Of a DNA stretch of 43,008 nt, positions 1 through 43,008 are shown in pieces; positions within the stretch are counted from its first letter, which is position 1; each line of letters opens with the position of its first letter. Source of the stretch: Leptolyngbya sp. GTDB taxonomy: Bacteria; Cyanobacteriota; Cyanobacteriia; Leptolyngbyales; Leptolyngbyaceae. The notes below the pieces were generated by a model. The model made no database searches. It was not told the DNA's origin and saw only the letters and a program-made list of their open reading frames with translations. Location of the stretch: the NCBI GenBank assembly GCA_003249025.1, contig QBMH01000011.1, positions 1 through 43,008 on the forward strand, written 5' to 3'. The position numbers and the translations under genes were made by a program.

Positions 1-47
1 ATCTCTACATCCCTCAGTTTATCTGATCTGTAGCTACTCCAATTTAA

Positions 48-88
48 TTTGGTATTAGCCTCACCTCTGGGAAAGGCTTAATACCAAA
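48..88 (-). terminator. Putative terminator hairpin downstream of hup
   Basis: An inverted repeat lies just past the hup stop codon: TTTGGTATTAGCC at 48-60 pairs with GGCTTAATACCAAA at 75-88 with one bulged base and a 14-base loop. On the minus strand it is followed by an AT-rich stretch and not by a clean T run, so intrinsic termination is plausible but weakly supported. Confidence 0.5.
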
Positions 89-96
89 CATATAGA

Positions 97-381
97 TTAC
101 TCGCCTTTTCCAACGACTTTATCTTTAAATGATTTGCCAGCGCTAAATGCTGGAACTTTTGTTGCCGGAATTTTGATTGGCTCGCCAGTCGAGGGGTTGC
201 GTCCTTCCCGCGCTTGGCGATCGCGGGATTCAAAGGTGCCAAACCCAACTAACGTTATCTTCTCACCACTAGCAACGGTATCTACAATGACATCCAACAG
301 TGCCGAAAGCACAACATCAGCATCTTTCTTAGTGACAGTTGCCTTTTCAGCAATCTTGTCAACCAGTTCACCTTTATTCAT
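97..381 (-). CDS. hup: HU family DNA-binding protein
   Basis: A 94-residue histone-like nucleoid protein that would bind and bend DNA as a dimer. The N-terminal helices (MNKGELVDKIAEKA) are followed by the beta-arm region with the family hallmark GRNPSTGEPIKIPA around residues 59-73 and the closing FSAGKSFKDKV helix. The length matches the usual 90-95 residues. The ATG is preceded by an AAGGA-type ribosome binding site, and a promoter with a perfect TATAAT lies about 30 bases further upstream. The gene stands alone. Identity is very secure; which of the cyanobacterial HU paralogues it is cannot be said from this window. Confidence 0.96.
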   Translation of the reverse strand: MNKGELVDKIAEKATVTKKDADVVLSALLDVIVDTVASGEKITLVGFGTFESRDRQAREGRNPSTGEPIKIPATKVPAFSAGKSFKDKVVGKGE

Positions 382-410
382 ATTCCAAAATCCTTAGAAT
401 GACTGCTGTG

Positions 411-438
411 ATTATACTTGAGGGTTTTGAAAGTGCAA
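411..438 (-). promoter_or_regulatory. Putative sigma-70 promoter of hup
   Basis: Read on the minus strand there is a perfect -10 TATAAT (416 down to 411) and, 16 bases upstream, TTGCAC as a partial -35 (438 down to 433). The -10 sits about 30 bases before the hup start codon, which is a suitable distance for a short leader with the ribosome binding site. Confidence 0.5.
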
Positions 439-687
439 CAGTTTTGCTAATCTCCGAAAATAATTTTATTATCTAAACGCTTTAAATTATTCACCAACCC
501 CTCATCTGGCAAGGATTCTAGCCAATGGGCACCTATTTCCTTAGACGCAACATAGCTTTATCGGAAAAAGTGTTTTAGTGTTCTGTTAAGAATCCTTTAA
601 GACATTGAAAACTCTCATTCAGTAGCCTCTCAATTATTTCCTATCCATCTAATTAAAGTGGATACACCATTAAGCTAAGGGCTTCAA
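439..687. other. Intergenic, no gene seen
   Basis: AT-rich spacer between the hup promoter and the end of the next minus-strand gene. I see no open reading frame with a ribosome binding site, no tRNA-like cloverleaf and no strong hairpin. Confidence 0.5.
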
Positions 688-1323
688 TTAACGCTGCAAA
701 ATATCTGTTAGGAAGTCAGTTAAGCACATCGGATCAATCTCTTGAAAAACTTTGGTGTGAACAATATCAAACTTTGCACCCAGGCGCGATCGCAAATCAT
801 CGTCCAAGGCAGATAGAAACCCTCTGGCGATCAAGTCATCCCCAATGTGAGCAAAACCAATTCCCAATTCATTATCTGAATCCAGCGCATCCGCAGCATG
901 GGCGATCGCCTTCGCGATTTTCATTCGCTCCAATGGTTCACCATCAATCAACACGATAATAATGGCTCCATTCTGCTTCATCAGCTTTGCAGTCTTGCGG
1001 ATAAAGTATTCATCTAGAGCCAACTGCAAACCATCTAGCAAAGAAAGGGTTTTTGGAGGGTAGTTCTCTTGAAAAATTTCGTCTACTTGCGCTGGAGTCA
1101 CTTGCTCGTATCGTTTGAATGCACCCTCCGAATGGTCACGAGAGGAAATATAAACCGTAATTCCATCGGGATCGAGTTCTTCGCAGGTTTGAGCTAATGC
1201 CACAATTGCCGAGTGAGCCGCCGCCCAACGATGATCATAGCCCGGAGGCATGGTAGTAATACTGGCAGCGGTTTTTGCGACGATTAGGGTATAGTCGCGG
1301 TTTTCTAGCAGGGTGTTGGGCAT
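688..1323 (-). CDS. VWA-domain-like protein with degenerate MIDAS
   Basis: A 211-residue protein resembling the single-domain von Willebrand A proteins common in cyanobacteria, whose family form begins roughly LENRDYTLIIDKSGSMS. Here the same segment reads LENRDYTLIVAKTAAS (residues 6-21), so the first Asp and both Ser of the metal-ion-dependent adhesion site are lost (A16, T18, A20), while the later DGEP segment is kept. The rest of the fold (DPDGITVYISS, FKRYEQVT, GLQLALDEYF, FDIVHTKVF) is recognisable. The start at 1323 is chosen because GAGGAAA lies 8-10 bases upstream and because the protein then begins like its relatives; an ATG at 1350 would add nine residues. Function is unknown; loss of the metal site suggests a non-metal-binding protein. 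Confidence 0.8.
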   Translation of the reverse strand: MPNTLLENRDYTLIVAKTAASITTMPPGYDHRWAAAHSAIVALAQTCEELDPDGITVYISSRDHSEGAFKRYEQVTPAQVDEIFQENYPPKTLSLLDGLQLALDEYFIRKTAKLMKQNGAIIIVLIDGEPLERMKIAKAIAHAADALDSDNELGIGFAHIGDDLIARGFLSALDDDLRSRLGAKFDIVHTKVFQEIDPMCLTDFLTDILQR

Positions 1324-1675
1324 ATAAATATTTTCCTCAGAGCAGTGCAAAACGCAAGCCAGAAATCAGCAATATTCTAGCTTGACTCTTGGCTTTCAAA
1401 TTCTAGATTTTTTCTGTAGAGCGTTTTTGGGGAGGACTTAACTGAAAGCGCTATTGCTATTAGCGTTGCCATTATCAAGCTAAAAATTTGTAGAATTATT
1501 TTTTTTACATATAAAATTCAATCAGCTATTCAAACTCACTTTCAAAGGCAATCTACTCCACTCCTATCATTAAGTTTTTTCCAAAAATCGTTTTTTATTC
1601 TCTCTGACAATATAATTCTCAGTAATATTACTTATACCCGCTAAAAAAATATCCAGCTAAAAAGGCGTTCCTGGC
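1324..1675. other. AT-rich divergent intergenic region
   Basis: About 350 bases between a minus-strand and a plus-strand gene, very AT-rich with T runs near 1499-1507 and 1577-1597. It presumably carries the promoters of both neighbours, but I could not pick a convincing -35/-10 pair. No small ORF or RNA gene is apparent. Confidence 0.45.
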
Positions 1676-4600
1676 ATGGCTCAGACTTGGTATCGGCATC
1701 GGGCACCTGTCGCGATCGCTAGCTTCGGACTTGCTGGATTATGCTTCACTGCGATCCCGTCTTCGGCTCAGATCAGTCCCGATCAAACCTTGGGAAACGA
1801 GTCATCGATTGTTTCGCCGAATGTTGCGGTGCACGGATTTCCAGCAGAACTGATCCAGGGCGGAGCCATACGCGGGGTAAATTTATTTCATAGCTTTTCA
1901 CAATTTAATGTGCGGGATGGGCAGCGAGTTTACTTTGCCAACCCAGTCGGCATTGAAACCATCTTAAGCCGCGTCACGGGAGCCGATCCCTCTAAAATCT
2001 TCGGAACCTTGGGCGTGAATGGCACAGCCAACCTGTTTTTGATCAATCCGAACGGCATTTTGTTTGGACCTAATGCCCGTTTAGATGTGGCGGGTTCTTT
2101 TTTAGCCAGTACCGCCAGCAGCTTCAAGTTTCCCGATGGCAGCGAATTCAGCGCCACGAATCCTCAAGCTCCGCCATTACTAACGGTGAATATCCGTCCT
2201 GGTTTGCAATATGGCGCAAACCACCAGGCAACGATCGCCAATGCTGGCAACCTGACCGCCGGAAAAGACCTGACCTTGGCAGCAGGCAACCTGGATCTGC
2301 AAGGACAACTGCAAGCAGGTGGCGACTTAACCCTGAGAGCATTGGACACCGTGAAAATTCGCGATCGCCTCACCACTCCCTTCATCGCTGCCGCAGGTGG
2401 AGCGCTGACCGTACAAGGCGATAGCGGGATCGACATCTTCGCCCTCAATCACCTCAACAGCGGCTTATTTTCTGGCGGCGATCTGGTGCTGCGAAGTAAC
2501 AGCGCAGTCGGCGGCGATGCCCATTACACAGCAGGCGGCGACTTTCGGATTGAAACATTAAATGCCACGCTTGGAAATCTTGTCAGTCCTCACGATCCAG
2601 TGATTCGCGCCCAAGGAAATGTTATTTTTAACGACTACACGGGTGCCTCACTTCATATTTTGGCTGGAGGCAGCGTTATTGTGTCAGGAACGATTTTCAT
2701 TACCGCTCCCGACGGCGTGAATGGCTTAGTTGAAACCATGATGCTATCGGATGGCAAAACAGTCGTAAACATCAATGGCAGAACCACTCCAACCTTAGAT
2801 ATTCGTGCCGGAACAACTGCTGTGGGCATCCCAATTGGGTTGACCGGTGCCGGAGTGGGTTTTATACCAGCGCCTATCATTGGCATTACTCCAACCAATG
2901 CTGACATTCGCCTTGGCACTATTTTCACCCCAGCCAACAGTGAAGGGTTAGTTCTTCTCACGAATCAATATCAGCCCAATGCGCTCAATGGCTCAATTCA
3001 GGTCAATCTGATCGACACGTCCGTCAACTCCTTTCTAACTAATGGCGGTGCAGTATTTATCGATTCTCGTAGCGATGTGATTGCAAGTACCCTCAACACC
3101 TCCGCATCGATTGGTAGCGGTGGGCGAGTGGTGCTGTTTGCGAAGGGATCGATCGCAACGGATGCAATCAACGCCGCAACCTCTAGCCTCATCAGCCTAA
3201 ATGGGGGCGAGGTCACTCTCCAGTCAACTGGCAATCTGACCACAGGCGAAATCAGGACAGATGGGGGCTTGTTTGGGGCAGGGGGCGCGATCAACCTGAC
3301 CAGCACGGCTGGCACCATTGGATTTCGCCCTGGTAGTCAAGTCAACAGTGCAACCTACGGCGCAGCATCCAGCGGCAATATTGCTCTCACGGCTAGAGCC
3401 GTAGACATTACACCGGGCACATCTCTAATCACGTCGTCTTTTGCCACTGGAGCCGCCGGAAACATCACGATTAATTCACCGGCTGTCAGCCTATCTGGGG
3501 CGCAACTTCTGGCTGTGGCTAGTAACGTGGGGAGTGCTGGAGCGATCGCTATCAATACCGGCACAACGGGAACAGTAACCTTTCAAGATCGTTCAGTTGC
3601 CTCCTCGTTTACCATTGGCACGGGTGCAGCAGGTGCTATTTCCATTAACACCGGACAGTTGACGGTACAAAACTCTGCGATCGCTAGTGTTACGCTGGAC
3701 GCGATCGACTTAGGATTAACTGGATTTACGGGCGGTGGTCAAGGCGGCAATTTGACTATCAACGCCGCTGAGTCAGTCAATCTTATGAACACCTTACCAA
3801 CGAATGTTTTTGACTTTGATGTCGAAACACCTGCTGGTATCAGTACTATTTCTGCACCTGTTGGTCTGTTTAGCCGCAGCCAGTCATCCGGCAAAGCAGG
3901 TGATATTCAAATTAGCACTCAGCAGTTGGTTGTTGAAGGTGGCGCATCCATTGCCACCTCGACTAGCCGTAGTGGTCAAGCTGGTAGCCTAATCGTCAAT
4001 GCTTCCAGTTCGGTTGAGTTAAGTGGCACCAGTCTCTCCGCTCAATCGGCTGGTGAATTGGTTCGGGTTTCCACAGGATTGTTTACCGAAGCCGATGCCA
4101 ATTCTACGGGAAATGCTGGCAGCATTGAAATCGACACAAGGCGATTGCTAGTGCGAGATGGTGCGGTTGTGTCTACCTCTGCCGCAGAAAGAACATCGGG
4201 GCGGGGTGGAGATTTGACCATTAGGGCTGATACTGTCGAGGTGATTGGAACCTCTGCCGATGTACTAAACCGGAGCGCATTGATCACGGCAACAGTGGGT
4301 ACGGGTGACGCTGGAAATCTTATGATTGACACCCGTCAGCTATGGGTTCTCAATGGAGGAGTGATTTCTAGCAGCACCTTAGATCAAGGACGCAGCGGTA
4401 GTTTAACCATCAATGCCTCGGAATCGGTCAATTTGATTGGCACTGCACCCGATACTCTACCCAGCACACTGGCAACCAGTACCGCTGGAACAGGAGATGG
4501 TGGCACGCTCACTCTTCAAACCCGCCGCCTAGTAGTTCTAGATGGAGCCTTGGTTTCTGCTGCTACCTATAACCAGGGTGTTGGGGGGAATCTGCATATT

Positions 4601-5896
4601 AACGCTTCTGAGGCAGTGGAATTAGCGGGGCAAGCTAGGGATGGTCGTCCAGGAGGATTGTCTGCCGGGTCTGGAATTGAGGGTTATTCTCAGGTGATTG
4701 ATCGCCTACTGCAAAGCTTCCAGATTGATAAGCAAATTGATACCTCCAAAGCATCAGGGGCAGGAGGAAATGTGCGGGTTGCAACGAACTCGCTAACGCT
4801 GCGAGACGGAGCCACGATTTCAACTGAAACCATTGGTCCCGGTATGGGTGGCGACATTTTGGTACAAGCCTCAACTGTCTCGTTAAATACAGCAGCTCAA
4901 GTTTCTGCCCGAACATCTGGGGCGGGGGCGGCAGGGGATATTGTACTTCAGGTGGGCGATCACCTATCGCTTACTGGCTTAGGTACTGGCTTGTTTGCCA
5001 ACACTGAATCACAATCAACTGGCAGAGGTGGTAGCATTTTTGTGACCGCTCCAACCAGCCTAATTCAAGACGGGGCAGGCATTAGCGTCGGCAGTCGGGG
5101 TCAGGGTCAGGGCGGTAATATTCAAGTGAGTGGTCGAACGCTCACGCTCCGCGATCGCGCTTATCTCACGGCTGAAACTCTCAGTACTGACGGAGGTAAT
5201 ATCGCAATCACTTTAGCTGACCTGTTGGTATTGCGCCGGAATAGCTTAATTTCAACCACCGCAGGCACAGCTCAACGTGGCGGCAATGGAGGCAACATCA
5301 CCATTTATATTCCCGATGGGTTTATTGTCGCGGTGCGATCGGAAAATAGCGATATTGCTGCGAATGCATTTACAGGCAACGGGGGACAGGTCAATATTAC
5401 TGCCTATGGCATCTTTGGCATTCAACCTCGCCCGAAGCTCACGCCATTCAGTGATATTACTGCCAGTTCGCAGTTTGGCATCAATGGCACCATTCTCCTC
5501 AGTACGCCCAATGTTGATCCAAGTCGGGGATTAGTTGCCTTTCCTGGAAATCTTGTTGATCCTGCCCGCCAGATTGCCCAGACCTGTGTTCCTCAAGGAG
5601 CAGCACGAGCGAATTCCTTCACAATAACGGGGCGCGCAGGATTACCTGCCAGTCCCGATGAACCATTACAAAGCCAAGAGGGACTGGCAGATTGGGTCAT
5701 TGTTCAGGATGAAAGCAGTCCATTCAGGGGGAATGGAAAAACACAAAGCAGTTTGCCTTTACAGGTGCCCTCACTGATTGAAGCTCAAGGATGGGTGCAA
5801 GAAGCAGATGGCACGATCGCTCTGATTGCCCACGCCCCAAACGCAGTTCCCGCCAAGTCCTGGCTGCGATCGCCGGACTGCGGCGAGAAAAAGTAG
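1676..5896 (+). CDS. Filamentous hemagglutinin N-terminal domain protein (TpsA-like exoprotein)
   Basis: A 1406-residue secreted beta-helix protein of the two-partner secretion type. A signal peptide covers residues 1-32 (basic start, hydrophobic GLAGLCFTA, cleavage near SSAQ). The TPS/hemagglutination-activity domain follows to about residue 170 and includes the hallmark NLFLINPNGILFGPNARLDV. The bulk is made of degenerate repeats such as NLTINASESVNL and DTRQLxVxxGxxIS that are expected to stack as a right-handed beta-helix. The C-terminal end carries the cyanobacterial signature Cys-x-n-SFTITGRAGLP near residue 1320. Its outer-membrane transporter (TpsB/FhaC type) is not in the window. The ATG is preceded only by a weak AAAGGCG. 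It is likely surface-exposed or released; the ligand is unknown. Confidence 0.93.
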   Translation: MAQTWYRHRAPVAIASFGLAGLCFTAIPSSAQISPDQTLGNESSIVSPNVAVHGFPAELIQGGAIRGVNLFHSFSQFNVRDGQRVYFANPVGIETILSRVTGADPSKIFGTLGVNGTANLFLINPNGILFGPNARLDVAGSFLASTASSFKFPDGSEFSATNPQAPPLLTVNIRPGLQYGANHQATIANAGNLTAGKDLTLAAGNLDLQGQLQAGGDLTLRALDTVKIRDRLTTPFIAAAGGALTVQGDSGIDIFALNHLNSGLFSGGDLVLRSNSAVGGDAHYTAGGDFRIETLNATLGNLVSPHDPVIRAQGNVIFNDYTGASLHILAGGSVIVSGTIFITAPDGVNGLVETMMLSDGKTVVNINGRTTPTLDIRAGTTAVGIPIGLTGAGVGFIPAPIIGITPTNADIRLGTIFTPANSEGLVLLTNQYQPNALNGSIQVNLIDTSVNSFLTNGGAVFIDSRSDVIASTLNTSASIGSGGRVVLFAKGSIATDAINAATSSLISLNGGEVTLQSTGNLTTGEIRTDGGLFGAGGAINLTSTAGTIGFRPGSQVNSATYGAASSGNIALTARAVDITPGTSLITSSFATGAAGNITINSPAVSLSGAQLLAVASNVGSAGAIAINTGTTGTVTFQDRSVASSFTIGTGAAGAISINTGQLTVQNSAIASVTLDAIDLGLTGFTGGGQGGNLTINAAESVNLMNTLPTNVFDFDVETPAGISTISAPVGLFSRSQSSGKAGDIQISTQQLVVEGGASIATSTSRSGQAGSLIVNASSSVELSGTSLSAQSAGELVRVSTGLFTEADANSTGNAGSIEIDTRRLLVRDGAVVSTSAAERTSGRGGDLTIRADTVEVIGTSADVLNRSALITATVGTGDAGNLMIDTRQLWVLNGGVISSSTLDQGRSGSLTINASESVNLIGTAPDTLPSTLATSTAGTGDGGTLTLQTRRLVVLDGALVSAATYNQGVGGNLHINASEAVELAGQARDGRPGGLSAGSGIEGYSQVIDRLLQSFQIDKQIDTSKASGAGGNVRVATNSLTLRDGATISTETIGPGMGGDILVQASTVSLNTAAQVSARTSGAGAAGDIVLQVGDHLSLTGLGTGLFANTESQSTGRGGSIFVTAPTSLIQDGAGISVGSRGQGQGGNIQVSGRTLTLRDRAYLTAETLSTDGGNIAITLADLLVLRRNSLISTTAGTAQRGGNGGNITIYIPDGFIVAVRSENSDIAANAFTGNGGQVNITAYGIFGIQPRPKLTPFSDITASSQFGINGTILLSTPNVDPSRGLVAFPGNLVDPARQIAQTCVPQGAARANSFTITGRAGLPASPDEPLQSQEGLADWVIVQDESSPFRGNGKTQSSLPLQVPSLIEAQGWVQEADGTIALIAHAPNAVPAKSWLRSPDCGEKK

Positions 5897-6063
5897 TTGG
5901 GATGAGCCAGGGAAAGCCCGTTCCAATCCTCTGTGATTCTCCCGATTCTGTCTATTTCCATGGATAGAATCCCTGAGATCGCCCCAGTTCAACTTATTCA
6001 TATAGAGCGCACAGAAGCCAGTCGTACAGTAGAATATGACGGTTGTATTGTGCGACACGAACC

Positions 6064-7359
6064 TTGATTGAGCGCTATACTCTGCCCGCAATGGGCAACT
6101 TGTGGACGGACGATTACAAGCTGAAAACCTGGCTGGATGTGGAGATCGCGGTGTGCGAAGCTCAGGCAGATCTGGGCTATATTCCAGCGGAGGCAGTGGC
6201 AGAAATTAAGGCGAAGGCAAAGTTTGATCCGCAGCGAGTGCTGGAGATTGAAAAAGAAGTCAAGCATGATGTGATTGCCTTTCTCACCAATGTGAATGAG
6301 CATGTGGGCGATGTGGGTCGCTACATTCACTTGGGCATGACCAGTTCCGATATGTTAGATACGGCGTTGGCGCTGCAAATGGTTGCCAGCTTGGATGTGA
6401 TTTTGACGCAGCTTGAATCACTGATTCAGGCAATTCGGTTTCAGGCGCAGCAGCATCGCAACACGGTAATGATTGGGCGATCGCACGGGATTCACGCTGA
6501 ACCGATTACCTTTGGCTTTAAGTTGGCGGGGTGGCTGGCGGAAATGTTGCGTCATCGCGATCGCCTCTCCTATTTGCATAACGATATTGCGGTTGGCAAA
6601 ATCTCTGGCGCAGTCGGCACTTACGCTAATGTCGATCCACAAATTGAAGCGCTCACCTGCCAAAAATTGGGGCTGCAACCGGATTGTGCGTCTACTCAGG
6701 TCGTGTCGCGCGATCGCCATGCCAATTTCTTTAACCATCTGGCATTGCTGACGGCTTCGATTGAGCGCATCGCTGTCGAAATCCGTAACCTGCAACGCAC
6801 TGATGTGTTGGAAGTGGAAGAGTTCTTTTCTAAAGGTCAAAAAGGCTCCTCTGCCATGCCCCATAAGCGCAACCCGATTCGCTCTGAGCGGTTGACGGGC
6901 ATGGCGCGACTGGTGCGCGGGTATGCCGTGGCTGCGCTTGAAAATGTGGCGTTGTGGCACGAGCGCGATATTTCCCACAGTTCCGTGGAGCGGGTCGCCC
7001 TGCCCGATGCCTGCATTCTGACCCATTTCATGCTGGTGGAAACCACGGATTTAGTCAAAAATCTGCTGGTCTATCCCGACAATATGAGCCGAAATCTAAA
7101 CATTTATGGCGGCGTGGTGTTCAGCCAGCGGGTGATGTTAACTCTAGTGGAAAAAGGCATGAAGCGAGAAGAAGCCTATGAGATCGCCCAATCTTGCGCC
7201 CACACTGCCTGGAATAAACCCGATGGCAACTTTCGCGCCCAAATTGAGCAAGATCCGCGTGTGACAGCACTCCTCACACCCGAAGAGATCGCCGCCTGCT
7301 TCGACCCACTGCACCACCTCCGCAACCTCGATCAAATCTATCAGCGCCTAGGAATTTAG
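6064..7359 (+). CDS. purB: Adenylosuccinate lyase
   Basis: A 431-residue enzyme of the fumarase/aspartase superfamily that cleaves SAICAR to AICAR plus fumarate and adenylosuccinate to AMP plus fumarate in purine synthesis. The superfamily signature SSAMPHKRNP is at residues 272-281, the catalytic-region GRSHGIHAEP at about 138-147 and the TSSD segment near 93-97. I chose the TTG at 6064 because the product then begins MIERYTLPAMGNLWTD, as in other bacterial PurB proteins; an in-frame TTG at 6043 would add seven unconserved residues. There is no clear ribosome binding site. It stands alone, followed by the accessory islet. Confidence 0.96.
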   Translation: MIERYTLPAMGNLWTDDYKLKTWLDVEIAVCEAQADLGYIPAEAVAEIKAKAKFDPQRVLEIEKEVKHDVIAFLTNVNEHVGDVGRYIHLGMTSSDMLDTALALQMVASLDVILTQLESLIQAIRFQAQQHRNTVMIGRSHGIHAEPITFGFKLAGWLAEMLRHRDRLSYLHNDIAVGKISGAVGTYANVDPQIEALTCQKLGLQPDCASTQVVSRDRHANFFNHLALLTASIERIAVEIRNLQRTDVLEVEEFFSKGQKGSSAMPHKRNPIRSERLTGMARLVRGYAVAALENVALWHERDISHSSVERVALPDACILTHFMLVETTDLVKNLLVYPDNMSRNLNIYGGVVFSQRVMLTLVEKGMKREEAYEIAQSCAHTAWNKPDGNFRAQIEQDPRVTALLTPEEIAACFDPLHHLRNLDQIYQRLGI

Positions 7360-7399
7360 AGAATATCTGGAGACAGGCTCAACTTGAGGAAGATGAGTG

Positions 7400-7606
7400 A
7401 TGCGGTATACTGTTGTGATTGAGAAGGGCAGAGTCAAGCTATGGGGCCTATGTGCCTGACTTGCCGGGATGTGTGGCGGTTGCCGAAACCCTAGCAGAGG
7501 TTAAGGCTTTAATTCAGGAGGTGATCGCATTTCACCTCGAAGGCTTGCGATCAGATGCAGTGAGATTTCTGCACCGATTGCGCTCTGTGAGTATGTTGAA
7601 GCCTAG
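7400..7606 (+). pseudogene. HicB-family antitoxin-like remnant, two frameshifts
   Basis: The gene starts at ATG 7400 after a GAGGA ribosome binding site and reads MRYTVVIEKG, the usual start of HicB-like proteins. Near 7430 one extra base shifts the frame; the +1 frame then continues ESSYGAYVPDLPGC and AETLAEVKALIQEVIAFHLE, the rest of the HicB fold. Near 7562 a missing base restores the original frame, which ends ISAPIALCEYVEA and TAG at 7604-7606, again a typical HicB C-terminus. Read without shifts the ATG frame stops at 7457. A TTG-started ORF (7419-7691) covers only the middle and ends in unrelated sequence. No HicA toxin is adjacent, so it was either an orphan antitoxin or lost its partner. 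Real mutation versus sequence error cannot be decided here. Confidence 0.8.
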
Positions 7607-7635
7607 CCTATATGAAGACTATCGATATTCACTCA

Positions 7636-8421
7636 TTACCACGAAGCTGCTTCGGGAGCCAAGTCAAATAAATATTTCAACGCAGGAATGAGTTTTTGCT
7701 GGCGCTGCATTTCTCTCCAAACGGTTGGATGTTGCATTCTTTGTTGAGCTTTGACACGTTTATCTAAATGAGTCCCTTTCACTCCTGAAGCCTTGTCAGA
7801 AATATACTCTGATAGTCTTGCCCGATAGGAACCAAAAGCTTCCGCCCTTGCTTCAACCAGGTAATCTTTGGCATTTAGTCTCAGGATGTCAATCGTGTAG
7901 TCTGCGCGTTTTTGTTTTTTGGTATCCAACCCAAGGCGTGGCAGAAAATAAAAGGTATCAACAAGATCCAAATAAAGGAAATCGAGTGGATTTTCAATCC
8001 GAGGATTAATCAACACAGGATCTCCTTCTTCAGGTGGCACAACTAGAGCCTTCCGTCCACGAGTCACATCAGTAAATTGTTCAGCCATGCTGGAGAAAAC
8101 AGCAAACTGGTTATTCTTGGGTCCGTTACAGGGGCCACAAGCGTAAAGGTAGTTTTCCCAAACAAATACCGATTCAGGATACAGATCTTTGGGCTTGATA
8201 TGTTCTACTTCATCAGCTACAGAATCTTCGCAGTAGGCGCAGCGTTGTGCACCAGAACACATTTCGGTTAGAACCTGACGAACCTGCTTAAAAGTGGGAT
8301 TTCGTACCGTGTTGAGTGAGGAAAATAGCCTTTTTCCCTTATCCACCCGATCAGCGTAAGCAGAAGTGCCATCAACGGCTTTCTGCCATCTCTCAAGTTG
8401 GTCTTGGGTCGCGCTGGGCAA
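7636..8421 (-). CDS. ptuB: HNH endonuclease, PtuB-like (Septu defence)
   Basis: A 261-residue HNH nuclease. The zinc/HNH core is CAYCE at residues 61-65, EVEHIKPKDLYP at 71-82 and CGPCNGPKNNQFAVF at 95-109, giving the CxxC...H...CxxC arrangement of the PtuB/TIGR02646-type family. It lies directly downstream of a PtuA-type ATPase on the same strand, the gene order of Septu anti-phage systems, in which PtuB is the nuclease effector. The reading frame as it stands must start at the TTG at 8421. However, an ATG at 8444, four bases past the ptuA stop, encodes MIQLS, and a one-base shift would join it to RLPLPSATQ in the present frame, so a small deletion or sequence error at the 5' end is suspected. 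A retron reverse transcriptase, a known partner of PtuAB in some systems, is absent. Confidence 0.83.
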   Translation of the reverse strand: MPSATQDQLERWQKAVDGTSAYADRVDKGKRLFSSLNTVRNPTFKQVRQVLTEMCSGAQRCAYCEDSVADEVEHIKPKDLYPESVFVWENYLYACGPCNGPKNNQFAVFSSMAEQFTDVTRGRKALVVPPEEGDPVLINPRIENPLDFLYLDLVDTFYFLPRLGLDTKKQKRADYTIDILRLNAKDYLVEARAEAFGSYRARLSEYISDKASGVKGTHLDKRVKAQQRMQHPTVWREMQRQQKLIPALKYLFDLAPEAASW

Positions 8422-8447
8422 GGGCAGTCTGAAAGCTGGATCATGGT

Positions 8448-9740
8448 CTAGATATTTTGCAAGCTGCCGTTAGTTGTATTGGCTGCTGTTGGCATCATTG
8501 CCCGCAGTTTTGTTTGTTCTTCCTGTTCAGCGTCCGACAATTGCTCGTACAATTCTTTTTGGTTTAGTTCTGCTAGCTGCTGCAAGCGGTGTTTTGATTC
8601 CTCAGAGCGAGTGACATTTACACCAAACGCCTCTGTGCCATAAGCATCTAGTACATTGCCATACAGCAACCGATCTAGCTCTTGCCCGGTCACCATCTTT
8701 CCTGACTCATTACTACCTGGTTTCGGCAAACGCCAGACAGTTCCAACCGTTGCCGCTTGACAGATTAAGGGGCTGTGAGTGGAAACAATAAACTGAAGCT
8801 TTGGAAAATGTGTACGGAACCAAATTCCGATTCGTCGTTGCCAAGTTGGATGGAGATGGGCATCAATTTCATCAATTAATACGACACCTGGCACAATAAT
8901 TTTGGTTTTATCATTGGGGTCAAAGATCGCTTTCGCTCCGTAGACTTGGGCTAACTGTCGAATCAATTCAAATGTCATGCTCAAAATGGAGCGATAGCCA
9001 TCACTCAGATCTTCAACAAGTAATTTATAACCATCACCATCAACAAACTCAACGCCATTTGAAGAAACTCCCTCTAGTCGTACATTGTGAGGTAAAAATT
9101 CAGATTGATTGACGAATTCTTTAACTGAATCAAGCAAATCTCCTTCAGGATTTTTTTCAAGTTTTTTGAATTGCAGATCCTGCAACCAGCGTAATGCTTC
9201 TGTCAAAGCGACATCTTCACCAAAGATAGATAAGTGCGCGGCGATTCTAGGATTGGAATAAAAGAGTCTATCGTACTCTTTATCTCCACCAGTAAAACGG
9301 CGGAAAGGTCCATAGGAAACAGAAAACCAACCAGTTTTACCACCCCAGACAAACCGCTTAGGATCAACCTTCTCTATCTTTACACTCTTGATTTTTACTT
9401 CGTTATCTACTTCTGAAAGACTTATCTTCACAGGAAGAACGTTGACTTCAATTGTTCTGCCTTGTCCAGAAAACTTGTCTTTTGTTCTGTCAAAAAGTAA
9501 ATCGAGTTGGATAGAACCAGATGACTTTTTCTGACTTAACCAGTCATTCCAATTTTGTCGCAGAGCCGCCGCTTCAATTGGTCCAATAAGTGCTAAGGAA
9601 ATACACCGCAAGAAAGTTGATTTACCAGAACCGTTGTCGCCCATAACCACATGCCATCCTGCTGGTGAATTCTTCTTAAGATCCCAGATTAAATTCTCAA
9701 TTGAGCGGATATTTTTTATGGTTATTGAACGGATATACAT
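8448..9740 (-). CDS. ptuA: AAA ATPase, PtuA-like (Septu defence)
   Basis: A 430-residue ABC/SMC-type ATPase of the kind found in Septu, Gabija and retron-associated defence modules. Walker A is GDNGSGKST at residues 34-42, the ABC-signature-like LSDGYRS at 245-251, Walker B VVLIDEIDAHLHP at 286-298 and the H-loop STHSPL at 320-325. No TOPRIM domain follows, which argues against an OLD/Gabija nuclease. The HNH gene immediately downstream makes PtuA of a Septu pair the best call. In that system the ATPase oligomer is thought to sense infection and control the nuclease. The start codon ATG at 9740 gives the usual short beta strand IRSITIKNIRSIE. The 307-base region upstream presumably holds the operon promoter. 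Confidence 0.86.
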   Translation of the reverse strand: MYIRSITIKNIRSIENLIWDLKKNSPAGWHVVMGDNGSGKSTFLRCISLALIGPIEAAALRQNWNDWLSQKKSSGSIQLDLLFDRTKDKFSGQGRTIEVNVLPVKISLSEVDNEVKIKSVKIEKVDPKRFVWGGKTGWFSVSYGPFRRFTGGDKEYDRLFYSNPRIAAHLSIFGEDVALTEALRWLQDLQFKKLEKNPEGDLLDSVKEFVNQSEFLPHNVRLEGVSSNGVEFVDGDGYKLLVEDLSDGYRSILSMTFELIRQLAQVYGAKAIFDPNDKTKIIVPGVVLIDEIDAHLHPTWQRRIGIWFRTHFPKLQFIVSTHSPLICQAATVGTVWRLPKPGSNESGKMVTGQELDRLLYGNVLDAYGTEAFGVNVTRSEESKHRLQQLAELNQKELYEQLSDAEQEEQTKLRAMMPTAANTTNGSLQNI

Positions 9741-10047
9741 CTGAAAAACTCAGTTTCCCACTCACGATATTAACCAAAATCTTCGTTGAGTGTGATCGTA
9801 TCATACCCAGCAGTTTCAGTCAGAGTAAGTCTTTTACATGATTGTGTGTATGTGGACAAAGTATAGCGGCTGTTAATTACAGCGTTGACGCGATCGTGCT
9901 TTACACGATTACTGAAGTGCCATTGCAATTGAGTAATTCATCACGATTCGATATTCTAGCGATAGACGATGCACTGTTTATTTAGCTCAAATTTGGTTGT
10001 CAAGCAGGTTTAAAGTGATCGCATCCCTAATATAGAGGAGACAGTCT
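9741..10047. other. Divergent intergenic region, promoters expected
   Basis: About 300 bases between ptuA (minus) and the rhodanese gene (plus). It holds a short hairpin GCTGT/ACAGC near 9869-9884 and HIP1-like GCGATCG fragments, but no ORF of useful length, no RNA gene and no reverse-transcriptase-associated non-coding RNA that I can recognise. Confidence 0.4.
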
Positions 10048-10566
10048 ATGAAATATTTTGCAATAGCTCTGCTCTGCTGCATAGCCTTGGCGGATGGAAC
10101 CGCAGCAGCCCCAAAGACACCCACCGAGAATCCTGCAATTGACATGAAAGGATATCTCCGCGTTTCCTATGAGGCGGCAAAGCATCGAGAGACGCGCCGA
10201 CTATCTGAAGAAGACTTCATCCGCATGAGCCGCGAGCCTGACACAATTGTCCTGGATGCTCGGAGTCCTGAAAAGTACGACCTCTTGCATATTAAGGAAG
10301 CAACCAATCTAAGTTTTCCGGATATCACGGTTGAGAGCCTCCAGCGATCGCTGCCCGACAAATCTACCCGGATTCTGATTTATTGCAATAACAACTTTAT
10401 CAACGCTGAGCTTCCCTTTCCCACCAAGGCACCCGCAGCGGCGCTCAATCTTTCAACTTACATTGCGCTCTACAACTACGGCTACCGGAACGTCTACGAA
10501 CTTGCCCCCCAGATCGATCCCCAGAAGTCGAAGCTTTCCTTCGAGGCAACTCCTCCAAAATTGTGA
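10048..10566 (+). CDS. Exported rhodanese-like domain protein
   Basis: A 172-residue protein with an N-terminal signal peptide (ALLCCIALADGTAAA, cleavage around residue 21) and one rhodanese domain. The domain keeps the conserved VLDARSPEKYDLLHIKEATN block (residues 68-87) and the active-site loop IYCNNN with Cys at about residue 113, which in active enzymes carries the persulfide. Sulfurtransferase or thiol-related activity in the periplasm or lumen is therefore possible, but the substrate is unknown. A good GAGGAGA ribosome binding site precedes the ATG. It is a single-gene unit flanked by the defence islet and pyrB. Confidence 0.85.
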   Translation: MKYFAIALLCCIALADGTAAAPKTPTENPAIDMKGYLRVSYEAAKHRETRRLSEEDFIRMSREPDTIVLDARSPEKYDLLHIKEATNLSFPDITVESLQRSLPDKSTRILIYCNNNFINAELPFPTKAPAAALNLSTYIALYNYGYRNVYELAPQIDPQKSKLSFEATPPKL

Positions 10567-10872
10567 ATACTGCCTAAAATTCTAGTTGAGACGTGGTTCT
10601 TCAAGGGTTTACGGTCTATCTCTCTATTCTTAAGACACAACGGGCTTGAGGGATGAGGGATGATTTTAGTTGCCATCAGGTTGAAGGTCTAAAATTGATT
10701 GAAAACTAAATCAGTTTGATGTTTCTGACAGATTCCTGAAACGGACTAATTAGCGCGAAGGATGAGATATCCTTTATGTTTGAATGAACGGGCGTGTATG
10801 CTGCTCGATGAAAATCCATCTGCGACGAACCAATTCATGTACGCTGAAGGCGTTCCCTTTTCATCCTTTGGC
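10567..10872. repeat. Spacer with GGGATGA heptamer repeat
   Basis: The spacer before pyrB contains two tandem copies of the heptamer GGGATGA at about 10649-10663. The 15-base string AGGGATGAGGGATGA recurs in reverse complement inside pyrB (11544-11558), so this is a member of a dispersed short-repeat family. Depending on which pyrB start is used, the right part of this stretch may be coding. Confidence 0.5.
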
Positions 10873-11919
10873 ATGGCTAGTAGTACCTGGGATCGTCGCC
10901 ATATCCTTTCCCTAGCTGACTTTACACCGTTGGAATACGATACGGTGCTGCAAACAGCAGTCAGTTTTCAGGAAGTGTTATCGCGGCGCACCAAAAAAGT
11001 GCCCACTTTGCAAGGGCAAGTTGTCACAAATCTTTTTTTTGAACCGTCTACCCGCACCCGCAGCAGTTTTGAACTGGCGGCAAAGCGGCTGTCGGCGGAT
11101 ATTTTGAACTTTGCGTCGGGCAGTTCTTCGCTGACCAAGGGCGAAACCATTTTAGATACGGCAAAAACCTATCTGGCAATGGGCACCGATATGATGGTGA
11201 TTCGCCATAGGGAAGCGGGGGTGCCGCAGGCGATCGCGGCTGAAATGGATCGGTTAGAGGTGAAAGTCAGCGTTCTGAATGCGGGCGATGGGCTACATGA
11301 ACATCCATCTCAAGCGCTGCTGGATCTGTTCACGATTTGTACGCTGCTCGACCCTGAAAAACCGCGATTATCGTTACTGGAAGGTAAAAAGGTCGCGATC
11401 GTTGGGGATATTTTGCATTCTCGTGTTGCCCGGTCTAACATTTGGAGCCTCACAGCCAGCGGAGCCGAAGTGCATCTGGCAGGACCACCAACGCTTCTCC
11501 CTAAGTTATTTGCTGACTTTGTTAAGGGAACGGATACAAGCGCTCATCCCTCATCCCTGACTCCGCCTCTCTCACCCTCCCTTCCTCTAGATCGGAAGCT
11601 GTTTCTGCACTGGTCTTTGGAACCTGCTTTGCGAGATGCAGATTTTGTGATGACGCTGCGGCTGCAAAAAGAACGGATGACCAGTCACCTATTGCCCAGC
11701 CTGCGGGAATATCATCAGCAGTTTGGGATCACTCGCGATCGCCTGAAACTGTGCCATCCCAACGTGAAAATGCTGCATCCCGGTCCCGTCAATCGCGGTG
11801 TGGAAATTAGTTCTGACCTAATGGATGATCCCCAATTCAGCCTAATTTCTCAGCAGGTCACCAGCGGGGTTGCAGTCCGGATGGCGCTGCTGTATCTCAT
11901 GGGAATGAGCCGATCTTAA
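10873..11919 (+). CDS. pyrB: Aspartate carbamoyltransferase catalytic subunit
   Basis: The enzyme joins carbamoyl phosphate and aspartate in the second step of pyrimidine synthesis. The carbamoyl-phosphate loop [12 protein letters not shown], the [11 protein letters not shown] motif, the [13 protein letters not shown] nucleotide-fold strand and the C-terminal [11 protein letters not shown] are all intact. With the ATG at 10873 the product starts [19 protein letters not shown], as cyanobacterial homologues do, and has 348 residues; the frame is open upstream with ATGs at 10798 and 10762, neither with a well-placed ribosome binding site. An oddity is a low-complexity Ser/Pro/Leu-rich loop (bases 11538-11592, [19 protein letters not shown]) built from the same heptamer/CT-rich repeat found in nearby spacers. 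No regulatory chain (pyrI) is adjacent. Confidence 0.95.
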
Positions 11920-12011
11920 TTAGGGATCAGGTGTCAGGTGTCAGAGTTGTGCAGTATGACGATTTTCACTCAAATAATGTCTCCCTTAACTCCCTAGATG
12001 TTCGCTTCCCC
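11920..12011. repeat. Spacer with short tandem repeat
   Basis: The spacer between convergent pyrB and the M23 gene holds a tandem 7-mer (CAGGTGT twice, then CAG) at about 11930-11946. No clear terminator hairpin is visible. Confidence 0.35.
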
Positions 12012-12854
12012 TTACTTGGGCTTGAATGAATTTGGATCGAAGCTGACTACGCCGTTATTACTTGCAACCGGATTGATATCTTCAGGAATACTTGATGCTG
12101 CGGTATTGGCTTGTAAACCGGGTGCTTCGTAGATAGGCACACTTGATGCAACGGTTGTTTGATTGGTGTCTGGGGGCACCTCGGACGTGGCGATTGGGGG
12201 TTCGGTGCTTGCTTGGGGCGATGATGGCTGGACTACTTGAGTTTGAGATGTATCGTTAGGATTGTGTCCTGTCTCGTTTGGTTTTACGGCAACATAAGCT
12301 TCTACCGCTTTAATTTGTGCGGCTGGATCGATCGCTTCAAAATCACCAGTGGATTTCTTCAACAGTTCAAAATGAAGGTGAGCACCCGTTACGCCGCCTG
12401 TGGCTCCCACTTTGCCGATGACTTGACGGGCGCGAACGGCTTCGCCTTCTTTCACTAAAATTTCGGAGAGGTGGGCATAGAGGGTTTGATATTTGCCGTC
12501 TGCATATTCAACGATGATCATGTTGCCATAGCCATCGCCCCAATCGGCATACCGGACATAGCCAGAGTGGGCAGACAAAACGGGCATTCCTTCGGGTGCG
12601 CCGAGGTCTTCACCGGAATGGAGGCGGCGATCTCCATAGATCGGATGGGTGCGCCAACCAAAGGGACTAGTCACTTCCACGACTTCCGGCAAGGGATAGT
12701 AAAAATTGGTGTCGCTAGGGTCTGGTTTGTAGTTGGCAATTTTGGGAGCCAGTTGCCACATCCAATTTTGAGGTTGGCTGCTGACACTAAAGTGTGACCC
12801 GATGGTAATCATCAACAGGGCACTAATGCCCAAAAACAGATACTTGAACTTCAT
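12012..12854 (-). CDS. M23 family metallopeptidase, exported
   Basis: A 280-residue LytM/lysostaphin-type peptidase with an N-terminal hydrophobic export segment (residues 5-26). The catalytic domain lies at about residues 55-165 and keeps all zinc and catalytic residues: H79 and D83 in HSGEDLG, H128 in YAHLS and H149/H151 in HLHF. It is therefore likely to cut peptidoglycan cross-links. The C-terminal 110 residues are a Pro/Thr/Ser-rich, probably disordered tail. The gene is convergent with pyrB and 108 bases downstream of a polysaccharide deacetylase on the same strand, so the two could form a cell-envelope unit. Confidence 0.92.
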   Translation of the reverse strand: MKFKYLFLGISALLMITIGSHFSVSSQPQNWMWQLAPKIANYKPDPSDTNFYYPLPEVVEVTSPFGWRTHPIYGDRRLHSGEDLGAPEGMPVLSAHSGYVRYADWGDGYGNMIIVEYADGKYQTLYAHLSEILVKEGEAVRARQVIGKVGATGGVTGAHLHFELLKKSTGDFEAIDPAAQIKAVEAYVAVKPNETGHNPNDTSQTQVVQPSSPQASTEPPIATSEVPPDTNQTTVASSVPIYEAPGLQANTAASSIPEDINPVASNNGVVSFDPNSFKPK

Positions 12855-12962
12855 AGGTTCAGTTTTGTAAGCATGACATTACGCCGATCGCGCACTTAAA
12901 AAGCTGCAACTGGACGCTCTGCAAGTATAGTACGAATGAACCAAAAAAACGAAACGGATGGT

Positions 12963-14327
12963 TTAAGGCGAGGGAGTTGCGATCGGCAAGGGGGTTACAG
13001 GCACTTCTTTAATCGGCGTTGGGGTTGTCATCGCCTGCCATTTAGCCTGAAGCTGCATCAGTTCCGGCACAGTGACAAATTTGTAGCCCTGTTTTTGTAG
13101 GCTAGAAATAATTTGGGGTAAGGCTGCGACGGTTTGGCTGCGATCGCCGCCGCCATCATGCATCAACACAACGCCACCTGATTTGGCGTTCGCCAGCACA
13201 TTATCAATAATCAGCGGGGTAGACATGTAATAGTCGCTGGAATCGGCTGACCACAGGTTAATCGAATAGCCTTTTTTCTGAGAATAGGGCACGAGCGACC
13301 CGGTGAGGTTGCCGCCCGGTGGACGCATCAGCGCCGTTCGCACTCCAGTTGCCTGATAAATCAACCGGGCGGCATTGCCCATTTCTTCGGCAGCGGTTAA
13401 CTCATCCATGTCGTCCATCAGATGCCGCCAAGTATGGTTGCCGATCGCGTGTCCGGCTTCAGCAACTTTTTTGGCAATCTCTGGATGCTCTTGCACCGCT
13501 TGCCCCACCATATAAAACGTGGCTTTGATGTTGTTCTGTTGCAGAATGCTCAAAACTTGTTCGGTGGTCGTCTCCCAAGGACCATCATCAAAGGTCAGTG
13601 CAATCACTTTGTCTGCACCAACTGGCGGAGTTGCTTCACTAATAATTTGTCCGCTAAATTGACGCAGCACAGAAAAATCTAGATTCTGCGGTTTTTGCGG
13701 TGCTGCCGCGATCGCCGATTTTGCAGATTGCACTTCTGTGGTTTGCGGTTGAGTTGGAGTTGCCGCGATCGTGGGTTGGTCAACCTGATGCCCGGTGGCA
13801 TCCAAATACATCAGCCAATAGCAAAAGATAAATCCTGCCAGTGCGAAACGATTCATCAAAAACGATCGCAAAAGCTGAAAACGTTTCTGAGCAGCAGTTT
13901 TTGCACCTTGACTAGGTTTTCGGAGTCGATTGATTCCGGGGGTTGTGATCGCGCTCAGTCGCACCGATTGCCGCCACAAAATATCCCGTTGTCCCGCCAT
14001 CCGCCCCAAAATGCGAACTTCTCGAATTTCAGTTGAGTTGAGCGTCCATAAACGGTAGCAAATATGTCGCACCAAACGCTGACGGGCACTGGTTGAGCGA
14101 CTTAATCGACTGGTGGGCTGAAGATTGACCATGATTTTGAGGCAGCCGGCACGAGGCGCTTCTGCCTGCACATGAATCCCTTGTGACACCAAAATACTAT
14201 TGAGCCAATGGGCGATCGCCCGAAAGTTTCCCCGCTGAGCCAACTCTAAAACGGAGGGCGGATGATGGCTCGGCTGATACTTGCCTAGTGAAGACTTGCC
14301 TGGTGAATATGTAGATGAATATGCCAT
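12963..14327 (-). CDS. Polysaccharide deacetylase (NodB domain) with N-terminal extension
   Basis: A 454-residue protein. Residues 1-150 form a basic cytoplasmic region resembling nothing I can name. A membrane segment (ALAGFIFCYWLMYL, about 162-175) and a Pro/Thr/Ala linker follow. The NodB domain (about 228-430) keeps the metal and catalytic motifs: TFDDGP at 235-240, NHTWRH at 277-282, RPPGG at 315-319 and LMHDGG with H360. It should remove N-acetyl groups from an extracytoplasmic glycan such as peptidoglycan or an exopolysaccharide. The ATG is preceded by GAGGCGAA. The N-terminal cytoplasmic half is unusual for the family, where a simple signal anchor is more common. Confidence 0.9.
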   Translation of the reverse strand: MAYSSTYSPGKSSLGKYQPSHHPPSVLELAQRGNFRAIAHWLNSILVSQGIHVQAEAPRAGCLKIMVNLQPTSRLSRSTSARQRLVRHICYRLWTLNSTEIREVRILGRMAGQRDILWRQSVRLSAITTPGINRLRKPSQGAKTAAQKRFQLLRSFLMNRFALAGFIFCYWLMYLDATGHQVDQPTIAATPTQPQTTEVQSAKSAIAAAPQKPQNLDFSVLRQFSGQIISEATPPVGADKVIALTFDDGPWETTTEQVLSILQQNNIKATFYMVGQAVQEHPEIAKKVAEAGHAIGNHTWRHLMDDMDELTAAEEMGNAARLIYQATGVRTALMRPPGGNLTGSLVPYSQKKGYSINLWSADSSDYYMSTPLIIDNVLANAKSGGVVLMHDGGGDRSQTVAALPQIISSLQKQGYKFVTVPELMQLQAKWQAMTTPTPIKEVPVTPLPIATPSP

Positions 14328-14825
14328 TTCGCCTCAACAACCCGATGTACAAATGCAAACTGAGGAAGGAATTGAAACTAGCCTTCACTCAGGCAGAGCT
14401 AAGCGTCGAGCGTTTATCCCTTGGCACATCGAAGAGATTATTCACAGAATACAGCATTGCTTTCGCGACTCAAACTGTTGCATGGATTCACGCAGACTAG
14501 CGTAGCCGATGCTTAATAAAACGGCGCACTTTTTCAATAACACCCATTAAATTTGCAACGAATCTTATAGCAAAGTGCGTTTCCGTTGGGAAATGCAGAG
14601 TATAGAGTTGAAAAGACAGCGAGTAAGCTAATCGTCATTGGTTGAATTTACAATGGCTGCTTACTTAGAAAGTATTTATAGAAAACTCAAAATTGGTATA
14701 GGATTATAGATCCTTGCTTTATAAGCGACGCTCGGCGAAAACTAGAATTCTGCCATGAGATGCAGTGGGATAGTTTTTCAGCCCTTGTCGCTTATAGAAG
14801 CCGTTTAGTCCACAAGGAGATTTTC
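14328..14825. other. Divergent intergenic region, no gene seen
   Basis: About 500 bases between the deacetylase (minus) and rpsF (plus). Plus-strand open frames here (for example 14281-14505) overlap the deacetylase start and lack a ribosome binding site. A loose inverted repeat, GCGCACTTTTT near 14524 against AAAGTGCGTTT near 14573, spans about 60 bases. The rpsF promoter must lie in the right part; I could not fix it. Confidence 0.4.
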
Positions 14826-15149
14826 ATGCCTCAACTGTACGAAACAATGTATATCTTGCGCCCGGATGTGGGTGAAGAAGCGGTCGGTCAAGCGATCGAG
14901 AAGTATCAAACTATTTTGAAAGAGAATGGAGCCGAAATTATCGAAACCCAGCATCGCGGCAAGCGTCGTCTGGCATACGAAATTAATCGCCATCGAGAGG
15001 GTGTTTACATTCAAATGAACTACCACGGCGGTGGTAAAGAAATCGCGCCTCTAGAAAAGGCAATGCGTTTGAGCGATGATGTAATTCGTTATCTAACTGT
15101 GCGGCAAGAAGCTCCCAAAGTAGAAGCCGTTGAAGAAGTAGAAGAATAG
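14826..15149 (+). CDS. rpsF: 30S ribosomal protein S6
   Basis: A 107-residue S6 protein of the small subunit. [14 protein letters not shown], the conserved [22 protein letters not shown] block and a short acidic Glu-rich tail are typical. The start at 14826 is fixed by the AAGGAGA ribosome binding site seven to nine bases upstream; the open frame extends back to 14760 without conservation. It is followed by an intrinsic terminator, so it appears to be transcribed alone and not with ssb and rpsR as in many bacteria. Confidence 0.97.
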
Positions 15150-15170
15150 CACTAACTTTCAAAAAATATT

Positions 15171-15210
15171 TTCCCTACCGTTTGAGATTGTTCAAGCTGT
15201 AGGGATTTTT
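15171..15210 (+). terminator. Intrinsic terminator of rpsF
   Basis: CCCTAC at 15173-15178 pairs with GTAGGG at 15199-15204, with a TTGA/TCAA pairing in the loop, followed directly by ATTTTTGATT. Confidence 0.7.
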
Positions 15211-15439
15211 GATTGCCTGAAAATTCAGGTTTTAGGGTACTTTAAGCTTTGCCAACGCTTTAACAGTTGAACTTTTGTAATAGTTGATTGAAAAGAACGG
15301 ATAAATCAGGTATCAATTTCGATTGCAAGTGATACATTAGCTGCACTGAAGTGGATAATGCTGATGATTGTTTCTTGGCTCACTTTCTGAGAAACTAGGC
15401 GGATTATTCTTAAGCCATTAATACCGGAGTGATAAAGCT

Positions 15440-15985
15440 GTGACTGAATCTAGTGGAATGAATGTGATTGATCCTCAAGCAGAAGTCGCTCGCCTGCGCG
15501 AAGAGTTGCAAATGCGGGATAGCTTGGTACAGCAACTTTCTCAAGAACTGTTTCGCTTGGTGAAAGGTAATGCAGCTTTTATGCCAAGTTCGGAGGGGTC
15601 TGAGCGGCATTTGGTGGAGGTTCGTGCCCTACGAGAGCAGTTGAAAGGAGTCGAGGAGCAGGTTTCGTTTTATCAAGGTCAAATTAGCGATCGCGATGGC
15701 GAGATTTATCAACTGCGTCAGTCTGTCCAGGAATTAAGCGATCGCTCCCGGATGTTGGAGCAAGTCGTAGAAGAACTGCCCAAAATCTATCGACAAAAGT
15801 TTGCCGAGCGGCTTGCCCCGGTGAAAGAAAAGGTGGTTCAAATCCAGCGAGAAAACCGTCAACTCCACGCCGAGTTGCAAAGTGTTAGCTATCGGTTAGC
15901 CGTGCGAAATCGCCGCCAGACCCACTTGGATCTACCCAGCTTCCCCCGCCCAGGAATTGTCATGCCGAGCTTTGGGAATGCCTAG
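15440..15985 (+). CDS. Coiled-coil protein, Npun_F5560-like family
   Basis: A 181-residue cytoplasmic protein that is almost wholly alpha-helical coiled coil: heptad-rich stretches run from residues 12 to 45 and from 55 to 155. The C-terminus is short and Pro/Arg-rich. It resembles a conserved cyanobacterial family of unknown function that I recall as Npun_F5560-like. The start is a GTG at 15440 with a GGAG ribosome binding site. Its last eight bases overlap the start of the next gene, so the two are likely translationally coupled. No enzyme motif is present. Confidence 0.75.
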   Translation: MTESSGMNVIDPQAEVARLREELQMRDSLVQQLSQELFRLVKGNAAFMPSSEGSERHLVEVRALREQLKGVEEQVSFYQGQISDRDGEIYQLRQSVQELSDRSRMLEQVVEELPKIYRQKFAERLAPVKEKVVQIQRENRQLHAELQSVSYRLAVRNRRQTHLDLPSFPRPGIVMPSFGNA

Positions 15986-16721
15986 CGTCCTGATTTTAGT
16001 GGATTCCGATCGCGCTCAACCTTCAGGTTTGTCTGCGGTAACCCAAATGATTACTGCGTTACAAACCTCTATCAGAGACGAAAAATTACCGCTTAGCCCC
16101 ACCGCTTCAGACCGTCCTGATTGGCAAGTGGAAGTTCGAGTTGCGTCAGCGTTGACACCCGATCAGTTCAACCGTGATGGACTAGAAAACTCTATTCTTT
16201 GTCCCTTGGCCCTATCACTACCAGCATGGCTAGAGTTCCCTGCACAATCGGTTTATCAAGCCTGTGAGGATGTTGAGGGTTTGCGACAGCGAGTTTTGCA
16301 ATGGCAGTACAAAGTTGGAGAGGGCAATGGATGGTTGCCCATTGTGCTGACAGGCAAAGGACCTTTGTACGCTGAAGTAATTGGCGTTAAAGGTGAATCA
16401 GTCACCGTTGGATCTGACCTGAACGCACACCGTTATTTTCAACCGATTCATTTAGTGGATGTACAGCGGCAATCGCTCTATGGTTTAGCCCAGAGATTGC
16501 TGCGATCTCTCGTGGCACCGCCTTCGGTTTATCTGCTGCAATTTGGTTTTCATGGAGAAACACTCCAGTTTGATCGGCTGATTCCTTTTCCAGCAGCCCC
16601 CGCGATCGCCAGCATTAACCTGCAAGAACCCGATTTATTTTCCTGCTATTGGCGCTGTCTCACCAATCAGCCCATTTTAGACCTCACCATTTCTACTGTT
16701 TCAAGTAGTGCCAAACCCTGA
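15978..16721 (+). CDS. Conserved cyanobacterial hypothetical protein
   Basis: A 247-residue protein starting at ATG 15978, which overlaps the upstream stop codon by eight bases; the product then begins MPSVLILVDSDRAQPSG. An ATG-less extension to 15957 is open but less likely. No signal peptide, membrane segment or catalytic motif is recognisable. There is a central GNGWLPIVLTGKGPLYAEVIG segment and an otherwise mixed alpha/beta composition. The tight coupling to the coiled-coil gene suggests a shared job, but I do not recognise a function. Confidence 0.7.
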   Translation: MPSVLILVDSDRAQPSGLSAVTQMITALQTSIRDEKLPLSPTASDRPDWQVEVRVASALTPDQFNRDGLENSILCPLALSLPAWLEFPAQSVYQACEDVEGLRQRVLQWQYKVGEGNGWLPIVLTGKGPLYAEVIGVKGESVTVGSDLNAHRYFQPIHLVDVQRQSLYGLAQRLLRSLVAPPSVYLLQFGFHGETLQFDRLIPFPAAPAIASINLQEPDLFSCYWRCLTNQPILDLTISTVSSSAKP

Positions 16722-16763
16722 TGCAAAAAGTGTCAGCTTGCGACTCCAATCTTTAAGAAAACC

Positions 16764-17135
16764 TTATGCTGCAACCAGCACTTCTGATTTGGCTCGACTA
16801 AGCAAGCTGACTATTTCTTGAGAACTCTTGGCATCGCTATATACCATTTCAAATACATGATCCAGCCGAGCAATCTCAAGTACCAAACCTACTACTTGAG
16901 GAGGATTATGTAAAACAAAGCGACACTCATGCCTATTAGCAGAATTTAGGCTAGAAACTAAAGCAACCAACCCAGCACTGTCCATTAGCACTACCTGAGC
17001 AAGGTCAATAATCCAGGTTGTGTATTGGGTAGGTTCAATAGCGGCAATATCCTGTTGAAGAAAGGAACCCTTCTTGCGGTCTAGTATTCCGTCTAGCTCA
17101 AACAAAACATACTCATCTTGTTGAAAAATGATCAT
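16764..17135 (-). CDS. STAS domain protein (anti-sigma factor antagonist type)
   Basis: A 123-residue single-domain STAS protein. The phosphorylation-loop motif VLMDSAGLVALVSSLN (about residues 49-64) keeps the Asp-Ser pair of SpoIIAA-like antagonists, and the following CRFVLHNPPQVVGLVLEIARLD matches the family fold. Such proteins act in partner-switching with a serine kinase and a phosphatase; none is adjacent here. In cyanobacteria relatives regulate stress responses or motility, but the partner cannot be told from the sequence. It is divergent from the DedA gene, with a 315-base shared upstream region. Confidence 0.86.
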   Translation of the reverse strand: MIIFQQDEYVLFELDGILDRKKGSFLQQDIAAIEPTQYTTWIIDLAQVVLMDSAGLVALVSSLNSANRHECRFVLHNPPQVVGLVLEIARLDHVFEMVYSDAKSSQEIVSLLSRAKSEVLVAA

Positions 17136-17450
17136 AAAGGCGAACTCGGTAGAGAGTAACTAAGATGCAACGCTTCACAAGCCTTGAGGGATGACCTAAT
17201 CCTCAGTAATAGGATTGTCATAAAATTTTTAGCTATTTGAAATATAGAAATAACTCCGTAAAAGCCACAGGATACTGTGTGGACTTTACAAGAAATTTAC
17301 AACAAACGCGGTTATCTAAGAACATTTAATAAAGTTTTTTCGTGAAGATAGAAAATAGTATTTAGCAATACATTTGGTTGGTTGAATTGACAGACTTTGC
17401 TTCCACACGCCAGAATTGTGACATTAATGACTTTTTGTTAAGGCGGCATA
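17136..17450. promoter_or_regulatory. Divergent promoter region with imperfect hairpin
   Basis: AT-rich region between the STAS and DedA genes. An imperfect inverted repeat, GTAAAAGCCACA at 17258-17269 against TGTGTGGACTTTAC at 17276-17289, sits near the middle and could be an operator or a 5' UTR structure. No ORF of note. Confidence 0.4.
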
Positions 17451-18128
17451 ATGTCCCTGGATTTCATCTCCCTTGAATCAATTGAAGATCTAGCTCAGCA
17501 GTATGGGTATTGGGTTATCTTTTTTGGAATTTTGCTAGAGAATATTGGAATTCCACTTCCGGGCGAAACAGTAACCCTAGCAGGCGGCTTTTTAGCAGGG
17601 AGCGACCAGCTAAATTATTGGCTTGTTTTAGGGTATGCGGTGCTAGGTGCTACTCTGGGCGGCAATATTGGCTACTGGCTGGGTCGCTATGGCGGGTGGT
17701 CTTTGATGCTGGGGATTGGGCGCGTTTTTCGAGTGCCAGAATCACGCCTGGTCACCATGAAAAATCAGTTTGGTGAGAATTCAGCAAAAGCAGTTTTTCT
17801 CGGAAGATTTGTGGCACTGCTGCGAGTGTTTGCGAGTCCTTTAGCGGGAATCGCTGAAATGCCCTACCCGAAGTTTATGCTATACAACACTCTAGGCGCT
17901 GCGACCTGGGCATCGGTCATGGTGACGCTATCCTACTTTGCAGGTCAGTTTGTGCCCTTAGAAAGGGTAGCTGCTTTGGCAGGTCAATTTAGCGTGGTGG
18001 TTTTTGCAATTGTGGCAGCTTGGATTGTGATTCCACTGTGGCTAGAGTCTCGCAAGGTGGCTCAAGAAACGAAAATGGTGACTCTTCCTGAAGAAACCTC
18101 TACAAATGTTCAGGAATCGGGCAGTTAG
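17451..18128 (+). CDS. DedA family membrane protein
   Basis: A 225-residue polytopic inner-membrane protein of the DedA/SNARE-associated (VTT) family. Signature segments are GILLENIGIPLPGETVTLAG (about 27-46), the glycine-rich GATLGGNIGYWLGRYGG (66-82) and GRFVALLRVFASPLAGIAEMP (118-138). Four to five hydrophobic helices are visible. Bacterial members recycle undecaprenyl phosphate or phospholipids across the membrane and support envelope homeostasis; the exact substrate here is unknown. The ribosome binding site AAGGCGG lies four bases from the ATG. It is convergent with the DUF4335 gene, 12 bases away. Confidence 0.92.
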   Translation: MSLDFISLESIEDLAQQYGYWVIFFGILLENIGIPLPGETVTLAGGFLAGSDQLNYWLVLGYAVLGATLGGNIGYWLGRYGGWSLMLGIGRVFRVPESRLVTMKNQFGENSAKAVFLGRFVALLRVFASPLAGIAEMPYPKFMLYNTLGAATWASVMVTLSYFAGQFVPLERVAALAGQFSVVVFAIVAAWIVIPLWLESRKVAQETKMVTLPEETSTNVQESGS

Positions 18129-18140
18129 TTCAACGCTTTT

Positions 18141-19547
18141 CTAGTTTGGTTCTAAGAAGGCTTGCACTTTGCCATCGGTTGTGAGAACCAAACGAATTTT
18201 GGCGTTCCGTCCGTTTGGAAGGGCAGATACAAACCGATCGCCCACTAATGGCATTCCGGTACGATCGATATAATCACCTGATAACTGGCGAAGAGGAATG
18301 ATACTTTGAATACTGCCATTAGGGGCAAGTACTAGGCTGTATTCCAGGGTTTGAGTGAGTCCTTCAGGGGGTTTCCAGCGCTGTTGAAAATAGGTTCTCA
18401 CTTCAGCCACTTGGGGAATGGTATCAAAAGCGGTGGCATTTGTTGGGCGATCGCTCCCTCTTAAAGTACTCCGCGATGTTGGCGATCTCCCAATCGGCTC
18501 TCCAGGTGCAGCGGCGACTTGACCGCTCGCTAAGGCAGCCCTGTCAACACTGGCAGAAGATGGATCTGCTGTTCTAGCGGATGCGGATGATGAATTTGTT
18601 TCCCCTGAAATAATTGTGGGGCGACCTGGAATTCCAGTAATTGGAACTGTTGCGATCGAATTTTGGGGCAGGGATTTGGAACTGGGTAAGGTAGGATTCG
18701 CTAATTCGCCCGGTTTGGGGGATGGGGCAACCAGCGTGGGTGTTCCAATTTTAGGAGTTGATCCTACGGGTGGAATGGGCGGCAATGTTTCAGCCGAAAT
18801 CACGGGGGGTGTGGCTTTATCAAGTACAGAGGGAGAAATTTGGGTGGCGATGCGCTGATCTCTGCTGCTAGTGCCTTGGCTCAGGGTGGGTGCCACAGAG
18901 GTTGGTGCGATCGAGCTATCCAATAGTTTAAGCGCAGATGCAGATAAGCCCACGACTGCAACCGCGATCGCGGCGATCTGTGCCCAATTCTCCCTGCCTC
19001 TCAACCAGCCTGTTTTCGGCAATGTGGGCAGTTCTAAGAGGTCAACAGAATACTCATCTAATGCAGTTGCCAAGTCAAAAAGCTGTAGGGTATTCAGGCG
19101 AATCAGCGCTCCTGATTCTTCTGTGGCTAAAGATCCAAGGTGCAAGTCGTGTCCTAGCAACCCATTAGACTGTAAGCCAATGGGTGCTAAGTTACCGTCA
19201 CCCGTACGGGAGAGTGATTGTTCGCTAGCTTCGATTAAAACGGGAATGGCAGTAGCAGGATCATTGTGGTTGAAGCCATCTTGATCAATTAAGGCAGCGG
19301 ATTGGTGTAGAAAATCCTGAGATTGATCCAAAAAAGCCTGTACGTAAGTATTGACAGTGTGTCTTAGCTCTTCTAGCTGAGCGCGATCGCCGCTCAATTC
19401 TACCCACCGCTCCTGCGCCAGTGTAGGATCATCCAGCTTGAGATGAAACCGCACATCCTTGACAACAGGTTGCTCAGCCCAACGAGACAAGGATGAATTC
19501 TTCGCCATCACCTCTAACGTACAGGTGGGAGGGGTGTAGCGTCGCAT
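18141..19547 (-). CDS. DUF4335 domain protein
   Basis: A 468-residue cyanobacterial protein. The N-terminal part, MRRYTPPTCTLEVMAKNSSLSRW and the following KDVRFHLKLDDP, is the DUF4335 domain. Around residue 190 a hydrophobic stretch (IAAIAVAVVGLSASAL) looks like one membrane segment, followed by a long Pro/Ser/Thr-rich linker and a C-terminal folded region (about 365-468, VAEVRTYFQQRWKPP and QSIIPLRQLSGDYIDRTG). I chose ATG 19547 for similarity to the usual start; ATG 19568 is also in frame. It lies directly downstream of a DUF3038 gene, the usual pairing in cyanobacteria. Function is unknown. Confidence 0.85.
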   Translation of the reverse strand: MRRYTPPTCTLEVMAKNSSLSRWAEQPVVKDVRFHLKLDDPTLAQERWVELSGDRAQLEELRHTVNTYVQAFLDQSQDFLHQSAALIDQDGFNHNDPATAIPVLIEASEQSLSRTGDGNLAPIGLQSNGLLGHDLHLGSLATEESGALIRLNTLQLFDLATALDEYSVDLLELPTLPKTGWLRGRENWAQIAAIAVAVVGLSASALKLLDSSIAPTSVAPTLSQGTSSRDQRIATQISPSVLDKATPPVISAETLPPIPPVGSTPKIGTPTLVAPSPKPGELANPTLPSSKSLPQNSIATVPITGIPGRPTIISGETNSSSASARTADPSSASVDRAALASGQVAAAPGEPIGRSPTSRSTLRGSDRPTNATAFDTIPQVAEVRTYFQQRWKPPEGLTQTLEYSLVLAPNGSIQSIIPLRQLSGDYIDRTGMPLVGDRFVSALPNGRNAKIRLVLTTDGKVQAFLEPN

Positions 19548-19628
19548 AACGGATGGAGATCGGAGCATAGATAAAGAGGGGGAGGGAAAGGGGTGGATGA
19601 GGGAGAGAGGGTAAAAGCTTAAAATTAG
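19548..19628. repeat. Purine-rich spacer repeat
   Basis: A G/A-rich stretch (C/T-rich on the coding strand) between the DUF3038 and DUF4335 genes. It includes GAGGGGGAGGGAAAGGGG and GGATGAGGGAGAGAGGG and resembles the spacer repeats at about 36418-36470 and 39284-39330 and the insert in pyrB. Confidence 0.45.
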
Positions 19629-19638
19629 ATGGCTCGAT

Positions 19639-20229
19639 TTAGCGGGGCTTGGTGCGATCGAGGAGAGCTAACCACATCCGTCGAAACCCATGAGGGGCAC
19701 TGTAAAACAGTAGATCAATCAGTAACTTTAATGCCAAATTCATTAGTGCTTCGGGAGAGACGGCATCGCCTGATTCCATGCGCTCTTGATAGGTATTGTT
19801 GAATTTGTCTAAATAATCTCCCAAAAGAGCAGTTTGGTGGGGCTGTCGCTGCTGTTCCGTCACCTGCTCCAGTAGTGCCACTGCCCTCCGGATTAATTCA
19901 TGCTGTTGCTTTGCCAAATAACAACTAATCAAAACCAGTGCCCTGGCTTCTTCGACATCGAGCTTCTTACGCCCCCCCTGCCCTTTACGCAGGGGGCTAG
20001 ACTGGCGCAATCGCCATAAAGCGACCCGATCTGCCACCATTGATTCCAGGTTGAGGTCGATCGCCGCTTGCAACATCGCCTCAGAGCCAATCCCAGTTAA
20101 AGCTTCTAATGCCAACAACACCAGATCAATTTGGGCTTTGATATTGTCTAATTGCTCAGGATGGGGAGGAGCAGTCTGGGGAAACGCCTCAATATTGTTA
20201 GATGCGAGCGGTTTAACGTTGGGGGGCAT
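19639..20229 (-). CDS. DUF3038 domain protein
   Basis: A 196-residue cyanobacterial protein of the DUF3038 family, mostly helical and without signal peptide or membrane segment. The core runs from LDNIKAQIDLVLLALEALTG through WRLRQSSPLRKGQGG to the C-terminal GFRRMWLALLDRTKPR. I use ATG 20229, which gives MPPNVKPLASNN; a TTG at 20298 would add 23 residues. The adjacent DUF4335 gene 91 bases downstream on the same strand suggests a functional pair, but neither has a known role. Confidence 0.83.
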   Translation of the reverse strand: MPPNVKPLASNNIEAFPQTAPPHPEQLDNIKAQIDLVLLALEALTGIGSEAMLQAAIDLNLESMVADRVALWRLRQSSPLRKGQGGRKKLDVEEARALVLISCYLAKQQHELIRRAVALLEQVTEQQRQPHQTALLGDYLDKFNNTYQERMESGDAVSPEALMNLALKLLIDLLFYSAPHGFRRMWLALLDRTKPR

Positions 20230-20344
20230 AGCTTTTAGGATAGGCGAGGAACTAGGCAAAAGAGGAACGGTTACGAGTCTTGAAACACAATTTGCCAATG
20301 AGCGATCGATACCACCCTGATTTTGCCATGATAAATCCTGTTCT

Positions 20345-21055
20345 TTATCCTACAAACAACAGAGTGCTGAGAAAAAAGGCGACAGCAGCGCTACCTAAAG
20401 GAACAGTTAGGTTATCAATGCCAAACTTTGAAAAGGCTTCCAGTCCAGTTGCCCAAAGCGCTACGGCAACGGAAATAATCCACGCTTGCCAAGTATTGCC
20501 CTGCACACTGACCAAAATGCTGCTGCTGACAATAAAACTGGCGATCACCATCGTCAACGAGCCTTCCCAACTTTTGAGAATGCCCCAAAGTGTATAGGGA
20601 TGCTTGCCAAATCGTTGCCCAATCAAAGCTGCTAATCCATCGCCCCAAGTCATAACCAAAACCCCCAAAACGGCAAATTCAGGCTGCTCAGTTGTCCAAA
20701 AGTAACTGATCAATAGACCAATGCTGACGGCATAAAAAAAAGTGCCTAAACTTTTGCGCCCGACTCCGTTGATACCGGGCAGAATAGGAAACCGATAGGA
20801 TAGAAACGCGATCGCGCTGAACAGAACCGACGCGCCAATCCCCAACCATGCCGGAGTTTGCAGCCACCACGCCAGCAAAATCACATTCCCTACGCCAATG
20901 TGAACCACCTTTCGCACGACCTCTGGGCTTGCCAGCTTTGTCCTATATAACCATTCAGAAGAAAACCCGACAAGCCCCAACCAGGCACCAACCAACCCAA
21001 GTTGGAGCCAAAGTGGAACTGGAGCGACCCATCTAAAGGACATCATCACAAACAA
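20345..21055 (-). CDS. Phytol kinase-like / dolichol-kinase family CTP-dependent kinase
   Basis: A 236-residue membrane enzyme with about six to seven hydrophobic helices. The family motifs are RKVVHIGVGN (residues 48-57), the DGLAALIGQRFGKHPY block (about 138-153) and KSWEGSLTM (160-168). Cyanobacterial homologues of this CTP-dependent kinase family (VTE5/dolichol kinase type) phosphorylate phytol released from chlorophyll for tocopherol or chlorophyll salvage, which is the most likely role; another polyprenol is possible. The ORF contains early ATGs at 21055, 21046 and 21043, of which the last (MSFRWVAP) may be the true start. It is divergent from the DUF3285-ybeY cluster. Confidence 0.85.
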   Translation of the reverse strand: MFVMMSFRWVAPVPLWLQLGLVGAWLGLVGFSSEWLYRTKLASPEVVRKVVHIGVGNVILLAWWLQTPAWLGIGASVLFSAIAFLSYRFPILPGINGVGRKSLGTFFYAVSIGLLISYFWTTEQPEFAVLGVLVMTWGDGLAALIGQRFGKHPYTLWGILKSWEGSLTMVIASFIVSSSILVSVQGNTWQAWIISVAVALWATGLEAFSKFGIDNLTVPLGSAAVAFFLSTLLFVG

Positions 21056-21359
21056 TCGATTTAGAGATCACAGTTCTTTCACTCTACTGCTGATCTAGCC
21101 CTGCGCGATCGCATCTAGAATCTAACGTTGGCTTTCGGGTCTCTTGCTCAACAGTTTGTGTTGCAATGGGTGCTATCAATGGGTGCGGAAGATTGAGAAC
21201 TATTGCCAGATAACTTGTTTATTAGCATGGCGCGGAGGTGTTTAGCGCGATCGCCGATGGGATGAATGGCGACATGGATACCTGAATCAAGGCATATTTA
21301 CGCCAAGAAACTCATCTGGCTAACTCTTGAGGGTTGATTGACTAACTAGGAGTCCAGTC
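21056..21359. promoter_or_regulatory. Divergent intergenic region
   Basis: About 300 bases between the kinase (minus) and DUF3285 (plus). It has a direct repeat of CAATGGGTGC at about 21163 and 21177 and two HIP1-related sites. It should carry promoters for both directions, but no convincing box pair was found. Confidence 0.4.
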
Positions 21360-21617
21360 TTGATTAAAACGATCTATCCTAATCAAAGAGATGTAAAGAT
21401 AAATCAAGATCTAGTTATGGAAACTCCTCAAACAATTCCTGAAAGCTCTGAAAGTCCTGAACTTACGGAATCAACTGTCACCGAACCGAAACCCAGCTAC
21501 GTCAAGCTGGCGATGCGGAATATGGTTCGTAAAAAGGGGATTTCACTGAAGCACTTTTTCCTAACAATGTTTGGATTGCTAGCCGCCCTCGTCGGTCTGT
21601 CCTATCTAACTCGCTGA
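21360..21617 (+). CDS. DUF3285 family small membrane protein
   Basis: A small cyanobacterial protein with the conserved block PSYVKLAMRNMVRKKG followed by one C-terminal transmembrane helix (FFLTMFGLLAALVGLSYLTR). The TTG at 21360 is taken as start because AGGAG lies seven bases upstream; this gives 85 residues. The ATG at 21417 (METPQTIPE, 66 residues) is closer to the family's usual length and cannot be excluded. The stop codon is one base from the ybeY start, so the two are co-translated. Function unknown. Confidence 0.82.
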   Translation: MIKTIYPNQRDVKINQDLVMETPQTIPESSESPELTESTVTEPKPSYVKLAMRNMVRKKGISLKHFFLTMFGLLAALVGLSYLTR

Positions 21618-21618
21618 A

Positions 21619-22173
21619 ATGGGAATTATTGTAGAAGTTTGTGTTCAAGACTGCTTTTCTGAAGCAGAAGATAGTCAAAAAGAGCTTGGTTTAGGCGGCT
21701 CCTTAGAACAGAGCGTCTATTCTGATCCTATTCCTGAAACGGTTTGGAGTGAATGGTTTCGGCAATGGCTAGAGGTTATGCAGCCAGAGTTGTCTCCGAT
21801 TCAAGCCTACGAACTGAGCTTAAGGTTAACGGGCGATCGCGAAATTCAAACCCTTAACGCCCAATATCGCCACCAAGATAAATCTACCGATGTCTTAGCA
21901 TTTGCAGCCTTAGAGGATAGTTCGCCCCACATTGACGAAGTGTATGAGTCTCAACCGCTTTACCTAGGCGACATCATCATTTCAGTGGAAACGGCTCAGC
22001 AACAAGCTCATTTGCAAAACCATGCCCTTAGCGTGGAACTGGCATGGCTAGCTACTCATGGATTGCTGCATCTCCTCGGTTGGGATCATCCTGATGAAGA
22101 ACGTTTGAACCATATGCTGACCAAACAACAATTTCTGTTGAACACGGTGGGTGTTTTATCCGAAAACCGCTAG
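21619..22173 (+). CDS. ybeY: Endoribonuclease YbeY (rRNA maturation factor)
   Basis: A 184-residue zinc-dependent RNase of the UPF0054 family that works in 16S rRNA 3' end maturation and ribosome quality control. The zinc site is THGLLHLLGWDHPDE (about residues 154-168, consensus HGxLHLxGxDH), and the upstream DKSTDVLAF and GDIIIS segments are conserved. An N-terminal extension of about 35 residues before WFRQWLEVM is longer than in E. coli but usual in cyanobacteria. It follows DUF3285 with essentially no gap and precedes dgkA and pabA, an order I know from other cyanobacteria. Confidence 0.95.
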   Translation: MGIIVEVCVQDCFSEAEDSQKELGLGGSLEQSVYSDPIPETVWSEWFRQWLEVMQPELSPIQAYELSLRLTGDREIQTLNAQYRHQDKSTDVLAFAALEDSSPHIDEVYESQPLYLGDIIISVETAQQQAHLQNHALSVELAWLATHGLLHLLGWDHPDEERLNHMLTKQQFLLNTVGVLSENR

Positions 22174-22264
22174 AGTTATGACGATAGCAAGAATCCTTAG
22201 AAATCAATCCGTAATCAAGCCCTCAAGAAACAACATCATTGTTCAGAGACGATAAATTTCCTTG

Positions 22265-22286
22265 TGATTGCTGTATTCAGCAATCA
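22265..22286. other. Perfect 9-bp hairpin upstream of dgkA
   Basis: TGATTGCTG at 22265-22273, a 4-base loop and CAGCAATCA at 22278-22286 form a perfect stem between ybeY and dgkA. No T run follows on the plus strand, so it may be a weak terminator, an mRNA processing element or an operator. Confidence 0.4.
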
Positions 22287-22351
22287 ATTTCAGATAAACT
22301 ATCTCAGATCCTTTTTCTGTCTAAAAAGTTGTTTCACTTTTGTTGCAGTCT

Positions 22352-22840
22352 ATGACCTCTGAATTCCAAACTCCAGATCCTGATGGGTCAGATGTCAAGG
22401 TGGCAACTCAAGCGACAAAAATAGATCGAGAATTAGCATGGCGAATTGCTCCCAGTCTTCTCATTAGTTTTAAGTATGCTTGGGCAGGCATTAGCTATGC
22501 TTTTCACACTCAGCGCAACTTTCGTATCCACGTTATTTTAGGTGGCTTAGCGATCGGTCTGGGTGCCTTCTTGCACCTTTCTGCGATAGAAATATCCATC
22601 GTAGGGTTAACCATTGGTGCAGTTTTGGCAATGGAGTTGCTGAACACCGCGATCGAGTCTGTTGTTGACCTCACCGTTAAGCAGAATTACCACGAGCTTG
22701 CTAGAATTGCGAAGGATTGTGCAGCAGCAGCGGTTTTGATTGCGGCACTCGCTGCGATCGGAGTAGCCAGTTCACTAATTTTGCCAAGACTTTTCATTAA
22801 ACTTTGGCAAATTTCCCAAACATCTTCTTTTCTTCACTAA
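22352..22840 (+). CDS. dgkA: Diacylglycerol kinase (DgkA family)
   Basis: A 162-residue inner-membrane kinase. The hallmark ELLNTAIESVVDL (about residues 94-106) and the preceding SFKYAWAGISYAFHTQRNFRIH (about 37-58) are intact, and three hydrophobic helices are present. The enzyme phosphorylates diacylglycerol or undecaprenol. The ATG at 22352 is preferred; TTG codons at 22340 and 22343 are in frame just upstream. The N-terminal 35 residues are a polar extension. It sits between ybeY and pabA on the same strand. Confidence 0.93.
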   Translation: MTSEFQTPDPDGSDVKVATQATKIDRELAWRIAPSLLISFKYAWAGISYAFHTQRNFRIHVILGGLAIGLGAFLHLSAIEISIVGLTIGAVLAMELLNTAIESVVDLTVKQNYHELARIAKDCAAAAVLIAALAAIGVASSLILPRLFIKLWQISQTSSFLH

Positions 22841-22900
22841 TTTGTTTAGTTTTTTTTAGTTTGCTCAGGTCTAAATAGTTTAAGTAAGGAGTCAATTCAT

Positions 22901-23518
22901 TTGATTCTCGTTATTGATAATTACGACAGTTTTACTTATAACCTAGTGCAATATTTAGGCGAATTAGGGTCAGAGTTTAAGGCTGCACAAGAAATTCAGG
23001 TTTATCGTAATGATCAAATAGCGCTCTCACAAATTCGCGAATTGAGACCGGCTGGAATTGTGATTTCTCCTGGACCAGGTCGTCCTGAAGATGCTGGCAT
23101 TTCTCTGCAACTTATCCAGGAATTCGGGATGGATTATCCCATTTTAGGAGTGTGTTTAGGGCACCAAAGCATAGGTCAAGTATACGGTGGAAAAATTGTG
23201 TCAGCCCCGGTTTTGATGCACGGTAAGACTTCGCAAGTTCACCATAAGGGACTTGGAGTATTTAAAGGGCTAGAAAATCCGTTAACAGCGACTCGCTATC
23301 ATAGCTTAGTGATTGCACAGCAAGAGCTTCCAGAAGTCTTAGAAATAACGGCGTGGGTGGATGATGGCACTATTATGGGAGTACGGCATCGGCAGTACCC
23401 ACATATTCAAGGGGTGCAGTTTCATCCAGAAAGTGTATTAACAACGTCTGGCAAGCAAATTTTACGAAATTTTCTTATGTCTATTAACACGTCGCCGTTG
23501 AAAGAAGTGAAAACTTAA
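22901..23518 (+). CDS. pabA: Aminodeoxychorismate/anthranilate synthase glutamine amidotransferase subunit
   Basis: A 205-residue class I glutamine amidotransferase that feeds ammonia to the chorismate-using subunit for folate (pABA) or tryptophan synthesis. The N-terminal VIDNYDSFTYNLVQYL, the nucleophile loop GVCLGHQSIGQ with its Cys near residue 83 and the VQFHPES triad segment near residues 174-180 are intact. The TTG at 22901 is set by an AAGGAG ribosome binding site nine bases upstream. TrpG and PabA cannot be separated by sequence alone here; the ybeY-dgkA context is the usual one for this gene in cyanobacteria. Confidence 0.93.
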   Translation: MILVIDNYDSFTYNLVQYLGELGSEFKAAQEIQVYRNDQIALSQIRELRPAGIVISPGPGRPEDAGISLQLIQEFGMDYPILGVCLGHQSIGQVYGGKIVSAPVLMHGKTSQVHHKGLGVFKGLENPLTATRYHSLVIAQQELPEVLEITAWVDDGTIMGVRHRQYPHIQGVQFHPESVLTTSGKQILRNFLMSINTSPLKEVKT

Positions 23519-23570
23519 GTAAGTTCACTTTGGACAAGGTAAGATACTGCATTGTTGTTTAAGTTTTCTT

Positions 23571-23681
23571 AGGACTTACGCGTTTGCAGCTTGAAATTTT
23601 GATCCCCCTAGTCCTCTTAAACAAAGGGGGCTTTAAAGCTCTCTATTTAAGGGAGTTGGGGATCTCTTCTGTGTAAGTTCT
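23571..23681. mobile_element. MITE-like dispersed element with short terminal inverted repeats
   Basis: The 111-base spacer segment begins AGGACTTACGC (23571) and ends GTGTAAGTTCT (23681), imperfect inverted termini (8 of 11 match). A nested pair GATCCCC (23601) and GGGGATC (23658-23664) encloses further C-rich and G-rich blocks that can fold. This looks like the short, non-coding, foldable elements often seen between cyanobacterial genes. No transposase is encoded. Confidence 0.5.
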
Positions 23682-23713
23682 GTTTCTATTAGTTGTGGCT
23701 TGATGGGGAGATT

Positions 23714-24493
23714 ATGAAACGGCGTAAATTAATTCGTTATGCAGGAACGAGTATCCTAACCGCATGTGGGCTAGGTTTAACCTCCACCTTCGAGCAATCT
23801 CAGGCACAAAGTCAAAGCCCTCTATCCATCCAATGGTTTGGACACACCTGTTTTTTGTTTAGTGGTGGTGGCAAGCGAATTTTGGTGAATCCTTTTCGCA
23901 CGCTGGGATGTACGACTGGATATCGGCTTCCCAAAGTGAATACCGATTTAGTGTTGATTAGTAGCCAGTTGCTCGATGAAGGAGCCGTAGAAATTGTGCC
24001 GGGTAATCCACGCTTGCTCTATGAGCCAGGTGCTTATCAAGTGGATGGCATTAAAATCCAAGGGATTCGCACGGCTCACGATCGCCAGGAAGGGAAACGC
24101 TTTGGGATAAACGTGGCATGGAAATGGAAACAATCGGGCATTGAAGTGCTTCATTTGGGAGGTGCGGCAGCCCCGATTTCCCCAGAACAAAAGATCTTGA
24201 TGGGAACCCCAGATATCCTATTTATTCCAGTGGGGAATGGTCCTAAAGCGTATACGCCTGAAGAAGCCAAGCAAGCGATCGCGATTCTTAATCCAAAAGT
24301 AATTGTTCCCACTCACTACCGAACTCAAGCCGCTGCTAATTCTAAAGAAGCTTGCGATCTCTTACCCGTTGATAATTTCTTAACTCTGATGAGTGGTACG
24401 CCGATTCGCCGACCCGGAACTTCGATCGCAATTCGACCATCAGATTTACCTAAAAACGGCATGGTCGTGACCGTAATGAGCTATCGATTCTAG
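23714..24493 (+). CDS. MBL-fold metallo-hydrolase, exported
   Basis: A 259-residue UlaG-like metallo-beta-lactamase-fold protein. The start MKRRKLIRYAGTS gives a signal sequence with an Arg-Arg pair, resembling a Tat or lipoprotein-like export signal (a Cys follows at residue 18), ending near SQAQSQ. The fold shows WFGHTCFLF, TAHDRQEG and VPTHYRT, but the canonical HxHxDH motif is not evident; the corresponding segment reads LISSQLLDEG. Catalytic activity is therefore doubtful. The ATG at 23714 follows a GGGGAG ribosome binding site. It lies after pabA behind a repeat element, so probably has its own promoter. Confidence 0.83.
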   Translation: MKRRKLIRYAGTSILTACGLGLTSTFEQSQAQSQSPLSIQWFGHTCFLFSGGGKRILVNPFRTLGCTTGYRLPKVNTDLVLISSQLLDEGAVEIVPGNPRLLYEPGAYQVDGIKIQGIRTAHDRQEGKRFGINVAWKWKQSGIEVLHLGGAAAPISPEQKILMGTPDILFIPVGNGPKAYTPEEAKQAIAILNPKVIVPTHYRTQAAANSKEACDLLPVDNFLTLMSGTPIRRPGTSIAIRPSDLPKNGMVVTVMSYRF

Positions 24494-24594
24494 AAAATTA
24501 GCTTTAAATCCGCAAAATTGCGGAGAAGAAACAACTATTTAGCTGAAAGCTATCACTTTCCATAGAGGGAATCTTAAAGAAGGTGATATCTAGG

Positions 24595-24681
24595 GTGCTT
24601 ATTATGTTGGCTGTTTTAACATTGTCTGCCCTGACAGGGTTTGTGACTTATCTTTTGTGGCGACCTCAAAAACGATTTTGA
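24595..24681 (+). CDS. Possible 25-28 residue membrane microprotein
   Basis: An open frame from GTG 24595 (or ATG 24604) to TGA at 24679-24681 encodes one hydrophobic helix followed by a basic tail, MLAVLTLSALTGFVTYLLW then RPQKRF. An AAGGTGATA sequence lies upstream at a marginal distance. The layout (one helix, positive C-terminus) is like small photosynthetic or respiratory membrane subunits, but I do not recognise it as any of them. It is a speculative call. Confidence 0.25.
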   Translation: MLIMLAVLTLSALTGFVTYLLWRPQKRF

Positions 24682-24712
24682 TCCGCCCAATTGCTGGATA
24701 AAACGCTACAAA

Positions 24713-24745
24713 AAAAGGAGATGTTATTGGAAAACATCCCCTTTT
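24713..24745 (-). terminator. Intrinsic terminator of the rplJ-rplL operon
   Basis: AAAAGGAGATGTT at 24713-24725 pairs with AACATCCCCTTTT at 24733-24745 (one mismatch). On the minus strand the hairpin is followed by a run of seven T. It lies 20-50 bases past the rplL stop and faces the MBL gene, so it also shields the convergent unit. Confidence 0.8.
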
Positions 24746-24767
24746 ACTATTTAAACTTGAATTAGGC

Positions 24768-25160
24768 TTACTTGATTGAAACCTTACCGCCGGCTTCCTC
24801 AAGCTGCTTCTTAGCATCTTCAGCAGCTTCTTTTGCGATCGCCTCTTTGACGGCTTTAGGTGCAGCTTCTACTAAATCTTTGGCTTCTTTCAGCCCTAGC
24901 CCCGTTAAAGTCCTGACAACTTTCAGAATAGCAATCTTCTTATCAGCAGGAACTTCGTCTAAAATGACATCGAATTCGGTTTTTTCTTCTACTTCCTCAG
25001 CCGCCGCTGCCGCGCCAGGAGCAGACATCATCATCATGCCGCCAGCGGGAGCTGCTGCACTTACCCCAAAAGCCTCTTCGATTTGTTTAACCAGTTCAGA
25101 CGCTTCCAACAAGCTAAGCGTTTTCAATTTTTCCAAAATTTCATCGGTAGCTACGGACAT
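24768..25160 (-). CDS. rplL: 50S ribosomal protein L7/L12
   Basis: A 130-residue stalk protein that recruits translation factors. The N-terminal dimerisation helices ([26 protein letters not shown]), an Ala/Met-rich hinge ([15 protein letters not shown]) and the C-terminal domain ([25 protein letters not shown] then [20 protein letters not shown]) are all present. It is last in the ribosomal cluster, 86 bases after rplJ, and is followed by a strong terminator. Confidence 0.98.
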
Positions 25161-25246
25161 TGAGATCTCCTTGAGTTTGATTGTTGATATTTACTTGAAC
25201 AAGTAAGGAAATTTGAATGATAAATTGATCTCATTCAAACTTTTTC

Positions 25247-25780
25247 CTACGCTGCTTCTTTGTCTTTGTCGGCAACGGCTTGAATTGCACGAGCCAAACC
25301 GGATGGAACTTGGTTGATGCCGACAGCCAACTTAGTTGCAACGCCATTGATAGCGCCAGCAATTTGAGCGATAAGTTGCTCTTTAGACGGCAGATCGGCG
25401 ATCGCCTTAACATCCGCCTGTGTCAGAGCGCGACCTTCCATTGCGCCACCGCGCAACTCAGTTTTCTTTGATACTTTCTGGAACTCTTGGTATGCCTTTA
25501 ATGCGCCACTAACATCCTCTTTAATTAAGAGAAGCGCAGAAGAATCCTTGAGAAACTGCGTCATAGGTTCCCAAGTTGGGTCATCTGCGATCGCAATCCG
25601 CATCAATGTATTTTTTGCAACTTTGCAGGTTGCTCCTGTTGGCAACAAACGTTGGCGTAAATCAGTGATTTCAGCCACTGATAACCCTTTAAAGTCAATC
25701 ACAACTGCAAGCTGAGATTGGCTCAACGTTTTCTGAAGTTCGGCAACAATTTCCTTCTTGTCCTCTAGTGTTCTACCCAT
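25247..25780 (-). CDS. rplJ: 50S ribosomal protein L10
   Basis: A 177-residue stalk base protein that holds L7/L12 dimers on 23S rRNA. Conserved segments include MGRTLEDKKEIVAELQ, the VIDFKGLSVAEITDLRQRL block and the C-terminal L12-binding helix. A near-perfect ribosome binding site (AAAGGAGGTGA) lies ten bases before the ATG. It is preceded by an L10 leader RNA and a terminator-like hairpin, so it is very likely autoregulated by the L10-L12 complex. Confidence 0.98.
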   Translation of the reverse strand: MGRTLEDKKEIVAELQKTLSQSQLAVVIDFKGLSVAEITDLRQRLLPTGATCKVAKNTLMRIAIADDPTWEPMTQFLKDSSALLLIKEDVSGALKAYQEFQKVSKKTELRGGAMEGRALTQADVKAIADLPSKEQLIAQIAGAINGVATKLAVGINQVPSGLARAIQAVADKDKEAA

Positions 25781-25845
25781 TCGTTCTCACCTCCTTTTAT
25801 CGGGTGTATGAAAAGTTAAACTTACATTTTTAGGCGTGCTGTTAA

Positions 25846-25880
25846 ACCAAAAACCCCGACTAGAGAGCCGGGGTTTTGTA
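25846..25880 (-). terminator. Terminator/attenuator hairpin before rplJ
   Basis: AAACCCCG and CGGGGTTT arms (about 25850-25877) enclose a loop of roughly ten bases and are followed on the minus strand by a T run. It lies between the L10 leader and the rplJ ribosome binding site, where an attenuator is expected; it would also partly end transcripts from rplA. Confidence 0.75.
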
Positions 25881-25921
25881 GAGCGTTCAAATACTTTATG
25901 TTGGGTAACACGAGTAGTGAA

Positions 25922-25982
25922 AGTTAACTAACGCCTCGGCAGGAGATTAAGTGATAACACCTGCTGTCTCTGGTTTCGCACG
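25922..25982 (-). promoter_or_regulatory. Ribosomal protein L10 leader
   Basis: Read on the minus strand the segment contains GAGACAGCAGGTG, then about 15 bases, then AATCTCCTGCCGAGG. The AGCAGG/CCTGC pairing and the flanking GAGAC and CCGAGG strings match the known L10 leader motif that binds the L10-L12 complex. Its position between rplA and rplJ and just before a terminator hairpin fits autoregulation of rplJL. Confidence 0.85.
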
Positions 25983-26004
25983 ATTCAGTTGTAGATAATG
26001 CTTA

Positions 26005-26718
26005 CTAAGCAGCTTCTCCAAGCTTTAGGTCACGCAACGCGCTAACATCGACCTCAATAGAAGGTCCCATCGTAGAACAGACATACATTGTACGCCAATA
26101 ACGTCCCTTGGCACCGGAAGGACGGTTTCGATCAACCGTTTCTTGGAGAGCCTTTAAGTTAGCGAGTAAGTCTTCCTCTGTGAATTCTGCTTTTCCAAAC
26201 AAGACATGCACAATTCCAGTTTTATCGGCACGGAATTCTAGCTTGCCTGCTTTGAATTCAGCGATCGCCTGAGCCAAATCAAATGTTACAGTTCCACCTT
26301 TGGGGGAAGGCATTAAACCACGGGGACCCAGTAGCTTACCGAGTTTAGCAACTTTAGGCATCATATCGGGTGTTGCAATCAGGAGATCAAAATCCATCAT
26401 GCCCTTCTGGATGTCCTCAATCAGTTCCTCGGAACCTGCGATATCTGCACCCGCACTGGTCGCCTCATTCACTTTTTCACCCCGCGCAATTACAGCAACC
26501 CGCACGATTTGACCCGTTCCCTTTGGTAGCGCCACGGTCGTCCGAAGTTGTTGATCAGCATACTTGGGATCAATACCTAAGCGAATATGCGCTTCAACGG
26601 ATTCAGGAAATTTTGCCGTTGCTGTCTCCTTCAAAAGTTGCAGTGCTTCTAAAGGTGCATAGGGACGATCCTCAATTTTTGCCTGCAAGTCTCTTAGCCG
26701 TTTTGAAATCTTACCCAT
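26005..26718 (-). CDS. rplA: 50S ribosomal protein L1
   Basis: A 237-residue 23S rRNA-binding protein of the L1 stalk. [31 protein letters not shown] and the L1 signature region ([32 protein letters not shown]) are intact. It lies 52 bases after rplK on the same strand and is separated from rplJ by the L10 leader and terminator. Confidence 0.98.
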
Positions 26719-26770
26719 TTTTATCTCCTGGGGTGCTGACGAGAGTACTTCTCTTCCCCAATAAAGTGAA

Positions 26771-27196
26771 CTAGTCTTTGACAGTCACGCCCATGTTACG
26801 GGCAGTACCCTCTACAATCCGCATTGCCGCTTCAATGTCATTTGCATTTAAGTCAGGCATTTTAGTCTTAGCTATTTCTTGTAGCTGCGATCGCGTAATT
26901 GAGCCAACTTTCTTACGATTTGGTTCGCCAGAACCAGTTTCAACACCTGCTGCTTTCTTGATCAAAGTAGAAGCAGGAGGGGTTTTGAGGATGAACGTGA
27001 AGCTTCGGTCTTCAAACACCGAAATTTCAACCGGAATAATCATACCGGGCTGATCAGCCGTTTTAGCGTTATATTCCTTGCAAAACATCATAATGTTGAC
27101 TCCATGCTGACCAAGAGCAGGACCAACTGGGGGCGCGGGGTTAGCTTTTCCTGCTGGAAGCGCTAACTTAATAATTGCAACAACCTTTTTTGCCAT
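26771..27196 (-). CDS. rplK: 50S ribosomal protein L11
   Basis: A 141-residue protein of the GTPase-associated centre. The N-terminal proline-rich [20 protein letters not shown] and the C-terminal rRNA-binding domain ([31 protein letters not shown]) are complete. It starts three bases after the nusG stop, so translation of the two is coupled. Confidence 0.98.
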
Positions 27197-27199
27197 TAG

Positions 27200-27877
27200 T
27201 TAACTCTGCTTTTGAACCTGATTAAACTCTAATTCCACTGGAGTATCGCGCCCAAAGATCGATAGCAACGCTTTCAGCTTGCTACGCTCTGGGCTGACCT
27301 CAATTACCTCACCTTCAAAGTCTTTAAAGGGACCCGAAAGAACTAAAATCTTATCGCCTGGTGCCATGTCTATTTTAACGACTGGCTCTTGCTCTTGAGC
27401 CTGCTTAAAGATACGTTCAACTTCTGTAGGACTCAACGGCATTGGCTTGACATGCCCCCTTCCTCGACCGGGTCGTCTTTGTTCCGCTCCCACGAAATTA
27501 ATAACGTTGGGCGTATTCTTAACGACTAGCCATGCTTCATCATCCATTTCCCATTGCTGAAGGTCGTTGTTCCAAGATCGAGTAACACGAAGCAACACAT
27601 ACCCAGGAAAAACTTTCTCTTCAGTATTTTGACGACTTCCATCTTTACGGATTCTAACAGCCGGAGTCTGAGGGATTTCAACTTGTAGGATTTTTTCTAC
27701 AACATCCAGCGTTTGAATGCGTTGCTCTAAATTGGCTTTAACTCTCTTTTCGCAACCTGATGCAACTTGGACTGCATACCAGCGGGAAGATTTAGATAGG
27801 GAATTGTTTTCACTATCCTCAGTTTCATGCTCATTAAGCCGAGTAGCATGATGGGATTCATCGGATGTAAAAGTCAT
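27200..27877 (-). CDS. nusG: Transcription termination/antitermination factor NusG
   Basis: A 225-residue NusG with a polar N-terminal extension (about 30 residues), the NGN domain (WYAVQVASGCEKRVKANLEQR to VINFVGAEQRRPGRGRG) and a C-terminal KOW domain (APGDKILVLSGPFKDFEGEV). It couples RNA polymerase to Rho or ribosomes. Its ATG overlaps the secE stop by four bases. Confidence 0.97.
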   Translation of the reverse strand: MTFTSDESHHATRLNEHETEDSENNSLSKSSRWYAVQVASGCEKRVKANLEQRIQTLDVVEKILQVEIPQTPAVRIRKDGSRQNTEEKVFPGYVLLRVTRSWNNDLQQWEMDDEAWLVVKNTPNVINFVGAEQRRPGRGRGHVKPMPLSPTEVERIFKQAQEQEPVVKIDMAPGDKILVLSGPFKDFEGEVIEVSPERSKLKALLSIFGRDTPVELEFNQVQKQS

Positions 27878-28101
27878 CTAAACACCTGCCTGGCCGCCCA
27901 ACCAAAGAAGTTATCAACTAAATAGATCAGGGTTGTGGAGAGGACTACCATGAGAATGACCGCTAATGACTCGCTGATGAGTTGCTGTTTGCTAGGCCAA
28001 ACAACCTTGTCAAATTCTTCCCTTGTTTCTTGGAGAAAAACGTTAGCGTTAAAGCCGGTTGATGCGGGTTGTTCTACTTGCGCTCCATCTTTCTTAGCCA
28101 C
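27874..28101 (-). CDS. secE: Preprotein translocase subunit SecE
   Basis: A 75-residue single-span SecE. The conserved ETREEFDKVVWPSKQQLISES amphipathic helix precedes one transmembrane helix (LAVILMVVLSTTLIYLVDNFF). It clamps the SecY channel in the cytoplasmic and thylakoid membranes. First gene of the secE-nusG-rplKAJL cluster; neither rplS nor a tRNA-Trp lies directly upstream. Confidence 0.95.
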   Translation of the reverse strand: MAKKDGAQVEQPASTGFNANVFLQETREEFDKVVWPSKQQLISESLAVILMVVLSTTLIYLVDNFFGWAARQVFR

Positions 28102-28317
28102 AGTTCTCCAATCTCCTACATCTGTGCATTCATAGTGTGAATGAAAATCTTTTTTTGCATTAACTCTGCCAGCGCAAAGAAGCTTTGTCAGAATTCGTGC
28201 TTTCCTAGCATAACACTACGAATCTATTTTTATGCGTCATCAGGAATTTGCGATCGCACTTGGCTGTAATTGCTGTAGAGCAAGATTTACTTTGGTATGA
28301 CTCACTCAGCGATCGCG
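28102..28317. other. Spacer upstream of secE
   Basis: Contains the presumed promoter of the secE-rplL cluster and a small hairpin near 28190-28215. No tRNA-like sequence was found on either strand. Confidence 0.4.
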
Positions 28318-28740
28318 TCAGTTTTGCGGCGATCGAGGGGGGGCAGAATAATTCAAAACCTGGTCTAAAAGATCTCTTGCAGGTTGTGCTTTTGTTAGAG
28401 CCGTTTGGTGATCGCTGTAAGCCCGAATCAAACGAGACAGACCGCCAACTCCAGTTTTAAGTTGTTCCAACTCATCCCCCGACATCACTTCTCCGTCTAA
28501 CATCCTCATCAAAGAGGGCTTGACATCTCCAATTTCAAGGCGCACTTTTTGGAGCTTTTCAACAGTGCTTAGCAATACTTTAAGTGCATTCAAGCAGTCA
28601 TCAATAGTTTGGACATCTGCCACCTGAATCTCTGCGATAGGTTCGGCTAAATCTACTGACACTTCTGCGCTCTCAAGCTCTGCGATCGCAGACGGTTCTA
28701 ATACAGGTTGGTCAGTTTTGCCGCCGTTTGAGCGTGCCAT
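28318..28740 (-). CDS. Hypothetical protein, helical
   Basis: A 140-residue acidic protein without signal peptide or membrane segment. After a variable 40-residue N-terminus it is predicted helical: TIDDCLNALKVLLSTVEKLQKVRLE, GDVKPSLMRMLDGEVMSGDELEQLK and GLSRLIRAYSDHQTALTKAQPARDLLDQVL. I do not recognise the family; it may be cyanobacterium-specific. It is upstream of secE on the same strand but 216 bases away. Confidence 0.6.
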   Translation of the reverse strand: MARSNGGKTDQPVLEPSAIAELESAEVSVDLAEPIAEIQVADVQTIDDCLNALKVLLSTVEKLQKVRLEIGDVKPSLMRMLDGEVMSGDELEQLKTGVGGLSRLIRAYSDHQTALTKAQPARDLLDQVLNYSAPPRSPQN

Positions 28741-28905
28741 CTAAAACTCTCTAATCAACATTCTCAGTGTATCGCACATGCACTGTAACCTTTCTTGAAG
28801 CTTACGGAATTTAGACCGTTAATCTCCGGTATACAAGTATCGTTTACTACATTAACTGGGCATTTTGAAAGAAAGGTTTGAATCATTCATCGGAACACCG
28901 TCACC

Positions 28906-31521
28906 ATGAAACGCAGAAATCGTCCTCAGCCGTCTCAACCAACCTTTGACTATCAAGGTGCACTCAATCGCATTACTACTCGCATTCGGCGATCGCTCGA
29001 ACTGCAAGAAATTTTAAGTACGACGGCGATCGAAACTCGTGCATTTCTGGATACTGATAGAGTCAAAATCTATCGCTTTCAATCAGACGATAGCGGTGAG
29101 GTGATTGCTGAAGCGAGAAGTGGAAAGCGTTTGCCTTCTCTACAGGGGCTTAATTTTCCTGCAAGCGATATTCCGCCCCATGCCCGTACTCTGTTTGTCA
29201 AAGCTCGTTCACGGGTGATTGTCGATGTTGCCTCCCAACGTAAAATGCTGAGTCACCTTGATGACCCAGAAACAGGAGCGAGTTTAGGCGCAGGACATCT
29301 TCGCTATATGCCCGTAGATGCTTGCCATGCAGAATATCTTGCAGCCATGGGGGTTTGTTCATCGCTTGTCCTTCCCATTCTGCATCACAATCAGCTTTGG
29401 GGCTTGTTAGTGTCGCACCATGCAGAACCCCGTCAATATTCTCAGGATGAGTTGCAAGTAGTACAGCTTTTGGTTGATCAGGTGTCGATCGCCATTGCTC
29501 AAGCCAATCTTTTGAGCCAAGCACGTCAACAAGTTCATTATGAAGCGACGATTAATCATATTAGTCGCCTGCTTCATGCCCCCTACGATATCGTTAAAAT
29601 TCGACAATCCGTGCTAGACGAGACGGTCAAAGCTTTTCAGGGAAATGGCGGAAGACTTTATGTCAATGCCGATATCACGGGGAACGCAGCCCAGCTATAT
29701 ACGTGTGGAGTCCAACCCACTCTTGCTCAAATTGAGGAGAGCCAGTTTTGGCAACAAGTTATGGGGGTTTCTGCTGGGAAACCATTAGAGTCTTGTGATC
29801 TTCTTTCCCAGGCTCTCTTCAAAAAGTCAGAACAATCCGATGATGACTTTCTCGATCAGCCCACCACCACACCGCAAATTCACAGCATTCAGGATCTCTA
29901 CCAAAATCCTCAACTTCAGTTTCTCGCGCCTGCTTTTGAGACCACTTCAATTCGCTCCATTGTAATCGTGCCCTTGCAATATCGACAGCAATGTATTGGC
30001 TGTTTAAGCATTTTTCGACAAGAAATTGATACAGAAACCCTTTGGGCAGGGCAATGGCATGAAGATGAGCGTAATCTTCGTCCCCGGCAATCATTTAAAA
30101 TGTGGCGAGAAGTCAAAAAAGGGCTAGCCCAAGAATGGACTACCGATGAAATTAAACTGGCACACGCTCTAGGTACCCATCTATATATGGCAATGATGCA
30201 GCGACGAGTTGAGAATATGATTCGACATCAAGCATCCCACGATCGCCTAACCGGGCTACCCAATCGGCTTTTATTTGACGAACGGCTATCGCTAGCATTA
30301 GCATATGCCCATCAACAGGGCGAAATGCTGGCGGTGATGTTTCTGGATCTCGATCGCTTTAAAGTAATCAATGATACGTTAGGACACGCCATTGGGGATC
30401 AACTGTTGCAACAGGTGGCTCAGCGGATTTCTGGCTGTCTCAAAAAGAGTGATACGATTGCCCGCTGGGGTGGCGATGAATTTACATTAATCTTGCCCCA
30501 AATCGACTCTGCGAACGATGCAACTAAAATTGCTAAACGGATTATTGGAACTCTCAATGCGTCTTTTAATTGTGGAGAGCAAGAGTTTCACGTGACAACG
30601 AGCATAGGGATTGCCCTCGCTCCTTATGATGGTGAGGATGCAGAAACCCTGTTGAAAAATGCTGACACCGCAATGTATCGGGCAAAGCAACAGGGCAAAA
30701 ATAATTTTCAACTCTACGCAGCGGATATGAACACCCAAGCGCTAGAGCAACTCGTGCTAGCGAATGATCTGTACAAAGCGCTGAATCGAGGTGAGTTTTT
30801 GTTACATTATCAGCCCCAAGTAAACCTGAAGACAGGGGAGATTGTGGGCACAGAGGCGTTAGTTCGTTGGCAGCATCCAGAACGAGGAATGATTCCGCCC
30901 AACCAATTTATTCCGTTGGCAGAAGAAACTGGACAAATCGGGGCGATCGGAGAATGGGTGCTGCAAACCGCATGTGCCCAAAATCGAGCATGGCAAGAAG
31001 CAGGATATCCTCCTATTCGGGTTGCAGTCAACCTTTCAGCCCGACAGTTTCAGCAACAAAATCTCGCTCAATTAATTTATCGAGTGCTCACCGAAACGGG
31101 TTTAGAAGCCCAGTATTTGGAGGTTGAAATTACTGAAAGTATTGCTATGCAAAATATCTATGTCACGATCGCGGTATTGAATGAATTGCGGGCAATGGGG
31201 GTTCATATTTCTATGGACGACTTCGGCACCGGATATTCTTCACTGGCAACACTCAAACGGTTCCCCTTACATACGCTTAAAGTAGACCGAGAGTTTGTTA
31301 AAGATTTACCGACCAGCAGCAAAGATGCTGCCCTGATCCAAGCGATCGTCACCTTAGGACATGGATTGGATTTAGATGTGATTGCCGAAGGAGTTGAGAC
31401 GATAGAGCAACAAGAGTTTTTACGCTCGATTGGTTGTGATGCGATGCAAGGATACTTGTTTAGCAAACCTTTACCCGCAGCGGCAGCGGCACAACGATGC
31501 TTTAATCTAAATCCCCAGTAG
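28906..31521 (+). CDS. GAF-GAF-GGDEF-EAL signalling protein, possibly bilin-binding
   Basis: An 871-residue soluble c-di-GMP enzyme. GAF1 (about residues 18-205) is phytochrome-like: FPASDIPPHAR at 84-94, a Cys-His pair C140-H141 in DACHAEYLAAMGV, and LWGLLVSHH at 164-172. GAF2 (about 215-435) is more divergent. The GGDEF domain (about 445-605) keeps GGDEF intact at 522-526; the I-site position reads KKSD, so feedback inhibition is probably lost. The EAL domain (about 620-865) keeps EAL at 650-652, DDFGTGYSSL at 771-780 and EGVET at 838-842, so phosphodiesterase activity is also possible. There are no PAS or PHY domains around GAF1, so if it binds a bilin it is not a canonical phytochrome. 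The ATG at 28906 lacks a strong ribosome binding site. Confidence 0.92.
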   Translation: MKRRNRPQPSQPTFDYQGALNRITTRIRRSLELQEILSTTAIETRAFLDTDRVKIYRFQSDDSGEVIAEARSGKRLPSLQGLNFPASDIPPHARTLFVKARSRVIVDVASQRKMLSHLDDPETGASLGAGHLRYMPVDACHAEYLAAMGVCSSLVLPILHHNQLWGLLVSHHAEPRQYSQDELQVVQLLVDQVSIAIAQANLLSQARQQVHYEATINHISRLLHAPYDIVKIRQSVLDETVKAFQGNGGRLYVNADITGNAAQLYTCGVQPTLAQIEESQFWQQVMGVSAGKPLESCDLLSQALFKKSEQSDDDFLDQPTTTPQIHSIQDLYQNPQLQFLAPAFETTSIRSIVIVPLQYRQQCIGCLSIFRQEIDTETLWAGQWHEDERNLRPRQSFKMWREVKKGLAQEWTTDEIKLAHALGTHLYMAMMQRRVENMIRHQASHDRLTGLPNRLLFDERLSLALAYAHQQGEMLAVMFLDLDRFKVINDTLGHAIGDQLLQQVAQRISGCLKKSDTIARWGGDEFTLILPQIDSANDATKIAKRIIGTLNASFNCGEQEFHVTTSIGIALAPYDGEDAETLLKNADTAMYRAKQQGKNNFQLYAADMNTQALEQLVLANDLYKALNRGEFLLHYQPQVNLKTGEIVGTEALVRWQHPERGMIPPNQFIPLAEETGQIGAIGEWVLQTACAQNRAWQEAGYPPIRVAVNLSARQFQQQNLAQLIYRVLTETGLEAQYLEVEITESIAMQNIYVTIAVLNELRAMGVHISMDDFGTGYSSLATLKRFPLHTLKVDREFVKDLPTSSKDAALIQAIVTLGHGLDLDVIAEGVETIEQQEFLRSIGCDAMQGYLFSKPLPAAAAAQRCFNLNPQ

Positions 31522-31596
31522 GATTGGTAGACTTTGAACGTAATTTTGTAAGTACTGAGAGAGTTGCTAAAAGATAAGATACAGTCCTTGTCTGAG

Positions 31597-31651
31597 AAGG
31601 AGCAATGCACAGAGACAGTGTTGCCCATGTGCATACTAGAATTGCTTCCTT
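31597..31651 (+). terminator. Long branched hairpin after the GGDEF-EAL gene
   Basis: AAGGAGCAAT at 31597-31606 pairs with ATTGCTTCCTT at 31641-31651 with one bulge, and an inner ATGCACA/TGTGCAT pair (31605-31611, 31628-31634) extends it. It lies 75 bases past the stop and is followed by TTAATTACG, so it is a probable terminator or mRNA 3' structure. Confidence 0.5.
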
Positions 31652-31821
31652 TTAATTACGTTATCCTCACACAATCTTGACGGATCTCCGAGCTTTAAGC
31701 ATCAGCGGATGGGCATCCTAAAAGTAGAACGATCGCATAGTCAGCCAGTTTAGATCTCAGCGATCGTATTCAATGAGCAACCCCACAAATTGCTATCAGG
31801 ATGAACGCTTAGGAGACCCTA

Positions 31822-31983
31822 ATGATGGTCAATAAACTGATTTTGGCAACAGCACTAACCTTCTCCCTTAACTTTTTTATTGGGCTTGGGAAATCTTCCA
31901 CCCCTCAATCAACTATCCCTCAAGCTCCCGTAACCAGTGCAGCGGTAGGAAACAATGTGAATTCTTCGGTAGGAACTTTCTAA
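31822..31983 (+). CDS. Small exported/membrane protein, 53 residues
   Basis: ATG 31822 follows an AGGAG ribosome binding site six bases upstream and opens a 53-codon frame ending at TAA 31981-31983. The product starts MMVNKLILATALTFSLNFF, a signal peptide or single membrane helix, and then a Ser/Thr/Pro/Val-rich tail with repeated SxVGxxVNSSVG-like spacing. It lies 51 bases upstream of the ECF sigma factor on the same strand and may be co-transcribed. I do not recognise it. Confidence 0.6.
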   Translation: MMVNKLILATALTFSLNFFIGLGKSSTPQSTIPQAPVTSAAVGNNVNSSVGTF

Positions 31984-32034
31984 AGCACAGCCCGTCATAA
32001 AAAGTGGAATGTCTATTAGAGTAAAGTTCCGTCC

Positions 32035-32694
32035 ATGAATCACTCACTTCGGCTATCCTGGTCATCGGTGGAATCTACATCTACCCAAGTGCCAGTGCAA
32101 GCAGACAAACTCTCTAATTACGACCTAATTTTGCAGTGTCAAGCTAGTCAGTCTCCTGACAAGGTTGCCTTTGCAGAACTCATGCGGCGGTATCAATCTC
32201 ATGTCGAACGGGTGCTATATCATCTAGCTCCTGATTGGCAAGATCGGTCAGACTTGGCGCAGGAAGTTTGGATTCGAGTCTATCGAAATATTAAGCGACT
32301 GCAAGAACCGGGTAAGTTTCGGGGCTGGCTGAGTCGCATTGCCACAAACCTATTTTACGATGAGTTGCGAAAGCGGAAACGCCATGCTACGCCTCTATCG
32401 CTGGATGCACCACGCTCTATGGAAGATGGGGAGATGAGTTGGGATGTGGCATCCGATGCACCTGGACCAGAGGAAGATTTAACCTCTCAGGAGTTTTATG
32501 ATCAGTTGCGAACCGCGATCGCAGATTTGCCAGAAGCGTTTCGCACCACCATCGTCCTGCGTGAAATCCAAGGGCTGGCATACGAAGAAATTGCTGAAAT
32601 TACGGGTGTCTCCCTCGGTACAGTCAAATCTAGAATTGCCAGAGCGCGTCTCCGGTTGCAAACTCAATTGCAAGGGTATTTAGATGGAGATTAA
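32035..32694 (+). CDS. ECF-type (group 3/4) RNA polymerase sigma factor
   Basis: A 219-residue sigma-70 family factor with region 2 (FAELMRRYQSHVERVLYHLAPDWQDRSDLAQEVWIRVYRNI, about 45-86, and the promoter-melting FRGWLSRIATNLFYDELRKRKR) and region 4 with its helix-turn-helix (LPEAFRTTIVLREIQGLAYEEIAEI then SLGTVKSRIARAR, about 165-208). No sigma region 3 is present. It is similar to the SigG-like extracytoplasmic-function factors of cyanobacteria. The next gene is a membrane anti-sigma factor candidate, so a stress-released sigma/anti-sigma pair is likely. Confidence 0.93.
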   Translation: MNHSLRLSWSSVESTSTQVPVQADKLSNYDLILQCQASQSPDKVAFAELMRRYQSHVERVLYHLAPDWQDRSDLAQEVWIRVYRNIKRLQEPGKFRGWLSRIATNLFYDELRKRKRHATPLSLDAPRSMEDGEMSWDVASDAPGPEEDLTSQEFYDQLRTAIADLPEAFRTTIVLREIQGLAYEEIAEITGVSLGTVKSRIARARLRLQTQLQGYLDGD

Positions 32695-32863
32695 CCGCTG
32701 TTTTAAGCAACCGTACTCCACTGAGATGCCTGCATCAGCAAGTAATACCTGTATCTAAAAAGCCCCTCACAATTTATCTCCCGAAATTTGTTTTTTCAAG
32801 ACAGATTCTCTATGCTTTAGTTGAGCATTGGGTGTACTCCTTCACAAACACAGTACTGTTGAA

Positions 32864-33448
32864 ATGACATTTAATTTTGACCCTTACAACTCCAAACAAA
32901 TGCCTTCTTCGTCTGCTGATTCCAATCCTCCAGCGCGATCGCTTGATGCAGTACAGCGCGATCGGTTTGAGATGTTGAGCGCTTACATGGATGGCGAAGT
33001 CACTGCGGATGAACGCCGCACCGTGGAAGAATGGTTAGCCAATGATCCCACTGTGCAGAAGCTTCATTCTCGGTTGCTCCGGCTGAGGCAGACGTTTCAG
33101 GCGATGCCTGTTCCGGTAACCGATGAGAAAGCCGTTCAACAGACGGTTGATGCCGTGCTAACCCGTGTAGACCGTCGTCCTCGCTTTTCTGTAATTTGGG
33201 GTGGGATCGCCCTCGCAGCCGTTGCAGTAGGGGCTATTTCCACTAATTTAATGGGCGATCGTTCGTTCTTCCAAATGGCACAATCCTCACGAGATCCGGC
33301 ACCCACTCAAACTGCTGCTAAGCCAGAACCCTTATTGATTGCGTTAGATCAGCCTTTGATTGCCATCTCCAAAACGCCGATTGCGAACAAAGGGGCTAGC
33401 GTATCACCGTCCCCACTGCCTCAAAACTCAAATAACAACATTCGTTAA
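32864..33448 (+). CDS. Anti-sigma factor, membrane-anchored (candidate)
   Basis: A 194-residue protein. The N-terminal domain contains RDRFEMLSAYMDGEVTADE and RRTVEEWLANDPTVQKLHSRL, the typical RseA/ZAS-like anti-sigma helix set. The HxxxCxxC zinc motif of ZAS proteins is absent, so it is a non-zinc type. One transmembrane helix (VIWGGIALAAVAVGAIST) lies near residue 110 and is followed by a Pro/Ser-rich extracytoplasmic tail. I use ATG 32864; an upstream start at 32828 is open but less plausible. Position directly after the ECF sigma gene supports the call. Confidence 0.85.
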   Translation: MTFNFDPYNSKQMPSSSADSNPPARSLDAVQRDRFEMLSAYMDGEVTADERRTVEEWLANDPTVQKLHSRLLRLRQTFQAMPVPVTDEKAVQQTVDAVLTRVDRRPRFSVIWGGIALAAVAVGAISTNLMGDRSFFQMAQSSRDPAPTQTAAKPEPLLIALDQPLIAISKTPIANKGASVSPSPLPQNSNNNIR

Positions 33449-33891
33449 CTAGAGGGCATTTGTGGAGGTATATCTATTCCTCTCCAGTTCCCACTCGGCA
33501 CCAAAACGCCACCAATTTGCAATACCTGTGTAGATGTCATCAGGTATGTCCAAACAGAACCCAGAGAAATGCCCTCTGGGTTAAATACCCCAATTGCCCG
33601 CCGCTGATAGTGATGGGCATCTGGTGATAGTCTAGGACAATAGCGTTGAAATACATCTGGGTCATGCTGCTCAAACTCGTCTAGCTGCTGCAAAATGGCA
33701 GAATCAGCAAACGATAGCACTGCTCCTTGCACAATGCCCTTACCATTCGCAACCATCGCGGGATAGCCAAAGGGGAGTTGATAAACCTGCCCCATCGCGA
33801 TCGCCGGGCAAGCCTCTATCACCCAGCGATCACACTGAGAATAGTTGACTTCCCCAGGTTTAAGCGTTCCATATACAAAAACTTTAATCAT
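33445..33891 (-). CDS. Gamma-glutamylcyclotransferase-like (AIG2) family protein
   Basis: A 148-residue protein of the GGCT/AIG2-like fold. The hallmark VFVYGTLKPGE is at the N-terminus (residues 4-14), and the putative catalytic acidic residue is in QLDEFEQHDP near residue 82. The C-terminal half has the AIGVFNPEG and VWTYLM strands. Such proteins open or close gamma-glutamyl amide bonds, but the substrate is unknown. ATG 33891 is chosen because the product then begins with the fold; the frame extends to 33951. The gene overlaps the anti-sigma stop by four bases on the opposite strand. Confidence 0.87.
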   Translation of the reverse strand: MIKVFVYGTLKPGEVNYSQCDRWVIEACPAIAMGQVYQLPFGYPAMVANGKGIVQGAVLSFADSAILQQLDEFEQHDPDVFQRYCPRLSPDAHHYQRRAIGVFNPEGISLGSVWTYLMTSTQVLQIGGVLVPSGNWRGIDIPPQMPSS

Positions 33892-33962
33892 AAATAGCAA
33901 AGACAAGCGGTCAAGCGTTACTCTTAGCGGAACTGGTGTTGTGAGTTGCACAATATCGGCTT

Positions 33963-34889
33963 ATGTTCGTATTTCGCTCAAAACCTATGCCGCAAGAAAA
34001 CTATACAATTTTGAACCGGGCACTTATTGCGTCATCGAAACAAGTGGCATTTGGATTGATCCTAGGAAGCGCGATCGCACTCATGCCCCATGCCGCAGTG
34101 ACCGCGATGCAAATGAAGGTCACTCCGACTAATCCTAAACTAGGGGATACACTGCGAATTGTTGCCCAATATGATGATGCCAACATCAATGCAACCCCTC
34201 AAGTCTCTGTGGGCAAACAAACCTACCAAACGTTTTTGAGTGGTTCCAACCAGTTTCGGGCATTGGTGCCCACCACTCCGCTTGATAAACCGGGCACCTT
34301 AACGATTCGAGCTACAGGGGGCGGCGAAACCGCTGAAGTCACCGTCAAGCTTGCCAATCGCAAGTTTCCGACTCAATCCATTCGGATTTCAGGCAGCGGC
34401 AGCGATGGCACTGATCGCGAATTCGATCGCGTCGATGCCTTTAAAAAACTCGTGACTCCCGAAAAACTGTGGCAGGGTGCCTTTCGCCGTCCTAACCAAG
34501 GACCTATCACCTCTGGCTATGGTATTCGTCGATACTACAATGGCGTTTTTGCCAAAGATTATTACCACCGTGGCATTGATTATGCAGGAGCCTATGGTTC
34601 CCCCGTAGTGGCTCCTGCGCCGGGACGAGTGGCGCTCGTGGGGCGGGTTTCTGAAGGATTTAAACTGCACGGCAATACCGTTGGCATTGACCACGGACAA
34701 GGGATCACTACCATTTATCTTCACCTCAGCCGCATCAATGTGAGGGAGGGAGACTTGGTGCAATCGGGGCAGGTTATCGGAGCAGTGGGTGCAACGGGCG
34801 GAGTCACAGGACCTCATTTACACTGGGGATTATATGTCAATGGCTTATCAGTCGATCCATCTCCGTGGCGTGAGGTAGGATTTGAATAA
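33963..34889 (+). CDS. M23 family metallopeptidase, exported
   Basis: A 308-residue periplasmic peptidase. A hydrophobic export segment (VAFGLILGSAIALMPHAAVTA, split around residues 28-48) precedes a beta-rich domain (about 50-135) of Ig-like appearance. The M23 domain (about 175-300) keeps its zinc and catalytic residues: H202 and D206 in HRGIDYAG, H254 in YLHLS and H285/H287 in HLHW. The enzyme should cleave peptidoglycan peptides, perhaps in cell division or septal junction remodelling. It differs from the M23 gene at 12.0 kb in having the N-terminal beta domain. Confidence 0.92.
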   Translation: MFVFRSKPMPQENYTILNRALIASSKQVAFGLILGSAIALMPHAAVTAMQMKVTPTNPKLGDTLRIVAQYDDANINATPQVSVGKQTYQTFLSGSNQFRALVPTTPLDKPGTLTIRATGGGETAEVTVKLANRKFPTQSIRISGSGSDGTDREFDRVDAFKKLVTPEKLWQGAFRRPNQGPITSGYGIRRYYNGVFAKDYYHRGIDYAGAYGSPVVAPAPGRVALVGRVSEGFKLHGNTVGIDHGQGITTIYLHLSRINVREGDLVQSGQVIGAVGATGGVTGPHLHWGLYVNGLSVDPSPWREVGFE

Positions 34890-35005
34890 TTTGTTCTTTA
34901 AGGTTTTGATGAAAGTGGTCTACTAGGCGCAATCTAGGGCACCATTGTTCAAGACTACTAAAGCAAATCACTAATTTAAGCTAGGGAAGAGGTGTAGGAG
35001 GCTCT

Positions 35006-35557
35006 ATGAGCATCGAAAAGATTGTTGAACAAGCTCTGCAAGACGGGTATCTGACCCCAGCAATGGAGGCAGAGGTGGGACGCATCTGTGATACTGCCTC
35101 AGAACTGTCGATTGAAGAGTACATGGCGTTAGATCGGTTAATGGGCGCACTCTTGACTGGGGAAGTAGTTGCAGTTCCTCGGAAGCAGTTTATTAATGTG
35201 ATGGAAGAATTAGTATTAACAGAAGCGATCGCTCGGGTTGCCGAAATTGAGGCAACCAGTGATCGCACCTTGGATTTAGGAGACATTGCCGCCTACGCTT
35301 TGAACCGATTGCCGCCTCTCTACGCCACCACTGAAGAAGGCGCAAACTATCAGCGACAACGGGCAAAGGAGGAACTGCAAGCCTTAATTGCTCAGCAGGT
35401 TGGAGAAGCGATCGCCCGTAACCTTGACCGTCCTGAATTCTTCCCCGAACGCCAAGTGATTGGTAAAAGCTCAGGCGACGAAATTCTCACTCAGGTTAGC
35501 GCTCTCCTCCAAGCCTATGCCCCAGGCTATGAACAGCCTACAGGACCCGCGAATTAA
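35006..35557 (+). CDS. ComFB-family protein (candidate c-di-GMP receptor)
   Basis: A 183-residue cytoplasmic protein with a ComFB domain (about residues 35-120): ALDRLMGALLTGEVVAVPRK, FINVMEELVLTEAIARV and DIAAYALNRLPPLYATTEEG. Cyanobacterial ComFB-type proteins have been reported to bind c-di-GMP and to influence competence, motility or cell size; whether this one binds the ligand is inference. The ribosome binding site AGGAG lies six bases before the ATG. Its stop codon lies inside the left arm of a perfect bidirectional hairpin. A GGDEF-EAL gene 3.5 kb upstream makes a shared pathway plausible. Confidence 0.87.
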   Translation: MSIEKIVEQALQDGYLTPAMEAEVGRICDTASELSIEEYMALDRLMGALLTGEVVAVPRKQFINVMEELVLTEAIARVAEIEATSDRTLDLGDIAAYALNRLPPLYATTEEGANYQRQRAKEELQALIAQQVGEAIARNLDRPEFFPERQVIGKSSGDEILTQVSALLQAYAPGYEQPTGPAN

Positions 35558-35595
35558 GAAGTTAATGGCTAGTAGCTCTAGCCATTAACTTCTTA
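35555..35595. terminator. Perfect bidirectional terminator containing both stop codons
   Basis: A 17-base arm TAAGAAGTTAATGGCTA at 35555-35571 pairs perfectly with 35579-35595 across a 7-base loop. The left arm starts with the ComFB stop TAA (35555-35557); the right arm ends with the complement of the transpeptidase stop (35593-35595). It serves both convergent genes. Confidence 0.85.
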
Positions 35596-36258
35596 CTGCT
35601 CAACAATTACAGGCGTTCCCGTAGCGATGTGGCTATACAGCGATTTCACATCTTTGTTTCGCATCCGTAGACAGCCATGGGAAACCGCTTCTCCAATTAG
35701 CTCTTCTTGGTTGGTGCCATGAAAGCCAATTTCGCCTGCTTCATTCGATAAAAAGCCAATCCAGGCAGCACCGAGGGGATTATTGTTTCCGGGGGCGACA
35801 GCAATTCCAGTGATGGGGTGTACCCAGGTAGGATTTTGTTCCATTTCTAAAACGTGAAAGGTGCCTGTTGGCGTTTCCCAACCCGGTTTGGCAACCGCGA
35901 TCGCGTAACTATCCAATAGTTGGCTACCCTGATAAACCTGAACTCGCCGTTCACTCAAATTCACAACCACACGAGAATCTGTTTTTGCGACGGTTTCGGA
36001 TTTTGCTTCTGGGGGTGTGATTGTAGAATTAACAGCAGGTTGGGGTTCGTGGTTCGTAGGAGGTTGGATAGACTGGTTTATGACCACCAGCGATTGCAGC
36101 GATCGCTCACCATGCGACGGGACTAACATTTGAGAACTGCCAACGTCAAAACGACCCGCTCTCATCTGCCATTGAGCCAGCGCCAGCATCCCTGCCGTTC
36201 CCAAGCACAGCAGCATCATACTGCGCGCGATCGAATCGTCCTTCAGTCTAACGGGCAT
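35593..36258 (-). CDS. L,D-transpeptidase (YkuD domain)
   Basis: A 221-residue periplasmic enzyme that makes 3-3 peptidoglycan cross-links or attaches proteins. An N-terminal membrane anchor (MMLLCLGTAGMLALA) and a Pro/Thr-rich linker precede the YkuD domain (about 95-221). The catalytic motif SHGCLRMRN (193-201) keeps H194, C196 and R198, and the upstream HGTN at 180-183 is also conserved. No LysM or other glycan-binding domain is present. It is convergent with ComFB, sharing its stop codon hairpin. Confidence 0.93.
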   Translation of the reverse strand: MPVRLKDDSIARSMMLLCLGTAGMLALAQWQMRAGRFDVGSSQMLVPSHGERSLQSLVVINQSIQPPTNHEPQPAVNSTITPPEAKSETVAKTDSRVVVNLSERRVQVYQGSQLLDSYAIAVAKPGWETPTGTFHVLEMEQNPTWVHPITGIAVAPGNNNPLGAAWIGFLSNEAGEIGFHGTNQEELIGEAVSHGCLRMRNKDVKSLYSHIATGTPVIVEQ

Positions 36259-36417
36259 ATTTAAGGCAGGGAATAGGGGTAGATGGAAAAAAGAGGGTTT
36301 TGTACCCCAAACTATCCTATCTCTCTGAGATCAAGAGTATCCCATTGCCCCAGCAGGCTCAATCGTTCTTGGAAAAAATAATGCTTGAACAATAATGGTA
36401 GAAGTTGAGATTGAGGA

Positions 36418-36475
36418 ATTAAAAGCTTTCCCTCTTTCCTCTTCCCTCTTCTCTTTTCCCTCTTCCCACTTGATA
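36418..36475. repeat. CT-rich spacer repeat
   Basis: A nearly pure pyrimidine stretch made of CCCTCTTTCCTCTTCCC-like units between the transpeptidase and the ATPase gene. Similar strings occur at 19548-19628, at 39284-39330 (opposite strand) and in the pyrB insert. Confidence 0.5.
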
Positions 36476-36527
36476 GGGCATTTATACTAACGAATGAGCC
36501 ATCGCGGGTTCTGTTTTTGGATAGTCT

Positions 36528-39284
36528 ATGGAAATTCTTTCGGTTACGCTCAACAATTTCAAATCCCATAGCGATCGCCATTTTGCATTTCAACCGGGCA
36601 CCAATGCGATTTGTGGCGAAAATGGTGCAGGTAAAACCAGTATTTTGGAAGCGATCGCCTGGGTGTTGTTCGACTATTCGGGCGACTACAACAAAGATGA
36701 TCTGATCCGCAATGGGACGGCGAGTGCCCAAGTGCGAGTTACCTTTGTCTCGACCCGCGATGGACGCACCTATGAAGTTCAGCGCTGCACCACCAAAGGC
36801 TACACCTTGTATGATCCACAATTAAACGAGCGTCTGCCTTACAGTCGGATTAAAGAAGAAGTGTTGCCTTGGCTGCGGCAACATTTAGGCGTTTCACCCG
36901 GCACCGATTTGAGCCAGCTTTTTTCCAGCACAATTGGCGTTCCACAGGGCACCTTTACCGCAGACTTTTTGCTGACTAGGGAAAAGCGTAAGCCGATTTT
37001 TGACAAGATTCTTAAGGTTGAGGAATATCAGCAGACCTATAAACAGCTTAACGACCTGGAGAAATATGCCAAAAATCAGGTGGAAATGTTGGAGCGAGAA
37101 ATCGCCCATTATGATGAAGAGTTGCAACAGTTAGAAGCACTGCAACAGAAACGGCTAGCTCAACAGACCGCGATCGCCCAGGCACAAGCGGAGTTATCAC
37201 AGGCAGAAACACGACTGGCGGACTTGAAGCAGGAGCAGGAAACCCTGGCAGCGTTGGCAGCGAGATCGCAGCAATTAGACACTCAACTAGCGCAATTGGC
37301 AATCCAGCTACAAACCCAAACGGTGCAGTTGCAGCGATCACAGAATGATCTTGCTCAGGCAGAATCAGCCGTGGCAATCTGTACCGCGCAGCGAGGAGCG
37401 TATCAGGCTTTTTTGGTGGCGGAGTCAGCCCTAGGCGACCTTGAGCAGCAGCGCCAAGCCGAACAGATCCTTCAAGCGCAACGACGACAGCAGGAAGCTC
37501 AACTGCGCGATCGCCAAACCGCGATCGCCCAAGTCACCGTGCAGCTTGCTCGTTTGGCAAATGCCCAGAAAGAAATTCAACAGCTAGAACCCTTTGCCCA
37601 GCGCCAAATTGAGCTAGAAAAAGCGCAGCAGTTAATCACTCAGAATCTACAAGCCTGCCTTAGTCAGCGACAGACCCTTCAGCAGCAAGAGAAACGGCTA
37701 GTACAAACTCAAACCCGCCAAACCCAGCTTGCCAAAGAAATTGCCCGATTGCGAGAGTTGCAGCTATCCGTAGAGGAAATTCCGATGCTGGAGCAACAGC
37801 AACAGCGCTTACAGCAGCACCTGAGCCGAATTACCGCCGCCAGCCAGTTTGAAGCCGATTTGCAGCAATTATTCACTCAGTCGGAGGCAACCGGCGATCG
37901 CTTCATCGCTCAAGTCCAGCACGCCACCGCCACCCTCAAAGACCTTCAACAAAAGGCTCCTCTATGGACATCTTCTCTGGAAGCAGTTTTAATCACGCTG
38001 CAAAGCGGCACCGATTGCCAGCAGCAGTTCATGACTGCCCTGCAAACTATCCTGGATGATCTGGCAGAACAAACCGCTGTCACGAAACTAGAGCAGCAAT
38101 TACAAACGATTCAAGTAACCCTAAAAACCGCACGTCAGCATCAGGCGCAGGTGAGTAACCTGGAGCGACTTTTGGATAATCAGGCGGAACTCAGCCAAGA
38201 GCAAACGGATTTACAAGCCAGCTTGGTGGAGCTACAAAAGCACCTGACCGCAGAACCCGAATTACGCCAGCAACAGGCAACCCTAGCGGCAGATTTAGAA
38301 ACGCTCAACAATCCTAAGGGGCGGATTCAACTGCGGCAGGAAGAACTGCAGCAGGTGGCAACGGTGCAAACGGAAGCCGCCCAACTTCAAGCCGCTCTTA
38401 ATACTCTAGAAGCCGCGATCGCCCAGATCAATACTCAACTTACTGCCTTTGCCAACCTTTCAGAGCAGGTGCAGGCGCAGCAGTCCCTTAAAGACACTCA
38501 TCGCGCTGCCTATGAAAGCTATATGGCACAGCGAGAACTGGCAAACACCCGCAAACAGCGACAGCAGCAGGTTGAGGAAGCCACCGCCGCCCTCCAACAA
38601 TTGGATCAGGCAACAGTCAGCGCCACGGAAGAACGCGATCGCCTCCAGCAAACCTTTGACCCGAACCACTTTCAAACCGTGCAAGCAGCCTATCAAGCTG
38701 CGAATGATCAAAAAGTTGCCCTCAGCGCCCTGTTGCCCGTGGAACTAAAACTATTGGCAGAACTGGATCAGCAATTGAGCAAACTGGAAGCCGTCAGCCA
38801 AAAACGGGCGATCGCCCAGACCGCTTTAGACCAGAAAAAGAAAACTGAGCGCTTCATCAAATTTGCCCGCAAAGCCTACAAAGACGCTGGACCGCGCATC
38901 ACCGAGCGCTATATCCACAGCATTTCTCGTGAAGCCGACAAACTTCTGCGAGAATTGCTCAACCGCCCGAATGTCAGCTTGCAATGGACGCGGGATTACG
39001 AAATTATCATCCAAGAAGGTGCCCATCCCCGTCGCTTTGTGAACCTGTCCGGGGGAGAGCAAATGTGCGCTGCCCTTGCAGTTCGGCTGGCACTGCTCAA
39101 AATTCTGGCAGATATTGACATTGCCTTTTTCGATGAACCCACCACCAACATGGATCGAATGCGCCGAGATCAACTCGCCGAAGCGATCGCCAATATCAAA
39201 ACCTTCCGCCAGCTATTCGTCATCAGCCACGACGACACCTTTGAAAAGGTCACCGAGAATATCATTTTGGTGGAGAGGGAGTAG
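36528..39284 (+). CDS. SbcC/Rad50-like SMC-type ATPase
   Basis: A 918-residue protein with head-coil-head design. The N-terminal half-head has Walker A GENGAGKTS at residues 30-38; long glutamine-rich coiled coils fill about 170-760; the C-terminal half-head has the signature LSGGEQMCAALAVRLALL and Walker B IAFFDEPTTNMD, ending with a VISHDD H-loop. This is the layout of SbcC/Rad50 DNA-repair ATPases. I find no CxxC zinc hook in the coil, and no SbcD/Mre11 nuclease is adjacent, so it may be a hook-less relative with another partner. The ATG at 36528 begins MEILSVTLNNFKSH, typical of the family. Confidence 0.9.
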   Translation: MEILSVTLNNFKSHSDRHFAFQPGTNAICGENGAGKTSILEAIAWVLFDYSGDYNKDDLIRNGTASAQVRVTFVSTRDGRTYEVQRCTTKGYTLYDPQLNERLPYSRIKEEVLPWLRQHLGVSPGTDLSQLFSSTIGVPQGTFTADFLLTREKRKPIFDKILKVEEYQQTYKQLNDLEKYAKNQVEMLEREIAHYDEELQQLEALQQKRLAQQTAIAQAQAELSQAETRLADLKQEQETLAALAARSQQLDTQLAQLAIQLQTQTVQLQRSQNDLAQAESAVAICTAQRGAYQAFLVAESALGDLEQQRQAEQILQAQRRQQEAQLRDRQTAIAQVTVQLARLANAQKEIQQLEPFAQRQIELEKAQQLITQNLQACLSQRQTLQQQEKRLVQTQTRQTQLAKEIARLRELQLSVEEIPMLEQQQQRLQQHLSRITAASQFEADLQQLFTQSEATGDRFIAQVQHATATLKDLQQKAPLWTSSLEAVLITLQSGTDCQQQFMTALQTILDDLAEQTAVTKLEQQLQTIQVTLKTARQHQAQVSNLERLLDNQAELSQEQTDLQASLVELQKHLTAEPELRQQQATLAADLETLNNPKGRIQLRQEELQQVATVQTEAAQLQAALNTLEAAIAQINTQLTAFANLSEQVQAQQSLKDTHRAAYESYMAQRELANTRKQRQQQVEEATAALQQLDQATVSATEERDRLQQTFDPNHFQTVQAAYQAANDQKVALSALLPVELKLLAELDQQLSKLEAVSQKRAIAQTALDQKKKTERFIKFARKAYKDAGPRITERYIHSISREADKLLRELLNRPNVSLQWTRDYEIIIQEGAHPRRFVNLSGGEQMCAALAVRLALLKILADIDIAFFDEPTTNMDRMRRDQLAEAIANIKTFRQLFVISHDDTFEKVTENIILVERE

Positions 39285-39326
39285 GAAAGAGGGAAAAGGA
39301 AAGGAGAACTCAAAACTTCTCACTTC
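39285..39326. repeat. Purine-rich convergent spacer
   Basis: A short spacer between two convergent genes, made of GGAAAGAGGGAAAAGGAAAGG followed by ACTTCTCACTTCTCACC; another copy of the CT/GA-rich repeat family. A GAGAACT/ACTTCTC pairing is possible but no clean intrinsic terminator is visible. Confidence 0.4.
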
Positions 39327-42300
39327 TCACCACGGGCTGCCGATCATGGTAAACGGTGCCCAATAATAGGGATGGCTGAGGACGCGATCGCGCGTAGTCG
39401 GCGTATCTTCTGGTAACAGAATTGGCGTTTCTTTTGCGCCTAAAATTTGGTTGCCATCAATGGATATTTGTCCTTTGATCATGGCAATTTGGGCTTGCCT
39501 GAGCGCTTCGGCTTTAATCGGTGCAGAGTGCAACTCTCCATAAAAACGGGCAATCAGCGCGGTGGTCGCCACATCATTCACTGCCCATAGGCTTGCAACG
39601 GCAGTTTTCACACCCGCTTGCACCGCGAGTCCGCCAAAGCCCAGTTCTGCATCGCGATCGCCCAGCGCCGTTGAACAGGCACTCAGCACCAGCAATTCTA
39701 CAGGTGGATTGTTCCATCCGAGTTGGCGTACCTGATCCATATGCAGGCGCTCATTCCACAGTTGAATGTAGGAGTTGCCAATGATGCCAGGTTGAAAATT
39801 TGCATGAGTGGCAAAATGAATCATGCCATAAGGTTGTTGCTGTCGAGCCGCTTTTAGAGCTTCGAGAGTGGCAGTTTCGTTCAAATAATATCGTCCTGAC
39901 CAAAGCTGGTTTACTAAGGTAGAAACTTCCACTGGCACTGATGGCAGCGGAACTTGTCCATCTGTACTTTCAGAAATGCCTAGCCCTAACAGCTTAAAGT
40001 CTTGAATTTTACGAAAGCGTGTATCCGTCAAGCTAAGGCTTGGCATCAAGCCAATACTGTAGTCTTCCACTAAAAAGTTTTGTCCGTTATGCAGGGCAGC
40101 AACTGGCAGCGATCGCAACCCGGTATCCATCAGAAACACCAGATTGGTGATTTTGCGAAACTGGAGTTGCTCGATTACGGGGGCAACCAACCAGCCATAC
40201 AACTGCTGCCCCAACTCCAAATAGCGCTTAGTGCGAGTTTTACGGGGATCAGAGACTTCCAGCCGAAACGCCTGTGCCACTGCCAATACCTTGTCACGAG
40301 TTGCCGTTGGAATTCGTCGCCGGATCACATCGCCTTTTGCAGTCACTACCAAAATTTCAAGCTGATCGGTATCGCGATCGCGGGTGGCTCCTGCCGCTCC
40401 TGCGCCGCTTAAAGTTGCCACGTCTGCTGCCTTCAAAGATTCCGGCACAAAGCTAATGTAGATAAAAGCAGGTTTTGCTCCGGTTTCCCGCTCAATCGTT
40501 TGGGCAATTTCCTTTTGCTGATCGATTGATTTGGTGATCGGTTCAGGCAGCCCCAAGTAGACCGAAAACGCATCTGTAAAACGCTGTTCAGGGGTAATGC
40601 TCTCAAGTGTAAATTCCGGTGGAGAAGGATTGTCAAATTTGGGGTCGAGGACTTGGCAAGTCGTCAACACGCAAATATCGGGAATAGTAGTGATAGTAGT
40701 TGAGCGAACGTTTAGGGCGATCGCCCGTGGCGCAGAAACCGTAATCACATCATCCACCGTCACTGAAAACGCATTGCTCAACAACCCAACAAATCCGGGT
40801 GGCGGGACAAACTGCAACGTCGCATCCGCCGGAATAATTGCCCCCGGAATGGCATTGACTCCGTTAATTCGGAGAATGGCTCCTGGGGCGATCGCGGCGA
40901 CTCGAATGGTCAAAGGGCTATCTGCATTCAGGTCGGCAGGAAGCAAGCCCAGCGAGGCAACCGAAAAGTTTAACGGTTGATCAATGGTCGAGTCAGGCAG
41001 AGGCGCGATCGGGTTCAGCGTTGGCGGGGTGTTATTGAAGGTGATTTGCACATTTCCACTCGCAGATTGAAACGGACTAGAGGCAAACGGAAATGTACCC
41101 GAAACAATTTCTATGCCAGTAGCGATCGTTCCAGTGGTAATCGTTCCAACGGTGCCATTACCAGTATTGGCTGTCACAGCCCCCGTTCCAACGGTAAAAG
41201 GTTGGTTTGCGATGCCACCATCGTGAGTAATGCTGACTGTCCCACTAGTGCCAGTAGCCCCAAAACCACTGGCAATAATCGTGTCAAAACCATTTACAAA
41301 CCCGATGCCCCGAACCTGTCCTTTTGCCGAAATAATTACGTCGCCACCATTGGCACCGAATAAACCTCGCGTGTCGATACTTTGAAAGCTGATGTTGCCT
41401 CCATTACTGCTTGTGGTCAAAACAACGGTGTTACCCGAAACCGGAGGAGCAGACCCTGCTGAGGCTGTAGATTGGATTGTGCCAACCGCAATTGATCCAG
41501 TGGCACTTGTGATGCGAATAGCTCCTCCAGTTTGAGGTGCACCAACGCTATAGCCGTTGCCAATCAATTCACCAGCTGTAATGTTTCCTGTTGCCTGTAA
41601 TGTAATATTGCCACCATTTCCACCAACCTCAATGTCAGAGTTAGAGGTATTGATAGTTCCCAGGAAAAGAGTATTGGCTGCAAAAGTAATGTTTGTACTA
41701 GGTGCAATAATACCTGTTCCATTGGTGGAGATCGCACCTCCTGCTTGAAAGGTGATTGCAGTGGGCTGAGCAAAAGGGGTGTAGTCTAACGTTCCAATGG
41801 CTGGATCAAAGGTGATGTTGTTGGTCGCTTGCAAGATCACAGTCGCACCAGCCCCCCCATTTAGCAGAGCATTTTGTGAAATTGTGAATGTTGCGTTTCC
41901 GCCATCTCCTGCCAAAATCTGGTTGTCAAGTAGTTGAAGATCATCGGCACCACCGCCTGCTGCAATAATAATGTTGGTCGGATCGAGTAATAGCGTTCCA
42001 GTGTTGCCGTTTGCAGCCGCCGTATCCACAGTGCCTCGATACTGCAAATTCTCCTTGCCCGATACTTCCACAAACCCGCCATCACCGCTGATTGTACCGC
42101 CACGTGCCGTAATGGTGCCGCCAAACTGGGTTGCTTTATCTGCCCAAACAATCACTTTACCGCCATTTCCCTGTTGCCCTGCATCGGCTTTGAGAGTCGA
42201 GTCAGCGCTGATGTAGGTTTGGGTCGCGGTGGGTAAGGTGTTGCCGCCTTGATAGTCTCCACCAACACGAATGGTGCCGCCACTCGCCCCTGAAGCATCG

Positions 42301-43008
42301 AGGTTGGCACCCACTAAACCGACCTTGTTACCAACGACAGTAATGGAGGGGTTAGAAGACAGGGAACTAGGAGCTTGAGCATTTGCCACAGACACTTGAC
42401 CGCTGACGATCGCAGTTCCGACAGTAGTAGGAATAGTGACACCCGAACTAGTTAACTGGACTGAACCATTGGGATTAACGGTGAGTCCGGTAGCACCGCT
42501 GAGGTTGCCACCAGTGAGGAGTTGGGGAAGTGTGGGAGCAGGGGAGGCAAGGGGAGCCGAGGCAGCTAGCGGCTGAAATTCTAGATTGAGCAAACTCCCT
42601 GGCTGACTGAGGCGTACCAGGTTTTCTCCAGGAACAGCAGCGATCGTAATGCTGCCGCCTGGAGCGAAGAGGGTGCCCGTGTTAACGACCGTGCCGCCCA
42701 GTAGGGTGATGCTCTGCCCTTGCCCAACTGCCAGATTTCCGGCGTTGATAATTGACCCTGGCGCGATCGCGGAAAACGCAAAGCTGTTAGGATTGCCAGT
42801 TAAGTTGGTGTAATCATTGGCACCGATCGCATTAAACAACCCTCCAGTGCCAAACCCGATCGCATTGGCGGTAGTTGCAGTAAACGCAGCAGGTACATTC
42901 AGGCTGGCATTGGTGCCAAAAATAATTCCGGCGGGGTTGAGCAAAAATAGATTTGGTGTGCCGCCGCTGACTTGAACCAGCCCGTTGATCACCGAAGGAT
43001 TATTGCCA
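39327..43008 (-). CDS. Hemagglutinin-CHAT fusion protein, 5' end beyond window
   Basis: An open frame continues off the right edge; 1226 residues are in view. The N-terminal visible part is the filamentous-hemagglutinin TPS domain (TPNLFLLNPAGIIFGTNASL), followed by beta-helix repeats and a large Gly/Asn/Thr-rich region, then one Ig/cadherin-like domain (about bases 40700-41050). The C-terminal 350-400 residues are a CHAT caspase-like domain: the catalytic His codon is at 39804-39806 (HFATHANFQ) and the catalytic Cys codon at 39675-39677 (LLVLSACSTALGD). The His-Cys dyad is intact, so a peptidase activity is plausible. The signal peptide must lie upstream of the window. Related fusions exist in cyanobacteria; the substrate is unknown. 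Confidence 0.9.
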   Translation of the reverse strand, partial: GNNPSVINGLVQVSGGTPNLFLLNPAGIIFGTNASLNVPAAFTATTANAIGFGTGGLFNAIGANDYTNLTGNPNSFAFSAIAPGSIINAGNLAVGQGQSITLLGGTVVNTGTLFAPGGSITIAAVPGENLVRLSQPGSLLNLEFQPLAASAPLASPAPTLPQLLTGGNLSGATGLTVNPNGSVQLTSSGVTIPTTVGTAIVSGQVSVANAQAPSSLSSNPSITVVGNKVGLVGANLDASGASGGTIRVGGDYQGGNTLPTATQTYISADSTLKADAGQQGNGGKVIVWADKATQFGGTITARGGTISGDGGFVEVSGKENLQYRGTVDTAAANGNTGTLLLDPTNIIIAAGGGADDLQLLDNQILAGDGGNATFTISQNALLNGGAGATVILQATNNITFDPAIGTLDYTPFAQPTAITFQAGGAISTNGTGIIAPSTNITFAANTLFLGTINTSNSDIEVGGNGGNITLQATGNITAGELIGNGYSVGAPQTGGAIRITSATGSIAVGTIQSTASAGSAPPVSGNTVVLTTSSNGGNISFQSIDTRGLFGANGGDVIISAKGQVRGIGFVNGFDTIIASGFGATGTSGTVSITHDGGIANQPFTVGTGAVTANTGNGTVGTITTGTIATGIEIVSGTFPFASSPFQSASGNVQITFNNTPPTLNPIAPLPDSTIDQPLNFSVASLGLLPADLNADSPLTIRVAAIAPGAILRINGVNAIPGAIIPADATLQFVPPPGFVGLLSNAFSVTVDDVITVSAPRAIALNVRSTTITTIPDICVLTTCQVLDPKFDNPSPPEFTLESITPEQRFTDAFSVYLGLPEPITKSIDQQKEIAQTIERETGAKPAFIYISFVPESLKAADVATLSGAGAAGATRDRDTDQLEILVVTAKGDVIRRRIPTATRDKVLAVAQAFRLEVSDPRKTRTKRYLELGQQLYGWLVAPVIEQLQFRKITNLVFLMDTGLRSLPVAALHNGQNFLVEDYSIGLMPSLSLTDTRFRKIQDFKLLGLGISESTDGQVPLPSVPVEVSTLVNQLWSGRYYLNETATLEALKAARQQQPYGMIHFATHANFQPGIIGNSYIQLWNERLHMDQVRQLGWNNPPVELLVLSACSTALGDRDAELGFGGLAVQAGVKTAVASLWAVNDVATTALIARFYGELHSAPIKAEALRQAQIAMIKGQISIDGNQILGAKETPILLPEDTPTTRDRVLSHPYYWAPFTMIGSPW

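What the first reader, a model, noticed from the sequence alone, without database searches (positions are those of the whole stretch)
39327..43008. Hemagglutinin-like exoprotein fused to an intact caspase-like CHAT domain
An outward-secreted beta-helix of two-partner-secretion type ends in a CHAT peptidase with both catalytic residues. Most CHAT proteins are cytoplasmic and pair with TPR or defence partners. A secreted CHAT could act on neighbouring cells, on its own adhesin (self-release), or as a contact-dependent effector. The right-hand gene neighbourhood is cut off, so the transporter or an immunity gene could lie just outside.
Basis: partly seen in the sequence, partly recalled or inferred. 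Interest (0 to 1): 0.6.

Follow-up and report, generated by a model that had tools for sequence, protein, structure and literature searches.

The report
Secreted caspase-like fibre with attached glycosyltransferase
The window holds most of a cyanobacterial gene for a secreted fibre-like protein that ends in a caspase-like protease; its missing front end, found on another contig of the same genome, appears to be a sugar-transferring enzyme, so one reading frame would combine three activities that bacteria normally encode apart.

Summary
Observation confirmed. The minus-strand ORF 39327-43007 is a two-partner-secretion (TPS) exoprotein (TPS domain, predicted beta-helix and Ig-like stalk) ending in a CHAT domain with an intact His/Cys pair. 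Its predicted fold matches Csx29/TPR-CHAT (Z 27) and separase (Z 25).

Interpretation only partly supported. TPS-CHAT fusions are common in cyanobacteria: 53 of 80 independently fetched loci are single TPS-CHAT frames. No immunity gene or variable toxin tip was seen. The contig ends 390 bp beyond the window.

The larger finding lies outside the window. The closest relatives continue N-terminally, without a stop, into a family-2 glycosyltransferase (GT2), then a basic plus hydrophobic signal segment ending AxAQ, then TPS. The GT2 half of this genome's copy very probably lies at the end of contig C69, behind a DUF928 gene. All three domains are under purifying selection (dN/dS 0.02-0.18). In Nostocales a TpsB gene is usually divergent and adjacent. 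Stand-alone GT2 relatives adjoin 31-35 kb exoprotein genes on plasmids.

Best model: GT2 modifies the exoprotein before export; signal peptidase separates them; the fibre displays the CHAT peptidase outside. Architecture well supported; glycosylation, cleavage and substrate inferred. No paper found describing it. New variant of a known kind.

The parts
39327..43007 (-). 3' part of the GT2-signal-TPS-stalk-CHAT gene (1226 residues of the product; stop codon 39327-39329)
   Evidence: Unbroken frame; Pfam and NCBIfam
42594..43007 (-). C-terminal two thirds of the TPS secretion domain (rest lies beyond the window in contig C22)
   Evidence: PF05860 matches
40985..42593 (-). All-beta repetitive stalk, predicted beta-helix
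   Evidence: Model pLDDT 67, pTM 0.60; best PDB match EtpA E 4e-8
40698..40984 (-). Ig/cadherin-like beta domain closing the stalk (approximate bounds)
   Evidence: Strand pattern at residues about 675-770 of the model; no Pfam match; inference
40656..40673 (-). Paired-cysteine motif CVLTTC in the linker between stalk and CHAT module
   Evidence: Present in 24 of 26 GT2-TPS-CHAT and 4 of 67 other TPS-CHAT proteins
40218..40592 (-). Helical and beta region before the Pfam CHAT match, part of the same folded module (counterpart of the first CHAT-like half of Csx29)
   Evidence: Model residues 37-160, pLDDT mostly above 90; aligned to Csx29 from its residue 345
39336..40217 (-). CHAT domain
   Evidence: PF12770 E 8.5e-67, 5.2e-68
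39804..39806 (-). Candidate catalytic His (HFATH motif)
   Evidence: Invariant; 43 residues before the Cys as in Csx29
39675..39677 (-). Candidate catalytic Cys (SACST motif)
   Evidence: Invariant

Best explanation
The window gene is the 3' three quarters of a GT2 - internal signal - TPS - beta stalk - CHAT gene. Proposed working: the GT2 domain folds in the cytoplasm and adds sugars to the exoprotein joined to it before export; the basic and hydrophobic segment engages Sec; signal peptidase cuts after AxA, leaving GT2 at the inner membrane and freeing the TPS exoprotein; a TpsB pore carries it across the outer membrane; the folded stalk displays a CHAT cysteine peptidase at or near the cell surface, where it cleaves a surface or secreted protein (its own fibre or a partner such as the DUF928/CHASE2 products). 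Shown by sequence: the single frame in relatives, domain identities, intact GT2 and CHAT motifs, selection on all domains, association with TpsB, DUF928 and CHASE2. Strongly inferred: that this genome's GT2 half is the one on contig C69. Inferred only: glycosylation of the exoprotein, signal-peptidase cleavage, surface location, peptidase activity and substrate. The confidence given is for the mechanism as a whole; for the architecture alone it is about 0.9.
For: Relatives at 44-60% identity run unbroken into GT2. The window gene nests in a clade whose other members all have GT2. Contig C69 of the same genome ends in an open GT2 frame 70-72% identical to the same relatives, the only GT2 of this kind in the genome at E below 1e-70. 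GT2 motifs DDGS, DSDD and ED intact. Hydrophobic segment in 25 of 26, AxAQ-like site in 25 of 26, net positive residues before it in 23 of 26. dN/dS 0.08-0.18 for GT2. TpsB adjacent in 7 of 9 scored GT2-TPS-CHAT loci. Stand-alone GT2 relatives adjoin giant exoprotein genes. Cytoplasmic glycosylation of a TPS adhesin is known for HMW1/HMW1C (PMC3983070). CHAT model and fold match.
Against: No glycosylation or proteolysis is shown. The closest solved GT2 is chondroitin synthase, a polysaccharide polymerase, so the acceptor could be a glycan. GT2 has been lost or gained several times, so the exoprotein can do without it. The C22-C69 link rests on two open halves, not on one contig or on synteny. 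GT2 genes are frequent in cyanobacteria, and some stand-alone relatives have no exoprotein neighbour.
Confidence: 0.5

Rival explanations
1. Self-processing adhesin: CHAT acts only in cis, cutting its own linker or stalk to release or mature the fibre, with no partner substrate.
For: CHAT and stalk are in one chain in most loci; the linker before CHAT is long, proline-rich and disordered in the model. TPS adhesins such as HMW1 are known to be cleaved and tethered or released (PMC3983070).
Against: In several loci of this genome CHAT is encoded next to, not within, the TPS protein. No conserved cleavage motif was seen in the linker.
Confidence: 0.25
2. Extracytoplasmic signalling or self-recognition system: exported CHAT cleaves a DUF928 or other periplasmic protein, and the neighbouring CHASE2 receptor reports this through TIR, GGDEF or CHAT output domains.
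For: Nine of 11 DUF928 genes of this genome lie in a gene run with CHAT or TPS-CHAT genes; CHASE2 proteins with TIR or GGDEF domains adjoin them.
Against: Many TPS-CHAT loci have neither gene nearby: 9 of 27 loci without GT2 have any of ShlB, DUF928 or CHASE2 within 5 kb. No direct evidence of cleavage.
Confidence: 0.2
3. The GT2 part does not act on the exoprotein: it makes or extends a cell-surface glycan, or serves only as an extended signal region that slows export.
For: Closest solved GT2 is a polysaccharide polymerase. Extended signal peptides that slow export are known in FhaB (PMC5422565). GT2 is repeatedly lost or gained.
Against: GT2 sequence and motifs are under purifying selection, more than a mere spacer would need; sister GT2 genes adjoin other giant exoproteins.
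Confidence: 0.3
4. Contact-dependent toxin: the CHAT domain is the toxic tip delivered into neighbouring cells, with an immunity gene nearby.
For: TPS exoproteins with toxic C-termini exist (CdiA; PMC5422565).
Against: No same-strand gene directly downstream; the neighbour is convergent. No pretoxin or toxin-tip family matched. The C-terminus is the most conserved part and shows strong purifying selection, unlike variable toxin tips.
Confidence: 0.07
5. The GT2-TPS join is an annotation or assembly artefact of two separate genes.
For: In the window's own genome the halves lie on different contigs.
Against: 26 distinct genes show the join, some in single-contig genomes; few frames offer a restart codon with a ribosome site between GT2 and the signal segment, and three offer none at all.
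Confidence: 0.04

Closest known systems
Two-partner-secretion exoproteins (TpsA: FHA, HMW1, EtpA)
   Same: TPS domain directly after a signal segment, beta-helical stalk, TpsB gene beside relatives
   Different: Carries a C-terminal CHAT peptidase, and in this clade an enzyme domain in front of the signal segment
HMW1A/HMW1B/HMW1C of Haemophilus influenzae
   Same: TPS exoprotein with a linked glycosyltransferase; a conserved cysteine pair near the C-terminal side
   Different: HMW1C is a separate enzyme of another glycosyltransferase family; here a GT2 domain is fused in cis; no CHAT in HMW1
TPR-CHAT / Csx29 of Craspase, and separase
   Same: Fold of the whole last 420 residues (Z 27 and 25) and spacing of the His/Cys pair
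   Different: Cytoplasmic, regulated by TPR and guide RNA or by securin; here exported and mounted on a beta stalk without TPR
Cyanobacterial TPS / TpsB / TPR-CHAT / DUF928 / CHASE2 gene runs
   Same: Same partner families side by side in this genome (L032, L033, L034, L037)
   Different: There TPS and CHAT are separate genes, CHAT carries TPR, and no GT2 is fused
HetF of Anabaena (CHAT-domain divisome protein)
   Same: Cyanobacterial CHAT protein with putative protease activity (PMC8406250)
   Different: Not a TPS exoprotein; works at the division site

Membership tests
TpsA two-partner-secretion exoprotein | TPS secretion domain at the start of the exported part | tested here: met
   PF05860 E 4.8e-21 in the window part, remainder beyond the gap
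TpsA two-partner-secretion exoprotein | Sec signal directly before the TPS domain | tested here: met
   Hydrophobic segment with AQAQ before TPS in the contig beyond the window and in 25 of 26 relatives, but internal in the chain
TpsA two-partner-secretion exoprotein | Beta-helical exoprotein | tested here: met
   All-beta model of moderate confidence, best PDB match EtpA
TpsA two-partner-secretion exoprotein | Cognate TpsB transporter | tested here: inconclusive
   Three ShlB genes elsewhere in this genome; adjacent in 7 of 9 scored GT2-TPS-CHAT relatives
CHAT / clan CD cysteine peptidase | CHAT sequence and fold | tested here: met
   PF12770 E 8.5e-67; Z 27 to Csx29
CHAT / clan CD cysteine peptidase | His/Cys catalytic pair | tested here: met
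   Invariant His and Cys, 43 residues apart
CHAT / clan CD cysteine peptidase | Proteolytic activity | not testable with these tools
   Needs a biochemical assay
TPR-CHAT (Csx29) | TPR repeats before CHAT | tested here: not met
   No TPR family matched; beta stalk instead
CDI / CdiA toxin | Immunity gene directly downstream | tested here: not met
   Next gene is convergent
CDI / CdiA toxin | Pretoxin domain and variable toxin tip | tested here: not met
   No such family; conserved C-terminus
Glycosyltransferase family 2 (relatives and own contig C69) | GT2 domain with DDGS, DxD and ED motifs | tested here: met
   PF00535 E 3e-27 to 5e-34 in relatives; motifs intact in the C69 half. This part lies outside the window
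HMW1-type TPS system with adhesin glycosylation | Glycosyltransferase of the HMW1C family | tested here: not met
   The fused enzyme matches GT2 families, not HMW1C
HMW1-type TPS system with adhesin glycosylation | Exoprotein modified by its linked glycosyltransferase | not testable with these tools
   Needs glycoproteomics

The most novel reading that the evidence does not exclude
One reading frame encodes a cytoplasmic GT2 that glycosylates, in cis and during synthesis, the exoprotein to which it is joined; an internal signal sequence and signal peptidase then split the chain into an inner-membrane enzyme and a surface fibre bearing a caspase-like peptidase. Such a self-glycosylating, self-splitting secretion precursor is, to my knowledge, undescribed.
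Probability: 0.3. Interest if true: 0.82.

Novelty: new variant of a known kind. Interest (0 to 1): 0.62.

Why it matters
CHAT proteins are studied mainly as cytoplasmic defence or CRISPR proteases, and HetF as a cell-division factor. Here a whole cyanobacterial lineage builds them into secreted fibres, linked to sensors (CHASE2 with TIR, GGDEF or CHAT) and to an unexplained family (DUF928), which makes an extracellular caspase-like pathway in multicellular bacteria testable. An enzyme fused in front of an internal signal sequence is also unusual for protein export: it would show how a folded cytoplasmic enzyme and a secreted fibre are made from one chain, and that modification of an adhesin can be hard-wired in cis.

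Tried and rejected
Assembly or ORF artefact: rejected, since the same single frame recurs in 26 distinct GT2-TPS-CHAT genes from many assemblies, including single-contig genomes. Separate GT2 gene merely in frame: unlikely; the junction is conserved, few frames offer a plausible restart codon, and three offer none. A sequence search of solved structures with the CHAT profile gave no hit at E 0.01; only fold comparison linked it to Csx29 and separase. Synteny of window or C69 neighbours with relatives, to prove the C22-C69 link: only the gene itself and DUF928 matched usefully, so the link rests on the two open halves. Plasmid hits for the CHAT region were mostly distant CHAT genes without long coverage. 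Literature searches for CHAT with hemagglutinin, two-partner secretion, CHASE2 or glycosyltransferase found no paper on such proteins; DUF928 occurs in one paper, on WD40 proteins. The library holds open-licence papers only, so absence there is weak evidence. No exhaustive count of TPS-CHAT per genome was made.
Full report
WHAT IS IN THE WINDOW. The frame 39327-43007 on the minus strand encodes 1226 residues, open at its 5' end. It starts inside a TPS secretion domain and ends in a CHAT domain. The window ends one base before a run of 50 N. Beyond that run the contig continues for 340 bases that carry the missing part of the TPS domain and a hydrophobic segment SLLPLLAAFPVVAGMGAVTQAQ; the flanks of the gap overlap by 81 bases with one mismatch, so the gap looks like a scaffolding artefact inside one gene.

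THE CHAT MODULE. The AlphaFold model of the last 457 residues is confident (pLDDT 88, pTM 0.87). Residues 35-457 align to Csx29/TPR-CHAT of Craspase with Z 27.0 over 332 residues (rmsd 3.3), to separase with Z 24.6, and to gingipains with Z about 18. The candidate catalytic His and Cys are 43 residues apart, as H615 and C658 are in Csx29 (PMC10028731), and are invariant in alignments of 19 and 28 sequences. No TPR precedes the module; a beta stalk does. The stalk model is of moderate confidence (pLDDT 67, pTM 0.60), all-beta, and its only PDB match under E 0.001 is the TPS adhesin EtpA.

THE FUSION IS COMMON IN CYANOBACTERIA. The linker plus CHAT region has relatives at E below 1e-60 in 106 of 144 related genomes. 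Of 40 loci that I picked from these, 38 are single TPS..CHAT frames. Of 80 loci fetched independently, 53 have TPS and CHAT in one frame. In this genome the same families also occur as neighbouring genes: TPS, ShlB and TPR-CHAT (L032); TPR-CHAT, TPS and DUF928 (L033); TIR-CHASE2, DUF928, TPS and TPR-CHAT (L034); TPR-CHAT, DUF928 and CHASE2 (L037). Nine of the 11 DUF928 genes lie in a gene run with a CHAT or TPS-CHAT gene (my reading). So a secreted CHAT protein is not an oddity here.

THE MISSING FRONT END. In the closest relatives the frame runs on N-terminally for about 250-470 residues. This part is a GT2 glycosyltransferase (Pfam E 3e-27 to 5e-34), followed by a conserved tail, basic residues, a hydrophobic stretch and an AxAQ-like site directly before TPS. 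In the CHAT tree the window gene nests in a 15-member clade in which every other member has GT2. In the window's own genome, contig C69 ends in an open frame with the same GT2, 70-72% identical to the same relatives, preceded by a DUF928 gene. A profile of the GT2-signal-TPS junction finds only this GT2 in the genome at E below 1e-70, and the window gene is the only TPS-CHAT gene I found there with its front missing. The C69 end is a CCCCGCA-type repeat, which would explain the break.

SELECTION AND SPREAD. dN/dS is 0.08-0.18 for GT2, 0.04-0.13 for TPS and 0.02-0.18 for CHAT over ten pairs; synonymous sites are near saturation in several pairs, so the values are rough. In a sample of 386 genomes drawn across the phylum, 23 hold a close GT2 of this kind and about 11 of these have it fused to TPS; the fusion is concentrated in the window's own family (15 other genomes) and in Nostocales. 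On the tree the GT2 label needs at least five changes, that is, repeated losses or gains; L101 looks like a remnant and L141 has a broken GT2. A paired-cysteine motif in the linker goes with GT2: 24 of 26 against 4 of 67, though the rows are not independent. HMW1 is tethered through a disulfide between two conserved cysteines (PMC3983070); whether this pair does the same is a guess.

CONTEXT. In Nostocales a TpsB gene is divergent and adjacent (7 of 9 scored GT2-TPS-CHAT loci). Stand-alone members of the same GT2 subfamily adjoin coding sequences of 31-35 kb on cyanobacterial plasmids, two of them with a toxin-secretion ABC transporter gene. They carry the name 'filamentous hemagglutinin outer membrane protein', presumably copied from GT2-TPS fusions. 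Others lie beside RHS-repeat genes or phage-tail-like genes, and some in unrelated contexts. The repeated link to large exported proteins supports, without proving, a role in modifying them. Among solved structures GT2 matches chondroitin synthase best (E 1.9e-47) and then GalT1 (5hea, E 5.9e-25); GalT1 is, from my own knowledge, an enzyme of adhesin glycosylation in a streptococcus.

MECHANISM. Shown: domain order, motifs, conservation, associations. Inferred: GT2 stays in the cytoplasm (it needs nucleotide sugars), signal peptidase splits the chain, TpsB exports the fibre, CHAT cuts outside. The precedent for cytoplasmic glycosylation of a TPS adhesin is HMW1/HMW1C. The toxin-tip reading is weak: no immunity gene, no pretoxin domain, conserved tip. 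Whether CHAT acts on its own fibre, on DUF928/CHASE2 partners or on other proteins is open.

VERDICT. The TPS-CHAT fusion is widespread and, as far as the open literature searched here shows, undescribed; the GT2-signal-TPS-CHAT chain is the surprising part. New variant of a known kind, interest 0.62.

Noticed in passing
window 1676-5896 (+): A second, complete TPS exoprotein gene (1406 aa, signal peptide, no CHAT) at the other end of the window.
   Followed up: no
L034 3091-6312; L041 2452-4314; L051 3071-5515: CHASE2 sensor proteins with three TIR domains, with GGDEF, and one whose frame also holds the CHAT match of contig C37 (probable CHAT-CHASE2 fusion), each beside DUF928.
   Followed up: partly
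L241, L242, L264: Stand-alone GT2 genes beside 31-35 kb exoprotein genes on cyanobacterial plasmids; they are annotated 'filamentous hemagglutinin outer membrane protein', apparently a transferred name.
   Followed up: partly
L245 9709-10482; L257 9599-10426: The same GT2 subfamily inside clusters of phage-tail-like genes (Tail_P2_I, Baseplate_J, DUF6519), possibly contractile injection systems.
   Followed up: partly
L248, L251, L265: The same GT2 subfamily, sometimes in tandem, near RHS-repeat genes.
   Followed up: partly
L134 11545-11568; L087 linker between GT2 and TPS: CCCCGCA-type short repeats read through in frame in the linker between GT2 and the signal segment; in L134 the repeat coincides with the contig end.
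   Followed up: no
L141 6674-11386; L101 7851-12008; L097 7934-12823: Truncated, remnant or motif-altered GT2 domains in front of intact TPS-CHAT, suggesting that GT2 can be lost.
   Followed up: partly
L047 5683-9480 (G000 contig C388): A second probable TPS-CHAT gene in the same genome; its frame ends at the start of CHAT close to the contig end.
   Followed up: no
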